Part shown: positions 1-64,000 of the stretch, one piece after another
Position numbering within the stretch: position 1 is the stretch's first letter
How the letters are laid out: the number at the start of each line of letters is the position of its first letter
Origin: Bacteroidales bacterium
Lineage (GTDB): Bacteria; Bacteroidota; Bacteroidia; Bacteroidales; UBA12077
Length of the DNA: 64,000 nucleotides
NCBI GenBank assembly: GCA_016342685.1
Contig: JAEINU010000002.1
Span: 267,085-331,084 of the forward strand
Direction of reading: 5' to 3'
Notes under the pieces: generated by a model
Database searches by the model: none
Told to the model about the DNA's origin: nothing
The model's input: only the letters and a program-made list of their open reading frames with translations
Program-made: the position numbers and the translations under genes

Positions 1-867
1 TTGAAGTTGTTCTTTTATAATATTAATTAACTCATCAAGGCCTCCAGCAGTATTTGCTGCATGTGATATATTATAAACTATTTTTTGCAATAAATTTATT
101 CTATTACTCTCAGTTATGTCACTTGCAGTATAAGTAATTCCTTTGCTTAAATCATCTTTTTTAATAGGAGATAAAGACAATAATACATCGATTATTTTCC
201 CATCTTTATGTTTCCATTTTACTTCAGTGCTTTTATAGCCTGTTTCTGCAATCTCACTATATATTTCTTTCCCTGCAATTTCGTAATCTTCTTTGCTTAA
301 ATAAAACAATTCTACATCTTTACCAATCAATTCCATTTTCGAATACCCCATCATCTGACAAAGCATATCGTTTACCTCTATAATAATTCTATTTACGATC
401 ACTCCTATCCCAATGGGTGAAGCTCTAAAAACACTTTCTATTCTTTCTTTTTCTTTTCTAATAGATTCTTCTGCAAGTTTATTCTCAAGTTTTATTTGAT
501 ATTCTTTAATTGCCCGGTTAATTGCAGGAACTAATCTAACGAGATTATTTTTCAATAAATAATCCGTAGCTCCCTGTTTCAAAGTTTCTACGGCTACTTC
601 TTCACCAACAATTCCTGAAACAATAATAATCGGCAAATAGTCAAAACGTTCTCTTATTATTTTTAAGGCATCGAGTCCTGAAAAACCTGGTATTACATAA
701 TCTGAAATTACAAGATCCCACTTATCTTCAAGTGCATTTATCAATTCTTTTGGGGTTTCAACTCTTTTCCAATCAACGTTCAGGTTCTTTCTTTTTAATT
801 CTAGTAATATTAATTCGGCATCGTCGGGAGAATCTTCCACAAACAGAATTTTCAATAGTTCGCTCAT
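1..867 (-). CDS. Response regulator receiver-PAS protein (partial, C-terminus outside window)
   Basis: The frame runs from an ATG at 865-867 to the window edge without a stop (289 codons visible). Residues 1-120 are a receiver domain with the acidic pair E11-D12, the phospho-acceptor D56 in the context VISDYVIPG, and a late Lys-containing LLKNN segment. A helical linker is followed by a PAS domain at about 155-265 (ASPIGIGVIV ... YTASDITE). The last visible residues (INLLQKIVYNISHAANT) resemble the linker that opens a GAF domain in Bacteroidota hybrid kinases, so a kinase module may lie beyond the edge; that is inference. It starts 10 bp after the preceding response regulator gene and is the last visible gene of a four-gene signalling operon. 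Confidence 0.85.
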   Translation of the reverse strand, partial: MSELLKILFVEDSPDDAELILLELKRKNLNVDWKRVETPKELINALEDKWDLVISDYVIPGFSGLDALKIIRERFDYLPIIIVSGIVGEEVAVETLKQGATDYLLKNNLVRLVPAINRAIKEYQIKLENKLAEESIRKEKERIESVFRASPIGIGVIVNRIIIEVNDMLCQMMGYSKMELIGKDVELFYLSKEDYEIAGKEIYSEIAETGYKSTEVKWKHKDGKIIDVLLSLSPIKKDDLSKGITYTASDITESNRINLLQKIVYNISHAANTAGGLDELINIIKEQLQ

Positions 868-877
868 GATTAACAAT

Positions 878-1315
878 TTAATTGATTGGTTTTTTATTAA
901 ATATCAGCCAATAAAATCCGAGTTGTTGGATAGCTTCTTTAAATTTTTGAAAATCAACCGGCTTTTGTATATAACTATTAGCACCTAATTTATAACTTTC
1001 TACAATATCTTTTTCCTGATCTGAAGATGTAAAAATAGTAACTGGAATTAAACAGGTTTTTTCGTTTGATCGTATTTCTTTTAATACTTCTAAACCATTA
1101 ACCTTGGGAAGATTTAAATCGAGTAAAATTAATGCTGGCATTTCCTTACTGTTTCTATTCTCAAAATTACCTTCACAACGCAAATAGTCTAAAGCTTCGG
1201 CACCATCTCGCACCACATCAAGCTGATTGGCTATAAGTCCTGAACTCAATGCAAGTTCTACCAGTTCAACGTCATCTTCATTATCCTCTACAAGAAGAAT
1301 TTTATTTTGTACCAT
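878..1315 (-). CDS. Single-domain response regulator, Rcp1/CheY-like
   Basis: This 145-residue protein is a bare receiver domain: acidic residues E10-D11, phospho-acceptor D66 in LLLDLNLP, switch residue T96 in IFTSSD, and invariant K118 in QKP. The long loop before the phosphorylation site (RCEGNFENRNSKEMP) and the LNLPKVNG motif are typical of Rcp1-type regulators that work with HisKA kinases of the bacteriophytochrome-like class. There is no output domain, so it should act by protein contact or as a phosphorelay intermediate. It lies between a histidine kinase gene (77 bp upstream) and a REC-PAS gene (10 bp downstream), which supports one relay. Confidence 0.92.
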   Translation of the reverse strand: MVQNKILLVEDNEDDVELVELALSSGLIANQLDVVRDGAEALDYLRCEGNFENRNSKEMPALILLDLNLPKVNGLEVLKEIRSNEKTCLIPVTIFTSSDQEKDIVESYKLGANSYIQKPVDFQKFKEAIQQLGFYWLIFNKKPIN

Positions 1316-1392
1316 TTTAATTAACTTTATTCTTTTTATTAAACTTTTTAATAACTACAAATTAGTGTTAATATGCTAAAAAAGCAATAGCC

Positions 1393-3228
1393 TTATTTAT
1401 TTGTAAAAGTTAAATAAAAAGTTGTTCCACGGCCTATTTTACTTTCTACATTTATTTGAGCATTATGTTTTCTTACAATTCTCTTTACTGTGGCCATACC
1501 AATTCCAGTTCCTGCAAACTCACTTTCAGTGTGTAATCTTTGAAATGGCAAAAATACTTTATCGGAATATTTTACATCAAACCCAACACCATTGTCTTTT
1601 ATAAAAATGACATTAGTATTATTAATTATTGCTTTTCCTATTTCAATTATTGCTTTTTTGTTTTTCGAGGTAAATTTCCAAGCATTAGAAAGAATGTTTT
1701 CCAATAAAATAGTTATTAATTTAGGATCGCAAAAAATCTTGATTGATTCTTCGATCTTAATATCTGTAATTCTTTCAGGTTCTGCTTTCTGATATTTATT
1801 GATAATTTCTTCTGAAATAACTGATATATCAACTTCTGATTTTACTATTTCCTGACGCGAAATTCTAGAAAGAGAAAGTATATCATTAATTAGTTGTTCC
1901 ATTTTATGACTAGAAGCTATAATTCTATTCAAATAATGAATACCTTTTTCATCAAGCTTATCTTTATATAACTCGCTAATTATTGAACTAAATCCAGCCA
2001 TTCTTGTTAATGGCGCTCTAAGATCATGTGAAACTGAATATGAAAATGCTTCCATTTCTTTATTTGCTGTTTCCAGTTTTTCGTTTGTTTTTCGCAATTG
2101 TTCACTTGATTCGTTCATATCTTCCAATAAAAATGCAAGAGCTTGTTGCGATTCTGTAATTTTTTTATTTTTAATTTCCAGTTCTTCTGTTCTTCGCTTC
2201 ACTTTTTGTTCCAACTTAGAATATAAATCTCTTATTTCATTTTCAGCCTTTTTTTGTTCAGTAACATTATGCATTGTTGCCATAGCGCCAATACAGTCGC
2301 CTGTTTTATTAATCAATTTTTTTCCACTAGAAACAAAAGAAAGATGTTCTCCATTTACAGGTTTTACAACAAATTCTATATTACTTACTTTACCTTCTTT
2401 TAGGGCTCTGTATAGAGGCACATCTTCTTTTTTCATAGGATTTATCCCATTTGCAAAAAATAGGTTATAATGTTGTGACCATTCTTCTGCAGGGATAGGT
2501 TTCTCGGGAAGGCCATGAAAACGTCTGGTAGCTTCATTAAAACGATTTAACACTCCATTCTCATCACAAACTACAATTCCTTCTTCGATACTATCAAAGA
2601 TAGCCGACTGCAATTCTCTTTCTACTTCCAATTTTTCTTTTATTCTCTTTTGCTCAGTTATATCACTTGAAATAATAATCAGACTATCTATCTTATTATC
2701 GATTACAACAGGTCCTACTTTATTTGTGAACCATCTCTCATTATTATCATCTATAAATAAATTTTCGTAAAAATTTATTGAACCATCACTTAAGGTCCTT
2801 TTAATAGCATTAAGAGCAGATAACAATGATTCTGATGCTATAAAATTATTTATATCTTTTCCAATAAACATATCCAACGTGGATACTTCATTAATTCGAT
2901 TGGTATATTTGATTTTCAAATCGGTGTTAATAACTGTAATAATGTTAGGTGCGTTTTTAACATAAGAAGCCCATCTTACTTCACTTTCTTTCAACCTAAG
3001 ATTTGCTTTCTCTAGCTTACCTAATTGTCTAAAGATTAAATAATATAATAATATACCTGTACTTAATACATAAAACCACCCCTTAATTGTCTGTAATTTT
3101 AGAATTGTTTTAGAATCAGAAACAAAATAACCCAAGACTTTATCAGAAAAGACAATCCATAAAGCTCCAATAATAATATAAATGATAACAATCCTAAATG
3201 ACTTCCATTCTTTTCTAATCGAATTCAT
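1393..3228 (-). CDS. Membrane PAS-PAS sensor histidine kinase
   Basis: The protein has 611 residues. Two membrane segments (about 12-29 and 50-67) enclose a short external loop, so sensing is probably membrane-proximal or cytoplasmic. Two PAS domains follow (about 85-193 and 205-325, the second ending in the PAC-type MHNVTEQKKAE), then a coiled coil (325-392), a HisKA helix with phospho-acceptor H401 in SVSHDLRAPLTRM, and a HATPase_c domain with N box (NILSNAWKFT), G1 box (KDNGVGF) and G2 box (GTGIGMATVKRI). The SVSHDLRAPL type and the long coiled coil are usual for kinases that pair with Rcp1-like regulators, and such a regulator is the next gene. It begins 17 bp after the LytS-PAS gene, so the two are co-transcribed. 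Confidence 0.93.
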   Translation of the reverse strand: MNSIRKEWKSFRIVIIYIIIGALWIVFSDKVLGYFVSDSKTILKLQTIKGWFYVLSTGILLYYLIFRQLGKLEKANLRLKESEVRWASYVKNAPNIITVINTDLKIKYTNRINEVSTLDMFIGKDINNFIASESLLSALNAIKRTLSDGSINFYENLFIDDNNERWFTNKVGPVVIDNKIDSLIIISSDITEQKRIKEKLEVERELQSAIFDSIEEGIVVCDENGVLNRFNEATRRFHGLPEKPIPAEEWSQHYNLFFANGINPMKKEDVPLYRALKEGKVSNIEFVVKPVNGEHLSFVSSGKKLINKTGDCIGAMATMHNVTEQKKAENEIRDLYSKLEQKVKRRTEELEIKNKKITESQQALAFLLEDMNESSEQLRKTNEKLETANKEMEAFSYSVSHDLRAPLTRMAGFSSIISELYKDKLDEKGIHYLNRIIASSHKMEQLINDILSLSRISRQEIVKSEVDISVISEEIINKYQKAEPERITDIKIEESIKIFCDPKLITILLENILSNAWKFTSKNKKAIIEIGKAIINNTNVIFIKDNGVGFDVKYSDKVFLPFQRLHTESEFAGTGIGMATVKRIVRKHNAQINVESKIGRGTTFYLTFTNK

Positions 3229-3245
3229 ATTTTATGGGCTTTTCT

Positions 3246-4751
3246 TTATGCTATTTTATTTTCAAGTTCTTTTACAATATCACGAAGTTCTTTTATCCGA
3301 AATTCTCTACCTACATATAAATCATTCATTTTTTCTACATCTTTAAGAGATTTCTCCAACTCAGAAGTTCTCTCCTTAACCTTCTTCTCCAAGTCTGTAT
3401 TTAATTTAAGAATCTTATTTTCTGCTATCTTCAATTCGGTAATATCGCGAATAAAAGCTGCCACAAATGTTCTCTTCCCTTCAGATAAAATTGAAATACT
3501 TACATTTATATCAGCAAGACACCCATCCTTTCGTTTATGGATAGTATCGAACCGATCACGTCCTTTCTTTATCATCTGTTCAATTCTTCGTTGAACTTCA
3601 TTTTCTGGTATTTCAATCTCCAACTGCCTAATATTCATCTTTTCTAATTCATTTTTCGAATATCCAATTATTTCACAATAAGCAGGATTAACTTTAATAA
3701 TTTTGCCTTTATCATCTGCTAAAATATAACCATCCATAGTAGAATTCAGAATCTCCTCGTTGCGCTTTACCTGCTCTGCTTTTGAAATCTCAGCTTTTTT
3801 TCGTTCAGTTATATCTCTTCCAACACCAATTATTTCTTTAGGATTTCCATTTTCATCTAAAATTGAAGAATTGGACCATGCAATCCATCTCCATCCATCT
3901 TTTGTTGCGACTCTTTGTTCGATGAAACATTTGAAAGGTGGAACGTATAGCTTCTTCATTTCATCTTCCGAACTTTTCCTCTCATCTTCATGAACAACAG
4001 GCATAAAACTCGTTCCAATTAATTCATTCGTTGTTTTTCCGAATATCTTACAATATGTATTACTGACAAATAAAAATCTTCCTTCTAAATCAACCTTTAC
4101 AACCAAATCAGTTTGATTTTCAATTATCAATCTATATTTTTCTTCGCTTTCCTTTAGATCTTTACGTGTTTTCCAGAAATCAAATCTTCGAAGCATTAAA
4201 ATCCCTAATAACATTGTACCAAAAGGGAAAATTATAATTATTGGTAATGCAATAATTTTAAGGGTTTGCCACCTTATTGCTTCTGGAAGAAAAACGGAAC
4301 ATAATAACATAACAATGTGAACTACAAATCCCATATACAAGATTTCCATAACTCTATTCTTACTAAAGAAATTAAATCTAAATTTTCTCCATAATAAACC
4401 TATAATACCAGAAGTTACTATTATTGCAATACCCATCGGCATTCCTTCTCCACCAATAATAAAACGATAAATTCCCGTAAGTAACATTGCAATTATTGTA
4501 GGTATTGGACCAAAAAATAATCCAGAAATGGAAAGCATAATGGTTCTTGTATCGAACATTAGTCCAGGTTTTATATACCATGGTGTCATAAGTACAATAA
4601 TTCCAATAATCCCTAAAAAAACACCCGTTATAATTTTTGCTGAAATACTTTTTGATAGTTTTTCTTGCACCCATACATAATCGTATACCATATTTAAAGC
4701 AAGTAAAAGAGCTGTGTTTTGAATTAAACCAAGGACTATTGAATCTTTCAT
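3246..4751 (-). CDS. LytS-type 5TM receptor with two PAS domains, no transmitter domain
   Basis: The N-terminal 190 residues are strongly hydrophobic and match the 5TM-5TMR_LYT sensor region, with the signature GLMFDTRTIMLSISGLFFGP, then GIYRFIIGGEG. Two PAS/PAC domains follow (about 200-320 and 330-445; VGRDITERKK and FIRDITELK), then a coiled coil ending in the segment LYVGREFRIKELRDIV. The protein stops there, with no HisKA, HATPase, GGDEF or other output domain visible. The LYVGREFRIKEL tail is recurrent at the end of Bacteroidota PAS proteins without kinase modules. It is the first gene of the operon and lies just upstream of a complete kinase, so it may pass its signal to that kinase through coiled-coil contacts; this is inference. 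The ATG at 4751 is supported by the hydrophobic start. Confidence 0.85.
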   Translation of the reverse strand: MKDSIVLGLIQNTALLLALNMVYDYVWVQEKLSKSISAKIITGVFLGIIGIIVLMTPWYIKPGLMFDTRTIMLSISGLFFGPIPTIIAMLLTGIYRFIIGGEGMPMGIAIIVTSGIIGLLWRKFRFNFFSKNRVMEILYMGFVVHIVMLLCSVFLPEAIRWQTLKIIALPIIIIFPFGTMLLGILMLRRFDFWKTRKDLKESEEKYRLIIENQTDLVVKVDLEGRFLFVSNTYCKIFGKTTNELIGTSFMPVVHEDERKSSEDEMKKLYVPPFKCFIEQRVATKDGWRWIAWSNSSILDENGNPKEIIGVGRDITERKKAEISKAEQVKRNEEILNSTMDGYILADDKGKIIKVNPAYCEIIGYSKNELEKMNIRQLEIEIPENEVQRRIEQMIKKGRDRFDTIHKRKDGCLADINVSISILSEGKRTFVAAFIRDITELKIAENKILKLNTDLEKKVKERTSELEKSLKDVEKMNDLYVGREFRIKELRDIVKELENKIA

Positions 4752-4943
4752 ATTCAGGATTTATTTTACTGTAAGTTATCAAAATTATATATGATAGTCA
4801 ATAAAACACTATTTCTATCGGATTCATCGAACAGCAATAAAAAATACGAAAACAGAATATAATAAGGAAAATCTTTAATTTTGTATTTACCTCGAATCTT
4901 TTAAAGTTTCGACTTTAACTTCTAAGTATTTAAATTAACGTTT

Positions 4944-5249
4944 ATGATTAAGTTACTTATAATAAGTTTATTCGTAATATTTTTTAATATACCTTTTGGA
5001 TACTGGCGAGCGAATGTAAAATTGTTTTCTTTTCAGTGGTTCTTAGCTGTTCACATTCCTGTTCCAATTATTGTTATGTTAAGGATATTCTTAGATATTG
5101 GTTTTGAATGGTACACGTATCTTTTTCTAGTCACTTCCTTTTTTATAGGTCAAAAATTGGGATCAATAATTCATAAGTATCTTGGTAAAATTGAAATTAT
5201 AAGTTCATGTCTTATTATGGATTTAAGAAAACTGCTTATTGAGCATTAA
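4944..5249 (+). CDS. Small integral membrane protein of unknown function
   Basis: A 101-residue protein with three probable membrane spans (about 3-21, 31-50 and 57-75) and a short, mildly basic C-terminal tail containing MDLRKLL. I do not recognise a named domain. The gene stands alone between the divergent sensor operon and the convergent DksA-like gene, whose stop is 33 bp away. Codon use is like that of its neighbours and the hydrophobic profile is coherent, so it is probably real. A TAATTTTG element at 4876-4883 resembles the Bacteroidota -7 box (TAnnTTTG), but no TTG lies at the expected -33 position. Confidence 0.6.
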   Translation: MIKLLIISLFVIFFNIPFGYWRANVKLFSFQWFLAVHIPVPIIVMLRIFLDIGFEWYTYLFLVTSFFIGQKLGSIIHKYLGKIEIISSCLIMDLRKLLIEH

Positions 5250-5282
5250 TATCATTTTATCAAAAAACATCTAACACTTTTA

Positions 5283-5618
5283 TTATGATGCACAATTAAT
5301 ACAATATCTACTTTGTGGCATAAGTAAAATTCTTCCAATTGGGATTTGTTTTTTACATTTTAAGCATAAGCCAAAATCTTTATCGTCGAGTTGACCCTGC
5401 ACATGTTTTAATTTTATAAGCTTTTCTTCAACTTTCCGAAGGGCTGCTTCCGCAACACTTTTATTATTAATCGCATCCATCCTGGATATCCTACCAATTG
5501 CATTTTCTGGTGCTATGGGTTTCGTAATTTCTTTATACTCGAGGATTGATTTTTCGGTTTTTTCAATCTCAGTAATGATTTTTTCCTTAATTTCGTTTGT
5601 TGTTTTTTCGTCCATCAC
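5283..5618 (-). CDS. DksA/TraR-family C4 zinc-finger protein
   Basis: A 111-residue protein with a long N-terminal helical hairpin (about 1-80) and a C-terminal zinc finger CLKCKKQIPIGRI...RYCINC, giving the C-x2-C ... C-x2-C pattern of DksA/TraR proteins. The helical region contains the family's RISRMDA...AALRKVEEKLIKL stretch. Family members bind the secondary channel of RNA polymerase and modulate initiation, often with ppGpp; whether this one does so is not visible. It is shorter than E. coli DksA and close in size to the DksA-like proteins common in Bacteroidota. It is monocistronic and divergent from the tricorn gene. Confidence 0.88.
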   Translation of the reverse strand: MMDEKTTNEIKEKIITEIEKTEKSILEYKEITKPIAPENAIGRISRMDAINNKSVAEAALRKVEEKLIKLKHVQGQLDDKDFGLCLKCKKQIPIGRILLMPQSRYCINCAS

Positions 5619-5734
5619 AGAAAGGTTTAAACAAATTTATGTTTCGAATGTACTATTTTTTTTAAACTTTCATTAATTGGATTAATCGATTTAAGAATTT
5701 AAACGTCTATATAAATAAATCAAAATACTAAAAT

Positions 5735-8700
5735 ATGCGAAAATTTAAAATTACCCTTTCAATTATAGTCTTGCTAGCTGTTTGTTCAGCTTTTAGTTTA
5801 AAGGCTCAAAATGATGCTCGCTTAATGCGGTTTCCAGATATCAATAATGATTTAATTGCATTTGTTTATGCAGGAGATATCTGGACAGTCAATGCTAATG
5901 GTGGCGACGCTAAAAGATTAACATCACATATGGGATTAGAATTATTCCCAAGAATTTCACCAAATGGAAAATGGATTGCATTTTCTGCACAATATTCTGG
6001 TAGCAGACAAGTATATGTTATGCCATCAACAGGTGGAACACCTCAACAATTAACATATTATAATGAAGTTGGAGAAATGCCTCCACGCGGTGGTTATGAT
6101 AATGTTATTTTGGATTGGACTCCTGATAATAAGAATATTCTTATTAGAAGTAACCGCACTCCTTTTGGTGAAAGAAATGGAAAATATTTTTTAGTTAGCA
6201 TTGATGGTGGTTTTGAAAAACCATTTCAAATAACAGATGGTGGTTTTGGAGTATTATCTCCTGATGCCAAAAAACTTGCTTTTACTCCTATTAGTAGAGA
6301 GTTTAGAACTTGGAAACGTTACAAAGGAGGCCGCGCTTCCGATGTATGGATTTATGATCTTGAAAACGATAAATCTGAGAAGATAACTAATTTTGTTGGA
6401 TCGGATCAAATTCCTGTTTGGTACAAGAACAAGATTTATTTTGCTTCAGATAGAGATTTAACTTTAAACATTTATAGTTATGATCTAGATACAAAAGAAA
6501 CAAAGCAAATAACTACTCACTCAGAGTTTGACGTAATGTGGCCTTCTGGCGAAAATGGAATGATTGCATATGAAAACGGAGGATACATTTACAAACTTAA
6601 TGTTGAAACTGGAAAAACAGAAAAAGTAACTGTAAATATTAGCTTCGATAATCCAAACATAATTCCTTATTTTAAAAATGTTAAAGGTTTCATCGAAAGT
6701 GCTTCAATTTCTCCTAGCGGAAAACGTGCCTTGTTCGATGCTCGTGGAGATATTTTTTCAGTACCTGCCGAAAATGGATTTACTGTAAATCTTACTAACA
6801 CACAAGGTGTTCGAGAAATGTCACCAAATTGGTCGCCAAACGGAAAATATATTTCTTACATCTCTGATGCTACTGGCGAATACGAAATTTATCTTTTAGA
6901 AAATAAAAAAGGTGCAAAAGCTAAACAGTTAACATTTAACTCAAAAGCATGGAAATACGATGCTATCTGGTCGCCAGACAACAAGTATTTAATGTTTTTC
7001 GATCGTACTTTAAAATTACAATATATTAATGTAGCAACTGGTGCAATTAAAGTTGTAGCAAATGCTTATTCTGATGAAATACGAGATTATAGTTTCTCTC
7101 CAGATTCAAAATGGATAACTTATACTAATAATAGTGAAAATGATAATCGTGCAATTTGGGTTTACAATATTGCATCTGGTCAGAATCATCAAGTAACTGA
7201 TGATACTTTTGGCGATAATAGTCCTGTATTTTCGAAAGACGGAGATTATATTTTCTTCTTATCAAATCGTGATTTTAACTTAGATTTCTCAAGTTTTGAA
7301 TTTACTTACTTATATAATGATGCAACCAGAATCTTTGCTTTAGCTTTAAGGAAAGACAGTCCAAAACTATTCAAATTTAAAAATGATGTTGTTACAGTAA
7401 AAGATGAAACAAAGACAGAATCATCGAAAAGTAAAAAAGACAAAAAGAACAGTGATGAACCTAAGAAAGATAAACTAAATATTAAAATTGATTTCGATGG
7501 CATTGCTGAAAGAATTATGGATTTACCTATCGAAGATGGTAATTACGGATTCCTTGATGCTGTTGAAGGTGGTATTCTTTATGGCGCCGAAGATGGTTTA
7601 CATAAGTATGATATATCTAAAGAAAAAGATGAGCTAATTATTTCTGATGTTAGATGGGGTTTACTATCTGCCGATGGAAGTAAAATGTTATATAGCGCGA
7701 AAGGAAATTGGGGAATTACTGATATCTCTCCAAACCAAAAAGCTGGTGATGGAAAATTAGATTTGAGTGATGTAGAAATGAAAATTGATCCTAAGAAAGA
7801 ATGGGAACAAATTTATACTGACGGATGGAGAATTTTCAGAGATTATTTCTATGTTTCGAACTTGCATAATATCGATTGGGCCGGCTTAAAAACTAAATAT
7901 GCTCAACTGTTACCATACGTTAGTCATAGAGCAGACCTTGACTATATCTTTTGTGAGATTATTGGAGAATCAAATACAGGTCATGCATATGATAATTATG
8001 GTGATTTTGAAAAAGTAAAACGCATTGAAGGTGGTTTATTAGGTGCAGAACTAACACCTGATGTGAATGCTAATCGTTATATTATTTCAAAAATCTATAA
8101 AGGTGAAAACTGGAACGAAGGACGACGATCACCATTAACAGAACAAGGTATTAACATTAAGGAAGGTGATTACTTAATTAACCTAAACGGTAATAATGTT
8201 ACTTTAGCCGACAACCCTTATAAATTTCTTGAAAACTCAGCCAATAAGCACATTGAAATTACAGTAAATTCAACAGCATCTGAATCTGATGCCAAAACAT
8301 ATACTGTAAAAACAATAAGTAGCGAACTTAGCTTATTCTACTTAGACTGGGTGGAAACTCGTCGTGCAATGGTTGATAAACTTTCTGGTGGAAAAATTGG
8401 CTATATCCATGTTCCAAATACAGCATTTGAAGGAAATCTTGAACTACACAAAGGAATGTATGCTTATCATAACAAAGAGGCATTAATTATTGATGATCGA
8501 TTTAATGGTGGTGGATTTATTCCAGAAAATATGGTTCAGATGCTTAACAGAACAACTTTGAGTTATTGGCACAGAAATGGGTTAAAACCAATGAGATCTC
8601 CTACAATTGCTCATGATGGACCTAAAGTAATGTTAATTAATGGATATTCATCATCTGGTGGAGATGCTTTCCCATACTATTTCAAGAAAAAAGGTTTAGG

Positions 8701-9016
8701 TAAATTAATAGGTACCAGAACTTGGGGTGGATTAGTAGGTATTCAGGGAGCAAGAAGATTTACCGATGGTGGTAGTTTCCATGTTCCTCAGTTTGGTGTT
8801 TACGACGAAAATGGAGAATGGATAATTGAGGGTGTTGGAGTTTACCCGGATATTGAAGTAATAGACAGACCTGAATTAACTGCTAAAGGAATTGATCCTA
8901 GCATTAAAAAAGCTGTTGAAGAATTACTTAAAGAACTTGATGCAAATCCTGTTAAGAAACCAAAATCGCCTGAAGCTCCAGACAGATCAGGCTTTATTGA
9001 AAAAGACATAAAGTAA
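5735..9016 (+). CDS. Tricorn-like S41 family protease
   Basis: A 1,093-residue secreted protein. Residues 1-24 are a signal peptide ending KAQ. About 30-300 and 310-550 are beta-propeller repeats of the PD40/WD40-like type (repeated SPNGKWI, SPDNKYL, SPDSKWI). A lysine-rich low-complexity linker (about 545-585) is followed by the tricorn core helical domain (WEQIYTDGWRIFRDYFY), a PDZ domain (about 760-860) and an S41 peptidase domain. The probable nucleophile Ser is in NGYSSSGGDAFPYY, with VGIQGARRFTDGG nearby. Length and order match Bacteroidota tricorn homologues of about 1,070 residues, which degrade oligopeptides in the periplasm. The gene is monocistronic and ends at a strong terminator. 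Confidence 0.95.
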   Translation: MRKFKITLSIIVLLAVCSAFSLKAQNDARLMRFPDINNDLIAFVYAGDIWTVNANGGDAKRLTSHMGLELFPRISPNGKWIAFSAQYSGSRQVYVMPSTGGTPQQLTYYNEVGEMPPRGGYDNVILDWTPDNKNILIRSNRTPFGERNGKYFLVSIDGGFEKPFQITDGGFGVLSPDAKKLAFTPISREFRTWKRYKGGRASDVWIYDLENDKSEKITNFVGSDQIPVWYKNKIYFASDRDLTLNIYSYDLDTKETKQITTHSEFDVMWPSGENGMIAYENGGYIYKLNVETGKTEKVTVNISFDNPNIIPYFKNVKGFIESASISPSGKRALFDARGDIFSVPAENGFTVNLTNTQGVREMSPNWSPNGKYISYISDATGEYEIYLLENKKGAKAKQLTFNSKAWKYDAIWSPDNKYLMFFDRTLKLQYINVATGAIKVVANAYSDEIRDYSFSPDSKWITYTNNSENDNRAIWVYNIASGQNHQVTDDTFGDNSPVFSKDGDYIFFLSNRDFNLDFSSFEFTYLYNDATRIFALALRKDSPKLFKFKNDVVTVKDETKTESSKSKKDKKNSDEPKKDKLNIKIDFDGIAERIMDLPIEDGNYGFLDAVEGGILYGAEDGLHKYDISKEKDELIISDVRWGLLSADGSKMLYSAKGNWGITDISPNQKAGDGKLDLSDVEMKIDPKKEWEQIYTDGWRIFRDYFYVSNLHNIDWAGLKTKYAQLLPYVSHRADLDYIFCEIIGESNTGHAYDNYGDFEKVKRIEGGLLGAELTPDVNANRYIISKIYKGENWNEGRRSPLTEQGINIKEGDYLINLNGNNVTLADNPYKFLENSANKHIEITVNSTASESDAKTYTVKTISSELSLFYLDWVETRRAMVDKLSGGKIGYIHVPNTAFEGNLELHKGMYAYHNKEALIIDDRFNGGGFIPENMVQMLNRTTLSYWHRNGLKPMRSPTIAHDGPKVMLINGYSSSGGDAFPYYFKKKGLGKLIGTRTWGGLVGIQGARRFTDGGSFHVPQFGVYDENGEWIIEGVGVYPDIEVIDRPELTAKGIDPSIKKAVEELLKELDANPVKKPKSPEAPDRSGFIEKDIK

Positions 9017-9035
9017 AAGTAATTTACAATTATAT

Positions 9036-9067
9036 AAAAAAGCCGGAATGATTATTCCGGCTTTTTG
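9036..9067 (+). terminator. Rho-independent terminator of the tricorn-like gene
   Basis: A 9-bp GC-containing stem AGCCGGAAT / ATTCCGGCT (9041-9049 with 9054-9062), loop GATT, preceded by A5 and followed by TTTTG. It lies 20-50 bp after the stop of the protease gene. Confidence 0.93.
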
Positions 9068-9110
9068 TTTTAGAATAATCTACTGAATAAAAGCACATTA
9101 ATAAGTTTCA

Positions 9111-9166
9111 AACTTAAAAATAAATAAATCAACTTAACATTAAGTTGATTTATTTATTTTTAAGTT
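9111..9166. repeat. Perfect 27-bp inverted repeat
   Basis: Arms 9111-9137 and 9140-9166 are exact reverse complements over 27 bp, separated only by the dinucleotide CA. The core is ATCAACTTAA / TTAAGTTGAT and the outer part is AT-only. It lies after the protease terminator and 53 bp before the exbD start. It could be a cruciform, a dimeric-regulator site or a second, bidirectional terminator; the sequence does not decide. See findings. Confidence 0.9.
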
Positions 9167-9218
9167 GTATAATTGCATCATAAAACTATTAAACATTTCA
9201 TTCTATTAATTAAACATT

Positions 9219-9779
9219 ATGGCAAGAAAATTAGCAGAAGTTAATGCAAGTTCAGTAGCTGATATAGCATTTTTACTTTTAATATTCTTTTTAGTTGCAA
9301 CAACTATGGATGTAGATTCAGGATTGTATAGAAAACTTTCCCCCACTTCGGATCAACCGCCTCCAGAAATAAAGGAAAGAAATGTTTTGGTTGTTCTGGT
9401 CAACTCGAACGACCAGTTAATGGTTGAAGGAGAAGAAGTGCAGCTATCATCCTTAAGATCGAAAGCAAAAGATTTTTTACAAAATAAACATAACAAAGAA
9501 AATCTTCCTGAAAAACGAATTGATAACGTTGATCCTTTTGGAAATATTGAAGTTACGAAAGGAATTATTTCATTAAAAAATGACCGGGCCACATCTTATG
9601 AAATGTTTATAAGTGTTATGAACGAATTAATTGCTGCTGGAAATGAAGTTAAAGATGAATTTAGCATGGATCATTTTGGAAAGAAATATAAAGAACTACC
9701 CAATCATTTACAACAAGCTGTAAAACAGGCTGTACCAGCAGTTATATCTGAATCGGAACCAATGCATATTGGCGGATAA
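9219..9779 (+). CDS. exbD: ExbD/TolR-family biopolymer transport protein
   Basis: A 186-residue protein with a short cytoplasmic N-terminus (MARKLAEVNASS), a single membrane span (13-31) carrying the proton-path aspartate D15 in VADIAFLLLIFFLV, and a periplasmic domain. The periplasmic part has the Bacteroidota ExbD signatures RNVLVVLVNSNDQLMVEGE, ISLKNDRATSYEMF and a tail FGKKYKELPNHLQQAVK ... ISESEP. ExbD normally works with ExbB and TonB to energise outer-membrane receptors. No exbB or tonB lies next to it; the following genes are blaI and an M56 peptidase that itself carries ExbD-like domains. This suggests a co-opted role in that signalling unit (inference). Confidence 0.93.
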   Translation: MARKLAEVNASSVADIAFLLLIFFLVATTMDVDSGLYRKLSPTSDQPPPEIKERNVLVVLVNSNDQLMVEGEEVQLSSLRSKAKDFLQNKHNKENLPEKRIDNVDPFGNIEVTKGIISLKNDRATSYEMFISVMNELIAAGNEVKDEFSMDHFGKKYKELPNHLQQAVKQAVPAVISESEPMHIGG

Positions 9780-9816
9780 TAATCAAGTGTGACAACACAA
9801 ACTATTTTATTATAAT

Positions 9817-10194
9817 ATGGCAACACTAACAAAGGCAGAAGAGAAAATCATGAAAATTCTCTGGAAAATCGAAAAAGGATTTATTAACGATATTCTTGAG
9901 TATTTTCCTGAGCCCAAACCTCCTTATAATTCTGTTTCGACCATTGTTCGAGTTTTAGTTAAAAAAGAAATTGTATCGTTTAAAAAATACGGTAATACCT
10001 ACGAGTATTTCCCATTAATAACTAAGGAAGAATACAGAAAAAGTCAGATGGGAAGTCTTATTAAAGATTATTACAACAACTCACTAAAGCAAGTGGTTAA
10101 CTTCTTTTCAGAAAATAAGAACCTAGATATTGAAGAAGTTGAAGAAGTAATGAAAATGCTCAACGAAATAAAAAACAAGAAAAAGAATGGTTAG
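9817..10194 (+). CDS. BlaI/MecI/CopY-family transcriptional repressor
   Basis: A 125-residue protein opening with TKAEEKIMKILWKIEKGFINDIL and PPYNSVSTIVRVLVKKEIV, the winged-helix DNA-binding domain of the BlaI family. The C-terminal half (KDYYNNSLKQVVNFFSENK) forms the dimerisation helices. Family members are dimeric repressors inactivated by proteolysis when a partner M56 membrane peptidase senses its ligand. The M56 gene follows with an 8-bp overlap, so the two form a standard sensor-repressor pair. The exbD gene ends 37 bp upstream. The ligand is unknown; no beta-lactamase is present here, so a resistance function should not be assumed. Confidence 0.93.
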   Translation: MATLTKAEEKIMKILWKIEKGFINDILEYFPEPKPPYNSVSTIVRVLVKKEIVSFKKYGNTYEYFPLITKEEYRKSQMGSLIKDYYNNSLKQVVNFFSENKNLDIEEVEEVMKMLNEIKNKKKNG

Positions 10195-12268
10195 TTTTCT
10201 TCTATATTTATTTGAGACAGGATTATGCCTTACAATCTTGTTTTTGGTATATATTTTCTTCTTTAAAAAAGAGACATTCTTCAGATTTAACAGAATTTAT
10301 TTAATTTCAATTTTATTCTTTTCTCTTTTAATACCATTCGTTCACATTAGTATTAATGTTACAAATACTAACAAATTTGAATTCCCTTTTAACAAGATAG
10401 GAAAATTCAGAACCTATTATGAACAACTTATTGCTATGACTGATCCTGAATATCTGGATTCTTATAACACTAGTGATAACGAATTTGACGAATTTAATAC
10501 AAACACATATCCTATAGCTAATTCAATTGAAAGTGAACTAGTTACCAAAAAAGATTCGTATAGCAAAACTCACGAATATCATTCAAACAAAAAAACAAGC
10601 TTTTCAATTGCTCAATTTTTATTTATTGTTTATATCATCGGGGTAATTTTATTTTCTTCGCGAATTGTTCTTCTATTTAGATGGATTTACAAAACCATAT
10701 CTCAAAATGAAGTTAAAACTCAAAATAAAATAAGACTTGTAAAGCTAAAAGATAACCTTCCCCCATTCTCTTTTCTGAAATTTGTATTTATTAACGAAAA
10801 ATCTTTAATCACAGATAACCACAATCAGATAATTGCACACGAGGAAGTACATGTTAAACAGAATCATAGCATTGATTTATTATTGGCTCATATATTAACC
10901 ATATTTCAATGGTTTAACCCACTCGCATGGTGGCTTCAAAAAGCAATTAAATCGAACCATGAATACATAGCAGACAGTTTAGTAGTGCAAAAGGGTTATG
11001 ATTTATATAACTATCAGGAACTATTATTACATCAATTCTTAAAAATCAAATCGGTCGAGCTTGTAAATAATTTTAATTTAATATCAATAAAACAAAGAAT
11101 TACCATGTTAAATAAAGTCAAATCTGGTTTTGGTGCTAAACTAAAAGCTGTTCTTATTATACCATTTGCAATTATCACATTCTTACTTTTTGCAAATCTA
11201 ACGATAAACGGACCTGGTAAAGTTTTAAATAACTTCTCGTTTTTTGAAATTCAAAACAATGTTAAACAACTAACTGGATTATGGAAAAATGATAAAGAAG
11301 ATTCCTATGGTTATCTAATTAAATTTACTGAACATAAATTCTTTATACTTGAAGATCAGGTAAAATTAAAAGAGTATAATTATAAAATTAAGGATAATAA
11401 AATAGTTTTATTCGCTTCTAATAGTGAACCAATTGAACTAAAATATAAAATCGATAATAATAAAATTAAAATCTGGTGGAATGATTCCAATAGTTCAGAA
11501 TATACTAAAACAAATCATGAAAATTCTTTAGATGTATTTCTATCAGATAAAGGTTTAAAAATAACTCCCCCAACAGTAAAAAATTATAAAATTTTAGAAA
11601 GGCTTGAACTATGCCTTTTTGTTGCTATGCAAGATGATAAAGTAATGGTGCAAAATCAGATTGGTGTTTTCTCCGATCTAGAGAAGTTAATTTTAGAAGA
11701 AAAATCAAAATTTAATCAACTTGATTTAAACCTTGTTACCATTCAACTAGCTGTTGATGAAAACGCAGAAATGAAACAAGTTTATGAGCTTTACCAAATT
11801 CTTAGAAGAAATAATTTATTGAAGGTTGCTTTTGTATGCTATCCAGACAATAATTCAACAGAATTAAACTCTCCTCACACGAGTTTTACACGCAAACTTC
11901 CGCCAATTGAAGGGAAAGTAGAAATATTAGATGTCGAAGATCTTCCCGCAATGTCAATAGATTTTCTTGAAATAGATGCAACCATCAAAGAAAATACGCC
12001 TGAATTAATTAAACCCAAAGTTTCACAGCTCATAACTGGCTCGAAAAAATATATCATGTGTTTATCATTTGACAACTCCACCCCATATAAAGATTATACC
12101 GAATATAACGATATGGTTTGGTCGGTAATTTTTAAATACAGAAACCAATATGCTCTCGAAAAATACGGTATCGAGTATAAACAATTAGGTAAAGATTTTC
12201 AGAAAGAAGTAAGGAAAAAGTATCCTATTATACTTACTCAGAGAAATATTGATGAACCTGAGGGTTAA
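10187..12268 (+). CDS. BlaR1-like M56 metallopeptidase fused to ExbD-like domains
   Basis: A 693-residue membrane protein. Membrane spans lie at about 5-26, 36-55, 141-164 and 320-340. The M56 zinc site is HEEVH (H218, E219, H222) with the third ligand in NHEYIAD (E259). After the last span comes a periplasmic region: about 360-440 is a small lipocalin-like beta domain (LTGLWKN ... KIKIWWND), about 470-552 reads like an ExbD periplasmic domain (ELCLFVAMQDDKVMVQN ... LKVAFV), and about 620-693 matches the Bacteroidota ExbD tail (KKYIMCLSFDN-STPY ... YGIEYKQLGKDFQKEVRKKYP). Usual BlaR1 sensors end in a penicillin-binding domain or, in this phylum, a TonB domain. It overlaps blaI by 8 bp. The domain fusion is my reading and needs a profile search. 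Confidence 0.85.
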   Translation: MVSFLLYLFETGLCLTILFLVYIFFFKKETFFRFNRIYLISILFFSLLIPFVHISINVTNTNKFEFPFNKIGKFRTYYEQLIAMTDPEYLDSYNTSDNEFDEFNTNTYPIANSIESELVTKKDSYSKTHEYHSNKKTSFSIAQFLFIVYIIGVILFSSRIVLLFRWIYKTISQNEVKTQNKIRLVKLKDNLPPFSFLKFVFINEKSLITDNHNQIIAHEEVHVKQNHSIDLLLAHILTIFQWFNPLAWWLQKAIKSNHEYIADSLVVQKGYDLYNYQELLLHQFLKIKSVELVNNFNLISIKQRITMLNKVKSGFGAKLKAVLIIPFAIITFLLFANLTINGPGKVLNNFSFFEIQNNVKQLTGLWKNDKEDSYGYLIKFTEHKFFILEDQVKLKEYNYKIKDNKIVLFASNSEPIELKYKIDNNKIKIWWNDSNSSEYTKTNHENSLDVFLSDKGLKITPPTVKNYKILERLELCLFVAMQDDKVMVQNQIGVFSDLEKLILEEKSKFNQLDLNLVTIQLAVDENAEMKQVYELYQILRRNNLLKVAFVCYPDNNSTELNSPHTSFTRKLPPIEGKVEILDVEDLPAMSIDFLEIDATIKENTPELIKPKVSQLITGSKKYIMCLSFDNSTPYKDYTEYNDMVWSVIFKYRNQYALEKYGIEYKQLGKDFQKEVRKKYPIILTQRNIDEPEG

Positions 12269-12273
12269 CTAAA

Positions 12274-13074
12274 ATGAAAAAGATACTTTTCATTATTGTC
12301 TTAAATATTTTCTTATTTGTACTATGTAAAAAGGAACGTGACCCTATTGCAATTATTCAAAATACGATTCAAACAATAGACACAATAAGTTCCATTTCAT
12401 ACAATCAACATCTCATAAAAAACAATCTTCAGAATATTGATTCTGTAGTTGAAAGAGATAGAGCTTGTATGTTTAAGAAACTCTCCGGAGATTCTATTAC
12501 CGGTGCCGAAACTCATATTTATTATTACTCAGGAGGTGTTACCGTTTTTGAAGACATTTATAATGGGGATTTCTTAATAAGAAAAAATCATGTTGAAAAT
12601 TCTGCTCTATTTTATGATCTAATTAAATATCCTGAAATTAAAAATAGCAATGGTTTTTGGAGAAAAAATACTCCTTACACAATTCAAGCACTGCTTGATT
12701 TTACCTTAAAAAATAAAAATGATTTTAAAATTGAAATTTTAAACGATACCATAATTGATAGTAATGAATGCTTTTGTATTAAAACTAGTTTAGAAGATAA
12801 GAACACTTCGACAACTTACAATAAATATTTTACAAAAAAGCCCGGAAGCATTGAAGAATCATATTTCTATATTAATAAAAAGAACTACTATCCTCAAAAA
12901 ATAAGAATTGAGATTTCCGAAAAAAAACAGCCAGAAAAAATCATTTTTACTGATTATCGCTTTTACGATATAATCTTTAACCAACAACTTAACGATGAGC
13001 TATTTTCTAATCAAAATGAAAACATTAAAAATTTTAACATTCAAAACATTAGTCCGCTCTTAAACATCTTATAA
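12274..13074 (+). CDS. Secreted LolA-like protein of unknown function
   Basis: A 266-residue protein with a hydrophobic N-terminus (residues 3-18) ending FVLCKK, which is a poor lipobox, so lipoprotein status is uncertain. The remainder is beta-rich and follows the pattern of LolA/LppX-like domains: an early helix IIQNTIQTIDTISSISYN, then alternating strands with NDTIIDSNECFCIKTSLED and a closing YPQKIRIEIS ... TDYRFYDIIFN. Similar domains form the N-terminal part of some Bacteroidota thioredoxin-fold lipoproteins, but no thioredoxin part is present here. It starts 5 bp after the M56 gene and 26 bp before an ABC permease, so it belongs to the same transcription unit. Confidence 0.65.
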   Translation: MKKILFIIVLNIFLFVLCKKERDPIAIIQNTIQTIDTISSISYNQHLIKNNLQNIDSVVERDRACMFKKLSGDSITGAETHIYYYSGGVTVFEDIYNGDFLIRKNHVENSALFYDLIKYPEIKNSNGFWRKNTPYTIQALLDFTLKNKNDFKIEILNDTIIDSNECFCIKTSLEDKNTSTTYNKYFTKKPGSIEESYFYINKKNYYPQKIRIEISEKKQPEKIIFTDYRFYDIIFNQQLNDELFSNQNENIKNFNIQNISPLLNIL

Positions 13075-13100
13075 TATCTGCAGATTTTAATTCTGAACAT

Positions 13101-15476
13101 ATGACATCAATTAAACTAGCATTGCGAAATATTTTCAAAAACCGATTAAGTTTTATGATTGGTTTTATTAGTTTACTAGTAGGATTTACAGTTAGTCTCT
13201 TAATCGGAATTTATTTGTACAATGAACTAAACTACGACAGGTTTCATGAAAAAGAAAACATTTACAGAGTAGGTTTTAGTGCAAATTTTGCCAATACGTG
13301 TACGAATTATGCTTTTGCCTGGGCTCCTTTAGGACCTAAAATGAAAGAATATTATCCTGAAATTGTTGATTTTGTTCGATTATATAAGATACCATCAAAA
13401 ATTATAGTAAATCATAACGAGAACAAATTTTTACAAGAAGACTTGTTTTATGTTGATCAGAATTTATTTGAATTTTTCTCTTTTGAATTATCTACAGGGA
13501 ATCCCAGAACGGCATTAAGTGAACCGAACACAGCTGTTTTAACTGAACAGATGGCTAAACTATATTTTGGCAACCAAAATCCTATTGGAAAAATAATTGA
13601 AGCAGATGATAAAGAATTTATTGTAACTGGTATTGCAAAATCACCCCCTATTAATTCTCATATTAAATTCAATATTCTTTTCTCAATAAGTTCAAAGCAA
13701 GAAGATAAAATAGGAAATGAAAAGGTATTAGAAAGTTGGAAGCTAATCAATTATTATACCTATTTGCACCTATCAAATAAAGAGTCCATTAAATCAATAA
13801 ATTCGAATAAACAAGCTTTTATTGATAAGGAGTTATATATATTTAAAAAAGATCTCAATGTTGATATAGGTTTAATAATTCAACCATTAAAAGACATTCA
13901 TTTACATTCAAATTTGGATCGAGAATTGGAGCTTAACAATTCAGCTTCCAATCTTTGGATTGTATTTATAATTGCACTGTTTGTCTTTATTATTTCATGT
14001 GTCAACTTTATCTTAATATCAACAAATATTAACATTACCAGATTTAAAGAAGTTTATATTAAAAAGGTTCTTGGGCAAAGTAAAATATCAATTATAATTA
14101 GCTATTTGTTTGAAACTCTTTTTGTTTGTTTTGTTAGTCTTCTATTTGCTTTGCTTTTATTTTATTATTTATTGCCACAATATAATTTAATAAGCCATTC
14201 AGAATTTTCATTTGATTATCTTTTGAATTGGCAGATTATTATTGGAATTATTTCGGTTTTGTTATTTACAGGAATTGTTCCTGGGTATTTTTCAGGAAAA
14301 ATCCTGTTTGCTTTTAAGTTGAATTCAACAAAAGAGTCTCCCTCCTCATTGCAAGTTTTTAACAGCTCAACTATACTTATCGTACAATTTTGCATTGCTT
14401 TTACACTTATTATATGTTCCTTGATATTTAATAAACAATTAGAGTTTATTCAGAATCACAATCTAGGATATGACAAATCTAATATTCTGATAATTCGAAC
14501 CAATGATCGTGAAATAAGAAATTCTGCAGAAAACATTTGTGAAAAAATCATGACTTTCCCAGAGGTAGTATCCGCCTCTGTTTCATCAAACAACTTTGCA
14601 AATGAACCTTCAACTTTTGCTATCTCACTAACAAATAATGGTGAAAATAAAGAAGTTCAAACAAATTACAATTCGGTAGATTATAATTTTAAAGATACTT
14701 ATGGTTTTAACTTAGTTAAAGGTCGTTTCTTTTCAAGAGATTTCCCAACAGATTCATTTGGAGTTGTTGTGAATAAAACTTTTTGTAAGGAATTAAATTT
14801 GATTGCCCCGATAAATAAGAATGTCTATTTTCTTGGCAGAGAGTATAAAATTATAGGAGTACTTGAAGATTTTCATTTCAGTTCTTTTCGTGAAAAGATT
14901 GAACCTTATTTGATGTTTTTTAAAATGTCGGGCACGAGAAACCGCTACATTAATATTAAACTACAAGATCAGTTAAGCCAGCAAATAATTAAGAAAATTG
15001 AAGAAATATGGTCTGATACTTTCCCCGATAATATTTTTGAGTATACCATATACGAAAATGCTTTACAAAAGAGATATCAAAATGATTTGGTGCTAGTGAA
15101 ACTATTAAAATATCTCAGTATTATAGTAATTATAATTGCTTTATCTGGTTTATTGGGTCAAAATTTTTTAATGTTACGATTACGTAGAAAAGAAATTGCA
15201 ATTCGGAAAGTCTTAGGAGCAAATTTTAAGGATTTGCTTTACACTTTAACTAAAAAGTATGCAATTCTTTTATTGATATCATGGTTAGTAGCTTCTTGTA
15301 TTAGTTATTTTTTAACCCAAGAATGGCTGAATAATTTTGTATTCAGGTTCGAGAATCAATACGTATATTTCATTATCCCAATTATTTTAAGCATTCTGAT
15401 ATCATTGTTAATTATTAGCCTAAAAACACTAAAATCCTTAAACGAAAATCCGATAGAATCATTAAAAGAAGAATAA
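13101..15476 (+). CDS. FtsX-like ABC transporter permease (full length)
   Basis: A 791-residue permease with the duplicated Bacteroidota MacB-type layout: N-terminal span (about 17-40), periplasmic MacB_PCD domain (about 45-280), an FtsX domain with three spans (about 285-405), a span at about 425-443, a second periplasmic domain and a final FtsX domain with three spans (about 668-780). The cytoplasmic signature RRKEIAIRKVLGANFKDLL precedes the last spans and the protein ends NENPIESLKEE, as in the family. No ATP-binding subunit is encoded nearby, so it must use a distant ATPase or act with one supplied in trans. It is in line with blaI and the M56 gene; a peptide- or envelope-stress export role is inferred only from this. 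Confidence 0.9.
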   Translation: MTSIKLALRNIFKNRLSFMIGFISLLVGFTVSLLIGIYLYNELNYDRFHEKENIYRVGFSANFANTCTNYAFAWAPLGPKMKEYYPEIVDFVRLYKIPSKIIVNHNENKFLQEDLFYVDQNLFEFFSFELSTGNPRTALSEPNTAVLTEQMAKLYFGNQNPIGKIIEADDKEFIVTGIAKSPPINSHIKFNILFSISSKQEDKIGNEKVLESWKLINYYTYLHLSNKESIKSINSNKQAFIDKELYIFKKDLNVDIGLIIQPLKDIHLHSNLDRELELNNSASNLWIVFIIALFVFIISCVNFILISTNINITRFKEVYIKKVLGQSKISIIISYLFETLFVCFVSLLFALLLFYYLLPQYNLISHSEFSFDYLLNWQIIIGIISVLLFTGIVPGYFSGKILFAFKLNSTKESPSSLQVFNSSTILIVQFCIAFTLIICSLIFNKQLEFIQNHNLGYDKSNILIIRTNDREIRNSAENICEKIMTFPEVVSASVSSNNFANEPSTFAISLTNNGENKEVQTNYNSVDYNFKDTYGFNLVKGRFFSRDFPTDSFGVVVNKTFCKELNLIAPINKNVYFLGREYKIIGVLEDFHFSSFREKIEPYLMFFKMSGTRNRYINIKLQDQLSQQIIKKIEEIWSDTFPDNIFEYTIYENALQKRYQNDLVLVKLLKYLSIIVIIIALSGLLGQNFLMLRLRRKEIAIRKVLGANFKDLLYTLTKKYAILLLISWLVASCISYFLTQEWLNNFVFRFENQYVYFIIPIILSILISLLIISLKTLKSLNENPIESLKEE

Positions 15477-15525
15477 GTAAAATTTCTTTATTTGACTATA
15501 TAGGAGTTAAAATAAACACTACAAT

Positions 15526-17946
15526 ATGTACAATTTAAAACTCATTATTCGAAAACTATTTAGAGAAAAACTAACCACAATAGCCTTGTTATTTTCTTTA
15601 ACAGTTGGATTTGTTGCATTTATTGCAATATCAAGTTATGTAATATATGAAAAAACATATGATCGTTATATTCCAGATTACAACGAAATAAACAGAATTG
15701 TTACTGAAGTTTATTCAAATAATGAGCTTGCTATTACAATGCCTCAGTGCGAAAGAATACTTGGAGAAGCATTGGTTGAAAAATTCCCTAATGTAACTTC
15801 GTCTGGATTTATGTGCAAAACAAATAATCCGCATTATAAAATTGAAGAAAATATCTTTACCTCAGAAAATGTTTTTCATGCATCATCAGGCTTGATCGAT
15901 ATTTTATCAATTAAATTAATTAATAGTAAAAAAGCTGAAGTGCTAACCGAACCTTATAAAGTTATTATTTCGGAAAGTACGGCAAAAAAATATTTTGGAA
16001 ATAAAAATCCAATTGGAGAAACTATTTTTAAATATCCAGCATACGAATACGAAGTAGAAGGAGTATTTAAAGACTTACCTAAAAACACCCATTTTGAAGC
16101 AGATATGTTTCTATCTTTTCATAATAACATGAACCTTCCTCCTCCCTTAAAAGACAATTGGGGCGAAACATCTTTTTATACTTATTTAAAAGTAAATAAG
16201 AGTGCTAACATAAAAAATCTTGAAGAAAACATAGATAAGTTGGTTTATGAAAATAAGAAAAGCTATTTCGATAATACAAATTCAATAAACAAGTATCATC
16301 TTCAAGCAATAAAGGACATCCATTTAAAATCAAATCTAAAAAGCGAAATAACAATAAATGCAAAGAACAGTTATTTAAATATATTATTAATTGTTAGTTT
16401 GTTAATATTGTTAGCTTCCGGATTTAACTATGTGTATTTTATTTACACCCGCGTTTTAAGCAATACAAAGGATATTGGGATAAAAAAAGTTTTTGGCATT
16501 ACCAAGAAACATTTGATTAAGCAATTTTTAACAGAATCATTTTTTATTCATGCAATTGCAATTATAATATCATTTATTATATGTGCACTGCTTCAAAAAC
16601 TGATATACAACTCTTTAGGAATCGATATCAGTTTGTCTTATAAAAACTTCAATTTTTGGATTGTTTGTATCGCAATTTATATCCTGAGCTCAACTCTAAC
16701 AGTTATATTTCCTATACTGGTACTCAAAAACAAGAAAGCACTTGAATTACTACACTATAAAAAGAAGCAAAAGAAGCATGCGATCTCATTCCGACAATTA
16801 ATAACAATAACACAATTTGTAATAATTATATTGATAATTTCAGTTATTATAGGTGTCGACAAACAAGTAAATTATCTGATATCAAAAGATAAAGGCATAA
16901 ATATTTCAAATAATCTTGTTCTTAAAGTACCCCAAAATTTAAGAAAGACCTCAAGAAGAATAAATAATCTTGATGCTTTTGAACAAGAACTGTTAAAGTA
17001 TCCAGAAATTTCTTTAATTTCAAGCTCGAGTGCTGTACCTGGAGATCTGCTTGCATACAATTTTAATGCATCTGAGAAAGGAAAGGCGAATTCAGTTAAG
17101 TCTGCAATCTACATTACCGATAATAGTTTTTTAGAAATTTTTAATGTTAAACTTCTTGCGGGAGGAAATTTTAGTGAAAATTTAAGTCAAGAAAATGCTG
17201 GCTGTATAATTAACATGGCTTGTTCCGAGAAATTAGGATATTCAAATCCTTCTGATGCTATTGGAAGAATATTAAACTTAAATGATGAAAGTCAAATGCA
17301 AAGTTTTGAAATTACAATTGTTGGTGTTTGCAAAAATTACAATTTTCAATCGATGAAAGAGAGCCCAGATCCAATTATACTATTGGACTGGACCCAAAAT
17401 ATGTTATGGGGAAATTATATCTTAAAAATCAATGATGTAAACAATTTTAACACAACAAACTCATTTATAAGAGATTTATTCCTAAAAACATTCCCGAATT
17501 ATCCTTATGAATATTTTTGGCTCGACGATCACTATAACAAACAATATAAAGAAGAGCAGCGTTTAACTTTATTACTTAAATTCTTTGTCTCACTTACCAT
17601 TTTAATAAGCATAATAAATTTATTTTCAATGGTATGGCACATTACCTTATTAAGAACCAAAGAAATCGGAATAAGAAAAGTAAATGGGGCAAGCGCAATG
17701 GAAATTATTAAGATGCTCAATATCGATTTCTTAAAATGGATTTTTTTGGCTACAATCATTGCATGTCCTATTTCATATTACTCGCTTTATAAATGGTTAG
17801 AAGGATTTGCATATAAAACAACTCTAAGTTGGTGGATTTTTATATTATCGGGAGTATTTGCACTTTTTATTGGGGCTTTAACTGTTTCATGGCAAAGCTA
17901 TAAAGTGGCAAATATGAATCCTGCAAATGCGTTGCGACATGAATAA
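15526..17946 (+). CDS. FtsX-like ABC transporter permease (full length)
   Basis: An 806-residue paralogue of the preceding permease: the same order of N-terminal span, MacB_PCD domain, FtsX spans, second periplasmic domain and final FtsX spans. Family landmarks are TKDIGIKKVFGITKKHLIKQFLTES, then LLRTKEIGIRKVNGASAMEI and the terminal MNPANALRHE. It follows the first permease after 49 bp with no terminator between them and ends at a strong terminator, so the two are probably co-transcribed and may form a heterodimer. No ATPase is encoded with them. Confidence 0.9.
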   Translation: MYNLKLIIRKLFREKLTTIALLFSLTVGFVAFIAISSYVIYEKTYDRYIPDYNEINRIVTEVYSNNELAITMPQCERILGEALVEKFPNVTSSGFMCKTNNPHYKIEENIFTSENVFHASSGLIDILSIKLINSKKAEVLTEPYKVIISESTAKKYFGNKNPIGETIFKYPAYEYEVEGVFKDLPKNTHFEADMFLSFHNNMNLPPPLKDNWGETSFYTYLKVNKSANIKNLEENIDKLVYENKKSYFDNTNSINKYHLQAIKDIHLKSNLKSEITINAKNSYLNILLIVSLLILLASGFNYVYFIYTRVLSNTKDIGIKKVFGITKKHLIKQFLTESFFIHAIAIIISFIICALLQKLIYNSLGIDISLSYKNFNFWIVCIAIYILSSTLTVIFPILVLKNKKALELLHYKKKQKKHAISFRQLITITQFVIIILIISVIIGVDKQVNYLISKDKGINISNNLVLKVPQNLRKTSRRINNLDAFEQELLKYPEISLISSSSAVPGDLLAYNFNASEKGKANSVKSAIYITDNSFLEIFNVKLLAGGNFSENLSQENAGCIINMACSEKLGYSNPSDAIGRILNLNDESQMQSFEITIVGVCKNYNFQSMKESPDPIILLDWTQNMLWGNYILKINDVNNFNTTNSFIRDLFLKTFPNYPYEYFWLDDHYNKQYKEEQRLTLLLKFFVSLTILISIINLFSMVWHITLLRTKEIGIRKVNGASAMEIIKMLNIDFLKWIFLATIIACPISYYSLYKWLEGFAYKTTLSWWIFILSGVFALFIGALTVSWQSYKVANMNPANALRHE

Positions 17947-17995
17947 CGGAACAATTCACTCGCTTTTGAAAGCAAAAAGCATTAGATTAAAACAT

Positions 17996-18029
17996 AAAAG
18001 AATACATCGAGTTGATGTATTCTTTTTTT
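17996..18029 (+). terminator. Rho-independent terminator after the two permeases
   Basis: A 13-bp stem AAAAGAATACATC / GATGTATTCTTTT (17996-18008 with 18014-18026), loop GAGTT, followed by TTTC and further T-rich sequence. It closes the run that began at exbD. The rest of the 310-bp gap to 18257 is AT-rich; apart from a weak GAGG/CCTC hairpin near 18060 I see nothing in it. Confidence 0.9.
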
Positions 18030-18256
18030 CTTTGGTTTACTCAACTTATTATCATTGTTAGAGGCTAAACCTCATTTTATACATTCATATTTTTGTTGTC
18101 CATTTCCGATCTTCTATCATTTATTTCACAAAGCTTTTTGGACATACTAAGACATTTTAATCATAAAAGCTATAAACATTTCTACTTTTTTAATTCTAAA
18201 TAAACCATATTTACAAAACCTTATCTAAATTGATAAATAATAATTAACAGAAGTAA

Positions 18257-19117
18257 ATGAAACTTTTAAAAAAGATTAAAAAAGGGCAACATCTTTTATC
18301 AAGTAAAATTGATACTAAAAGATTATCAAACGATAAAGAAAATAGTGTTAGTTTATCATTAATGTATGATATTATTCAAGCTGCTAGAAAGAATGAGTGG
18401 TCTGATGAAGAAATGCAAGCATTGCAAACAATTATAGACTTACGTTCGCATTATTCAGAAACAAAAGATACGGTTAGTATTTCGGACTATGGATTTGGAA
18501 GCGCTGATGATAAAAGAACTGAAGAGCAGATGCTAGAAGGAGTTGTGAAAACCAGTCAGGTATCACAAGTATATAAAAATGCATCAAGTTCAAAAAAATG
18601 GGGTGAACTAATGTTCAGAATCATTCGTGCGTACAAACCATTAAGTTGCTTTGAGCTTGGAACTTGTTTAGGAATTTCTGCTGCATATGGAGCTCTTGCT
18701 TTAAAATTAAATAATAATGGAGAATTTATTACACTTGAAGGAGCTACAGAACTTGCTAGAATAGCAGATAAAAGTTTAAGGAAATTCAAACTTGATAATT
18801 TCTCAATTATTGAAGGTAAGTTTCAAGATAATTTACCCTCTCTACTAAAAAAATATAATGATATTGACTTTGTGTTTATTGATGGCCATCATGAAGAAAA
18901 AGCCACATTAAATTATTTTGAGATGTTTTATACAAGCCTAAATAATCCTGCTATTATTATTTTTGATGATATTAATTGGTCTGCAGGAATGAATAAAGCA
19001 TGGCAAAAAATCAAGAATGATGTTAGAATAAATTGGACAATAGATTTTTATTTTAGAGGTGTTTGTTACATTGATAAAAAGAAAAGTACTAAGCAAAATT
19101 ATAAGGCCTGGATATAA
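18257..19117 (+). CDS. Class I SAM-dependent methyltransferase
   Basis: A 286-residue soluble protein. Residues about 125-260 carry a Rossmann methyltransferase fold of the O-methyltransferase/Methyltransf_24 type: motif I variant CFELGTCLGISAAYGAL, an acidic residue after strand 2 (FITLEG) and DFVFIDGHHEEKATLNYF, followed by IIIFDDINWSAGM, which resembles the metal-binding Asp region of class I O-methyltransferases. The N-terminal 110 residues are helical and not recognised. The substrate cannot be read from the sequence. The gene stands alone between two terminators. Confidence 0.85.
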   Translation: MKLLKKIKKGQHLLSSKIDTKRLSNDKENSVSLSLMYDIIQAARKNEWSDEEMQALQTIIDLRSHYSETKDTVSISDYGFGSADDKRTEEQMLEGVVKTSQVSQVYKNASSSKKWGELMFRIIRAYKPLSCFELGTCLGISAAYGALALKLNNNGEFITLEGATELARIADKSLRKFKLDNFSIIEGKFQDNLPSLLKKYNDIDFVFIDGHHEEKATLNYFEMFYTSLNNPAIIIFDDINWSAGMNKAWQKIKNDVRINWTIDFYFRGVCYIDKKKSTKQNYKAWI

Positions 19118-19170
19118 TTGTCTTTGTTAAGTTTATCAAACATATTTATTCCAACTCAAGATCTGATTAT

Positions 19171-19200
19171 AAAAAACGAGGTTTATCACTAAACCTCGTT
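19171..19200 (-). terminator. Rho-independent terminator, minus strand
   Basis: An 11-bp stem AACGAGGTTTA / TAAACCTCGTT (19175-19185 with 19190-19200), loop TCAC. The T-run lies on the minus strand (A6 at 19171-19176), so it mainly ends the half-size permease gene. It may also stop the convergent methyltransferase transcript. Confidence 0.85.
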
Positions 19201-19258
19201 CGAAAAAATTAACCCCTAATCTTTTCTACACCATGAAAGAATCGAACTCTCTAATATT

Positions 19259-20305
19259 TTAAATACTAGGTTCTATTTTTAAAATTTTATTTACTTTAGT
19301 TTTAGGACATGCTATTAAATATATTGTTAATGAACTTATAGAGAAGAAGATAAATAAATCTAAGGTTTTAAAACCAATCTTATTCTCGTACATTCCAATC
19401 CAAAACTTATAAGTCAAAAATGACAATGGTCCTGCAACAAAACCAAGTATAGCAAGTATATAAATATAGGTTTTTGAAATAATCAACGTAAAAACATTAA
19501 CCCCAACACTTAAAATTGTATAAAATGCCTGTTCATTTTTATTGGCATATTTACTGCCAATCCAACTTAAACAAATAATAGATATAAGTATATTAACAAA
19601 TAAGAAAATACTGTATATAATATCTTCCATTATTTTAAATCGACTCTCGACCTTTCGCTGAAAGCTATTAGCAACAAGAACATTTATTTCTTCTTCTGAT
19701 AAAAATTCTTCTTTCTCAGATTCTGTAAAGAATGCATACGCTAAATGTGCCGGATTAACTTGAAAAATTTTGGCTTGCTTTTTATTAGAAACTGTTAATG
19801 AATTCTTATTTTTTACTACTCCACAAATTACAAAATCTTTATACCCATTCTCTAATCTTGCACCCAATGAATTTTCCACATTTTCAAAACCAAGTTCATA
19901 AACTGCTAACTCATTTAAATAAACCATTTGTGTATTTTCTGGATCATCGAAAACTGTTCTGTTTTCAATTAGCAAATCATAATTAAAGAAATCAAAATAT
20001 GAATTGGAGATATATTGAAGAGCTATTTTATTTAATTCCTCATTATTCTTACGTTGAACCTCAATTTGTTTTTTCACTCTAAATCCTGGAATTTCCGATG
20101 AAAAAATAAAAGTATCAGGAAGAATAATAGAACTCTCTTTAGCTAAAACACTATAAACACTGTCCTTATCAAATCCTAAATCTGTATTTAACAAAGTGTT
20201 TATCTTTGTAACAAACAGACAGATAACAACTATCCCAATAACAGAAAAGCCAAACATAAATTTAATTATGTTCTTGGGATTTATATACCTTTTTAAAATA
20301 TTCAT
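19259..20305 (-). CDS. Half-size FtsX-like permease
   Basis: A 348-residue protein equal to only the C-terminal half of the neighbouring 785-806-residue permeases. It starts directly at the fifth-span position (IIKFMFGFSVIGIVVICLFV, then INTLLNTDLGFDKDSVYSV, which aligns with the paralogue's LSFITDFDPGYKMNQVIY), has one periplasmic domain and a four-span FtsX-like end (last spans about 222-330). The usual RTKEIGIRK signature is degenerate (KYANKNEQAFYTILSVGV), and the tail KTKVNKILKIEPSI replaces KxNPVESLRYE. It lies 98 bp downstream of the terminator of the full-length permease on the same strand. It could be a decayed copy or a half-transporter; the frame is open and intact. Confidence 0.75.
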   Translation of the reverse strand: MNILKRYINPKNIIKFMFGFSVIGIVVICLFVTKINTLLNTDLGFDKDSVYSVLAKESSIILPDTFIFSSEIPGFRVKKQIEVQRKNNEELNKIALQYISNSYFDFFNYDLLIENRTVFDDPENTQMVYLNELAVYELGFENVENSLGARLENGYKDFVICGVVKNKNSLTVSNKKQAKIFQVNPAHLAYAFFTESEKEEFLSEEEINVLVANSFQRKVESRFKIMEDIIYSIFLFVNILISIICLSWIGSKYANKNEQAFYTILSVGVNVFTLIISKTYIYILAILGFVAGPLSFLTYKFWIGMYENKIGFKTLDLFIFFSISSLTIYLIACPKTKVNKILKIEPSI

Positions 20306-20403
20306 TATATCAAAAAAAACAATTATCTTTTCTTTAAAACTAAGACGAATAATAAAGCATCAAGTTACACATAAACTACAAAAGAATCCAATTTATAAGA
20401 CGC

Positions 20404-20442
20404 AAAAAAGGGAGCAAAGTTGCAGCTCCCTTTTACTTTTTT
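20404..20442. terminator. Bidirectional Rho-independent terminator
   Basis: A 6-bp GC-rich stem GGGAGC / GCTCCC (20410-20415 with 20425-20430), extended by A6 on one side and TTTT on the other, loop of 9 nt. It ends the minus-strand permease gene (stop at 20456) with U6, and has a T-rich run on the plus side too. Confidence 0.85.
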
Positions 20443-20455
20443 TTAAATATTTTTT

Positions 20456-22813
20456 TTATTCGTATCGTAACGACTCAACAGGATTCTTTTGCGCAGTTTT
20501 TATAGTATGATAATAAACTGTAATTAAGGCAATAATCAATGATATAAAAGCCGCCAATGCATATACCCACCACGATAATTCTGTTTTGTAAGCAAAAGAG
20601 TTAAGCCAATTTTTTAAATAAAACCATGCTAACGGAATTGCAATGATATTAGCAACAACAACCAATACTGTAAATTCTTTTGATAACAAAATCAATATTT
20701 GACTGGTAGATGCTCCATGCGATTTCCTAATTCCAATTTCCTTGGTTCGCTTTAAAGCAATAAAAGATGACATTGCAAATAATCCCATACATGCAATAAA
20801 TATTGATAGAATACTAAAAACTGTAAAAATTTTACTGAATTGAATCTCTGTCTCATAAAGATTTTCAAATTCGTCTTTCAAAAAATGATATTCGAAAGGA
20901 AACTCAGGAGCGATCTCTTTCCATATTTCAGATATATATTTTAAAGTTTCTTTATAGTTCACAGCATTAATCTTATAATATAATAAAAAAGTATTATCCG
21001 TATCTAATGAAACTGTCATTGGCTGCAATTCTTGATGCAAATTATCTATCTGAATATTTTCAATTACTCCTATTATTTCCTCATCATATATTTTCTTGGT
21101 AAACAAGGTATCAACTCCACCAAACCAATCTGCCAATTTCTGATTTATTAAACACAACTCACTTTTATTCTTCAAATCTTCCTGTGTAAAACCTCTTCCC
21201 CATGTGATATCAATATCAAAAAAATCAAAGAAATCTTCATCTACAGAAAATTGAGGAATGGTTATACTTTTATCTTCACCATCACTTACGGTCCAAACAC
21301 TACCCGAACTCATAATATTCGAATTACATCTGGTTAAACCTAATACATTAGGATTCTCTAATATTCTGGATTTTAAAACATCGAAATGATTGTTTATAGT
21401 CGGATTCAACTTCGTATAAATTACCTGATTCATTTTATATCCAGGATCAAAATCAGTAATAAAACTCAATTGTTTTTTTACCGTAATTGTTCCGATAATT
21501 AGAAATACAGAAATACTAAATTGCAGTATAATAAGTACTTTTCTGAATAAGCTTCCCGACTTCCCTTTTACAAATTTCCCTTGCAAAACGTCAATAAGAT
21601 CAAAGTTTGTAATGTAATATGCAGGATAAATTGAGGATATAATTCCTAAAACTATTGGCACTCCAATAAAGACAAAAGCCATTAAGGGCAATGAATAGGG
21701 TATTTGAATATCTAAATCTGTTAATTCTTTAAAATAGGGCAAAATAAATTCAACTAAAACTACTGAAATAACCACAGACAGAAATGCTATTAAAACACCT
21801 TCAAATAGTATACTTTTTATAAGATTTCCACGAGTAGCTCCATTTATTCTTTTTACACCCAAAGTTTTAAATCTGTTTGCCGCCACCGCTGTGGAAATAT
21901 TGATATAGTTAATACAAGCAATAATGAGCACAAAAACCGCAATAATACTAAATATTAATATGTGCTTTTTATTGCCGTGTTTATGCCTATCGCCTATATC
22001 CGAAAGATATATCTCTTTATATGGTCGAAGAGTCTGATCTACTTGCAAATCATCTCTTGAAACATCATATTCAGTAACATATCTTTCTCCCAATAAACTA
22101 TCCATCTTAGCTTTTACAATAAGTGGATCAACATTATCGTGAAATAAAAAATGAGTTTCATACATCCACCTATTCCATCTATCCAAAGTATTAGGTTCTT
22201 GAAACCACACTTTATAAAAGTCAAAGGGCACAATGGCTTCACAAGTCAATGAAGAATTCCCGTTAAAATCACTCATTATTCCTACTACTTTTAGTTGATG
22301 ATTGCCATTAAAACGAACTATTTTTCCATATGGATCTTCATCTCCAAAAAGCTTTTCTGAAAGAGTTTTAGTTAATATTACAACATTAGGATCAATAAAT
22401 GCTTCCGAAGGATTACCGGATAATAATGGATAACTAAAAATGTTAAAAAAAGAAGAGTCTGTCAGCATTATGTCAGAATAAATACCTTGTTGAGCTCCTG
22501 TTTTATTTTGAGATTGATAATGCAACAAGCTATTTGTTTTTCCAAATCGGCACCCATCCTTTATTTCCGGAATTTGAGATCTATAAAAATCTAAATATGT
22601 AGCGGGCGTTATGCCATAAAAATTATTCTCTGCTCTATAAATATGATTAAGATTTGAATGGAAGGTATCAACTTGTTTTTGATGCCACACATACGAACTA
22701 ATCAAGGCAAATACCGTTAGCCCTAACGATAAACCAAGAATATTAATGGTAGTTTGTACCGGGAAGCTTTTAAATTGTTTAAAAGACCATTTTATAAAAT
22801 ATTTTATTCTCAT
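20456..22813 (-). CDS. FtsX-like ABC transporter permease (full length)
   Basis: A 785-residue permease of the duplicated MacB_PCD-FtsX layout: N-terminal span about 18-42 (TTINILGLSLGLTVFALISSYVW), first FtsX spans after residue 280 with ANRFKTLGVKRINGATRGNLIKSILFEG, a middle span about 425-445, and last spans after RTKEIGIRKSHGASTSQILILLS. The terminus is KNPVESLRYE. It is transcribed divergently from the sigma-54 response regulator gene 164 bp away, which often indicates regulatory linkage in this phylum. Upstream on its strand is TGGCACG (22857-22851), a perfect -24 box for sigma-54, but the -12 GC is missing (see rejected items). No ATPase is encoded nearby. Confidence 0.9.
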   Translation of the reverse strand: MRIKYFIKWSFKQFKSFPVQTTINILGLSLGLTVFALISSYVWHQKQVDTFHSNLNHIYRAENNFYGITPATYLDFYRSQIPEIKDGCRFGKTNSLLHYQSQNKTGAQQGIYSDIMLTDSSFFNIFSYPLLSGNPSEAFIDPNVVILTKTLSEKLFGDEDPYGKIVRFNGNHQLKVVGIMSDFNGNSSLTCEAIVPFDFYKVWFQEPNTLDRWNRWMYETHFLFHDNVDPLIVKAKMDSLLGERYVTEYDVSRDDLQVDQTLRPYKEIYLSDIGDRHKHGNKKHILIFSIIAVFVLIIACINYINISTAVAANRFKTLGVKRINGATRGNLIKSILFEGVLIAFLSVVISVVLVEFILPYFKELTDLDIQIPYSLPLMAFVFIGVPIVLGIISSIYPAYYITNFDLIDVLQGKFVKGKSGSLFRKVLIILQFSISVFLIIGTITVKKQLSFITDFDPGYKMNQVIYTKLNPTINNHFDVLKSRILENPNVLGLTRCNSNIMSSGSVWTVSDGEDKSITIPQFSVDEDFFDFFDIDITWGRGFTQEDLKNKSELCLINQKLADWFGGVDTLFTKKIYDEEIIGVIENIQIDNLHQELQPMTVSLDTDNTFLLYYKINAVNYKETLKYISEIWKEIAPEFPFEYHFLKDEFENLYETEIQFSKIFTVFSILSIFIACMGLFAMSSFIALKRTKEIGIRKSHGASTSQILILLSKEFTVLVVVANIIAIPLAWFYLKNWLNSFAYKTELSWWVYALAAFISLIIALITVYYHTIKTAQKNPVESLRYE

Positions 22814-22893
22814 AACTTATACTATAAATTTTAGCATATATTACCGAAATCGTGCCACTACCATAAACCACTAACTATCAAACTACTAATATC

Positions 22894-22925
22894 TACACGC
22901 AAAATTAAACGTGTAATTATTACAC
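22894..22925. promoter_or_regulatory. Overlapping inverted repeats in the divergent promoter region
   Basis: TACACG (22894-22899) and CGTGTA (22910-22915) form an inverted pair with a 10-nt spacer, and GTGTAAT-T-ATTACAC (22911-22925) is a perfect 15-nt palindrome that shares the second half-site. They lie between the permease and sigma-54 regulator genes and look like operator half-sites of the (C)GTGTA type. A role for the neighbouring regulator is inference. Confidence 0.45.
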
Positions 22926-22977
22926 TAATGACCGTAACTTTTTTACACAACTAATCTTTTTTTTATTACTTTGCAAT

Positions 22978-24360
22978 ATGGAAAAAAAATACGATAAAGT
23001 CATAATTATAGATGACAATGAAGAAATCCTTGTTGCATTAAAGATTTTCCTTCGTAAATATTTCGATGAAATACAGACTTTAAATAATCCTTCGAATCTT
23101 CATCATTGTGTTTCCACAATCGATTACGATCTAGTATTGCTTGATATGAATTTTAGATCGGGCGACAGATCTGGTAATGAAGGAATATATTGGCTAAACG
23201 AAATTCTTAAAATAAACCCGAATGCAACTGTTATTTGTATAACGGCTTATGGTGCTATTAATATTGCTGTAAAAGCAATGCAATCTGGCGCCAGTGATTT
23301 TATCGAAAAACCGTGGGACGAAGAGTTATTCTTAGCTTCCATTTTAAGGGCTGCAAAACTGAATGAGAACAAGAAACAAATAAATAAGTTATCAGAAAAA
23401 AATAAACTCCTATCGAAACAGAACACTGGAAATCTAGAAATGGTAAATGGTGTTTCGGAGAAAATGCAAATTATTCATCAAACCATCGATAAAATATCAC
23501 CAACCGATGCTAATGTTTTAGTAACAGGAGAAAATGGAACAGGGAAAGAGCTTATTGCCAAAAATATACATGCCAAAAGCATAAGAAATGAGAATCCATT
23601 TATAACAGTTGACTTAGGATCTCTATCTCCCAATTTATTTGAGAGTGAACTATTTGGTCATAAAAAAGGAGCTTTTACGGGAGCAAATTCCAATAAAACA
23701 GGATGGTTTGAAATTGCACATGGAGGAACTTTATTTCTAGACGAAATTGCAAATCTAAGCTTAGAGCAACAAGCCAAATTACTATCGGCCATACAAAAGA
23801 AAGAAATTTCACCCGTAGGAAGCACAAAGATTATTCCTTTAGATATTCGAATTGTATCGGCAACAAATGCCAATTTACAAGGTTTAGTTAAATCAGGAAA
23901 GTTCCGTGAAGATTTGTTGTATAGATTAAATACGATTCAAATTGAACTACCAGCTTTGAAAAACAGAAAAGAAGACATACCTCAATTGGTAGAGTTTTAC
24001 CTAGGCAAGTTCATACATAAATATAAAAAAGAGAATCTAAAAATATCTCCCACTTTACTAAACAGACTTCAGAATTATAATTGGCCCGGAAACATCCGAG
24101 AACTAAAACATAGTATTGAACGGGCCGTAATTATGAGCGAGGATAATAAACTAAACATTTCTGACATTTACAACGAGAATCAGAACTTAAAATCTCACGA
24201 AAATTCAAATGAATTGGACTTATTAAACTTAGATAATAATGAAAAACATCTAATTCAGAAAGTAATTAATCTAGCAAAGGGAAATTACACAAAGGCATCT
24301 GAGATTCTGGGAATATCAAGAAAAACGCTTTATAATAAAATTGATAAATATGAACTTTAA
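22978..24360 (+). CDS. Sigma-54-dependent response regulator, NtrC family
   Basis: A 460-residue protein in three parts. The receiver domain (1-125) has D12-D13, phospho-acceptor D56 (LLDMNF), T-containing ITAYG and EKPWD. The AAA+ domain (about 150-380) has Walker A GENGTGKE, the sigma-54 contact loop GAFTGA, Walker B LFLDEI and an arginine-finger region FREDLLYRLN. The C-terminal Fis-type HTH reads NYTKASEILGISRKTLYNKI. It should activate sigma-54 promoters when phosphorylated. Its stop overlaps the start of the kinase gene, and it is divergent from an ABC permease, a plausible target. Confidence 0.95.
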   Translation: MEKKYDKVIIIDDNEEILVALKIFLRKYFDEIQTLNNPSNLHHCVSTIDYDLVLLDMNFRSGDRSGNEGIYWLNEILKINPNATVICITAYGAINIAVKAMQSGASDFIEKPWDEELFLASILRAAKLNENKKQINKLSEKNKLLSKQNTGNLEMVNGVSEKMQIIHQTIDKISPTDANVLVTGENGTGKELIAKNIHAKSIRNENPFITVDLGSLSPNLFESELFGHKKGAFTGANSNKTGWFEIAHGGTLFLDEIANLSLEQQAKLLSAIQKKEISPVGSTKIIPLDIRIVSATNANLQGLVKSGKFREDLLYRLNTIQIELPALKNRKEDIPQLVEFYLGKFIHKYKKENLKISPTLLNRLQNYNWPGNIRELKHSIERAVIMSEDNKLNISDIYNENQNLKSHENSNELDLLNLDNNEKHLIQKVINLAKGNYTKASEILGISRKTLYNKIDKYEL

Positions 24361-25687
24361 CAAATATCATATCAAACTATTGGCAAGTATTGTTCTTTCC
24401 TCAACACTTGGTGCTATTGCAATATGGACATTTACCAATCAAGATTTAGTAATTTCTCGCTATATTGTTTTATTGATTTGGGTTTTATCTATTCTACTTT
24501 TCTTTAAATATATTTATGACACATCAAGAATAATGAAAGATTTTATTTCAAATATTCAAGAAGGTGATATTATTAGTTTACCGAACACAAAGAATGCTCT
24601 TGGAAAGGAATTTAATTCTCTAATTTGTTCGCTAAACAAACAAATCAAAACAATTAGTTTAAAAAAAGAAGAACAATACCATTTGTTTTCTACAGCAGTA
24701 AATCAATCAGGATCGGGGATAATTGTTTTCGACACTGAGGGGTCTATTGAATTAATAAACAAATCGGCAAATAATTTATTCTCGAAAAAACCTCTAAACA
24801 ACATCAACGAGTTTTCCGAATACAATAAAGAATTACCCAAAAAGCTTAAATCAAATAAAGAACAAAGCTTTATAATAAGCATTCAGTCAAACAACGAATT
24901 ATTAAGAATTGCAATCCATCAAAATCAATTTAAACTTAATGGAAAACACTTAAAAGTAGTTTCTATTCAGAATATTTCAACTGAACTCGACAAAGAAGAG
25001 TTAGAAGCCTGGAAAAAATTAATGCATGTAATAACGCATGAGATTATGAACTCGGTTACTCCCATGAAAACCTTGGCTTACTCTTTATTCGACATTTTTA
25101 AATTCGAAAATAAACCCAAATCTTTAACCCAATTTGATCAAGTCCAAATAGATGATACTTTTCTGGGATTAAAAGCAATTAACAATCGGGTTAATGGTCT
25201 TATGAAATTTGTTGAATCTTATCGAAAACTTTATAAAATCCCAAATCCTGTCTTTAATAATTTTATGATACAAGATGTTCTTGATGAAATAAAATCACTT
25301 TATAAAGAAGAATTTTTAGAAAAAAATATTCATCTCGAAATAAATAACGAAAATCAAAAAACACTATTTGCCGATAAAAATATGATTACTCAATTAATGA
25401 TTAATCTTATAAAAAATGCAATTGAAGCCGTTGAAAAAAGTTCAAATCCAAAAATAAGCATCGCTATTACAAATGTAGATCATCAAACAAACATTATCGT
25501 AAGCGACAATGGGTCAGGAATTAGCGAAGACGTTTTAAAAGATATATTTGTCCCTTTTTATACCACAAAAACAAATGGTAGCGGAATTGGTCTTTATTAT
25601 TCGAAAATGATTATTTATATGCATAAAGGGAGCATAAATGTTAAATCAGAAGAAAATAAAGGAACTAGTTTTAGTATTCATATTTAA
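24350..25687 (+). CDS. NtrY/NtrB-like sensor histidine kinase
   Basis: The ATG at 24350 (445 residues) overlaps the regulator's stop by 11 bp; a TTG at 24341 would add three residues and is less likely. Two membrane spans (about 8-27 and 33-51) have almost no external loop, followed by a juxtamembrane linker, a PAS domain (about 105-215; VNQSGSGIIVFDTEGSIELIN) and a kinase core: H box VITHEIMNSVTPMKTL, N box NLIKNAIEAV, G1 VSDNGSGIS, F box FVPFYTTK and G2 GSGIGLYYSK. The THEIMNSVTP motif is typical of NtrY-like kinases paired with sigma-54 regulators. It is translationally coupled to that regulator. Confidence 0.94.
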   Translation: MNFNKYHIKLLASIVLSSTLGAIAIWTFTNQDLVISRYIVLLIWVLSILLFFKYIYDTSRIMKDFISNIQEGDIISLPNTKNALGKEFNSLICSLNKQIKTISLKKEEQYHLFSTAVNQSGSGIIVFDTEGSIELINKSANNLFSKKPLNNINEFSEYNKELPKKLKSNKEQSFIISIQSNNELLRIAIHQNQFKLNGKHLKVVSIQNISTELDKEELEAWKKLMHVITHEIMNSVTPMKTLAYSLFDIFKFENKPKSLTQFDQVQIDDTFLGLKAINNRVNGLMKFVESYRKLYKIPNPVFNNFMIQDVLDEIKSLYKEEFLEKNIHLEINNENQKTLFADKNMITQLMINLIKNAIEAVEKSSNPKISIAITNVDHQTNIIVSDNGSGISEDVLKDIFVPFYTTKTNGSGIGLYYSKMIIYMHKGSINVKSEENKGTSFSIHI

Positions 25688-25759
25688 GTTTATTGCATTT
25701 TATTTAGTAAACCATTCATTTTTTATATTTTTACCGATCAATTACTAATAATAAAGAAA

Positions 25760-27052
25760 ATGTCAAAAGAATTTAAAGCCACTGAATACATTTTAGAATC
25801 AGTAAATACAGGAAATCAATTTAATGACCAAGGTTGGACCTTAGATGCCCCAAACGAAGCCGAAGCTACATTAATTAGAGCAATTTATGCTAAAAAGCAA
25901 ATTGAAGTAAAAGATGCATCGCACGGGATCTATCGATTTTCGGACTGGCTTCCAATTCATAAAACATTAAAAAACTCATCGGCTCCGGTAACATATAAAA
26001 GTGAGGGTTTAGCAAAACGTATCGGACTTAACAATCTGTATATCACTTTCAGTGGTTATTGGCCAGAGAAAGGAGCCAATTTCACAACAGGATCTTTTAA
26101 AGAAACTGAAGCATATTCTGTTTGTGGACGTTTATCTTCCGACGAGAAAAAAGTATTGGTAGTTGCATCGGCAGGAAATACAGCAAGAGCATTTGCTCAC
26201 GTTTGCTCCGAAAACAACATTCCTTTATTGCTTTGTGTTCCCGAAGACAACATTGATGCTTTATGGTTTAACAAACCAATTAAGGATTGTGTAAAATTGG
26301 TTGTTACAAAATCGGGAAGTGATTATTTTGATGCCATTCATTTATCAAATTTAGCTTGCCAACTTGATAATTTCTTTACTGAAGGTGGTGCTAAAAACAT
26401 TGCCCGCCGCGATGGAATGGGAACTACAACTTTATCTGCGGTAAATGAAATAGGAAAAATTCCTGATTATTACTTTCAAGCAGTAGGAAGCGGAACTGGT
26501 GCAATTGCGGCATGGGAAGCAAATATCCGTTTAATAGCAGATGGAAGATTTGGAAATAACAAAATGAAATTAATGGTTTCACAAAACGAACCGTTTGTAA
26601 TTATGAAAGATGCTTGGAAAGCTGATTCTAGAGCAATTCTTCCAATGAATAACGACGAAGCTCGTAAACAAGTAGAAACAATTATAGCTAAAGTACTTTC
26701 TAATAGAAAACCTCCATATCCAATTATTGGCGGATTATTCGATGCAATGAAAGATGCAGGTGGTGATGTACTTACTGCAACAAACGATGAGCTATTAGCT
26801 GCCGGAAAATTATTTGAAGAACTGGAAGGAAACGACATACATCCTGCGGCTGCCGTTGCAACAGCAACTTTAATAAAAGCTGTAAATAATGGAACTGTTG
26901 GTAAAGATGATCTGATTATGTTAAATATAACTGGCGGAGGAGAAGAAAAATTTAAGCGTGAAAATGAAATCACTTATTTAAAACCTTCTCACATTTTTGA
27001 TATTGATCCTGATATCGAAACAATTAAAAATGTTTTAGATAAGTTGTTTTAG
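25760..27052 (+). CDS. Cysteate synthase, PLP-dependent
   Basis: A 430-residue fold-type II PLP enzyme of the threonine synthase group. The Schiff-base lysine is in TGSFKETEAYS, the phosphate-binding loop is SAGNTARAFA, and the C-terminal glycine-rich loop is LNITGGGEEKFK. The N-terminal block (LDAPNEAEATLIRAIY, GIYRFSDWLPI, TYKSEGLAKRIGLNNLYITFSGYWPEKGA) matches the subgroup annotated in Bacteroidota as cysteate synthase, which makes L-cysteate from O-phosphoserine and sulfite. In this phylum cysteate feeds the sulfonolipids (capnine, sulfobacin type). True threonine synthases differ in this N-terminal region. The gene is alone; no acyltransferase partner lies next to it. The assignment is from recalled family sequences, so activity is inferred. 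Confidence 0.82.
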   Translation: MSKEFKATEYILESVNTGNQFNDQGWTLDAPNEAEATLIRAIYAKKQIEVKDASHGIYRFSDWLPIHKTLKNSSAPVTYKSEGLAKRIGLNNLYITFSGYWPEKGANFTTGSFKETEAYSVCGRLSSDEKKVLVVASAGNTARAFAHVCSENNIPLLLCVPEDNIDALWFNKPIKDCVKLVVTKSGSDYFDAIHLSNLACQLDNFFTEGGAKNIARRDGMGTTTLSAVNEIGKIPDYYFQAVGSGTGAIAAWEANIRLIADGRFGNNKMKLMVSQNEPFVIMKDAWKADSRAILPMNNDEARKQVETIIAKVLSNRKPPYPIIGGLFDAMKDAGGDVLTATNDELLAAGKLFEELEGNDIHPAAAVATATLIKAVNNGTVGKDDLIMLNITGGGEEKFKRENEITYLKPSHIFDIDPDIETIKNVLDKLF

Positions 27053-27096
27053 ATTCTGAACAAAAGCAAACCTTTAATTTTACTTATTTCTATTCG

Positions 27097-27122
27097 ATAC
27101 CTCGAATTCTAATTTGAGGTAT
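27097..27122. promoter_or_regulatory. Near-perfect palindrome upstream of a methyltransferase gene
   Basis: ATACCTCGAATT (27097-27108) pairs with AATTTGAGGTAT (27111-27122), with one G-T pair and a 2-nt centre. It lies 45 bp after the cysteate synthase stop and 20 bp before the next start. The following sequence is only weakly T-rich, so it may be a weak terminator or an operator. Confidence 0.5.
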
Positions 27123-27141
27123 ATCATTAAATTTTCTTAAA

Positions 27142-27783
27142 ATGAATGTTTTTTTAAAGAAAGAAATTGCATCAAACTACGATCTATATTATCAAACTGA
27201 GATTGGTAAAAAAGTAAGCCAGATAGAAGAAAATTTATTTAATGATTTATTAATTGACGTACCTAAAACAGAGATGTTAGAATTAGGTTGCGGAACTGGT
27301 CAATGGACAGAGTATTTCATTAATCAAGGATTTAAACTGACAGGTATAGATGTTTCTGAAGAAATGTTGAAAATTGCACAGACAAAAAACTTAAATGCAG
27401 ATATTTTAAAAGCAGATTCAAGTCATATTCCTTTCGACGACAACAGTTTCTCTGCAATATCCTCAATAACCATGTTAGAATTCGTTGAGGATCAAGATCG
27501 AGTTCTGCAAGAAATACACAGAGTTCTTAAACCTAACGGATGGATTATTCTTGGATTTTTAAATGCCAATTCAGAATTAGGTAAAAACAAAGAAAACGAT
27601 GAAGTTTTTGGAAAAGCTAGTTTTCTAAATCCTGAAAAAATCAATCAAAAATTACATGCATTTAATAAGCTGAAAATGAAATATGGTGTTTACTTCTCTC
27701 CTACGTTTGAAATCCTAGATGGAAATTCTGAAATTAAAGTAGAGCCCACATTTATAGCTGTTATTGCACAAAAAAAGATTTAG
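27142..27783 (+). CDS. Class I SAM-dependent methyltransferase (Methyltransf_11/25 type)
   Basis: A 213-residue protein with the textbook motif I MLELGCGTGQWTEYF, motif II TGIDVSEEMLKIAQ, and VLQEIHRVLKPNGWIILGF in the motif IV-VI region. It resembles UbiE/biotin-C type small-molecule methyltransferases; the substrate is unknown. It is followed after 2 bp by a YkoF-like thiamine/HMP-binding-type gene, with which it must be co-transcribed. Confidence 0.9.
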   Translation: MNVFLKKEIASNYDLYYQTEIGKKVSQIEENLFNDLLIDVPKTEMLELGCGTGQWTEYFINQGFKLTGIDVSEEMLKIAQTKNLNADILKADSSHIPFDDNSFSAISSITMLEFVEDQDRVLQEIHRVLKPNGWIILGFLNANSELGKNKENDEVFGKASFLNPEKINQKLHAFNKLKMKYGVYFSPTFEILDGNSEIKVEPTFIAVIAQKKI

Positions 27784-27785
27784 TT

Positions 27786-28031
27786 ATGTTTGTAACCATA
27801 GAAATTAGCTATTATCCTTTATCGAATGAATTCGAAAACCCTATAAATGAATTTATTGAACGAATTTCTGCAAATAATAAAATAAAGATAGAATCTGGAA
27901 CAATGAGTAGTTTAATATCTGGAGATTATTCAGAAGTTATGAAAACAATTACTGAAACGATGGGTATTTTATTGGAAAAATACCCTTCAGTATTCAATAT
28001 TAAGATCTCAAATTCTTGCTCAATAAAATAA
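27786..28031 (+). CDS. MTH1187/YkoF-like (UPF0045) thiamine-binding-type protein
   Basis: An 81-residue single ferredoxin-like domain: strand FVTIEISYYPLS, helix EFENPINEFIERISAN, strand IKIESGTMSSLISGDYSEVMKTITETM and a final strand FNIKISNSCS. The ISYYPL start and the SGTMSSLISGDY centre are the family's signature. Members of this family bind thiamine or its pyrimidine moiety, or have unknown ligands. It lies 2 bp after the methyltransferase gene and converges on the ICMT-like gene 15 bp away. Confidence 0.85.
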   Translation: MFVTIEISYYPLSNEFENPINEFIERISANNKIKIESGTMSSLISGDYSEVMKTITETMGILLEKYPSVFNIKISNSCSIK

Positions 28032-28045
28032 TTCCTTTCTGTTAG

Positions 28046-28567
28046 TTATTTCTTTGTAAAAATTCGTGGAATCCATCTTCGAACCTTTTTCATGTACAAA
28101 GCATAACTATCACCAAATTTATTCAACAATAATTTCTCTTCGTGTTTCGCTATAAAATTGTAAAACAAGAAGATAAGCACAAATAAAATAAACAAGGGTG
28201 CGGAGTACATAATTATTGATACTCCTAAATAAAACAATAAAGCTCCTAAATACATTGGATGTCGAATGTAATCATAAACTTTTTCATGAATTAATTCTGG
28301 TTTTTCTCGTTTTGTTCCAAAAATAATCGCCATACTTTTTCTGGCAAGGTAAAATCCTATGGTTAAAATAATACTACCACAAGGAATTAATAACCATAAT
28401 GGAATATGCAAATAATCCGATTCTGATACTTTAAAAATAAATATATCTGCGATCCAAACAAGGATAAAAATAACTAGAAAAATTAATTGTCCTAAATCAC
28501 CAAATGGATGTTCTCCAGTTAAATCAGTTCTATCGGTGTGCTTTTTAACTTTAAGTTCTTTTTTCAT
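28046..28567 (-). CDS. Isoprenylcysteine carboxyl methyltransferase-like membrane protein
   Basis: A 173-residue protein with four or five membrane spans (about 27-45, 53-73, 105-135 and 136-150). The conserved ICMT/PEMT core YDYIRHPMYLGALLFYLG and the following KHEEKLLLNKFGDSYALYMKKVRRWIPR are clear. Bacterial members are methyltransferases of lipids or small molecules, or of unknown substrate; prenylated proteins are not expected here. It is downstream of the sigma-factor operon on the same strand but separated by a terminator, so it is probably read from its own promoter. Confidence 0.87.
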   Translation of the reverse strand: MKKELKVKKHTDRTDLTGEHPFGDLGQLIFLVIFILVWIADIFIFKVSESDYLHIPLWLLIPCGSIILTIGFYLARKSMAIIFGTKREKPELIHEKVYDYIRHPMYLGALLFYLGVSIIMYSAPLFILFVLIFLFYNFIAKHEEKLLLNKFGDSYALYMKKVRRWIPRIFTKK

Positions 28568-28580
28568 AATCTAAATTCTA

Positions 28581-28613
28581 AAAAAACCGTCAACTTTTAA
28601 TTAACGGCTTTTT
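28581..28613 (-). terminator. Rho-independent terminator, minus strand
   Basis: On the minus strand the stem is CCGTTAA / TTGACGG (one G-U pair) with a loop of about 9 nt, followed by a T6 run (A6 at 28581-28586). It ends the sigma-factor operon before the ICMT-like gene. Confidence 0.8.
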
Positions 28614-28618
28614 ACCAT

Positions 28619-29035
28619 TTATTTTTGCTCTTGTTCTTTTTTACGTTCTACATAATCTTTATACGATTGTTCGCCCTCATCCCACCAGAAATCGTCGAAA
28701 TGTCTCCAATTTTTCATACTATGGTCATTACAGCTTTTACCTTTCCAATGATCTAAAAAACTGCTTTTACTATGTGGATTCTTTTTGGAATGATCGTGAC
28801 CGTGCTTGAACCCGCCAAAGATTAGTCGTGCAAGAAGAACAATTCCTGCTGCTTGCCAAAACGTTATCGCTATCAAACCAAATATTTCTGGCATTAACCA
28901 ATTCCATAGTAACATTACAAAATATCCGAAAACAAATGCAAAACCTGCTGCTGCCAATGCTCCTAAAATAATAAACCCCAGAAATTTTAATCCTCTTAAA
29001 AAAGGATTTCTTTTGTCGTTATATTCTCTTTTCAT
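28619..29035 (-). CDS. Membrane-anchored histidine-rich protein of unknown function
   Basis: A 138-residue protein with two predicted spans (about 15-37 and 47-68) and a charged, aromatic and His-rich tail (GFKHGHDHSKKNPH, HWKGKSCNDH, HFDDFWWDEGEQ). I do not recognise a family. The tail is rich in residues that could bind metal, but no defined site can be named. It lies 27 bp downstream of an ECF sigma factor gene, the position often taken by an anti-sigma or regulated membrane protein; no anti-sigma domain is visible, so that role is only inference. Confidence 0.65.
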   Translation of the reverse strand: MKREYNDKRNPFLRGLKFLGFIILGALAAAGFAFVFGYFVMLLWNWLMPEIFGLIAITFWQAAGIVLLARLIFGGFKHGHDHSKKNPHSKSSFLDHWKGKSCNDHSMKNWRHFDDFWWDEGEQSYKDYVERKKEQEQK

Positions 29036-29062
29036 AATTCTTAAATTTTATATTTTCATTTT

Positions 29063-29629
29063 TTAATTTTCTTCTTCTACATACAAATTATCGAGCTCAA
29101 TAATTTCTTTTAATTTTTTAACTCCTCTGTGTTTCCACGATAAAAGAGTGCCCATGGGTATATCTAGTTCCTCCGATAATTCTTCAAATGTATATTCATC
29201 AATTTCTGTAGCTACAAATACCATTTGCTGATTTGGACTTAATTGTTTTAATGCCAACTGGATAGAATCATAAAACGTATTGTCATCAATCTCCTTATAA
29301 GAATTTTCCATTTCATTTGAAATGTTTTCCGAAATAAACTCCTCACCCTCATCGTTTACAAAATTTTCGAATGGAATTTCAGTTTTCGATTTTCTCTTAA
29401 AATCGTTTATCCTATTTCTTACTGATCGATAAACATAACCCGCAATATTTTCTAATTGCTCATCTAAATCCAATTTTGAGAATAAGTTCAAAGCCACATC
29501 TTGAACAATATCTTCGGCACTAACATCATAATACTTTTCGTTAAAATATCTCTTAACAAAGCCTACCAGATTTCTATATTCCGACGATATAAATGACCTA
29601 AGTCCAATATGTCCTTTTTCTCCTTCCAT
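29063..29629 (-). CDS. RNA polymerase sigma factor, ECF type
   Basis: A 188-residue protein with region 2 (LVGFVKRYFNEKYYDVSAEDIVQDVALNLFSKL, then GYVYRSVRNRINDFKRK) and region 4 (ALKQLSPNQQMVFVATEIDEYTFEELSEELDIPMGTLLSWKHRGVKKLKEII), joined by an acidic linker (about 100-125). Region 4 has the family's helix-turn-helix but with SWKHRG in place of the more usual SRLHRAR. It is the first gene of an operon with a His-rich membrane protein. Its promoter target is unknown. Confidence 0.93.
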   Translation of the reverse strand: MEGEKGHIGLRSFISSEYRNLVGFVKRYFNEKYYDVSAEDIVQDVALNLFSKLDLDEQLENIAGYVYRSVRNRINDFKRKSKTEIPFENFVNDEGEEFISENISNEMENSYKEIDDNTFYDSIQLALKQLSPNQQMVFVATEIDEYTFEELSEELDIPMGTLLSWKHRGVKKLKEIIELDNLYVEEEN

Positions 29630-29803
29630 ATTATACTTGACGTGATAAATTAAAATTATTGCAGTTTGATCTAAAAGATATCTAAAATCGATTTAAAAAT
29701 GTATTGTAACAATAATTAGTTTGTATCGTCCTATAATAAATTTAACACGCATCATACATAAGTCGATTACGTCTATAATAAAGTATAAAAATAGTTTAAA
29801 ACA

Positions 29804-32227
29804 ATGGTAAAAAACATAATTAAGCACAGTATCAGAGCATTAAATAGACAAAAAGGATATGTATTTATTAATATTATTGGCTTATCGATAGGAATAGCAT
29901 GTAGCTTATTAATATCCCTATTTGTAATTAACGAACTAAGTTACGATCAGTTTCATATTAAAAAAGATCGGATTTACCGAGTAAACTTACATGGGAAAAT
30001 TGGTGGTCAAGAAGCTCATGTTTCTTCAACAGCATCACCTGTTGGACCAACAATGCTAAGAGAATTTCCCGAAGTAGAAGATTTTACACGATACAACACT
30101 TGGGGTTCAACAGTTATAAAATATAATAACCAAAACTTTACCGAAGATAGGTTTGTACATGTCGATTCATCTTTCTTTAAGATCTTTTCGATTAATTTAT
30201 TGAAAGGAGATAAAAATACTGTTTTAAATACTCCATACACCTTAGTTTTAAGTGAAAGTACCGCCGCTAAAATCTTTGGAGAAGAAGATCCTATTGGGAA
30301 AATGGTGAAAGTTGGAACCGATTCTTCACTTTACAAAGTAGCTGGAGTTATGGAAGATATTCCCGACAACTCAAATTTTAGAGCAAATATTTATGGTTCC
30401 TTTTTATCAAGTAACCGAGCAAATGATGATCGCTGGTTATCTAATAGTTTTGAAACGTATGTTCTCCTAAAAGAAGGAGCTTCAGAAAATGGGGTAAATG
30501 AAAAATTTCATCCCATGCTTATCAAATATGTTGGTCCGCTAATTGAGCAATTTTTCGGAACTTCTTTTGACGAGTTTTTAACGAAAGGAAATGAATACCG
30601 ATATGAATTACAACCATTACTAAAAATTCATCTAGATCCAAGCATTGAGCATGAAGTTAAACCTGCCAACGATCCAAAATTCCTTTATATTTTTGGTGGA
30701 ATAGCAATTCTCATCATAGTTATTGCCGCCATCAATTTTATGAATTTATCAACAGCTCAAGCCGCAAAAAGAGCCAAAGAAGTTGGAATAAAAAAGGTAA
30801 GTGGTTCGTCCAGAGGAATGCTAATTCGTCAATTCATAACTGAATCATTATTCTTATCTTCTATATCTTTAATTTTTGCCATTTTAATTGTCGAACTATC
30901 ATTGCCATTCTTTAATAAAATCCTGAATTCAAATCTGTTTCTTGATTATTCTTCTTGGTATACCATTCCTGGATTAATAATAATTTCAATACTTGTTGGG
31001 CTTTTAGCAGGTAGTTATCCAGCGTTTTTCTTATCATCGTTTAAACCTGTAAGTGTTTTAAAAGGCAGTGTGAATAATAGTATGAAAAACGGTAAGCTAA
31101 GAAGTGTACTTGTTGTTCTTCAATTTAGTATTTCAATTATTCTTATTGTTGGAACATTAATCATATTTAAACAAATTAATTATATGATTAATAAGGATAT
31201 GGGATTTAACAAAGATAAGCTTGTTGTTATAAATAGAGCCGATGTTTTAGGAAAGAAAATAAAGCCATTTAAAGCAGAGTTATTAAAGTTACCCGGAATT
31301 GTAAATATTAGCGCATCAACCGCAGCTCCATCTCATAATAACAACGGAAATGGTTACACGATTGAAGGTCGCGATCAGGAATCATTTCTACTAGAAACAA
31401 ATTGGGTCGATTATGATTATTTTGAAACCTATGGCATTAAATTAAAATCGGGTCGATTGTTTAATCGAGAATTTCCAACCGATCAAGAGGCTTGCGTAGT
31501 AAATTACAGTGCTGTTCAAAATTTCGGATTAGAAAATCCTTTCGAAATACGATTTAACGTTTCAAATGATGCTCCTGATGGTGAAAAACAATATATGCCA
31601 ATTATAGGAGTAGTAGAAAATTTCCATTTTAGGTCACTTCACAGTAAAATCGAACCTTACATTTTCCGATTTAAGAATGATGATATTTTATGGGGATATA
31701 TATCTATTCGATTAGCGAATGATGCTCCAAAAAATACTTTAAAGGAAATCGAAAATAAATGGAAAGAATTAACTTCAAACGAACCTCTACAATATTTCTT
31801 TATGGACGAGAGTTTGAAAACACTTTACAACGAAGAACAACAAAATGCTAAATTATCTATTGTATTTACAATACTTGCGATTATTATTGCTGCATTAGGG
31901 TTATTTGGACTTACTTCATTCACTGTTGAGCAACGAACCAAAGAAATAGGAATACGCAAAGCATTAGGAGCAACTGTTGGAAATATCTTTTATATCATTT
32001 CAAAAGAAATAATTGTTTTGGTAGCTATCTCGACTTTAATAGCTTGGCCAATTATATACTTTGTTTCTAACAATTGGTTGCAAAACTACCATTATAAAAT
32101 AACGTTAAATGTGCTTGATTTCTTAATTGGATTTATAATAGCAATGACAATTGCAGTTTTAACAATTAGTTATAGAACAATTAAATCGGCAAAACGAAAT
32201 CCTTCAGAATCGTTAAGATACGAATAG
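29804..32227 (+). CDS. FtsX-like ABC transporter permease (full length)
   Basis: An 807-residue permease with the full duplicated architecture: N-terminal span about 20-42 (GYVFINIIGLSIGIACSLLISLFV), MacB_PCD domain, FtsX spans after KRAKEVGIKKVSGSSRGMLIRQFITES, a middle span about 425-445, a second periplasmic domain and last spans after RTKEIGIRKALGATVGNIFYIIS. It ends RNPSESLRYE. It is the best conserved of the five permeases in the window, is monocistronic, and ends at a bidirectional terminator. No ATPase is nearby. Confidence 0.92.
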   Translation: MVKNIIKHSIRALNRQKGYVFINIIGLSIGIACSLLISLFVINELSYDQFHIKKDRIYRVNLHGKIGGQEAHVSSTASPVGPTMLREFPEVEDFTRYNTWGSTVIKYNNQNFTEDRFVHVDSSFFKIFSINLLKGDKNTVLNTPYTLVLSESTAAKIFGEEDPIGKMVKVGTDSSLYKVAGVMEDIPDNSNFRANIYGSFLSSNRANDDRWLSNSFETYVLLKEGASENGVNEKFHPMLIKYVGPLIEQFFGTSFDEFLTKGNEYRYELQPLLKIHLDPSIEHEVKPANDPKFLYIFGGIAILIIVIAAINFMNLSTAQAAKRAKEVGIKKVSGSSRGMLIRQFITESLFLSSISLIFAILIVELSLPFFNKILNSNLFLDYSSWYTIPGLIIISILVGLLAGSYPAFFLSSFKPVSVLKGSVNNSMKNGKLRSVLVVLQFSISIILIVGTLIIFKQINYMINKDMGFNKDKLVVINRADVLGKKIKPFKAELLKLPGIVNISASTAAPSHNNNGNGYTIEGRDQESFLLETNWVDYDYFETYGIKLKSGRLFNREFPTDQEACVVNYSAVQNFGLENPFEIRFNVSNDAPDGEKQYMPIIGVVENFHFRSLHSKIEPYIFRFKNDDILWGYISIRLANDAPKNTLKEIENKWKELTSNEPLQYFFMDESLKTLYNEEQQNAKLSIVFTILAIIIAALGLFGLTSFTVEQRTKEIGIRKALGATVGNIFYIISKEIIVLVAISTLIAWPIIYFVSNNWLQNYHYKITLNVLDFLIGFIIAMTIAVLTISYRTIKSAKRNPSESLRYE

Positions 32228-32236
32228 CACAAAAGC

Positions 32237-32268
32237 AAAAGAGCGAGATAATACATCTCGCTCTTTTT
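32237..32268. terminator. Bidirectional Rho-independent terminator
   Basis: A 9-bp stem GAGCGAGAT / ATCTCGCTC (32241-32249 with 32255-32263), loop AATAC, flanked by AAAA and TTTTT. It serves the permease gene (plus) and the convergent redox-protein gene (minus). Confidence 0.92.
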
Positions 32269-32284
32269 ATATACTAACTATTTA

Positions 32285-32722
32285 TTAATTTAATATTTCG
32301 TCGAGAATTTCAACTGCTGTAGTAACAAACAACGTACATTTCGTATTAAAAACATCTGCTTTCTCAGCCTCTTTCTTTCCTTTTTCGGTATTTAAATCAA
32401 AAGAAATTAAAGCCTTACAATTAGTCGATTGATGTTTTTGTGCAAATCGTTTCGAGAACTCTTGAACCAAAGCATTTGTTTCATCATTTGAAACCTCGGT
32501 TCCGTTAATTACTCTGCCCCTTAAATACCCGATAACCATGTATGCTCCTGTTGCAGCACCACAAGTTCCTTGCATACCTCCCATTCCACCACCAAAGCCT
32601 GAAGCTATTCGGATAGCCTTGTCTTCATCTAATTCTAAAATATCGGCAAATGATGCGATTACTGATTGTGCACAATTAAGTCCTTGGGAGTATAATTTTA
32701 AAGCTTTATCTGATCTATTCAT
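32285..32722 (-). CDS. C_GCAxxG_C_C family putative redox protein
   Basis: A 145-residue protein with the spaced cysteines of this family: LNCAQSV near residue 17, GFGGGMGGMQGTCGAATGAYMVIGY, then NCKALI and a late NTKCTLFVTTAVEIL. The central motif has C-G-A-A-T-G. Family members are thought to be redox-active or to carry a cofactor; the reaction is unknown. It overlaps no other gene but starts 2 bp after a small acidic protein gene, so both share a transcript. Confidence 0.9.
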   Translation of the reverse strand: MNRSDKALKLYSQGLNCAQSVIASFADILELDEDKAIRIASGFGGGMGGMQGTCGAATGAYMVIGYLRGRVINGTEVSNDETNALVQEFSKRFAQKHQSTNCKALISFDLNTEKGKKEAEKADVFNTKCTLFVTTAVEILDEILN

Positions 32723-32724
32723 TT

Positions 32725-32973
32725 TTAACTAGCGAACTTCCTTCTATTAATAACTTGATTAAACTTTTCAGCAAAAATATTGCTGCAATTTACCAATTTA
32801 TATTTAGGAACAAAAGGTTCTGTTAAATCTAACTCAACCAGTGCTTTTGGATTCTTTTCTAAATAACCAATAACTTTTAAATAATCTTTTACAACATCGT
32901 ATTCAATATAATCTAAATCAAGAGGATCTTTTAAAACCACCTCTTCTCCATCTTTATAACAAGTAAGTTTCAT
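32725..32973 (-). CDS. Small protein of unknown function
   Basis: An 82-residue soluble protein (MKLTCYKDGEEVVLKDPLD ... IFAEKFNQVINRRKF) with no motif I recognise. The 2-bp spacing to the following C_GCAxxG_C_C gene and the matching base composition support a real coding gene. The 256-bp gap upstream (to 33230) holds nothing I can name beyond AT-rich DNA. Confidence 0.6.
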   Translation of the reverse strand: MKLTCYKDGEEVVLKDPLDLDYIEYDVVKDYLKVIGYLEKNPKALVELDLTEPFVPKYKLVNCSNIFAEKFNQVINRRKFAS

Positions 32974-33229
32974 ATATGGGTGTTTAATTTCTTCGTAATT
33001 TGCAAAAATCAGACCAAAAAGTAAATTGATCTCAAATAAGGTATTTTATTATTCCAATCCACTAAACCATACGAACGTTTCTTAATCGGATTATCTTTTG
33101 TATTGATGCATTTTTTTTGAAAATAGTTGCGTCAAATTTTCAATTAAGTGAACAATTTAATACCTTGATAGTTCAAATAAAGGATATTAAGATGAAGTGA
33201 AAATGAAGTTTCATTAAAAACAGATACTT

Positions 33230-33754
33230 ATGAACCATCTAAAAACAACTCTTTTTGTTTTAATTCTATTTTCGTATAGTGCTTTGGCACAAATTAATAT
33301 AAACAAATTAACTCCAGAACAATATTTTGATTTCTGGGTTGGTGAGTGGGAATTAACTTGGGAAACAGCCTCCGAAATTAGAACTGGCGTAAACATTATC
33401 GATAAAATTTTGAATGATAAAATAATTCAGGAGTACTTTTCGGTAACTAGTGATCCTAACATGGAAGGTTTTACAGGAAAAAGCTGGAGTGTATATAATT
33501 CTCAGTCCAGCACATGGACACAAACCTGGGTCGATAATCAAGGTTCGTATTTTCTATTCGTAGGCGAAATTGACGGTGATAATAGAATCTTTAAACGTAG
33601 CATTGTAAAATCCGACGGGAGTGAAATTTTACAACGAATGGTTTTTTATGATATTAAAAAAGATTCGTTCGTCTGGAACTGGGAAACTTCCACAGATTCA
33701 GGTGTAACCTGGAATTTGAAATGGAAAATTCAGTATAAAAGAAAAGGTATTTAA
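33230..33754 (+). CDS. Secreted DUF1579-like/lipocalin-type protein
   Basis: A 174-residue protein with a signal peptide (1-20, ending ALAQ). The mature part begins FDFWVGEWELTWE, the opening strand typical of DUF1579-like calycin domains, and continues as a beta barrel with WTQTWVDNQGSYFLF, RSIVKSDGSEILQRMVFYDI and FVWNWETSTDSGVTWNLKWKIQY. Function is unknown; proteins of this kind are often found as periplasmic or extracellular beta-barrel proteins. It is monocistronic and is followed by a palindromic repeat. Confidence 0.75.
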   Translation: MNHLKTTLFVLILFSYSALAQININKLTPEQYFDFWVGEWELTWETASEIRTGVNIIDKILNDKIIQEYFSVTSDPNMEGFTGKSWSVYNSQSSTWTQTWVDNQGSYFLFVGEIDGDNRIFKRSIVKSDGSEILQRMVFYDIKKDSFVWNWETSTDSGVTWNLKWKIQYKRKGI

Positions 33755-33780
33755 TCCAACAGAAGAATTAAAAATAAAAT

Positions 33781-33838
33781 CTTCGACTTGCTCAATATGA
33801 CTTTTTTGTAGCACCATGTCATATTGAGCCGGTCGAAG
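33781..33838. repeat. REP-like palindromic element
   Basis: An imperfect hairpin: CTTCGAC (33781-33787) pairs with GTCGAAG (33832-33838), a 3x3 internal loop follows, then CTCAATATGAC (33791-33801) pairs exactly with GTCATATTGAG (33818-33828). The loop is 16 nt. The CTTCGAC...CTCAnnATGAC / GTCATnnTGAG...GTCGAAG form is, from memory, a dispersed intergenic repeat in many Bacteroidota genomes. It sits between two convergent genes. Confidence 0.7.
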
Positions 33839-33882
33839 TATTCACTCTCAAAGTGCAACTTTGATCACGAACATTAATCAAA

Positions 33883-35007
33883 CTACTTTTTCAATTCTTT
33901 TTTAGCAATTGTTTTATCTCCTTGGATTATCTCCAAATAATAAACACCGTCTTGTTCTTTGGATAAATCTATCTCTCCAGAATATGTTCCATTAAACTTC
34001 TTGATTTTTTTTGAATAAACCTTTTTACCATTGGAATCTTCTACATGTATTTGAATAGTTTCCTTTTTTTCAAGTAAAAGTTCTATCTTGAAAATATTTT
34101 TTTCTTTATCTTGAATTATTTTGACTTTGCTTAGCTTTTTAGAATTCTCTTTTTTAAAATCTTCATCAGTAATATCGGCCTTTACAACATACTTACCTTC
34201 TCCGGTTTTATACTTAACAATCTTAACAGTTTCTCCAGATCCTTCCAAGGTTTCTTGTAACTCAACCATCATTTTATCATCGAATTCGTCCTCATCAACA
34301 ATTACTTCAATTGTTTTTGTATCACCATCACCCTTTTTAATAATAATTTCGGAAACTGCTATATTATCATCTAAGGTGGAAATAACTTTAACATGACCTT
34401 TCTCATTTACATCAACGTCCATATCGTCTGTAATTGTGATAACTCTTACATCTGAATCTCCTTTATTTTCATTCCAAACATATGCCTTAGAATGTGCCGA
34501 TTTTGAGATCAGAACTTTCTTTCCATCTTTTGATTCATAAACCTTATCATTGCCAACCACATAGATATATTCCTTTTTTACTTTTAACGAATCGTCGCCA
34601 ATTATAGTAAACTCATTGGTTGTTTCAATAATTTTCTCACCGTCTATCATCTCAATAATAGCGTGTTTATCTAAATCAAATTCATCATCCCCTGTTTTCG
34701 AAATCCAGATATGCTTCACTTTATCAGAATCAATATCATCTAAATTCTTGCTTATAAATTGAATGCTGTGATCTCCGTCAATATCTAATGATTTTAATAT
34801 ACTATCAATCTTTTCTTTATTAATTTTTCCATCAGAATAAAAATAAATATCGCCATGCTCAGTCGATTCAAATGTAGTATCCAACTTAATGGTTTCTCCA
34901 TTTTCACTTTTAATAACCTTAACCTGTATTTTCTTATTTTCTTGTGCATTAAGGAATAATACCGATAAAAAAAGAACTGCTGTAATTAGTAAAATTTTGT
35001 TTTTCAT
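33883..35007 (-). CDS. Secreted protein with T9SS type A-like C-terminal domain
   Basis: A 374-residue protein with a signal peptide (1-21, ending LNAQ). The middle (about 25-290) is highly charged, Asp/Lys/Glu-rich and beta-prone, with no named domain. The last 75 residues (IFKIELLLEKKETIQIHVEDSNGKKVY ... DLSKEQDGVYYLEIIQGDKTIAKKELKK) follow the type IX secretion sorting-domain pattern, ending in the G-x-Y-Y-L-x-I-x-x-G and basic terminus. It is divergent from the two-component kinase gene (about 170 bp between start codons), which suggests it is a target or an input of that system (inference). Confidence 0.75.
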   Translation of the reverse strand: MKNKILLITAVLFLSVLFLNAQENKKIQVKVIKSENGETIKLDTTFESTEHGDIYFYSDGKINKEKIDSILKSLDIDGDHSIQFISKNLDDIDSDKVKHIWISKTGDDEFDLDKHAIIEMIDGEKIIETTNEFTIIGDDSLKVKKEYIYVVGNDKVYESKDGKKVLISKSAHSKAYVWNENKGDSDVRVITITDDMDVDVNEKGHVKVISTLDDNIAVSEIIIKKGDGDTKTIEVIVDEDEFDDKMMVELQETLEGSGETVKIVKYKTGEGKYVVKADITDEDFKKENSKKLSKVKIIQDKEKNIFKIELLLEKKETIQIHVEDSNGKKVYSKKIKKFNGTYSGEIDLSKEQDGVYYLEIIQGDKTIAKKELKK

Positions 35008-35146
35008 CTTTTTGTTTTTATAAGTTATAAAATATCAATTTCTATTTTAAAACAAAGCTACAAGAGATTGCAATTCAATAGAGTTAAGAGCTTCTTAAAA
35101 ACAGTTAAAGAAATGTTAAAGTTTAAAATCATCGGTTTATAATATT

Positions 35147-35154
35147 TATCTTTG
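35147..35154 (+). promoter_or_regulatory. Candidate Bacteroidota -7 element upstream of the kinase gene
   Basis: TATCTTTG fits the TAnnTTTG -7 consensus of the phylum and lies 24 bp before the ATG at 35178. No clear TTG is present at the -33 position, so this is a weak call. Confidence 0.25.
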
Positions 35155-35177
35155 AATTGGATTTAGAGATTCTAGAG

Positions 35178-36794
35178 ATGAAAAAATACATGCTTCAAAT
35201 ACTTGTAATACTAATGACCGTTTCGTTAATTGGTATTATTGCGGTTCAATTATTTTGGATAAGTAATGCTATTGAAGTAAAAGAGTCTGAATATGAGGAA
35301 AATATCCGTGAAGCTCTTGAAAACATCATCGATAAGATAGAACGAAAAAGAGCTGTGGTTTTTATTTCTGAAAAGCTAAATGAAATAACAATCAAAAGAA
35401 TTGGAGATAAAGATATTTCGAAAAATCAGTTTATTGAATATTTCCAAGATGATACTGTTTTTCAGGTAAAATCAGATGATTCAAATTACAATCCAAAAAA
35501 GAAGATTAAATACGATATTGTAACAAAAAAAACGAATTCAAGCAAAAATCATGTAAAAATTATTGAAAGCTCGTCGCAAAGTAATGTAAGTGCTTCTATT
35601 AAATATACACATGGCAATGAAGATATTATTTTAATTGATGACAAACATTTAGATAGTGATAGTACTTGGGTAACAACCGAAATATATTACGATGTTTTTG
35701 ATGACATGCTAAATGAATATGAATTACGAAATAATCCTGTCGAGAAACAATTAGAACTCGACAAACTAGATACTTTAATCCGAAATGAAATTCTGGAGAA
35801 AGGATTTGGCGATAAATATGAGTATGCTATAATTGATTCAAAAATCGACACTATTTACAAACAAACAGAAGGTTTTAAAAATGAAACCCTTGAAAAATCT
35901 TTTAAGTCCAGTCTATTCCCCGATGCTCTAATAAATAAAACAATTTTCTTGCATTTATATATACCTGGAAAAAACAACTTTATTTACAATTCAATTGCAA
36001 GCATGTTACTCGCTTCTATTTTTTTTACATTAGTTATTATCCTGATCTTCTTTATAACAATTCGAATCGCTTTTCGACAAAAGAAAATTTCCGAAATCAA
36101 ATCCGATTTTATAAACAATATGACGCATGAATTTAAGACTCCAATTGCAACAATTTCATTGGCCGCCGACTCTATTCGGAATTCAAAAATAATACATGAT
36201 GAAGAAAAAGTAAATCAATACATTAATATTATTAAGGAAGAAAACCAAAGAATGAACAATCAGGTGGAAAGCGTTTTACAAATGTCTTTGCTTGAAAAGG
36301 AAAAGTTTAAAGTACATTTATCAGAACATGATGTTCAGGAATTAATCGGAAAAGTTCTTAAGAATATTGAAATACAAATTCAACAAAAACAAGGTAAGTT
36401 AAACGTTAATTTTGCAGCAGAAAATCCATTTACGTTGGTTGACGAAACACACTTTCTAAATGTGATTCATAACTTACTTGATAATGCTATAAAATACTCA
36501 AAAGACGACTTAAATATTTCATTAAAAACACACAATCAGAATGAAAATATTATAATCGAAATTCAGGATAATGGCATTGGAATAAAAAAGGAAGATCTGG
36601 TTCGAATTTTCGACAAATTCTATCGTGTATCGACTGGGAACATTCATAATGTAAAAGGCTTTGGACTAGGATTAAGTTATGTAAAAGCGATTATTTCTGA
36701 GTTTGATGGTACAATTTCTGCAAATAGTGAATTTGGCAAAGGATCCAAATTCATTCTTATTTTACCTGTAATACCTATTAATAATGGAAAATAG
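35178..36794 (+). CDS. Sensor histidine kinase, RprX-like
   Basis: The ATG at 35178 (538 residues) is preferred to an in-frame TTG at 35157. A span at about 5-25 and another at about 273-298 flank a long, Lys/Asp-rich periplasmic sensor domain (about 26-270). The cytoplasmic part has HisKA with the H box NNMTHEFKTPIATISLAADSI, the N box HNLLDNAIKYS, G1 IQDNGIGIK, the F box IFDKFYRV and G2 VKGFGLGLSYVKAI. There is no obvious HAMP domain. The EFKTPIATI H box is typical of RprX/CpxA-like Bacteroidota kinases. It overlaps its OmpR-type regulator by 11 bp and faces a secreted charged protein. Confidence 0.93.
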   Translation: MKKYMLQILVILMTVSLIGIIAVQLFWISNAIEVKESEYEENIREALENIIDKIERKRAVVFISEKLNEITIKRIGDKDISKNQFIEYFQDDTVFQVKSDDSNYNPKKKIKYDIVTKKTNSSKNHVKIIESSSQSNVSASIKYTHGNEDIILIDDKHLDSDSTWVTTEIYYDVFDDMLNEYELRNNPVEKQLELDKLDTLIRNEILEKGFGDKYEYAIIDSKIDTIYKQTEGFKNETLEKSFKSSLFPDALINKTIFLHLYIPGKNNFIYNSIASMLLASIFFTLVIILIFFITIRIAFRQKKISEIKSDFINNMTHEFKTPIATISLAADSIRNSKIIHDEEKVNQYINIIKEENQRMNNQVESVLQMSLLEKEKFKVHLSEHDVQELIGKVLKNIEIQIQQKQGKLNVNFAAENPFTLVDETHFLNVIHNLLDNAIKYSKDDLNISLKTHNQNENIIIEIQDNGIGIKKEDLVRIFDKFYRVSTGNIHNVKGFGLGLSYVKAIISEFDGTISANSEFGKGSKFILILPVIPINNGK

Positions 36795-37470
36795 AAATAT
36801 ATTTCTTGTAGAAGATGATGAAAACTTTGGATCCGTTTTAAAATCATATCTGGAAATGAATGATTTTAATGTTTCCTGGACAAAAGATGGTGCAAAAGCA
36901 ATTCAGAATTTTGTGTTGCAAAAATATGATATTTGTATTCTTGATATTATGCTTCCTAATTTAGATGGCTTTAGTATTGCAAAAAAAATAAAAGAACTTA
37001 ATCCTGAAATACCTGCTATTTTCCTAACAGCAAAAACCCTTAAAGAAGATATTTTAGAAGGATTTAAAATTGGAGCCGACGATTACATAACAAAACCTTT
37101 CGATTCGGAAGTTCTTTTGTATAAAATTAAGGCAATAATAAAACGAAGTCAAACTACAGAAACAGAAAACACTTCTTTTACAATTGGTAAATACATCTTT
37201 GATTCTGAGCTACGTATTTTAAGCTTTAACGATGATTCTGTAAAACTTTCGCCCAAAGAAAGTGAGCTTTTAAAAATGCTTTGTATCCACGAGAACAAAA
37301 TCCTGGAAAGAGAAAAAGCATTATCAAAAATTTGGGGCGAAGATGGTTATTTCACTGCTCGAAGCATGGATGTTTACATTACAAAACTGCGTAAATACTT
37401 ACGCAACGATTCTTCGATCGAAATTGAAAATATCCATGGAAGTGGTTTCATTTTGAAAGTTGAAGCTTAG
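36784..37470 (+). CDS. OmpR-family response regulator, RprY-like
   Basis: A 228-residue regulator: receiver domain (1-118) with E10-D11-D12, phospho-acceptor D54 (ILDIMLP), FLTAKT and ITKPFDS, then a winged-helix Trans_reg_C domain (about 130-226; LSPKESELLKMLCIHENKILEREKALSKIWG, RSMDVYITKLRKYLR, IENIHGSGFIL). It is translationally coupled to the upstream kinase. Its last 4 bp overlap the stop of the convergent DUF457 gene, so no separate terminator fits between the two. Confidence 0.95.
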   Translation: MENRNIFLVEDDENFGSVLKSYLEMNDFNVSWTKDGAKAIQNFVLQKYDICILDIMLPNLDGFSIAKKIKELNPEIPAIFLTAKTLKEDILEGFKIGADDYITKPFDSEVLLYKIKAIIKRSQTTETENTSFTIGKYIFDSELRILSFNDDSVKLSPKESELLKMLCIHENKILEREKALSKIWGEDGYFTARSMDVYITKLRKYLRNDSSIEIENIHGSGFILKVEA

Positions 37471-38276
37471 AAATTTACCGGGATCTTATTATCGAATTCA
37501 AGCATTAGATTATACAATTTCTCTCCAAGTATTTTTTCTTGAATCTTTTTAGATTTTATTTCAAACTGTTGATATTTTGGAGTATGACCAGTATAATTAA
37601 AATCAAAATCTCTTGTTTTAATTTGATATAGAGATAAAACCACTCCCAAAAAGAAAACCACGGCAGTTATTTTCCTAGTATTAATTCGTATAAATTTACT
37701 TGTTACATGTACGATGCCATTTAAGCCGATAACACTAATCACTATCAGGAAAATGTCATAATTATTCCACCACCAAATATCTCCAGCTCCACCCACATAT
37801 ATCTTAGATGGCCACAAAAAATTAACTCCACCCCAAACACAACTTGGAGTGGGCATATCTTCAATTAGGTGAATTATAAAACCTGCAATAAAACTAAAAA
37901 CGTATATCTTTTGATTTTTTAGATTTTGTAATAAATCTAGAAATGAGAACATTTTCAGTCTTCTTTTCAATACAAATATTAAGAAAAAGCTAAGGAGCGC
38001 TATAATTACACCTGCCATTAAAGAATGCAAAAATCCATGATGCGAATACCAAAATTTAGAAAAGTATATTTCTTGCCCAGAATTCTTAAGTCCCAAAAAA
38101 CTTCCAAGTATTGAATCAAATTTTGACCACAAACTTATAGCATCTAAATCAGGAAGAACAGCCCCAAATCCAGCTAGTCCAATTAATCCCAACTTACCCT
38201 TGTGTTTTTTATCGGAAAAACTAACAATAACAGTTCCTGTAGCTATTCCTGACAATGCATGTGTTAAAATATCCAT
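37467..38276 (-). CDS. YdjM/DUF457-type membrane-bound metal-dependent hydrolase
   Basis: A 269-residue membrane protein. It begins MDILTHALSGIATG, continues with GAVLPDLDAIS, then a conserved HHGFLHSLMAGVII and AGFIIHLIEDMPTPSCVWGGVNFLWP. The D-H, LPDLD, H-R/G-xxxHS and H-xxxD clusters are those of the YdjM/YbcI group, related to membrane phospholipase C-like metal hydrolases. Four or five spans are predicted. Substrate unknown. It lies 6 bp downstream of the symporter gene on the same strand, suggesting an operon. Confidence 0.88.
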   Translation of the reverse strand: MDILTHALSGIATGTVIVSFSDKKHKGKLGLIGLAGFGAVLPDLDAISLWSKFDSILGSFLGLKNSGQEIYFSKFWYSHHGFLHSLMAGVIIALLSFFLIFVLKRRLKMFSFLDLLQNLKNQKIYVFSFIAGFIIHLIEDMPTPSCVWGGVNFLWPSKIYVGGAGDIWWWNNYDIFLIVISVIGLNGIVHVTSKFIRINTRKITAVVFFLGVVLSLYQIKTRDFDFNYTGHTPKYQQFEIKSKKIQEKILGEKLYNLMLEFDNKIPVNF

Positions 38277-38282
38277 TCCAGT

Positions 38283-39710
38283 TTATCGAATAGATTTTTT
38301 ACCAACCAAACTTACAATTACAATTACACATAACGCAAATATCCAAGAAGTAAATCGCACCGAGATCATATCATTAAGTACATCTATATTACTCCAGATT
38401 ACAGTGGAGATTGAACCTGTTAACATTCCAGCAATTACACCCTTGCTCGTTATTTTTTTCCAGAATAGAACCAACAAAAGGGCTGGCCCGAAAGAAGAAC
38501 CTAAACCTGCCCAAGCATAAGAAACCAATTCATAAATTAAATTTTCTGATGATATTGCAATTATAAATCCGATAGCACCTACTACAATTGTGATTATACG
38601 ACTTAAATATAAAAGTCGTTTTTCAGTTACATCTTTACCTAATGTTTTATGGTAAAAATCTTCAATTACAGATGATGTAATAACTAGCAATTGACTGTCT
38701 GCTGTTGACATCATTGCAGCGATTGCTCCAGAAATAAAGATTCCAGCAAGCCAAGTTGGTAACAATGTATTTGCTAAATGTGGCATTATTTCTTCTACAT
38801 CGGTATAATATCCTTGTCCATACAGAGCCAAGCCAATTAAACCAATAAGCATCGCTCCTGCAAATGCTGGTATTGCCCAAGCAATTGCAATTGTTCTGCT
38901 TGTTTTTATTTGATCAGCATTTTTTATAGACATAAACCTTGTTAATAAATGTGGTTGCCCCATATAACCAAGCCCCCAACTTAATCCACTTATTATAATC
39001 GCGGCAGCGGCCCAACCCGTTTTATTATTAACAAAACTGTTAAAGTTAGCTCCCTCTGCACCTATTGCGCCTGAAAAAGATACACCCCGCTCAACAATTT
39101 CTATAAATCCAAAAATAGGTAAAACGACTAAAGCACCTATCATAATAATACCTTGTATTAAATCTGTCCATGCAACAGCAAGAAAGCCTCCCATCATTGT
39201 ATAAAATACAATTACAATCACACCAATAATAATTCCCCACACATGAGGAATATTAAATGTTACAAAAAGGACTTTTCCTGCTCCATTAAACTGAGCTGCC
39301 AGATAAAATGTGAAAAAGAATATTATTATTAAGGTAGCCAGCACTCTTATAAGTTTTCCTTGCTCGCCAAACTTCTCTGCAAAAAAATTAGGTAAGGTAA
39401 TAGCATTTAGCCTTTCCGACTCAATACGCAATCTTTTTGCAATAACAAACCAATAAAATATAATTCCCAATACACAGCCAACTGCTGTCCACAATTCCAT
39501 AAAACCACTTGCTAATGCTGCTCCCGGCAATCCTAGTAAAAGCCAAGCCGATTCTCCCGACGCACGCTCTGAAAATGCAACGACCCAAGGATTTAATTTG
39601 CGTCCACCGATGAAAAAATCCTTATGCGATTCATTGTTCTTATAGGTAATAAACCCTACAATAAAAACAATTACCAAATAAACGATAAAACCAATTAAAG
39701 TATAACTCAT
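38283..39710 (-). CDS. putP: Sodium/proline symporter, SSS family
   Basis: A 475-residue transporter with about 13 spans. The PutP signature FSERASGESAWLLLGLPGAALASG follows the first loop, with LRIESERLNAITLPNFFAEKF, MGGFLAVAWTDLIQGIIM, a STADSQLLVITSSVIEDFY motif and GLSWGLGYMGQPHLLTRFM, as in sodium:proline symporters of this family. It imports L-proline with sodium, presumably as nutrient or osmolyte. It is the first gene of a two-gene unit with the DUF457 gene. The 172-bp gap upstream holds the divergent start of the TPR gene and no clear motif. Confidence 0.88.
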   Translation of the reverse strand: MSYTLIGFIVYLVIVFIVGFITYKNNESHKDFFIGGRKLNPWVVAFSERASGESAWLLLGLPGAALASGFMELWTAVGCVLGIIFYWFVIAKRLRIESERLNAITLPNFFAEKFGEQGKLIRVLATLIIIFFFTFYLAAQFNGAGKVLFVTFNIPHVWGIIIGVIVIVFYTMMGGFLAVAWTDLIQGIIMIGALVVLPIFGFIEIVERGVSFSGAIGAEGANFNSFVNNKTGWAAAAIIISGLSWGLGYMGQPHLLTRFMSIKNADQIKTSRTIAIAWAIPAFAGAMLIGLIGLALYGQGYYTDVEEIMPHLANTLLPTWLAGIFISGAIAAMMSTADSQLLVITSSVIEDFYHKTLGKDVTEKRLLYLSRIITIVVGAIGFIIAISSENLIYELVSYAWAGLGSSFGPALLLVLFWKKITSKGVIAGMLTGSISTVIWSNIDVLNDMISVRFTSWIFALCVIVIVSLVGKKSIR

Positions 39711-39882
39711 AGCGGAAATATTTTATCATTAAATCAATACTTTAAAGATAAAATATTAATCAATATTTTTAAATTATTATGACAAAATATCATAGAAAAA
39801 CAGCTTACTTTTACGATATTGTCATGAAATTAGAATAGGAACAGTATTTGCCTATACTTTCTTAAATAAGAAAATTCGAATT

Positions 39883-42114
39883 ATGGATTATAAAGAGGTT
39901 ATTAATAAACATTCACATATTTCTCAATTAATATTAAACAACGAAATTTTAGTTGCTATAGAGGAGCTTTATATATTTGCAAATCAAACAAAAAGGCAAT
40001 ATCACCATAATAAAATTGAAAAAATTAAGGACACCTACAAAAATATTCTAAAACACTCATTTTCAGGAATTGAAGATCCGTCAAGAGATAACATTTATAA
40101 TTATGTTCGGAGAACCCTACTCGAAATACTCGATAGTATTAAGGAGTGTGTGTTAACCGAATCGTCTGATTTAAGAATATACAAATTAAAGTGGTCGTTG
40201 GAGAAAAACTCAGATTTACAAACCGATGAAGCATACTCATTAATCACGAATCTAACTTTTGATAGTGAACTCGATAAAATACTAAAAGACAATAAAATAG
40301 ATATAGTAAATAAAACTGAGACAGAAGTTATTTCAAGACAAGAATCATTAAAAGAACTTTTTAACTTTCTTTGGCTTACCGATCACTATAAAGAAACCGA
40401 AGATAAAACTCTTGAAACGATTTGTTATTCCGATAAAATCCCTTGGCATGACAAAAGCCTAATTGTAAGTGCAATTACCCTAAGCTTAATTCGAATTTTT
40501 GATGTAAATAAGTTTAAATCTCTTTTGAAATTTTATACAGTTAAAGAAAATCAAGTATGGCAAAGAGCACTTATTGGTTTGGTTATTGGAATTTTTAGAT
40601 ATGATAAGAAAATAGGTCTTTATCCTGATTTAGAAAAAGAATTATCAAAACTTTCAAAATCTGAAGAGATTGACAAGGAAATTGAATCGATTATAATTCA
40701 GATATTTAAATCAAAAGATACCGAAAAAATTACAAAAAAATGGGAAGAAGAAATCCTTCCTGAAATGAGAAAAATACAACCTAAAATAGAAGAAAATCTT
40801 GATCTGGAAAATATCGTGGAAGATAAATTTTTAGAAGATAAAAATCCAGATTGGGAAAAAGTTTTTGAAGACTCTCCTGACCTATTCGATAAATTGCAAG
40901 ATTTTTCACAAATGCAAATTGAAGGGTCAGATGTATTTATGAGTGCTTTTTCTAAACTTAAAAACTTCCCGTTTTTTAACGAATTTAGTAATTGGTTTGC
41001 TCCGTTTTATAAAGAAAATGAATACATCGATTTAATTTTTGAAAAAGAAGAAACGAATTTGCAGCCTTTTGTGGAACAGATTGAAAAATCATTCCACATG
41101 TGCAATTCTGATAAATATTCATTCTGTCTAAATCTGCAAATGATTCCAGAATCACATAAATCGATGATGATGGAAATGTTTAACGAAGAAATGAAGAGCA
41201 TGGAAGAAGTTGCAAAGGATGAAAATTTATTCAATAGTTTTGCTGCTACTAAAAATATATTTACTCAGTACTTACAAGATTTATATCGCTTTTTTAAACT
41301 GCATCCTTATAAAAATGAATTCTCCGACTTTTTTAAATGGGAGTTTGATATTCAGAATGCATCTATATTTAATAAAATAATTACAAATAAGCAGGTTACT
41401 CGTAATATTGCTGAATTCTTTCTTGAGAATCAACACTTTGCACAAGCGGTTGGTTTGTTCAAATTTATAGAACAATCTGAAGAAGGGAATATTGAACTTT
41501 TCGAAAAAATCGGTTATTGCTTTCAACGAATAGGTGATTACAAAGAAGCACTTGGTTATTATAAAAAAGCAGAACTTCTAGATTCTAACAAGGTCTGGAT
41601 TATTAAGAAAATAGCATTATGCCACCGGTATTTAGATGATCATAACAAAGCTCTTTTGTATTATAAAGAAGCAGAAAAATTTGAACAAGATAATTTATAT
41701 ATTCAGGCTTATATTGGACATACTTTAATGAGACTCGAAAGGTACGAAGAAGCTTTAAAGTACTATTTTAAAGTTGAATATTTAGATCCATCTAACGATA
41801 AAATACAACGCCCCATTGCTTGGGTATCTTTAATTCTTGGAAAATTCGAAACTGCTATAAAATACTTTCATCGTATTCCTACTGAAGATTTGTCGGCAAA
41901 AGATTACATGCAAATTGCAATTTCATATTGGTGTTTGAGTGATATGAATAATACAAAAGAATATTACAATAAAGCACTTGCTAAACTAAAGAATAAATTC
42001 AATGAGTTTTCTGAATATTTCGATGATGATATTCAAATTTTATTGGATAATGGTATTAATAGATTAGATATTTGCTTAATGAAAGATTACATTTTAGACA
42101 CAACCAAATATTAA
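39883..42114 (+). CDS. Large helical protein with C-terminal TPR repeats
   Basis: A 743-residue soluble protein with no signal peptide. The first 500 residues are helical and acidic and match nothing I know. About 535-705 contains four to five tetratricopeptide repeats (GYCFQRIGDYKEALGYYKKAELLD; ALCHRYLDDHNKALLYYKEAEK; GHTLMRLERYEEALKYYFKVEYLD; WVSLILGKFETAIKYFHRI). TPRs mediate protein contacts, so a scaffold role is possible. Proteins of this layout recur in Bacteroidota. It is monocistronic. Confidence 0.85.
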   Translation: MDYKEVINKHSHISQLILNNEILVAIEELYIFANQTKRQYHHNKIEKIKDTYKNILKHSFSGIEDPSRDNIYNYVRRTLLEILDSIKECVLTESSDLRIYKLKWSLEKNSDLQTDEAYSLITNLTFDSELDKILKDNKIDIVNKTETEVISRQESLKELFNFLWLTDHYKETEDKTLETICYSDKIPWHDKSLIVSAITLSLIRIFDVNKFKSLLKFYTVKENQVWQRALIGLVIGIFRYDKKIGLYPDLEKELSKLSKSEEIDKEIESIIIQIFKSKDTEKITKKWEEEILPEMRKIQPKIEENLDLENIVEDKFLEDKNPDWEKVFEDSPDLFDKLQDFSQMQIEGSDVFMSAFSKLKNFPFFNEFSNWFAPFYKENEYIDLIFEKEETNLQPFVEQIEKSFHMCNSDKYSFCLNLQMIPESHKSMMMEMFNEEMKSMEEVAKDENLFNSFAATKNIFTQYLQDLYRFFKLHPYKNEFSDFFKWEFDIQNASIFNKIITNKQVTRNIAEFFLENQHFAQAVGLFKFIEQSEEGNIELFEKIGYCFQRIGDYKEALGYYKKAELLDSNKVWIIKKIALCHRYLDDHNKALLYYKEAEKFEQDNLYIQAYIGHTLMRLERYEEALKYYFKVEYLDPSNDKIQRPIAWVSLILGKFETAIKYFHRIPTEDLSAKDYMQIAISYWCLSDMNNTKEYYNKALAKLKNKFNEFSEYFDDDIQILLDNGINRLDICLMKDYILDTTKY

Positions 42115-42189
42115 GTCATTAAGTTCTATAATATAGAATTTTACAATGCATATTAATTGCTTTTAGTTTTCCGATTGCAAATAAATAAT

Positions 42190-42216
42190 CAAATAAAAGG
42201 CTGGATAAAATCCAGC
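42190..42216 (-). terminator. Rho-independent terminator between convergent genes
   Basis: A 7-bp stem GCTGGAT / ATCCAGC (42200-42206 with 42210-42215 and flank) with a 3-nt loop. On the minus strand it is followed by TTTTATTTG, and it lies 17 bp beyond the nitroreductase stop. Confidence 0.75.
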
Positions 42217-42231
42217 TATTCTATATTTATT

Positions 42232-42783
42232 TTACCTTTTAAAAGGTTTAAAATAAAATTTCTCCCAATGAACTGTTTCTGTTAATGGCTTGCGAAGTTG
42301 TTCATGTCGGTTTACATCTGCTTCATCAGCAGGGAATCCAATTGGTAATAAAGCAATCGGTTCAACGCCATCAGGTAAACCTAATGCTCGAACACATTTC
42401 ATAACATCAAATTTACAAATCCAGCATGTTGCAAGTCCAAGATCTGTTGCTGCAAGTGTCATGTGATCAATCGCAATAGCAACATCAATATTCGTATGAA
42501 TTTTACCATCGGCTCTGCGCCATGCTTCACGATGATCACCACATACAACAATAATACATTTTGCGGTTTGTAGCCATTCTCGGTCGTAACATTCCCGTAC
42601 TTTAACCAAGGGCTCTTCTTGCGTAATAACCACAAAATGCCATGGCTGCGAATTTTTTGCCGAAGGAGCTACTCTACCTGCATCTAGAACTTGTAATAAC
42701 AATTCTCTATCTACAGGCTTATCAAGGTATTTTCTCGATGAATAACGACTTTTTGCTAAATCAATAAATGCCATATTTTTCAA
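42232..42783 (-). CDS. Nitroreductase-family FMN protein
   Basis: A 183-residue protein with the nitroreductase opening LAKSRYSSRKYLDKPVDRELL and GRVAPSAKNSQPWHFVVIT, which contribute to FMN phosphate and ring binding, and DLGLATCWICKFD in the second half with GLPDGVEPIALLPIGFP. These dimeric enzymes reduce nitro-aromatics, quinones or other acceptors with NAD(P)H; the true substrate is not readable. It is monocistronic. A second, unrelated-looking member of the family lies at the window end. Confidence 0.92.
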   Translation of the reverse strand: MKNMAFIDLAKSRYSSRKYLDKPVDRELLLQVLDAGRVAPSAKNSQPWHFVVITQEEPLVKVRECYDREWLQTAKCIIVVCGDHREAWRRADGKIHTNIDVAIAIDHMTLAATDLGLATCWICKFDVMKCVRALGLPDGVEPIALLPIGFPADEADVNRHEQLRKPLTETVHWEKFYFKPFKR

Positions 42784-42962
42784 TATTTAAATTTTATATG
42801 CTTTTTGTTTTTAATTACTGTTTTCAGTTTCTATATCTTCCAAATCAAATTAACAAACTCCAAAATACAAATACCAAAACCTTAATAAATATTAACTAGT
42901 ATTATTTTTTGGACATCTTACATTGATATTTATTTGTTATCTGGCTAATGATAAATTGAAAT

Positions 42963-43172
42963 TTATTCTATTATGATAGTTTCATTAAAAATTTCAATCT
43001 TGTCTCCTACTCTAAGCTTTGCTCTTTTTCTACTTTCTACTTCTCCATTCAATTTCACTTCTCCATCTTCGACCATAAGCTTTGCCTGTCCACCACTATT
43101 CGATATATTAAGTACTTTAAGCAATTTTATAAGCTCAATATATTCCGATTCTCCCAATTTAAATTTTATCAT
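42963..43172 (-). CDS. S4-domain RNA-binding protein (YbcJ/YaaA-like)
   Basis: A 69-residue protein made of one S4 domain: FKLGESEYIELIKLLKVLNISNSGGQAKLMVEDGEVKLNGEVESRKRAKLRVGD, the alpha-L RNA-binding motif with the GGQAKxxVxxGxVxVNGxxExRxRxKL pattern. Members bind structured RNA, probably rRNA or tRNA. It starts 2 bp after the sirtuin gene and is thus co-transcribed with it and with the C45 hydrolase gene. Confidence 0.9.
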   Translation of the reverse strand: MIKFKLGESEYIELIKLLKVLNISNSGGQAKLMVEDGEVKLNGEVESRKRAKLRVGDKIEIFNETIIIE

Positions 43173-43174
43173 AA

Positions 43175-43912
43175 TTATCTTTTTAATCCAATTAATATCT
43201 TTTCCATTACATCAGATGCTTTTCCTTGTAAAAATACATCTGTAATTGACTCCGAAAATAATGTTTTTTCAGGATTTATTTCAATAATCTTTGCTCCATT
43301 TGCTTTTGCCTGTTTTGGCATGTTAGCTGCAGGATACACTTCACCTGTTGAACCAATAACAATAATAACATCTGCTTTTTCTGCTGCTTCAAAAGATTTG
43401 CAATATGCAAGTTCGGGAATTCCTTCGCCAAAAAAAATGAAATCAGGTTTTAATGTTTCATTACACTTAGTGCATTTGGGCGGTAAATCTTCTAAATTAA
43501 ATAAACTTGCTTCGAAATGATGATTATTTTTACAAACCAACATTCTTGAATTCCCATGAAACTCATACACTTCTTTACTCCCTGCTTCTGTATGCAAGTT
43601 ATCAATATTCTGGGTTACAACAGATTTCAGGATACCTTTATTCTCCAATTCGGCTAAGGCTAAGTGAGCTTTATTAGGTTTCGCTTCACCAAAAAAATCA
43701 TAGAAAATCTCTTTTATTACTTTCCATGACGCCAGTGGGTGGCTATAAAAATAAGATAAATCTAATATTTCAGGATTGTATTTACTCCATAAACCATTTT
43801 CTCCACGAAATGGTGGAATGCCACTTTCAACCGAAATTCCAGCTCCGGTAAAAGCAACTGTATACTTCGATTCTTTAATTAATTTAATCGCTTCTTCTAA
43901 ATCTTGATCCAT
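43175..43912 (-). CDS. Sir2-family NAD-dependent protein deacylase
   Basis: A 245-residue sirtuin: NAD-binding FTGAGISVESGIPPFRG (22-37), TQNIDNLH (100-107), catalytic H119 in EFHGN, and VIGSTGEVYPAANMP near the end. The zinc ribbon has C127, C147 and C150, but the fourth expected cysteine is replaced by histidine (H131 or H132), giving a CCCH-like site. It removes acyl groups from lysine using NAD. Class III sirtuins (CobB-like) have a Y-x-x-R acyl pocket; here the region is SHPLASWKVIKEIFYDFF, with no clear match, so deacetylase versus desuccinylase cannot be called. Adjacent to C45 and S4 genes. Confidence 0.92.
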   Translation of the reverse strand: MDQDLEEAIKLIKESKYTVAFTGAGISVESGIPPFRGENGLWSKYNPEILDLSYFYSHPLASWKVIKEIFYDFFGEAKPNKAHLALAELENKGILKSVVTQNIDNLHTEAGSKEVYEFHGNSRMLVCKNNHHFEASLFNLEDLPPKCTKCNETLKPDFIFFGEGIPELAYCKSFEAAEKADVIIVIGSTGEVYPAANMPKQAKANGAKIIEINPEKTLFSESITDVFLQGKASDVMEKILIGLKR

Positions 43913-45706
43913 TTACTTATGTTTTTCTTCAATCGTTTTTATCTCTTCTAAATCCTTTTGTGTACTCTTATCTATAAAATATTGACCTAAATTACTTCGA
44001 ATTCCATCGGCTAGTTTTTCAATCTTTCTAATATAAATTTGGTCAGATTCCTGCTCTAACAATTTATCATACATCCTAATCATGTTTAAATGTGCTAAAT
44101 ATTCATAATATGGATTGATTGTTGATGTCTGCAACATCTCTTCCAAAGCTACAATTGCATCCATAAAATCGCCTTTATCACGCATGATTTGAAACTTGTT
44201 ATAATATGAATGGAAAAAATCAGGACATAGCTCAATATACTTCTCTGCATTAATAAATGCATTTTCTTTATTCCCTAAACTTGAATTGTAAGACGAAACC
44301 AAATAACTTTTATACGAATTCTCCAAATCATAATTATCAATCTGACTAATTATCATTTTATATTCTTCACTTTCAAGTTTCTTTTTCCCACCATAATTCT
44401 CTTTATACCATTTTTTATATTTCAACTGTTCGTTAAAAAGCTTAGAATCGGCAACTTTCTGTTTTTCTTTATATACAGACACATCTCCTGACTCAATATC
44501 GTATTTTAAGTACTTATTTAAAGCTGCTAAACGCTCACCATAAGCAAAATAAACTTGATTGTTCATATTATCCAAAATACAGCTTTTAACTGTGATTGAG
44601 TTATTTATAGAGTATCTATAAAAAGGATCATGTACTAAATGATGATTTTCGGTATTAGTAAGAATCTTGTATGATTTTTCAATTAAATCTGAATCATTGT
44701 AGCGATCGTACAATTCTTTTATTTTTCGTTCACGCGATATATTTGATGTTCCAAACATCCAAATTGGGCTGTATTGGTATTTCCCCTTATCGGACAATGA
44801 AAGATTTAGAACAGAAATAAAGTCATTATTCATCTCATTTTTAATTACTTCTCCTCGCGTTAATTCATAAACTGCTCCTGAATTATCGAGCTTACTACCC
44901 ACAGCAATAAACCATGCATGCGAACTATAATTCCTAAATTGCTCGTCAACATCTTTTAATTTATCTCCATTTTCAAGAATATTTCTTAGTTTAAAAGCTA
45001 GTGGCATTCCTGTATTGTAATCACTAATTTCTTTATTGTTTTCTGCAGGCGTTCCATTCATATTAATAGACATGCTTAATCCTGAATGATTCATTCCTGT
45101 ATAAACTCCAGGATAACCAACAAAACTTAGGATTGTAACGGGGTTCTTATCCTCTTTATGATAATTTACAATTAATGGGTGTTTAGCTAATACTCCCAAA
45201 CCAGGCCAATCAAGGTTTCTACCATGAACAATACCTGATTCATTTTTTATAATAAATGCCGTACAACTAATCTTGAAGAATATCTGAGGTAAATACGCTA
45301 TTGTTTGTATATCTTTAAGTTTCAAGTCACTTCCTTCGGCCATTCCTTTCAATTCTTGAACATACTCTGTAGGCATAGTTTTTTCAACTTTCTTAATCTT
45401 TGAATTGAATACCATTCCTGCAATCCATTTCTTCAAAAAGAACGAACCAACATAAGAATTAATCATACTATCTAAAGTTTGATTCATAATTACTAAATGA
45501 TCGTTCATAAGAACACCATACTGTAAGCCCATTTCGTAAGAATCGCCTTTTACAGTTAAAAATGAAACCCCTTCTTTAACAATCAACTCCCCATCATGAA
45601 ATGTTTTTGATCTATCCTTATTTATGGTAACTGAATAATCTTGAGCAAATAATGAGCTTGATAATAGAAATGATATAATTAATAAATTGATTAATCGTAA
45701 TTGCAT
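43913..45706 (-). CDS. Secreted C45-type acyltransferase/hydrolase with C-terminal TPR-like region
   Basis: A 597-residue protein with a signal peptide (1-21, ending LFAQ). About 50-410 reads as the Ntn-hydrolase fold of peptidase family C45 (acyl-CoA:6-aminopenicillanate acyltransferase-like): GDSYEMGLQYG, then ISCTAFIIKNESGIVHGRNLDWPG with candidate nucleophile C148, and YPGVYTGMNHSGLSMSINM. Family enzymes self-cleave before the Cys. The last 170 residues are helical and TPR-like (NKENAFINAEKYIELCPDFF ... FMDAIVALEEML). The substrate is unknown; an amide or acyl-peptide is inferred from the family. Its stop abuts the sirtuin start. Confidence 0.85.
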   Translation of the reverse strand: MQLRLINLLIISFLLSSSLFAQDYSVTINKDRSKTFHDGELIVKEGVSFLTVKGDSYEMGLQYGVLMNDHLVIMNQTLDSMINSYVGSFFLKKWIAGMVFNSKIKKVEKTMPTEYVQELKGMAEGSDLKLKDIQTIAYLPQIFFKISCTAFIIKNESGIVHGRNLDWPGLGVLAKHPLIVNYHKEDKNPVTILSFVGYPGVYTGMNHSGLSMSINMNGTPAENNKEISDYNTGMPLAFKLRNILENGDKLKDVDEQFRNYSSHAWFIAVGSKLDNSGAVYELTRGEVIKNEMNNDFISVLNLSLSDKGKYQYSPIWMFGTSNISRERKIKELYDRYNDSDLIEKSYKILTNTENHHLVHDPFYRYSINNSITVKSCILDNMNNQVYFAYGERLAALNKYLKYDIESGDVSVYKEKQKVADSKLFNEQLKYKKWYKENYGGKKKLESEEYKMIISQIDNYDLENSYKSYLVSSYNSSLGNKENAFINAEKYIELCPDFFHSYYNKFQIMRDKGDFMDAIVALEEMLQTSTINPYYEYLAHLNMIRMYDKLLEQESDQIYIRKIEKLADGIRSNLGQYFIDKSTQKDLEEIKTIEEKHK

Positions 45707-45773
45707 AATTGCATATTTGTTTTTAAATCATCATAAAATTAAGAAATAAAATATGGTTCGAATGATTTCGTAG

Positions 45774-45809
45774 AAATAAAAAACCCGAAAGAGTTTATCC
45801 TTCGGGTTT
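45774..45809 (-). terminator. Rho-independent terminator of the transhydrogenase operon
   Basis: On the minus strand AAACCCGAA pairs with TTCGGGTTT (45801-45809 with 45781-45789), followed by a T6 run (A6 at 45778-45783). It lies 20 bp after the pntB stop. Confidence 0.92.
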
Positions 45810-45828
45810 ATATCAACACTTTAAATTA

Positions 45829-47283
45829 CTATATATTCTCAACCTCTTTAATTACTCGTTGCAAGGTATCTTTAGCATTTCCAAAAAGCATTCGTGTTTT
45901 TTCGTGATAAAATAAATTATTCTCTATTGCCGCATATCCTTTACCCATTCCTCGTTTCAGCACAATTACATTTTTAGCTTTTAATGCTCTTACAATTGGC
46001 ATTCCATAAATTGGACTTGAAGGATCTTCTTCAGCCGCTGGATTTACAACATCATTTGCACCAACCACAACAACTACGTCCACATTATCCATATCATCGT
46101 TGGCTTTATCACTTTCCACTAATTTATCGTATGAAACATCTGCTTCGGCTAAAAGTACATTCATATGCCCAGGCATACGACCAGCAACCGGATGAATCGC
46201 ATATTTAACTTCAACTCCTTTTTTGTTTAATAGCTCATCTAACTCATGAGCTAAAAACTGAGCTTGAGCAACCGCTAATCCATAACCTGGAATTACAACA
46301 ACTTTTCTTGAATAGCTTAACAAAATTGCTAAATCTGTTTCCGAAATTTCTCGTATTGATCCATGCTCACTTTCGATTACTTCACCACCACCACCAAAAG
46401 CACCTACAATAACACTAAACAACGAACGATTCATGGCTTTACACATAAGTATAGTTAGAATTGTTCCTGCCGATCCGACCAAAATACCGCCGGTTAACAT
46501 CACTAAGTTATCATATAAGAATCCTCCCATAGCCGCAGTTATTCCAGTAAACGAATTTAAAAGAGATATAACAACAGGCATATCGGCTCCACCAATTGGC
46601 ATTACGAATAGTACACCATAGATTAGAGATACTCCAAGTAATATATAAACCATAGGCATTAAATCACTTGGATTAACATTTCCTCGTGTCATTAAATAAG
46701 CAACAAATCCTAAAACTGATAATAGAAGAATGATATTTACGTATCTTAAAGCTACTGATCGAATGTCTTTTACAATTCCATCCAGCTTTCCAAACGCCAC
46801 CAAACTTCCTGTAAATGAAACACTACCAATAACCAAACTCAAGAAAATCACAAGAGCTTCAAAATTTAACATCCCATGTACTTCCAGAAGTTCTTTATTG
46901 ATATTTGGAAATTCCAAAATGGCAATAATTGTTGCTACTGCACCACCCATACCGTTAAAAAAGGATACCAGTTCTGGCATCTTTGTCATTTTTACTTTGC
47001 GTGCAATTACCCAACCGACAATTAATCCAAGTGCTATTGCACCAAATATAAACCCCAAGTTTTCAATCTTCTTTCCATTCTGCTCATGAAGTACTAAAGT
47101 TCCAATTATTGCGATTATCATACCAATGGCTGCTAAAGTATTCCCACGTTTAGCAGATTCCGGATGACTTAACATTTTTAATCCAGCTATAAAAAGTACC
47201 GATGCTATTAAGTATATAATTTCTAAAACAGAATCACCTAAAGTGAATTGTACGTTTTTCGAGAATTCAATTAATTTATCCAT
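45829..47283 (-). CDS. pntB: NAD(P) transhydrogenase subunit beta
   Basis: A 484-residue protein: about eight to nine membrane spans (residues 15-270; GMGGAVATIIAILEF, MPIGGADMPVVISLLNSFTGITAAMGGF) and a C-terminal NADP-binding domain III (about 300-484) with VVVIPGYGLAVAQAQ, HPVAGRMPGHMNVLLAEADV, VVVVGANDVVNPAAEEDPSSPIYGMP and KRGMGKGYA. It couples proton movement to hydride transfer from NADH to NADP. Last gene of the pntAA-pntAB-pntB operon. Confidence 0.97.
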   Translation of the reverse strand: MDKLIEFSKNVQFTLGDSVLEIIYLIASVLFIAGLKMLSHPESAKRGNTLAAIGMIIAIIGTLVLHEQNGKKIENLGFIFGAIALGLIVGWVIARKVKMTKMPELVSFFNGMGGAVATIIAILEFPNINKELLEVHGMLNFEALVIFLSLVIGSVSFTGSLVAFGKLDGIVKDIRSVALRYVNIILLLSVLGFVAYLMTRGNVNPSDLMPMVYILLGVSLIYGVLFVMPIGGADMPVVISLLNSFTGITAAMGGFLYDNLVMLTGGILVGSAGTILTILMCKAMNRSLFSVIVGAFGGGGEVIESEHGSIREISETDLAILLSYSRKVVVIPGYGLAVAQAQFLAHELDELLNKKGVEVKYAIHPVAGRMPGHMNVLLAEADVSYDKLVESDKANDDMDNVDVVVVVGANDVVNPAAEEDPSSPIYGMPIVRALKAKNVIVLKRGMGKGYAAIENNLFYHEKTRMLFGNAKDTLQRVIKEVENI

Positions 47284-47289
47284 AATTCA

Positions 47290-47601
47290 TTAATCTTTTT
47301 TAGGTTTCTTTTTAAACATCTCAAGCATTCGATCTGTCACTACAAATCCACCAACCACATTCAAGGTTCCCAGAAAAACAGCTAAAAAACCCATTACAAT
47401 ATTAAATGTTGATTCTGCATGACCTAATACGATTATTGCTCCAATAATTACCACTCCACTCATAGCATTTGCTCCCGACATTAATGGGGTATGCAAAACT
47501 GCGGGAACGTGAGAAATCACTTCTATACCAAGAAATATGGATAATATAATACCAAATATAGTTTCGGCATTTACATATATAAATTCTAAAATTCCTTCCA
47601 T
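47290..47601 (-). CDS. pntAB: NAD(P) transhydrogenase subunit alpha, membrane part
   Basis: A 103-residue protein with three membrane spans (about 10-30, 48-67 and 70-90) and the domain II signature ISHVPAVLHTPLMSGANAMSGVVIIGA. In E. coli this domain is fused to the end of PntA; in this phylum it is often a separate gene, as here. It starts 4 bp after the pntAA stop and ends 6 bp before pntB. Confidence 0.95.
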   Translation of the reverse strand: MEGILEFIYVNAETIFGIILSIFLGIEVISHVPAVLHTPLMSGANAMSGVVIIGAIIVLGHAESTFNIVMGFLAVFLGTLNVVGGFVVTDRMLEMFKKKPKKD

Positions 47602-47605
47602 TACA

Positions 47606-48727
47606 TTATTTATTTAATTTAACTCTCTCGTTAACAATCTCTTTATTATGTGTAATACATGTACCTTTTACAATTTCATCTTCAAAATTAAGGTTAAGAT
47701 TACCTGTTTCATCAATAATGAGTTTCATGAAATTAATTACATTATTTCCAAACATTTTACTTGCATCCGAAGGCATTTCGTTAGCCAAGTTAGAATTTCC
47801 AATAATTTTTATATTGTTGATTTCTATAATTTCATTGTTCTTTGTTAGTTCACAATTCCCACCGGTCGATGCTGCCAAATCAACAATTACCGAACCTGGA
47901 ATCATATTTTCAACAGTCTCCTTTGTAATAAGAATAGGCGCCTTAAGTCCCGGAATTTGAGCAGTGGTAATTACCACATTCGCCTTTTTAGCGTGATCCT
48001 GAATTAATTGTTGTTGCTTTTGTTTGTATTCTTCTGATTGCTCAACAGCATAACCACCTGCACTAGAATCATCTTTTGCACCTTCAACTTCAACAAATTT
48101 TCCGCCTAAGCTTTCAACCTGCTCTTTAACTGCTGTTCTAACATCGAATACTTCAACAACTGCTCCTAATCTTCGAGCCGTTGCAACTGCCTGTAAACCG
48201 GCAACTCCAGCCCCCAATACTAAAATTTTTGAAGGTCTTATTGTTCCTGCAGCTGTCATAAACATCGGAAAGAAAGTTGGCAAGTGATTTGCGGCCGCTA
48301 AAACTGCTTTATAACCAGCAACAGTTGCCATAGATGATAATATGTCCATTGATTGCGCTCTTGATATTCGAGGCACCATATCCATACTAAACGAAGTAAT
48401 ATCATTATCGACAAAATCCTTAACCATATCGCTTTCAGACAAAGGACTAAAAGCAGTTAGTATAGATTGCTTTGATTTTAACAATCCAATTTCTGCCTTT
48501 CCTAAAGGATTAATGCTTACAATTAAATCTGATCTTTCTAATAATTCTTTTCTTTCCGAAACAGAGCCCCCAGCGTCTATGTATGATTGATTAGCAAAAA
48601 ATGCTCTTTCTCCTGCATCTTTCTCAAATATCACTTCAGCTTTTAAACCGACAAGAGTTTTAACATTTTCTGGTAATAATGCAACTCTACGATCAAACTG
48701 GGGTTCTTTTAAAATACCTATAATCAT
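47606..48727 (-). CDS. pntAA: NAD(P) transhydrogenase subunit alpha, NAD-binding part
   Basis: A 373-residue soluble subunit of the alanine dehydrogenase/PNT fold: start MIIGILKEPQFDRRVALLPENV, NAD-binding ILVLGAGVAGLQAVATARRLGAVVEVFDVR (glycine-rich loop and acidic residue), SLGGKFVEV and a domain I RQD-like loop replaced by FSMDMVPRISRAQSMD. It binds NAD(H) and hands hydride to PntB's NADP. It heads the three-gene operon. Its start lies 26 bp from an AT-rich tandem repeat. Confidence 0.96.
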   Translation of the reverse strand: MIIGILKEPQFDRRVALLPENVKTLVGLKAEVIFEKDAGERAFFANQSYIDAGGSVSERKELLERSDLIVSINPLGKAEIGLLKSKQSILTAFSPLSESDMVKDFVDNDITSFSMDMVPRISRAQSMDILSSMATVAGYKAVLAAANHLPTFFPMFMTAAGTIRPSKILVLGAGVAGLQAVATARRLGAVVEVFDVRTAVKEQVESLGGKFVEVEGAKDDSSAGGYAVEQSEEYKQKQQQLIQDHAKKANVVITTAQIPGLKAPILITKETVENMIPGSVIVDLAASTGGNCELTKNNEIIEINNIKIIGNSNLANEMPSDASKMFGNNVINFMKLIIDETGNLNLNFEDEIVKGTCITHNKEIVNERVKLNK

Positions 48728-48752
48728 TTCCTAAGTTATTTAGTATTTGTTG

Positions 48753-48785
48753 TTTAATTTTTCTTTAATTTTTCTTTAATTTTTC
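48753..48785. repeat. Three tandem copies of an 11-bp repeat
   Basis: TTTAATTTTTC is repeated exactly three times (48753-48763, 48764-48774, 48775-48785) in the region between the divergent pntAA and sucA genes, just upstream of pntAA. The remaining 200 bp to sucA are AT-rich with no clear motif. Confidence 0.9.
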
Positions 48786-48990
48786 GACTAATACTAATAA
48801 ACATTATCATTAAATATTTGTTCAATGCTGTAAAAACTAATAAATCATTAAACAAAATGAAATTAATCTATGTAGCACAGCCTATTTTATGTATTTTTAG
48901 TGAAATCAGTTTTTTAAACATCATCACTAATAAAGTTAAACAAAAAAACAACAGCTTTTATTAACTTAACTGATTATTAAATAATTAATC

Positions 48991-51798
48991 ATGGATAAAT
49001 TCTCTTTTTTAGGAAATTCCGAAATCGAATCAATCGAGAAATTATATACACAATATCAATCTGATCCAGAATCAGTGGATGAACAATGGCAAAAATTCTT
49101 TCAAGGATTTGAATTTGCACAAAAAAGCTTCCCAACATCAAACAATACAGGTGAATTATTCGACAATGAATTTAAGGTTATAAACTTAATTGAAGGCTAC
49201 CGAAAACGCGGGCACTTATTTACTCAAACCAATCCTGTTAGAACCAGAAGAAAGTATAAGCCAACATTGGCAATCGAAAATTATGGATTAACAGAGAAAG
49301 ATTTAAGTATAACATTTCAAGCGGGTAAAAATATTGGAATTGGCCCTGCAAGCTTACAAGAAATCATAGCTCATCTTGAAACAACCTATTGTCAATCGAT
49401 TGGTGCTGAATATATGTTTATTCGTAATCCAGAAATCCTTAGCTGGTTACAGAACAAAATGGAATCAGCCAAAAACACTCCAAGCTTTAGTCCTGATGAA
49501 CGAAAAAACATCCATCATCATCTTAAAAAAGCGGTCGGATTCGAAAATTTTATCCATAAAAAATTTATTGGACAAAAACGTTTTTCATTGGAAGGAGCAG
49601 AATCATTAATTCCTGCTTTAGATGCTGTTATTGAAAAAGGTTCTGATCTAGGTATCGAAGAGTTTATTATTGGAATGTCGCACCGTGGTCGATTGAATGT
49701 TCTTGCAAACATTTTAGAAAAACCTGCAGATGATATTTTTGCCGAATATTTAGGCGAGGATTTCGATGATGAAATTGCCCTTGGTGATGTTAAGTACCAC
49801 TTAGGTTATGGAAATACAATCACAACTGACAAAGGAAAAAAAATTAGATTAAATCTCGCTCCAAATCCATCGCATTTAGAAACTGTAGGCCCTATTGTTC
49901 AAGGAATAGCAAAAGCTAAAATTTGGGGTAAATACAAACACGACTACAATAAGCTAGCTCCAATTATTATTCATGGCGATGCAGCAATTGCAGGTCAGGG
50001 AGTGGTTTACGAAACGGTTCAAATGTCGCAACTTAAAGGTTACAGAACGGGAGGAACTATACATTTAGTTATAAATAATCAGGTAGGATTTACAACCAAT
50101 TATTTAGATGCGCGTTCGAGCACCTATTGTACCGATATTGGAAAAGTAATTAAAGCTCCGATTTTTCATGTGAATGGCGATGATGTTGAAGCTTTAATTT
50201 ACACTATTCAATTGGCTATGGAATACAGATATACTTTCCATACCGATGTTTTTATTGATATTTTGTGTTATCGCAAATATGGACATAACGAAGGCGATGA
50301 ACCACGATTTACTCAACCTTTACTTTATAAAGAAATTAGCAAACATGCGAATCCTAGAGATATTTATGGTAATCTTTTAATCGAGCAAAATGTTTATTCT
50401 AAGGATGAAATAAAGAGTCTTGAAAAAGAATACAATACAAAATTGGAAGAAAAACTTGTTTTAGCTAAAAAAGCTGACAAACTGCATATAAAGCAGTTCT
50501 TAGTTGAAGATTGGCAAAAATATCATCATCCCGAAACAAACGAATTTGATTCATCGCCAAATACCGGTGTTGATAAAATGATTTTGAAAGCAATTGCACA
50601 TAAATTGAATCATCCACCCAAAGAATTAAAGCTTTTTAAAAAGGCAGAAAAACTACTGACAGATCGCAATGAAATGATCAAAAATGAAAAATTGGATTGG
50701 GCTATGGCAGAGCTTTTAGCTTACGGAACAATTGTTGCCGAAGGAAATCCGGTTCGTTTAAGTGGTCAGGATTCTGAACGGGGAACATTCTCTCATCGTC
50801 ACTCGGCTTTGGTTATTGAAGATTCTGATCAAAAATACATTCCATTAAAACATATAAGTGAAGATCAAGCTCCATTTCATGTTTTTAATTCACCATTATC
50901 GGAATACGGTGTTTTAGGATTCGAATATGGTTATGCCTTAGCTGTTCCTGATGGTTTAAATATTTGGGAAGCCCAATTTGGTGATTTCAATAATACAGCT
51001 CAGGTAATTATTGATCAATATATAAGTTCGGCAGAAGAAAAATGGGGAATAATGAATGGCTTAACATTATTATTGCCTCATGGATACGAAGGACAAGGAC
51101 CAGAGCACTCAAGTGCACGAATGGAAAGATTTTTATCACTTTGCGCAAATAATAATATGCAAATTGTGAATGCTTCAACTCCTGCTAATTTCTTTCATGT
51201 ATTACGACGACAGGTAAACAGAGATTTTACTGTGCCATTAATCATTTTTACACCAAAGAGTTTATTAAGACATCCAAAGTGTATGTCATCATTGGATGAA
51301 CTTGCCGAGAATAAATTTCAGGAAGTTATTGATGACAATAATGTAATTGACAATGAAGTTCGTAGAGTTATTTTTTGTACTGGCAAAATGTATTATGATC
51401 TTTTGGCAAAAAAAGAAGAGTATAATGCTCAAGACATTGCATTAGTGCGAATTGAACAATTGCATCCGTGGCCTAAGAAGCAAATACAAAAAATAATTGA
51501 TAAATATCCCAATACGCGCCGATGGATTTGGGTACAAGAAGAACCTGAGAATATGGGTGCTTGGCGTTATATAAAAGAAAATCTTACCAGTGTAAACCTT
51601 CAGGTAGTTGCGCGATTAGCAAGCGGAAGTCCTGCGGTAGGATTAAACAAATTACATGTACTTGGTCAGGAAGAAATTATCGGTAAAATTTTCAGAAAAT
51701 GTACTTGTGAGCGAAAGAATAAATATTGTGGATTGCAATGTGAAACCGGAAGCTTAAGAGAAGAAATTAAAAAACAACACACTTACTTATATTTATAA
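48991..51798 (+). CDS. sucA: 2-oxoglutarate dehydrogenase E1 component
   Basis: A 935-residue thiamine-diphosphate enzyme: the N-terminal E2-binding segment (FLGNSEIESIEKLYTQYQSDPESVDEQWQKFFQGF), GMSHRGRLNVLANILEKP, the ThDP/metal motif HGDAAIAGQGVVYET, INNQVGFTTN, RYGHNEGDEP-type (KYGHNEGDEPRF), and the transketolase-like part with QDSERGTFSHRH, LPHGYEGQGPEHSSARMERF. It decarboxylates 2-oxoglutarate and feeds succinyl groups to SucB. The length fits the family, but the C-terminus carries an extra cysteine-rich tail (KCTCERKNKYCGLQC). sucB follows after 121 bp; no lpd is in the window. Confidence 0.97.
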   Translation: MDKFSFLGNSEIESIEKLYTQYQSDPESVDEQWQKFFQGFEFAQKSFPTSNNTGELFDNEFKVINLIEGYRKRGHLFTQTNPVRTRRKYKPTLAIENYGLTEKDLSITFQAGKNIGIGPASLQEIIAHLETTYCQSIGAEYMFIRNPEILSWLQNKMESAKNTPSFSPDERKNIHHHLKKAVGFENFIHKKFIGQKRFSLEGAESLIPALDAVIEKGSDLGIEEFIIGMSHRGRLNVLANILEKPADDIFAEYLGEDFDDEIALGDVKYHLGYGNTITTDKGKKIRLNLAPNPSHLETVGPIVQGIAKAKIWGKYKHDYNKLAPIIIHGDAAIAGQGVVYETVQMSQLKGYRTGGTIHLVINNQVGFTTNYLDARSSTYCTDIGKVIKAPIFHVNGDDVEALIYTIQLAMEYRYTFHTDVFIDILCYRKYGHNEGDEPRFTQPLLYKEISKHANPRDIYGNLLIEQNVYSKDEIKSLEKEYNTKLEEKLVLAKKADKLHIKQFLVEDWQKYHHPETNEFDSSPNTGVDKMILKAIAHKLNHPPKELKLFKKAEKLLTDRNEMIKNEKLDWAMAELLAYGTIVAEGNPVRLSGQDSERGTFSHRHSALVIEDSDQKYIPLKHISEDQAPFHVFNSPLSEYGVLGFEYGYALAVPDGLNIWEAQFGDFNNTAQVIIDQYISSAEEKWGIMNGLTLLLPHGYEGQGPEHSSARMERFLSLCANNNMQIVNASTPANFFHVLRRQVNRDFTVPLIIFTPKSLLRHPKCMSSLDELAENKFQEVIDDNNVIDNEVRRVIFCTGKMYYDLLAKKEEYNAQDIALVRIEQLHPWPKKQIQKIIDKYPNTRRWIWVQEEPENMGAWRYIKENLTSVNLQVVARLASGSPAVGLNKLHVLGQEEIIGKIFRKCTCERKNKYCGLQCETGSLREEIKKQHTYLYL

Positions 51799-51919
51799 TG
51801 AATAATTACGAATTGAGAATTGCATTTTTTTGCTAATAGCTTGCAGCTAGAAGCTTATAGTTTAACTTAGATCAAAGAAATAAAGTAAAAAAAAAAGACC
51901 TAAATACAAAGAATATACT

Positions 51920-53164
51920 ATGTTAGAAATTAAAATACCTAGCCCAGGAGAATCCATAACTGAAGTAGAAATACTTGAATGGCTTGTTAGTGATGGTTCT
52001 TATGTAGAAATAGATCAAGAAATTGCAGAGATAGAATCTGATAAAGCAACACTTCCTTTAATTGCATTGGAGAGTGGTAAAATTGAGATTATTGCTCCAG
52101 CCGGTGCGTCTATAAATGTTGGTGCTATTGCTTGTAAAATAGATACAAGTGCAAAACCAGTTAAATCTGAAACAAAAGAAGAAGTTAAGCTCAACGAAAT
52201 TCCACAAGAGAAACAATCAGAAAAAGTTACTGAACCCAAAAAGGAAAATATAGAAAATTCCGATTACAAGAATGTTAAAATTTCACCGGTTGCACAAAAG
52301 TTAATGCAAGAAAATGAAATTAATATTGATGATGTAATAAATGGCTTAAAGAGAATCGGTAAAAAGGAAATTGAACAAGTTGTTGCAAACAAATCAAATG
52401 AGACTAACATTTCTTATTCAAATAAAGAAGCTACTCGTGATGTTGAGCGCAAAAAAATGACCCAACTTCGAAAAAAATTAAGTCAGCGATTAGTATCTGT
52501 AAAAAATGAAACAGCGATGCTCACAACTTTTAACGAAGTTGACATGACTGAAGTAATGGCAATGCGTTCTAAATTTCAAAAGCAATTCGTCGAAAAGCAT
52601 GGAACAAAGCTTGGCTTCATGTCATTCTTTACTAAAGCAGTTACAATTGCTTTGAAAGAATTTCCTGCGGTGAATTCTCAACTAGACGGCGAAGAAATTA
52701 TTTACCCCAACTATTCTGATATTGGAATTGCTGTGCAAACACCAAAAGGATTAATGGTTCCTGTAGTTAGAAATGCAGAAACCATGAATTTAGCTGAACT
52801 GGAATTAGAAATTAAAAGATTAGCAGATAAAGGTCGCGCAGGAAGAATGTCAATCGACGATATGCAAGGTGGAACATTTACAATAACCAATGGCGGTGTA
52901 TTTGGATCATTACTCTCAACACCAATTTTAAACCCACCACAATCCGGTATTCTAGGAATGCATAATATCCAAGAACGACCAATTGCAGTTAAAGGCAAAG
53001 TCGAAATTCGACCAATGATGTACATTGCATTATCTTACGATCATAGAACAATTGATGGTAAAGATTCTGTTGGCTTTTTAGTAAAACTGAAAGAACTGCT
53101 CGAATCGCCTTACAAAATGCTCACAGGAACCAAAAGTGCAGACGAAATGTTACTTGATATATAA
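51920..53164 (+). CDS. sucB: 2-oxoglutarate dehydrogenase E2, dihydrolipoyl succinyltransferase
   Basis: A 414-residue protein: N-terminal lipoyl domain with the lipoylated K42 in ESDKATLPL, a charged linker (about 80-115), an E3-binding domain (about 120-155; [15 protein letters not shown] ... [10 protein letters not shown]) and the acyltransferase core ending with catalytic H375 in the [11 protein letters not shown] motif (D379). It transfers succinyl from lipoate to CoA. It lies 121 bp downstream of sucA with no terminator between. That spacer contains GAATTGAGAATT and GCTTGCAGCTAGAAGCTT-like fragments that resemble degenerate intergenic repeats. Confidence 0.97.
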
Positions 53165-53167
53165 TAG

Positions 53168-53195
53168 AAAAGGAAGCTAATTAGCTTCCTTTTTT
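53168..53195. terminator. Rho-independent terminator after sucB
   Basis: AGGAAGC / GCTTCCT (53171-53177 with 53184-53190) around a TAATTA loop, preceded by AAA and followed by TTTTTT. The element is fully palindromic and can also serve the convergent minus-strand gene ending at 53221. Confidence 0.93.
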
Positions 53196-53220
53196 GTTTT
53201 CTTTAAAGACAAGACGCAGC

Positions 53221-53952
53221 TTATTTTTCTAGCCACCATTTATCATAACGATCTACATTTCCATAAGAACCAAGATATTCCGTTGCAAAATGAGATGACC
53301 AGCCAAACTTCTTATATTTTGAATTCATTAAGGGCTCTCCTCCTCTATTATCAAAATCTCCTCCTAATTCTTCTGAATATCGATTAAACCCAAAATGACA
53401 GGAATACACTTTCCCAGAAACTACACTTTCCCAAGTTCCTGCATAACCTTCAAGATCACTTAATTCAATATGACTATCAGCAGTAATAATAGAGTTATCT
53501 TTCCAGGAATATATTAGATATCTTCTATAACTACCATGAAACAACCCATTTTTATCATCTTCAAGAAACTTATAAGTTCCAATAAGCACTAACCATAATT
53601 CTTTACTATCGATATCTATATTGTTAAATTCAACATGTTCAATATTAATTTCCCCTGTAAATCCAACTATTTTACCCTTTAATCTGCTTTTCCCAATAAC
53701 AGAATAATTTTCATCTGAAATCTTTGAAACCTTGTCAAACCTGATGTTTATTTTGTATTTATTTTCTCCAAACATGCCTAAATAACTGGCATCATTATAA
53801 AAAAATGCAGGGGAAACATCGTTGTTGTTTAAAAACTCAATATAATCTGATTGGTTTTTCCATTTTTCGATACTATTCTCTGTATCCTTTTGTGCTTTGC
53901 CCATTAATGAGAGTAGTATAAGACCAATTATTAATAATTTTGATTTATTCAT
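53221..53952 (-). CDS. Secreted protein of unknown function, partner of the upstream large protein
   Basis: A 243-residue protein with a signal peptide (1-20; SKLLIIGLILLSLMGKAQ). The mature part is beta-rich with many aromatic residues (GLFHGSYRRYLIYSW, YSCHFGFNRYSEELGG, FGWSSHFATEYLGSYG) and no domain that I recognise. Its start overlaps the end of the 646-residue upstream gene by 8 bp, so the two are translationally coupled. Given the upstream protein's effector-like layout, a periplasmic immunity role is a reasonable hypothesis but not shown. Confidence 0.75.
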   Translation of the reverse strand: MNKSKLLIIGLILLSLMGKAQKDTENSIEKWKNQSDYIEFLNNNDVSPAFFYNDASYLGMFGENKYKINIRFDKVSKISDENYSVIGKSRLKGKIVGFTGEINIEHVEFNNIDIDSKELWLVLIGTYKFLEDDKNGLFHGSYRRYLIYSWKDNSIITADSHIELSDLEGYAGTWESVVSGKVYSCHFGFNRYSEELGGDFDNRGGEPLMNSKYKKFGWSSHFATEYLGSYGNVDRYDKWWLEK

Positions 53953-55885
53953 TTAAATCTCCTTCCTGTGTTTCTATTTCGTTATATGGATCAGTAATAT
54001 TTATCAAAGTATAATACCATCGCCGTTGGCCTGAATCTTCAGCTTTATTTATTGTATTCCACCAATAATCATAAAATGTTTGCGCACCGTATACAACCTG
54101 ACAACCTTCTGAAGCTAAGTGCACATTTTCAGAAATTTCTTGACTTCCATCATCTAAGTTCGCTGTAGATATATCAACAGCAGTGGCTGCATCTCCATCA
54201 AGATGTTCTTCCTCATCTTCTGAATTAAATTCAATTGTTTCTTTAAGATAAGTTTTCCAAGCAGGTGTAAAGCAACTATCCCCTAAAATAGTTGTTATTC
54301 TATTATAATCAGCTATTGTTTCATTTTGCTCATTAGTTCTATCAACTTCAGAAACTACAATAGCAGAATCTCTGGATGTTTTTAAGTAATCATATGCACT
54401 CTTATCCCTATCCGTTCCATATTTAGAAAGTATGTAAAAAGCTTCACCCAATAATAAATTATTGCTAAATTGGTCTTCAGTTGTTGCTCCATATGCGCCA
54501 GAAAAGCCTGCAAGAGCACTATTAGTAACATTTATTTGACCTCGATAGCCATCCATTCCTCCAGGATGAAGATTCAGTCCTGCTTCCCATGACTCCTTAT
54601 CAAAATCATAACCATTATTATTATTATCACTCCCTTTAATAAGTAATTTCTCTGTACGTCCACCAGGTTGTCTGGAACTATGTAATCCAAGCAAAACAGT
54701 CATAGTCTGTGGTGTCATAATTCTATTAGAATCTCTATTGCCTGGCTCTGTAGTTGCAGAATAATGCCTACAATATTTTATTTCATTTCCTTCAGCATCT
54801 GTTTCAATCCAACTTGCAGCCATAGTATCGTTCCATTGCACTTCATGATCTTCAGCTTCAGTAATTTCAAGTTCTCTTCTTAATCCTGTTAAATTAACAA
54901 TATTGTCTTCATCACTCCATAAACCATTTCTTGCTAAAGTAATATCACGCATAAAGTCATACAAGGTTTCTTCGCTATCAGAACCAAAATCAGGTAACTC
55001 AATATCTGTATCATCCGCTTTTTTCATATTTGTATTATCACCCTCATCACGAAGAGTATTCTTTGAATCTTCTCCCATTATTGTAGCAAAAGAAGTACCA
55101 GGTAAACCATCGACAGAACTCATTATTGTGGTAATATTTTCTGTTGTAATTTCTCCATTATTGCTGCTTACAGCATTTTGCAATTGAACTTTTACAATTC
55201 CTAATATACCAGCATCTGGAATTATCAGAGAATTATCATCAGTTATACCAGTAATGTTATTTGGGTTAGTATAAGTAAATCCCATTACATTCTCAGATGC
55301 ATATTTCATTATACCAATTATCGCATTCCAATTATAATTGTTAACAATCCAAGTTCGTTTTATCTGAATATTACCCGATACTTGATTTACGGAAGAAACA
55401 CCTTCATTGTCATAAAAAACAACATTTATAGTTCCATCATTATTAGCCCAAACATTATATGAATTGGGTACGCTTAGAACTCCAATTCCTACTTCATTCT
55501 CCTCTACTGTTTGAAAATTAGCACCATCCCCCCATGACCACAAAGGAGGATCTTGTTCCAGAACTTGTCTCTGCACTCCACTTCCTCTACCAACAACATC
55601 AACCATCTTGCCCTGTGCTACCTTCGCTCCCATTTCATCCGCTTCTTTTTCTAAAGACGGACTATTATTTATTGGTAAGCCTTTCGCTTGCCCCTGTTCT
55701 TCCTCCTCCTTAGCAAACATTTGAGTTGCTTGCCCTTTATTATTAAACATTCCCCAACCAGAATCAACACTCATATTTTTTATCCAATTGGCTTGTGCCT
55801 TTGGATCTATTTTCTTTTGAGTTGTTTCTGATTGATTATTATCTGAATTCTGTTGAAGACTTCGATCAATAAAAGATTGCGACAT
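53945..55885 (-). CDS. Effector-like protein: eCIS-type N-terminal module and L,D-transpeptidase-like domain
   Basis: A 646-residue acidic protein without a signal peptide. Residues 1-110 are low-complexity and Gln-rich and contain SPSLEKEADEMGAKVAQG and a closing GSGVQRQ; this matches, from memory, the LEKEADxMG segment that follows the HExxH core in DUF4157 proteins linked to extracellular contractile injection systems, but the HExxH core itself is absent. About 310-610 resembles a domain with IVNLTGLRRE, WNDTMAASWIE, SATTEPGN, GLNLHPGG (H440) and ASEGCQVVYG (C595): the H...SxGC pattern of L,D-transpeptidase-like enzymes and of SAGCQV proteins. It overlaps a secreted-protein gene by 8 bp. 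Function as a cell-wall-directed effector is inference; no injection-system genes are in the window. Confidence 0.65.
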   Translation of the reverse strand: MSQSFIDRSLQQNSDNNQSETTQKKIDPKAQANWIKNMSVDSGWGMFNNKGQATQMFAKEEEEQGQAKGLPINNSPSLEKEADEMGAKVAQGKMVDVVGRGSGVQRQVLEQDPPLWSWGDGANFQTVEENEVGIGVLSVPNSYNVWANNDGTINVVFYDNEGVSSVNQVSGNIQIKRTWIVNNYNWNAIIGIMKYASENVMGFTYTNPNNITGITDDNSLIIPDAGILGIVKVQLQNAVSSNNGEITTENITTIMSSVDGLPGTSFATIMGEDSKNTLRDEGDNTNMKKADDTDIELPDFGSDSEETLYDFMRDITLARNGLWSDEDNIVNLTGLRRELEITEAEDHEVQWNDTMAASWIETDAEGNEIKYCRHYSATTEPGNRDSNRIMTPQTMTVLLGLHSSRQPGGRTEKLLIKGSDNNNNGYDFDKESWEAGLNLHPGGMDGYRGQINVTNSALAGFSGAYGATTEDQFSNNLLLGEAFYILSKYGTDRDKSAYDYLKTSRDSAIVVSEVDRTNEQNETIADYNRITTILGDSCFTPAWKTYLKETIEFNSEDEEEHLDGDAATAVDISTANLDDGSQEISENVHLASEGCQVVYGAQTFYDYWWNTINKAEDSGQRRWYYTLINITDPYNEIETQEGDLNE

Positions 55886-56089
55886 ATGTAATTTTTTTCT
55901 TCATTCTCTGTATAACAAATATAACGATTCCATTCATAATACGATTAATATTTTTCGATAATTGAAGTTTTTTAATTTACCTTTCTCAAATCCTTTTCTA
56001 TTTATTTCAAGTAAAATCAATAAAACTTTTCAGTTTTAAAACCTTTTTCATATTTTTAGGTAAAATAACACATCCTATACCTATACGTT

Positions 56090-56716
56090 ATGTTCAAAAA
56101 ACTTTTAATTATTAGTTTAGTTTTCGTGAGTTTTTCTCAGGCTCTTTATTCTCAGATACCTGGATTAACTTTTACTAATAAAAAAGATCAGGAAGACATA
56201 TACCTTAAAACGAAAACGGTTTGGATAACTGCCACACCTTTCTTTTTAGTAGAAAAGAAATTTTCTCCCGATCAAGGCGCCACCTATTTAAAAGTAGGAA
56301 TGCTTGGAGGAAATTTAAAACCATATGTACAGGAAGACTCTATTGCTTATCGAAACTTAAAGAATTATAAATTAACAAGAGTTTTTGGACTTGCCCAAAT
56401 GGGAGTTATTGCACCTCTACTGGCTTACAAACACTTCACAACTGAACCTGGGACTGTTTCTACCGGAAATGAAGATATTGATGAAAGTGTTGTATTGGAA
56501 GAAGAAACCGGATATTTAACCGCTGCAATTATTGTATTCTGTACAGGCACATTAACATATCATGTCTTTTCTAAAAATTATTTATTCAGATCCTTAGATC
56601 GATATAATTACCTGCTAGGAAATAACATAGATATGGAAGCTGTAGCTTTTAATATGAATATGACAATCGATCCGAGAACACAAACACCTCAGCTATCACT
56701 CGTTTGGACATTCTAA
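56090..56716 (+). CDS. Secreted protein of unknown function
   Basis: A 208-residue protein with a signal peptide (1-21, ending LYSQ). The body has two hydrophobic stretches (VFGLAQMGVIAPLLAYK and YLTAAIIVFCTGTLTYHVF), so it may be associated with a membrane, and the end MNMTIDPRTQTPQLSLVWTF, closing with Phe, looks like a beta-strand terminus. I recognise no family. It lies 205 bp from the divergent effector-like gene and 78 bp upstream of the sigma-factor region. Confidence 0.7.
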   Translation: MFKKLLIISLVFVSFSQALYSQIPGLTFTNKKDQEDIYLKTKTVWITATPFFLVEKKFSPDQGATYLKVGMLGGNLKPYVQEDSIAYRNLKNYKLTRVFGLAQMGVIAPLLAYKHFTTEPGTVSTGNEDIDESVVLEEETGYLTAAIIVFCTGTLTYHVFSKNYLFRSLDRYNYLLGNNIDMEAVAFNMNMTIDPRTQTPQLSLVWTF

Positions 56717-56794
56717 AAAAACACCTTTTTATCTTCTATTTAATTTTAGTAAATTGTCAAATCATTTTAAATGCTTTGTACAAATCTATAAAAT

Positions 56795-56839
56795 ATGGCA
56801 TTAAACCCATCCAATTGGATAATTTAACATGGCGATTAC
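56795..56839 (+). other. Expected N-terminus of the sigma factor, interrupted by an in-frame stop
   Basis: An ATG at 56795 opens MALNPSNWII, then TAA at 56825-56827, then HGDYL leading into the sigma factor in the same frame. Members of this sigma group usually begin with an NPxxW...DYLYNYA segment (recalled, not searched), so the true gene appears to start at 56795 and to carry a nonsense codon. A single base change from AAA, CAA or GAA would explain it. Confidence 0.65.
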
Positions 56840-57346
56840 TTGTATAATTATGCAATTTCAAGAACACATTCTACAGAAATCTCAGAAGATCTTATTCAAG
56901 ATACATTTTTGTCAGCTTTGCGAGCCAAAGATTCCTTCAAAGGAAAAAGCACCGAGAAAACTTGGTTGATTGCCATTCTCAAACGTAAAATAATAGATTA
57001 CTATAGAAAAAATTCCAGAAACATTGAAGATAATTTAATTGATAAGGCGAAACCATTTAAAGATTCCGGTTTTTTTTCAGGACATTGGTTAGATAAGAAT
57101 GCTCCACATGAATGGAATATTAGTGATGACATCGAAAATCAAGAATTAATAAAAATTATTCAATACTGCTTGTCACTATTACCACTAAAATGGGCATCGT
57201 GTTTTAACCTAAAAAACTTAGAGGAAATTCCAAACCAAGAAATTTGTAAGGAATTGGGAATTTCAGAGTCTAATCTATGGGTAATGTTACACAGAGCACG
57301 ACTACAACTCAGAGAATGCTTAGAAATAAATTGGTTTAAAAAATGA
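56840..57346 (+). CDS. RNA polymerase sigma factor, ECF type, linked to the RiPP cluster
   Basis: From a TTG at 56840 the frame gives 168 residues. Region 2 is present (YNYAISRTHSTEISEDLIQDTFLSALRAKDSFKG, then EKTWLIAILKRKIIDYYRK), and region 4 reads CLSLLPLKWASCFNLKNLEEIPNQEICKELGISESNLWVMLHRARLQLREC. The SNLWVMLHRARLxLREC form is usual for sigma factors sitting beside DUF692/DUF2063 operons. The TTG start would be a reinitiation or misread product, because the conserved upstream part is cut by a stop at 56825. It overlaps the anti-sigma gene by 4 bp (ATGA), so the two are coupled. It probably drives the precursor promoter. Confidence 0.8.
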   Translation: MYNYAISRTHSTEISEDLIQDTFLSALRAKDSFKGKSTEKTWLIAILKRKIIDYYRKNSRNIEDNLIDKAKPFKDSGFFSGHWLDKNAPHEWNISDDIENQELIKIIQYCLSLLPLKWASCFNLKNLEEIPNQEICKELGISESNLWVMLHRARLQLRECLEINWFKK

Positions 57347-57648
57347 CACAACACGATCACAATCATCTAATAAAAGACAAAATGCCACTCATGATTTCAT
57401 GCGATCAGACAACTTACTTATTATCGAAAAATCAGCATGAGGAAATTGGTTTTATTACGAAGCTTAAAATTAAAATGCACCTTGCAATGTGCGTTTATTG
57501 TCGCAGATACGAAAAACAAATTAAATTCCTAGATAAAATTATTATTAAAATTAAATCTGCTCCCAACCTAAATTCTTTTCAGCACAAATTAACCTCAGAA
57601 CAAAAAGAAAAGATCGCTGAATCTATTAAAAATCAAGAGAATTCATAA
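57343..57648 (+). CDS. Zinc-finger anti-sigma factor-like protein
   Basis: A 101-residue soluble protein. It begins MPLMISCDQTTYLLSKNQHEEIGFITKLKIKMHLAMCVYCRRYEKQIKFLDK, which has the C ... H-x3-C-x2-C arrangement of zf-HC2-type (ZAS-like) anti-sigma factors, and has no membrane span. Such proteins bind their sigma factor and release it on metal or redox change. It overlaps the sigma gene by 4 bp and precedes the metallophore precursor, so copper or another metal may be the signal (inference). Confidence 0.82.
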   Translation: MTQHDHNHLIKDKMPLMISCDQTTYLLSKNQHEEIGFITKLKIKMHLAMCVYCRRYEKQIKFLDKIIIKIKSAPNLNSFQHKLTSEQKEKIAESIKNQENS

Positions 57649-57673
57649 TTTTTTATTTTTTTCCCAAATCTTT

Positions 57674-57701
57674 TGTAAGGTTTTCCAAAGTACCCCGACT
57701 A
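57674..57701 (+). promoter_or_regulatory. Candidate ECF-sigma promoter of the RiPP precursor
   Basis: TGTAAGG (57674-57680) and CGACTA (57696-57701), with about 17 bp between the cores of the two boxes, resemble ECF-type -35 and -10 elements. They lie in the gap between the anti-sigma and precursor genes, about 48 bp before the precursor ATG. No matching copy is visible upstream of the sigma gene. Confidence 0.4.
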
Positions 57702-57748
57702 AACAATCAAATAATTATTTATAATTAATCTAAATTAATTTATTTGTT

Positions 57749-58177
57749 ATGGAAAACAAAAAAACAAAAAAAGCAAGCATCCTTAAAGGAGCAATATTAA
57801 CTGGAGTAATCGCTGGATTAACTCCTTTATCAGTTAATTCTTCTGCATTATTTACATATGACGTATTGGGTTCTGGCGCAGAAGTTAGAACACAAATTTT
57901 ACAAGAAAAAACTTCGGATGGAACTGTATATGAACTAAAATGCGGTACTGAAAAGAAAGAAGATCCCAAGAAAAAAAGTGAAGCTAAGAAAAGTGAAACT
58001 ACAAAAGCGGAGGAAAAAGGAAAAACAACCGAGGCTAAATGTGGCGAAGGTAAGTGTGGTGAAGGAAAATGTGGTGCAGAAAAGAAAGACGCTAAAACAG
58101 AAAAGAAAGAGGGTAAAACCGAAGAAAGTAAAACTACTGAAGCTAAATGTGGCGAAGGTAAATGTGGAGTTGAATAA
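57749..58177 (+). CDS. hvfA: HvfA/bufferin-type RiPP precursor with EGKCG motifs
   Basis: A 142-residue protein. A basic N-terminus (MENKKTKKAS) and hydrophobic segment (about 11-33) form a signal peptide, followed by LFTYDVLGSGAEVRTQIL, then a Lys/Glu/Thr-rich part with six KCG units: C65, C98, C103, C108, C134, C139. Three of them are EGKCG (C103, C108, C139) and two EAKCG (C98, C134); EAKCGEGKCG occurs twice. In the Haemophilus HvfA family, cysteines of EGKCG motifs are converted to oxazolone-thioamide groups that bind copper. The DUF692 and DUF2063 genes needed for this follow, which makes the RiPP assignment strong. The product is presumably exported to the periplasm. The spacing of the Cys pairs is about 5 residues. 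Confidence 0.85.
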   Translation: MENKKTKKASILKGAILTGVIAGLTPLSVNSSALFTYDVLGSGAEVRTQILQEKTSDGTVYELKCGTEKKEDPKKKSEAKKSETTKAEEKGKTTEAKCGEGKCGEGKCGAEKKDAKTEKKEGKTEESKTTEAKCGEGKCGVE

Positions 58178-58204
58178 TATTTAACTATTTATTTTGCAAA
58201 ATGG

Positions 58205-58270
58205 CTACCACAGTAGTAATTCTTCATTTAGATTGATTTAATTAGGGTTAAGCAAAGTTTATTGTGGTAG
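58205..58270 (+). promoter_or_regulatory. Stem-loop in the precursor-maturase spacer
   Basis: CTACCACA (58205-58212) pairs with TGTGGTAG (58263-58270), enclosing a 50-nt loop. It lies just upstream of, and does not overlap, the larger stem-loop at 58274-58340, so both can form in the same transcript. Confidence 0.45.
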
Positions 58271-58273
58271 TTG

Positions 58274-58344
58274 AGTTCAGGAATTAGTAGGTAACGTTGA
58301 TTCTTACTCATAGTGAATTTAGTTTTCTAATTCCTGAACTTTTT
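58274..58344 (+). terminator. Attenuator-like terminator between precursor and maturase genes
   Basis: A 14-bp perfect stem AGTTCAGGAATTAG / CTAATTCCTGAACT (58274-58287 with 58327-58340), loop 39 nt, followed by TTTT. It ends only 17 bp before the DUF692 ATG at 58361. It could make most transcripts end after the precursor gene while a minority read into the enzymes. Confidence 0.65.
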
Positions 58345-58360
58345 AATAAAAATCACAAAA

Positions 58361-59200
58361 ATGAACTCAACAGTAAATATAGGACTTGGTTTTAGGCGCG
58401 ATCTAGCCAATGATTTCTTAACTCAAGAAGTTATTAATCCTGGCTTTATAGAATTTGCACCTGAAAATTGGATTGATATGGGAGGATATTGGGGAAATAT
58501 TCTTAAAGAAGTTGAACAAAAATATCCTGTAACATGCCACGGATTAAGTCTTTCCTTGGGTAGTCCTGAGGAGTTAGATTGGAAATTCATAAAAAAACTT
58601 AAAATATTTCTTGACGAGCACAATGTTGAAATATATTCTGAGCATTTATCATACACGAAAGCTGCAAATGCTCATTTATATGATTTATTACCAATTCCTT
58701 TTCGTGAAGATGCCATTCATCATGTAGCGGAACGAATTAAGCAAGTTCAGGATTTTCTGGAACGGAAAATTGCAATCGAGAATGTATCCTACTATACCGC
58801 TGTTGCAGCAGAAATAGACGAAGCTACATTTATTAACGAGATTGTTAAAGAAGCGAATTGCAACTTACTTCTTGATGTGAATAATGTATATGTGAATGCT
58901 TTTAATCATAATTACAACGCAAAAGAATTTCTAAATAAAATGCCTTTGGATAAGGTCGCTTATATTCATATGGCAGGTCATGAAAGAGTTGCACCCGATT
59001 TAATTATAGATACTCATGGAGAAGCAATTATTGACCCTGTTTATGATTTATTCGATTGGACCATACAGAAAATGGAACCTGTTCCTATTTTACTAGAAAG
59101 AGATTTCAATTTTCCGGAGATGAAAGAACTACAAAACGAATTAAACAGCTTAGAAAAAATTTGTAAAAAACATTGGGAGGTTCAGCATGAGTCTAAATAA
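58361..59200 (+). CDS. hvfB: DUF692 multinuclear non-heme iron oxidase, RiPP maturase
   Basis: A 279-residue TIM-barrel enzyme of the MbnB/BufB/HvfB family. Metal-ligand motifs are in order: GFIEFAPENWID (E31-N37), CHGLSLSLG (H60), YSEHLSY (E94, H95), IENVSYY (E140), LLLDVNNVYVN (D172, N175), YIHMAGHE (H203, H207), DTHGE (D217, H219) and LLERDFNFPE (E246). The whole length matches the family. In this family the iron cluster oxidises cysteine residues of a precursor peptide to oxazolone-thioamide or thiooxazole groups. It follows the EGKCG precursor and overlaps its DUF2063 partner by 14 bp. Confidence 0.93.
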   Translation: MNSTVNIGLGFRRDLANDFLTQEVINPGFIEFAPENWIDMGGYWGNILKEVEQKYPVTCHGLSLSLGSPEELDWKFIKKLKIFLDEHNVEIYSEHLSYTKAANAHLYDLLPIPFREDAIHHVAERIKQVQDFLERKIAIENVSYYTAVAAEIDEATFINEIVKEANCNLLLDVNNVYVNAFNHNYNAKEFLNKMPLDKVAYIHMAGHERVAPDLIIDTHGEAIIDPVYDLFDWTIQKMEPVPILLERDFNFPEMKELQNELNSLEKICKKHWEVQHESK

Positions 59201-59939
59201 AGAAACTGTTAACATACAGGATTCTCTTGCTCTTTTTTGCCGTAGTGGTATTGAACCTCTAATACCATTGTCGAGACCAGAAAATTTGCATCACTACAGG
59301 CGCTTGGTCTTTAATGTTGTTCTTAATACAATGACACAAGCTTTTCCGATTGCACATAAAGCATTTGGGAGCAGAAATTTTACAGATCTTGTGCATGATT
59401 TTTTTCTTAATCATGATAGTCAAACTCCGCAAGTTTGGAAGCTTCCTTTTGAATTTTACGAATATGTTGTTGCAAAGGAACATCAGGAAAAGTTTGCAAT
59501 GCCATTTTTAAACAACCTTTTATTGTTTGAATGGACTGAAATTGAAGTACATACAATGCCAAATGTAATTCCACACAGTTTTCAGAACGAAGGAAATATG
59601 TTCACCGATATTTTGATTGTAAATCAAGAATATAAGATATTACAACTTAATTATCCGGTTCATTTATACGCTCCCGACAAAGCAAAAGATTTATTAGGCA
59701 ATTATTATCTGATTGCTTTACGCAATCCCGAAAATTTTAACGTAAAATTCTTAAACTTATCTATTTTACACGTCTACTTTACTGAACAGCTTTCCATAGA
59801 AGAACAAACCATAAATGAAATAATTAATAAAGCCTCTGAGATTTTTAATCTCGAAAAGAACTTATTAATTACAAACATCACCCCATTCCTAAACGATATG
59901 TTTCTCCAGAAATTAATTCTTGGATATAAAAAACATTAA
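59187..59939 (+). CDS. hvfC: DUF2063 (HvfC/BufC-type) RiPP maturation partner
   Basis: A 250-residue protein. The N-terminal domain starts ALFCRSGIEPL ... HHYRRLVFNVVLNTMTQAFPIAHKAFG, the DUF2063 signature that corresponds to MbnC/BufC N-terminal regions, and continues to KLPFEFYEYVV. The C-terminal half (about 120-250) is mixed alpha/beta with PNLLLFEWTEIEVHTMPN and VHLYAPDK. Partners of DUF692 enzymes form a heterodimer that binds the precursor. Its start overlaps the DUF692 gene by 14 bp, so the two are coupled. Confidence 0.93.
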   Translation: MSLNKETVNIQDSLALFCRSGIEPLIPLSRPENLHHYRRLVFNVVLNTMTQAFPIAHKAFGSRNFTDLVHDFFLNHDSQTPQVWKLPFEFYEYVVAKEHQEKFAMPFLNNLLLFEWTEIEVHTMPNVIPHSFQNEGNMFTDILIVNQEYKILQLNYPVHLYAPDKAKDLLGNYYLIALRNPENFNVKFLNLSILHVYFTEQLSIEEQTINEIINKASEIFNLEKNLLITNITPFLNDMFLQKLILGYKKH

Positions 59940-59987
59940 CTCAACATATAAATCAATTACAACAGCAACTTTTCTAATTTTTATATC

Positions 59988-60419
59988 ATGAGAAAGATTT
60001 ATCTAAATTTTATAAAAAAAATGGAGGTACTAAAAGATTTACCTCTATTATTTACCCGATTGGTTTTAGCATATGGCTTTTTTGGGCCTGCAACCATGAA
60101 ATGGTCTGGAATAAATAATGTTATTAGCTGGTTCGATAGTATGAACTATCCATTACCTGCCATAAGTGCCTATTTAGCAGCAACAACGGAAATTGTAGGA
60201 GTATTTTTATTATTGTTCGGATTAGGAACCAGAATTATTTCTATGCCACTCATGTTTGTTATGTTTATTGCAATTTCAACAGTACATATGGGTAATGGTT
60301 TTGAAGCAAGTAATAATGGTTTTGAGATTCCACTCTATTATCTGTTTATGTTATTTGTACTATTGGTAAATGGACCTGGAAAATATAGTTTAGACTATTT
60401 GCTTAGCAAAAAGAAGTGA
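59988..60419 (+). CDS. DoxX-family membrane protein of the RiPP cluster
   Basis: A 143-residue protein with four membrane spans (about 16-37, 53-72, 79-100 and 111-130). DoxX signatures are FTRLVLAYGFFGPATMKWSG, SWFDSMNYPLPAISAYLAATTEIVGVFLLLFGLGTRIISMPLMFVMF and a terminal NGPGKYSLDYLL. DoxX genes often end DUF692/DUF2063 copper-RiPP operons and may help with redox or membrane handling; the exact role is unknown. A terminator follows. Confidence 0.88.
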   Translation: MRKIYLNFIKKMEVLKDLPLLFTRLVLAYGFFGPATMKWSGINNVISWFDSMNYPLPAISAYLAATTEIVGVFLLLFGLGTRIISMPLMFVMFIAISTVHMGNGFEASNNGFEIPLYYLFMLFVLLVNGPGKYSLDYLLSKKK

Positions 60420-60436
60420 GTATTTCAAAATAAAAA

Positions 60437-60474
60437 GTAAAAGAGCCAACACCCTAAAGTGTTGGCTCCTTTTG
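60437..60474. terminator. Rho-independent terminator after the RiPP cluster
   Basis: A 10-bp stem GAGCCAACAC / GTGTTGGCTC (60443-60452 with 60459-60468), loop CCTAAA, followed by CTTTTG. Its flanks are A-rich on one side and T-rich on the other, so it may work for both strands. Confidence 0.92.
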
Positions 60475-60514
60475 TTCGCAAAAACTATGATAATGAAAAT
60501 CAAAAATCTTTATA

Positions 60515-61042
60515 TTACTCTATAGCGCATTCTAGTATTTCTTCTTCTTTATATGAATTATGCATATTGTCCCAAACAGAATATAAACTTTCAATGTCAT
60601 CCTGTCCATTCTCATAACTCTCCTTATAATAATCATTTAGCTCAAAATACTCTTTTTCTCCTGAGTTAATAATCATTACCTCTAAGCCTTCAAAATCAAC
60701 AAACAATTTGATTGCTGTTTTTTTGCTCGACTCTATAATTTTATTCAAAAAATTGCTTGACACCTCTACAGTTAAAATTCCATAATTAACCGCTTTAACT
60801 TTAAACAAATCAGTAAATACATCGGATATTACAACACCAAATCCCATATCGAAAATCGACTTTACAATTTGGTCGTAATTCGAAACCTTATTGCAATCAA
60901 CATCAACAACTAATATATTTTCTTTACGACTCGGATTTGCTTTTTCAATATTTATATCCAACATTTCCTGATCGCACTTTTTCACATCCTTTGCAATTGC
61001 CAAAACCCTTGAAGTTAAGGTAGATACTTTCAATAAACTCAT
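60515..61042 (-). CDS. Orphan LeuD/aconitase swivel-like domain protein
   Basis: A 175-residue protein. About 75-110 reads MGFGVVISDVFTDLFKVKAVNYGILTVEVSSNFLNKI, which aligns by eye with the LeuD pattern of a Gly-Phe start, an S/DxFxDIFxxNAxNNGLL core and a following helix; the end FELNDYYKESYENGQDDIESL recalls the LeuD FEI-D/N-xYKKxCLxNGxDDI tail. The substrate-binding loop is changed and no LeuC partner is nearby, so enzymatic function is doubtful. It may be a divergent relative with another role. Monocistronic; a divergent TPR-like gene lies 211 bp away. Confidence 0.55.
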   Translation of the reverse strand: MSLLKVSTLTSRVLAIAKDVKKCDQEMLDINIEKANPSRKENILVVDVDCNKVSNYDQIVKSIFDMGFGVVISDVFTDLFKVKAVNYGILTVEVSSNFLNKIIESSKKTAIKLFVDFEGLEVMIINSGEKEYFELNDYYKESYENGQDDIESLYSVWDNMHNSYKEEEILECAIE

Positions 61043-61253
61043 ATCAATAAAATTTGAAATTTTAATTTTTTGTTTACATTTGTTCTATAAGTATTCCCAA
61101 TTTTGATCACCAAATGTATTTTTTGTATTCATAGGTTTAAAACAAAACATTTGATGATTTACGATGTCTACTATAAAGAACTCGATCTTAATATTTAGCT
61201 AAATCTTTAATTATCATTAGTGTAATTGATTAAAACCAAAAAATAAAACTACA

Positions 61254-62810
61254 ATGCCCAACAATAATACCGATCCATTATTTCAATTGATAAAATCTCT
61301 TACGAAGGCAGAGAAAAGATATTTTAAGTTACACGCAACAACTCAAAAAGCCTCTGAAAATACTAAATTTATCAAATTATTTGATCTAATAGACAAGCAA
61401 AAAGATTTTAACGAAGTAAAAATTCTGGAAAAGGAAGAATCGATAAAAAGTCAGCAATTATCGAATCTAAAAGCACATCTTTACAAGCAAATATTAAAAA
61501 GTTTACGAAGTTCTAATTCTGAGGAAGATATTGATTTACTTATTCGGGAACTAATAGATCACTCTACAATTCTTTACAATAAATGCCTTTACGAACAGTG
61601 TGTTAAGATGCTAGAAAAGGCAAAACATACAGCAGAGAAATACGATAAAAACATATTACTTCTGGAAATTACAGAATTCGAAAAACGACTTGTTACTAAA
61701 TTTATTCGTACTAATATTGAAGATAAGGTAAGTTTCTTAATTAAAGCTTCCGATCAAATTAACCATAAAATTAGCAGCATAAGTACATTCTCGAATTTAA
61801 CAATTAAACTGTATTCGTTCTATTTAAAAATTGGTTTTCTAAGAAACCATAAAGATTTTGAATTGGTAAATAGCTTTTTGTATTCCACCTTGCCTGTTTT
61901 TCAGGAAGATAAACTTTCTTTCGATGAAAAAATGTATTTATACAATTCGTTTGTTGGATATTATTTCTTTATTCAGGATTTCGAACGTGGACACGAGTAC
62001 GCAAAAAAGTGGGTTAATCTATTCGACGAGAATAGTGATTTAATTCTTCCTAAAATCGAAATGTATATTCGTGCTTTGAATAATTTATTGGTTTCACAGT
62101 CTAAACTTCATAAGTACGATGAGTTTAAAGTATGCATCCAGAAACTTGATGAAATAAAAGAATTACCTGATTTAAAGATTACCGAAAACATTCGATTGTT
62201 GCTTTTTAAATACACGGCAACTCATCGAATCAACAGACATTTTATGTTGGGTGAATTTACCGAAGGTTCTCAAAAAATACCCGAAATTGCAAAAAGCCTC
62301 GAAGATTTCGAACAACTGCTTGACACACACTATATTATAATTTTCTATTACAAATTTGCATGTATGTATTTTGGTAACGAAGATTATCAGAATGTTGTGT
62401 ACTGGCTAAATAAAATAATCAACATGAAAGATGTTGATTTAAGGTCTGACATACACAGCTTTGCACGCATACTAAATCTAATTAGTCATTACGAATTAGG
62501 TAACATCGATTTGGTAGATTATTACATAAGATCGACCTATCGATTCTTAATTAAGAAAAACGATTTACACTTATTCCAGAAAATCATAATGAAATTCTTA
62601 CGTAAACTTAGCTCAATAACGCGAGATCAGTTAATTGATGCTTTCAAAGATTTACGAGAACAATTAATTCCATTAAATGATAAATTCTACGAACGTCGTC
62701 CTTTTATTTATTTTGATATAATTTCGTGGCTCGAAAGTAAAATTGAACATAAAAATGTTCAGGAAACAATTAAACAGAAAGTACAACGTAAGATTAGTAA
62801 TAATTTATAA
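61254..62810 (+). CDS. Helical TPR-like protein of unknown function
   Basis: A 518-residue soluble all-helical protein. It opens with PLFQLIKSLTKAEKRYFKLHA, a start I associate with a Bacteroidota-specific family, and continues with repeat-like helices (YNKCLYEQCVKMLEKAKHTAEKY; FACMYFGNEDYQNVVYWLNKII). TPR-like repeats suggest a protein scaffold or regulator. No catalytic motif is visible. It is followed after 8 bp by an NAD(P)-binding gene, with which it likely forms an operon. Confidence 0.8.
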   Translation: MPNNNTDPLFQLIKSLTKAEKRYFKLHATTQKASENTKFIKLFDLIDKQKDFNEVKILEKEESIKSQQLSNLKAHLYKQILKSLRSSNSEEDIDLLIRELIDHSTILYNKCLYEQCVKMLEKAKHTAEKYDKNILLLEITEFEKRLVTKFIRTNIEDKVSFLIKASDQINHKISSISTFSNLTIKLYSFYLKIGFLRNHKDFELVNSFLYSTLPVFQEDKLSFDEKMYLYNSFVGYYFFIQDFERGHEYAKKWVNLFDENSDLILPKIEMYIRALNNLLVSQSKLHKYDEFKVCIQKLDEIKELPDLKITENIRLLLFKYTATHRINRHFMLGEFTEGSQKIPEIAKSLEDFEQLLDTHYIIIFYYKFACMYFGNEDYQNVVYWLNKIINMKDVDLRSDIHSFARILNLISHYELGNIDLVDYYIRSTYRFLIKKNDLHLFQKIIMKFLRKLSSITRDQLIDAFKDLREQLIPLNDKFYERRPFIYFDIISWLESKIEHKNVQETIKQKVQRKISNNL

Positions 62811-62818
62811 ACCTTCAT

Positions 62819-63502
62819 ATGATACAAAAAACGGCAATTGTATTTGGCGCAACCGGACTAACAGGGAAATTTCTGGTTCAGGAGTTAATCAATAACGATC
62901 AATATATAAAAGTTAAAATTATTAATCGTACCCTACAGAATTATTCAAATCCGAAAATTGAAGAAATTAAAATTGATTACAACAATCTAGCAGAGTATGC
63001 AAATGAATTTAAGGCAACCAATGTGTTTTGCTGTATAGGAACTACAATTAAAAAAGCAGGTTCGAAAGAAAAATTCTTTGCCATAGATCATGATTTACCA
63101 GTTGAAATAGCCAATATTTGTTCGAATAATAAATGTGAATCGTTTATTGCAATCTCTTCAATTGGAGCTAGCGATAAAAGCTCCAATAATTACCTTAAAA
63201 CAAAAGGACTAATGGAAACCGATATTCTTAAATTGAATTTTGATTTCATTGCCTTTGTTCGTCCATCAATGCTTTTAGGACCAAGAGAAGAAGCTCGTTT
63301 TGGAGAAATAACAGGTAAAATTATTATGAATTTATTTGGCTTTCTACTTTTTGGCAAATTAAAAAAATATAAGGCTATTCATGTAAAAGAGGTTGCACGA
63401 GCAATGATAAACATTGCAAACCAATCGAAGGTTTATTCAAAAAATGAAAAGAATGTTTTTGAATCAAACGAATTAGTTAAAATTAATAAAGAACAGTTAT
63501 AA
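62819..63502 (+). CDS. NAD(P)-binding atypical SDR-type protein
   Basis: A 227-residue protein with the dinucleotide-binding opening VFGATGLTGKFLVQELI (GxTGxxG), then KVKIINRT, VFCCIGTTIKKAGSKEKFFAIDHDLPVEIAN and FIAISSIGASDKSSNNYLKTKGLMETDI; the SS-x(9-12)-YLKTKG segment fits the SDR catalytic Tyr-x3-Lys region. It belongs with HTATIP2/YwnB-like atypical short-chain proteins. Substrate unknown. Its stop (TAA) overlaps the next gene's ATG by one base. Confidence 0.85.
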   Translation: MIQKTAIVFGATGLTGKFLVQELINNDQYIKVKIINRTLQNYSNPKIEEIKIDYNNLAEYANEFKATNVFCCIGTTIKKAGSKEKFFAIDHDLPVEIANICSNNKCESFIAISSIGASDKSSNNYLKTKGLMETDILKLNFDFIAFVRPSMLLGPREEARFGEITGKIIMNLFGFLLFGKLKKYKAIHVKEVARAMINIANQSKVYSKNEKNVFESNELVKINKEQL

Positions 63503-64000
63503 TGATAAAATCATCGGAGTTTTTAGATTTAGTAAAATATCGCCAAAGCGATAGAGCATATTTATCGACAGCCATAGAAGAAGAAAAAATCGAACGCATT
63601 TTAGAAGCTGCTCAACTAGCTCCTTCGGCATGTAATGCGCAACCATGGACATTTATCGTTATTAACAATCAGGAATTGAAAAACAAAATTGCCGATAGCA
63701 CATCAAGCAAAGTTCTGGGGATGAATCATTTTACAAAACAAGCTCCCATTCATATTGTTATTGTTGAGGAACGTGCAAATTTTACGTCAAGCGCAGGTAG
63801 TTTAATTAAAGGAAAACACTTTCCTCTTATTGATATTGGAATTGCAGCCGAACATATTTGCTTACAAGCAGCTGCCGAAGGATTAGGAAGTTGTATGTTG
63901 GGTTGGTTCGATGAAAAAAAGGTTAAAACACTACTTAATATTCCAAAATCAAAACGAGTTCCCTTGATTATTACTATTGGTTATCCTGAAAAGGAAACAC
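63502..64000 (+). CDS. Nitroreductase-family protein (partial, runs past window end)
   Basis: An ATG at 63502 overlaps the preceding stop (TAATG). The visible 166 residues include KYRQSDRAYLSTAIEEEKI, AAQLAPSACNAQPWTFIVIN, IDIGIAAEHICLQAAAEGLGSCMLGWFDEKKV and VPLIITIGYPE, the FMN-binding pattern of the nitroreductase superfamily (flavin phosphate contacts near SxRxY, AP-S-x-NxQPW, and GLGSCMLG). The RSD rather than RRS start differs from the gene at 42232. No stop is reached before 64000. Confidence 0.93.
   Translation, partial: MIKSSEFLDLVKYRQSDRAYLSTAIEEEKIERILEAAQLAPSACNAQPWTFIVINNQELKNKIADSTSSKVLGMNHFTKQAPIHIVIVEERANFTSSAGSLIKGKHFPLIDIGIAAEHICLQAAAEGLGSCMLGWFDEKKVKTLLNIPKSKRVPLIITIGYPEKET

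Follow-up and report, generated by a model that had tools for sequence, protein, structure and literature searches.

Which class of modified peptide does this six-gene block produce, and does the sigma factor gene at its head control it? We analysed a stretch of 64,000 nucleotides, called the window below. All six genes lie on one strand in the order given by the initial annotation: ECF sigma factor, zinc anti-sigma factor (ZAS), EGKCG precursor, HvfB, HvfC and HvfX.

56795..57346, plus strand: ECF sigma-70 gene, TIGR02943-like but below that model's cut-off
57343..57648, plus strand: zinc anti-sigma factor (ZAS, H-x3-C-x2-C), NF052368 54.8 bits (cut-off 50)
57749..58177, plus strand: HvfA-like precursor of 142 aa with six KCG units, from a profile match
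58361..59200, plus strand: HvfB, multinuclear non-haem iron oxidase (MNIO/DUF692), from profile matches
59187..59939, plus strand: HvfC, partner protein PME1 (DUF2063 and RRE-like domain), from profiles and a fold model
59988..60419, plus strand: HvfX, DoxX-family membrane protein, from profile matches

We consider it probable that this is a Bacteroidota captophorin (EGKCG/HvfA-type) operon run by its own ECF sigma/ZAS switch, in which the sigma factor fires two copies of one motif, one before hvfA and one inside its own gene, and thereby closes a negative feedback loop.

Identity of the operon

The search of curated profiles proposed in the initial annotation placed DUF692, DUF2063 and DoxX above their cut-offs, whereas zf-HC2 stayed below. 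HvfB matched the MNIO model PF05114 with 338 bits (cut-off 25) and the HvfB model NF003818 with 392 (360). HvfX matched DoxX PF07681 with 64 bits (23.6) and NF050144 HvfX with 126 (80), and HvfC matched DUF2063 PF09836 with 48.7 bits (27.2) and NGO1945_C with 27.9 (27), its 104.5 bits against the narrower equivalog NF050145 lying below the cut-off of 142. The structure model of HvfC (mean pLDDT 90.4) matched 3DEE (NGO1945) in a fold search with an E-value of 6.4e-6, and also the TglHI partner; a search for sequence relatives of HvfC in the PDB returned none at E 0.001. Together with the conserved neighbourhoods of relatives, these matches back the assignment to HvfA-type operons. The label 'bufferin-type' had to be dropped: the BufB model gave 276 against a cut-off of 310, and DUF2282 did not appear among the profile matches of the operon proteins even with the E-value limit relaxed to 1, and membership of the Buf1/Buf2 bufferins was rejected on these grounds. 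By its profile scores, the block is of the HvfA/'captophorin' kind, not of the bufferins proper.

The first two genes form an ECF sigma and ZAS pair. The sigma factor has regions 2 and 4 (PF04542, 52.5 bits, cut-off 24; PF08281, 39.6 bits, cut-off 25.7), and the anti-sigma factor carries HLAMCVYC, an H-x3-C-x2-C motif, with 17.8 bits against Pfam zf-HC2 (cut-off 22.2) and no PDB sequence relative at E 1. Sigma and anti-sigma genes in cis were found in 50 of 73 relative loci having at least 1,300 nt upstream.

The precursor scored 25.5 bits with the KCGExKCG model NF050137 (cut-off 19.5) and 33.6 with the narrower HvfA equivalog NF050188, below the cut-off of 95. Its N-terminus, basic then hydrophobic, is by eye a candidate Sec signal peptide, and the leader LGSGAEVR is common to relatives. 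The six KCG units counted initially are there, but their contrast with compact classical examples holds only in part: the Lys/Glu spacers are longer, and are found in Bacteroidota relatives too, while HvfA of H. influenzae likewise carries six cysteines in its repeats, as three AEGKCGEGKCG (PMC13419390). The oxazolone-thioamide chemistry invoked initially has been superseded in print by an assignment to 5-thiooxazole (PMC13097082, PMC13419390). EGKCG captophorins bind copper (PMC13097082), and the operon product is most likely a modified, copper-binding secreted peptide.

A promoter-like motif upstream of hvfA

57674..57701, plus strand: promoter-like motif TGTAAGG-N15-CGACTA, 75 nt upstream of the precursor ATG

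This is the sole exact match in the window's genome. In loci with a placed precursor, TGTAAGG-N15-CGWCTA precedes the precursor gene in 47 of 76 cases under a strict and 52 under a loose definition, against 30 of 15,200 shuffled regions, with identical spacing in 51 of the 52; L046, L058, L091, L092 and L107, for which no precursor could be placed, are not counted, and some motifs were missed because an ORF had been started too early (for example in L041). The motif accompanies the cis sigma gene (40/49 loci with, 8/21 without, p 6e-4), a trans sigma factor being assumed for those eight. Inspection by eye of a wider class sample showed it clearly at 5 of 19 hvfB loci, and at neither of the two relatives examined alongside; early-set ORF starts may hide motifs. 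In other genomes it precedes msr genes (one msrA, one msrB-msrA fusion) and an hvfX gene that stands alone.

Searches for a wider regulon in the window's genome stayed at background level: a flexible spacer gave one match against three in the reversed control, and one mismatch gave eight against seven, which leaves the two operon sites as the only credible ones there. A scan for sigma-70 consensus promoters was uninformative, since its 27 hits compare with a shuffle mean of 23.5.

A second copy inside the sigma gene

57245..57272, plus strand: promoter-like motif TGTAAGG-N15-AGTCTA, within the helix-turn-helix codons of sigma region 4.2

The embedded copy has the same spacing as the hvfA motif and, in the window, one mismatch in the -10 element, AG in place of CG. 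It lies about 100 nt (median 100) before the anti-sigma start. The motif is kept at the nucleotide level: 45 of 53 sigma genes contain it, against a mean of 1.96 and a maximum of 7 in 500 synonymous permutations, and its Lys codon is AAG in 50 of 51 genes where 15.4 are expected, the largest deviation among 74 columns. No copy occurs within 81 hvfB, 80 hvfC, 45 hvfX or 55 anti-sigma genes. Autoregulation of the sigma gene from a promoter upstream of itself was also considered and rejected for the hvf-linked set, where the motif precedes 0 of 52 sigma genes, the window's included (three of the 52 have less than 300 nt upstream). With a motif before hvfA, a conserved copy within the sigma gene and none upstream of it, the sigma factor probably drives its own inhibitor together with the peptide operon.

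How general is this wiring? Many relatives appear to have kept it, but it is less general in the class sample, where the embedded motif, even loosely matched, was present in 38 of 77 sigma genes (5 of 12 among the hvf-linked ones). Seven of the 77 carry the motif upstream of the sigma gene instead, none of them with an embedded copy (Fisher p 0.012); all seven belong to one family and may thus represent one event. The codon rows of this sample (n=69) include at least three mis-parsed ones (L238, L258 and L259), kept in the counts, and one AAG of the 35/37 comes from such a row. Four stretches were fetched from Pseudomonadota, and neither of the two readable ones has the full embedded motif.

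Does the motif outside the sigma gene follow the residue encoded within it? In genomes with a Lys-type sigma factor, sites outside sigma genes show 37 A to 1 C, and in Gln-type genomes 2 A to 5 C (p 1e-4). The sites were sorted by hand, those of one genome are not independent and 18 of the 37 A sites come from one genus; the figure omits a 39th Lys-genome site, which has C and adjoins a second sigma gene of the same genome, one of Gln type; with this site p becomes 3e-4. In a separate count of fetched stretches, mostly of 5 kb, 37 Lys loci also contain three TGTCAGG copies. On balance we lean towards a Bacteroidota ECF sigma family whose own target promoter would lie inside its helix-turn-helix codons and drive the anti-sigma gene and copper-peptide operon as built-in negative feedback; a Lys to Gln codon change would alter protein and site together, with outside promoters following (TGTAAGG to TGTCAGG).

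RNA elements

58203..58341, plus strand: two tandem RNA hairpins, the second followed by a T-run, between precursor and hvfB (z -3.9)
60443..60468, plus strand: terminator-like hairpin after hvfX, a consensus match only

Relatives have hairpins at the equivalent place between precursor and hvfB, and the tandem element is possibly an attenuator or a 3' end protector. The hairpin after hvfX comes from a scan that found two terminators against a shuffle mean of 2.0. Positions 55900-61100 hold no Rfam element at gathering score.

A feedback circuit and its alternatives

In the circuit that we favour, oxidative or copper stress would free the sigma factor from its zinc anti-sigma factor, and the freed sigma factor would start transcription at TGTAAGG-N15-CGWCTA before hvfA, yielding precursor, HvfB, HvfC and HvfX. 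It would also fire the embedded region 4.2 motif, giving more anti-sigma factor, hence the negative feedback, and read-through into the operon. HvfB and HvfC would oxidise the KCG cysteines to 5-thiooxazoles, and the exported peptide would bind Cu(I) in the periplasm. The circuit builds on gene content, the gene order of relatives, both motifs and the nucleotide-level conservation of the embedded copy; promoter function, signal, export, chemistry and metal are predictions from these.

Is the circuit intact in the window's genome? Read from 56795, the sigma frame meets a TAA at codon 11 (56825-56827), overlooked in the initial annotation, and the longest stop-free ORF begins at a TTG at 56840, without the opening residues of sigma region 2; in a genome of the same genus (G012, L006/L039) the sigma factor is intact, with 185 aa. 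A system in decay, its sigma factor dead and its hvf genes silent or on the housekeeping sigma factor, is a serious if less probable explanation, consistent with the stop, the -10 mismatch, the single exact promoter copy and a search of this genome that found no close sigma paralogue (152.7 against 57.3 bits). However, comparison with its relative shows that the sigma gene beyond the stop is under purifying selection (pN 0.155, pS 0.75), the remaining five genes are open in the window, the TTG, 12 nt after the stop, offers a possible restart and the stop could yet be an assembly error. Given stop and mismatch, the feedback loop may be weakened here; the early stop may also leave the operon under weak regulation or dependent on the TTG start.

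The signal and the metal are a separate matter. In relatives the motif is followed by Msr repair genes, among others, which makes oxidative stress a signal no less likely than the metal stress proposed initially, and the H. influenzae operon responds to hypochlorite (PMC7907618). Both observations would suit a peptide that serves another metal or buffers thiols or oxidants, which we nevertheless find unlikely, as EGKCG captophorins bind copper and the KCG units and both enzymes fit that class.

TAAGGA resembles the core of a Shine-Dalgarno sequence, and the embedded copy, its role predicted from sequence, sits in coding DNA, yet an mRNA-level or other DNA-binding signal in a working captophorin operon is less likely still: the distance to the anti-sigma start is too long for ribosome binding, which excludes a Shine-Dalgarno reading, and the motif recurs with identical spacing in non-coding DNA before hvfA, before msr and lone hvfX genes, and upstream of the sigma gene in one family.

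Significance

Our searches of titles and abstract openings, with most subscription literature outside their scope, found no description of this operon in Bacteroidota, nor of a sigma gene whose DNA-binding codons contain its own promoter; no word beginning 'Bacteroid-' occurs in the main text of PMC12452194. The locus would add Bacteroidota and Ignavibacteriota, with dedicated regulation, to a copper-binding RiPP class described mainly from Pseudomonadota in the literature searched, and the motif provides a handle for seeking the regulon of captophorin operons. The embedded promoter, if true, is a clean case of coding and regulatory meanings overlapping in a recognition element: one DNA stretch would encode both the reader and the site read, and a joint change of specificity in sigma factor and promoter would become testable.

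Comparison with known systems

The closest systems are the captophorins, namely hvfABCX/oxazolin of Haemophilus influenzae, fontiphorin and gonophorin, which have four core proteins in common with the window's operon, including a secreted-type precursor with KCG repeats (six units, as in HvfA). The window's operon differs in its Bacteroidota host, in the cis sigma and anti-sigma genes directly before the precursor, in the longer Lys/Glu spacers and in the leader shared with its relatives. The sigma/anti-sigma arrangement initially proposed as a Bacteroidota variant is real and frequent in the Bacteroidota loci examined, but such control has a precedent: in H. influenzae, RpoE2 and the zinc-motif anti-sigma factor HrsE control the hvf operon in trans, and SigE of Neisseria is likewise an ECF sigma factor with a zinc-motif anti-sigma factor (PMC7907618). 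The doxX/hvf operon belongs to the RpoE2/SigE regulon together with msr genes (PMC7907618), and in Bacteroidota relatives, too, the motif is found ahead of msr genes. At the corresponding codons, a gonococcal sigma relative lacks the embedded motif, and a Halomonas relative has TGTAAGG without the CG.

Bufferins Buf1 and Buf2 also combine MNIO, DUF2063 and DoxX proteins, some with a sigma factor (PMC12452194). They are set apart by the DUF2282 and BufB results, as seen above, and in place of the sigma/NrsF pair described with Buf1 the window has a ZAS-like anti-sigma factor. The nearest parallel to the embedded promoter is sigV of Caulobacter vibrioides, where an intragenic promoter also serves a sigma-factor circuit; that promoter drives sigV from within cabp, the gene before it (PMC13171946), whereas the one proposed here would lie in the sigma factor's own DNA-binding codons.

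A captophorin-type operon with its own sigma switch

The initial annotation had listed six genes, and their place, forward strand and order were all borne out by reading the sequence and by profile searches: an ECF sigma factor, a zinc anti-sigma factor (ZAS), the HvfA precursor with its KCG units, HvfB, HvfC and HvfX. HvfB, HvfX and the KCG-repeat precursor each score above the cut-off of their own curated model. The anti-sigma is named an anti-sigma family protein by a curated model, and an H-x3-C-x2-C zinc motif is visible by eye. HvfC falls under the cut-off of the narrow HvfC model; DUF2063 and NGO1945_C domains are found in it, and the best fold matches of its AlphaFold model (mean pLDDT 90.4) are Neisseria NGO1945 (3DEE) and the TglHI complex. 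An alignment of 17 Bacteroidia HvfB enzymes has 85 invariant columns, including His, Asp and Glu residues that we take to be the expected iron ligands; the closest solved relative of the window's HvfB is 3BWW. The block is a Bacteroidota operon of the EGKCG/HvfA type that has its own sigma/ZAS switch. The oxazolone-thioamide chemistry first ascribed to it has been superseded in print: in the accessible text of PMC13097082 and PMC13419390, the product first called oxazolone-thioamide is now assigned as a 5-thiooxazole, and the class is named captophorins.

DUF692 iron oxidases (MNIO) occur in 5 of 78 genomes of the window's relatives, and HvfB scores above cut-off in 20 of 395 genomes of the wider class sample, the window's own genome being counted in both. 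A KCG precursor lies near HvfB in 24 of 24 above-cut-off loci read, and was found in the stretches examined at none of 10 lower-scoring MNIO loci. The Bacteroidia MNIO enzymes of L029-L038 (242-264 bits to the HvfB model) form a second group, with no KCG precursor in the stretches read.

For locus comparison we retained the best 80 of 359 relatives from a genome scan (going by record titles, Bacteroidales, Marinilabiliaceae, Prolixibacter, Draconibacterium, Chitinophaga, Ignavibacteriota and a few others), making 81 loci with the window. Among the 73 with at least 1,300 nt upstream, sigma and anti-sigma genes are present in cis in 50 and missing in 23. The arrangement presented initially as a Bacteroidota variant is thus the prevailing one in this set of close relatives. 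On a Pantoea soli plasmid (L289), sigma and zf-HC2 genes face two others, a DoxX gene and one whose annotation reads 'DNA-binding domain-containing' and which may be a DUF2063 gene; cis linkage may therefore occur in Pseudomonadota as well.

A stable hairpin separates hvfA from hvfB in 59 of 75 loci (z < -3, mononucleotide shuffles), and in the window z is -3.9 against dinucleotide shuffles. A putative role in keeping precursor output above enzyme output is plausible.

A promoter-like motif upstream of hvfA

Reading the DNA upstream of hvfA, we noticed the motif TGTAAGG-N15-CGWCTA. Among 76 loci with a placed precursor, 47 carry the strict form and 52 the loose form, against 30 strict matches in 15,200 shuffled regions. 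Spacing is identical in 51 of the 52 matches, though gaps of 12 to 19 were allowed, and the median distance to hvfA is 73 nt. The motif accompanies hvfA in 40 of 49 loci with a cis sigma gene versus 8 of 21 without (Fisher p 6e-4). The window copy (57674-57701, 75 nt before hvfA) is the sole exact match in its genome, where the reversed motif gives 0 matches with a fixed spacer and 3 with a flexible one. In the class sample, only 5 of 19 hvfB loci have a clear hvfA motif.

A copy of the motif inside the sigma gene

The surprising part of the system is a putative promoter embedded in the sigma gene. The same sequence recurs with the same spacing some 100 nt upstream of the anti-sigma gene, where it falls within the codons for C-K-E-L-x-I-x-x-S in sigma region 4.2. 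Is this a by-product of protein conservation? In 52 readable sequences of 53 hvf-linked sigma genes, taking the codon use of each locus as expectation, Lys is encoded by AAG in 50 of 51 cases (15.4 expected; no other of the 74 columns deviates more), Ser by TCT in 33 of 50 (8.5 expected) and Cys by TGT in 48 of 52 (27.6 expected), and an NCG codon precedes Ser in 49 of 52 rows, irrespective of the encoded residue. Further columns deviate too (z up to 6.2), so these genes are not free of codon bias at other positions. The motif is present in 45 of 53 genes, versus a mean of 1.96 and a maximum of 7 in 500 within-gene synonymous-codon permutations. Given these codon counts and permutations, conservation of the protein is not enough to account for it.

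The sigma proteins are diverse, with a median identity of 43%; when they are clustered, the motif is retained in 18 of the 23 representatives that share less than 60% identity. It is absent from hvfB (0/81), hvfC (0/80), hvfX (0/45) and anti-sigma genes (0/55), and was not found upstream of any of the 52 hvf-linked sigma genes considered, three of which have less than 300 nt of upstream DNA. A nucleotide-level element in close relatives is strongly supported.

Does the sigma factor read the motif?

In the class sample we read 77 sigma loci that differ from one another. An anti-sigma gene adjoins sigma in 76 of them, hvfB is lacking in 65, and 38 of the 77 sigma genes carry the loose embedded form (TGTAA). 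Seven genes of one family (L176, L230, L272-L276) have the motif in front of the sigma gene rather than within it, and in no case are the two positions combined (p 0.012). This would be the opposite feedback wiring in the same sigma family.

In some sigma genes Gln replaces the motif Lys, always as CAG (14/14), which turns the embedded site into TGTCAGG. Across 51 genomes, TGTMAGG-N15-CGWCTA has 65 sites, versus 9 for the reversed control. With 18 sites within sigma genes and one in an Asn-type genome set apart, the rest divide into 37 A to 1 C among Lys genomes, against 2 A to 5 C among Gln genomes (p 1e-4; 3e-4 if one further C site, set aside here and adjoining its genome's second, Gln-type sigma, is counted against). 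Sites within a genome are not independent, and 18 of the 37 A sites come from three genomes of one genus. Gln-type genomes mostly show TGTCAGG (L021, L264 at 2418, G088, G124, G115); in L021 this hvfA site lies 63 nt before the precursor (reverse strand, 1003). A sigma factor that reads the motif would be expected to leave just such a split. Counting against this, the embedded motif is present in no more than 5 of the class sample's 12 hvf-linked sigma genes; in family f62, 5 of the 6 hvf-linked genes read have it in incomplete form; and the low share of hvfB loci with a clear hvfA motif in that sample (5 of 19) points the same way. From spacing, exchange and covariation, the embedded copy as a site for the sigma factor is reasonably supported, its promoter role being putative.

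An early stop in the window's sigma gene

The sigma frame from 56795 has an in-frame TAA at codon 11 (56825-56827), missed initially. The gene is intact in a same-genus MAG (G012, JANQHE010000061.1). Between the two, pN is 0.155 and pS 0.75 after the stop: synonymous change has reached saturation, and the protein sequence past the stop remains under constraint. Hence the stop is recent, translation starts at a TTG (56840), or the assembly is wrong; the TAA may be real or an assembly error. Together with an AG in the embedded -10, it lowers the chance that the proposed loop works in the window.

Directly 5' of sigma, a same-genus relative has a DMT/EamA-like transporter gene, identified by eye (L039 2540-3406, equal to L006 9314-10180), absent from the matching place in the window (56717-56794). 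A dmt gene also adjoins rpoE2 in Haemophilus, according to the accessible part of PMC7907618. Further upstream, on the reverse strand, an ORF of 646 aa (53945-55885) matches nothing in Pfam at E 0.01.

Other genes behind the motif and comparison with known systems

To find genes behind the motif in relatives we took 20 stretches and, among the proteins listed, tested five against Pfam. MsrA (L188), an MsrB-MsrA fusion (L170) and a lone HvfX (L186) score above cut-offs; YHS-like and Omp28-like proteins score below. Across L170, L186, L188 and L264, a DoxX-like protein and an MsrB, both by eye, also stand behind the motif or its TGTCAGG form.

EGKCG precursors are mostly from Pseudomonadota, according to the accessible text of a landscape paper (PMC12452194). 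In H. influenzae, as far as the accessible part of PMC7907618 goes, induction of the hvf operon requires the sigma factor RpoE2, which the zinc-motif anti-sigma HrsE keeps in check, and RpoE2 also controls msrAB. With the captophorin papers, this means that the operon and the kind of switch are both already known; we found no description of the cis sigma/anti-sigma and hvf arrangement in Bacteroidota in the literature searched. The Msr and HvfX genes behind the motif resemble the Haemophilus and Neisseria regulons, which suggests that oxidative damage is part of the signal. The H. influenzae hvf operon, however, lies elsewhere in the genome than its sigma gene (PMC7907618, same part), whereas here the sigma gene is in cis.
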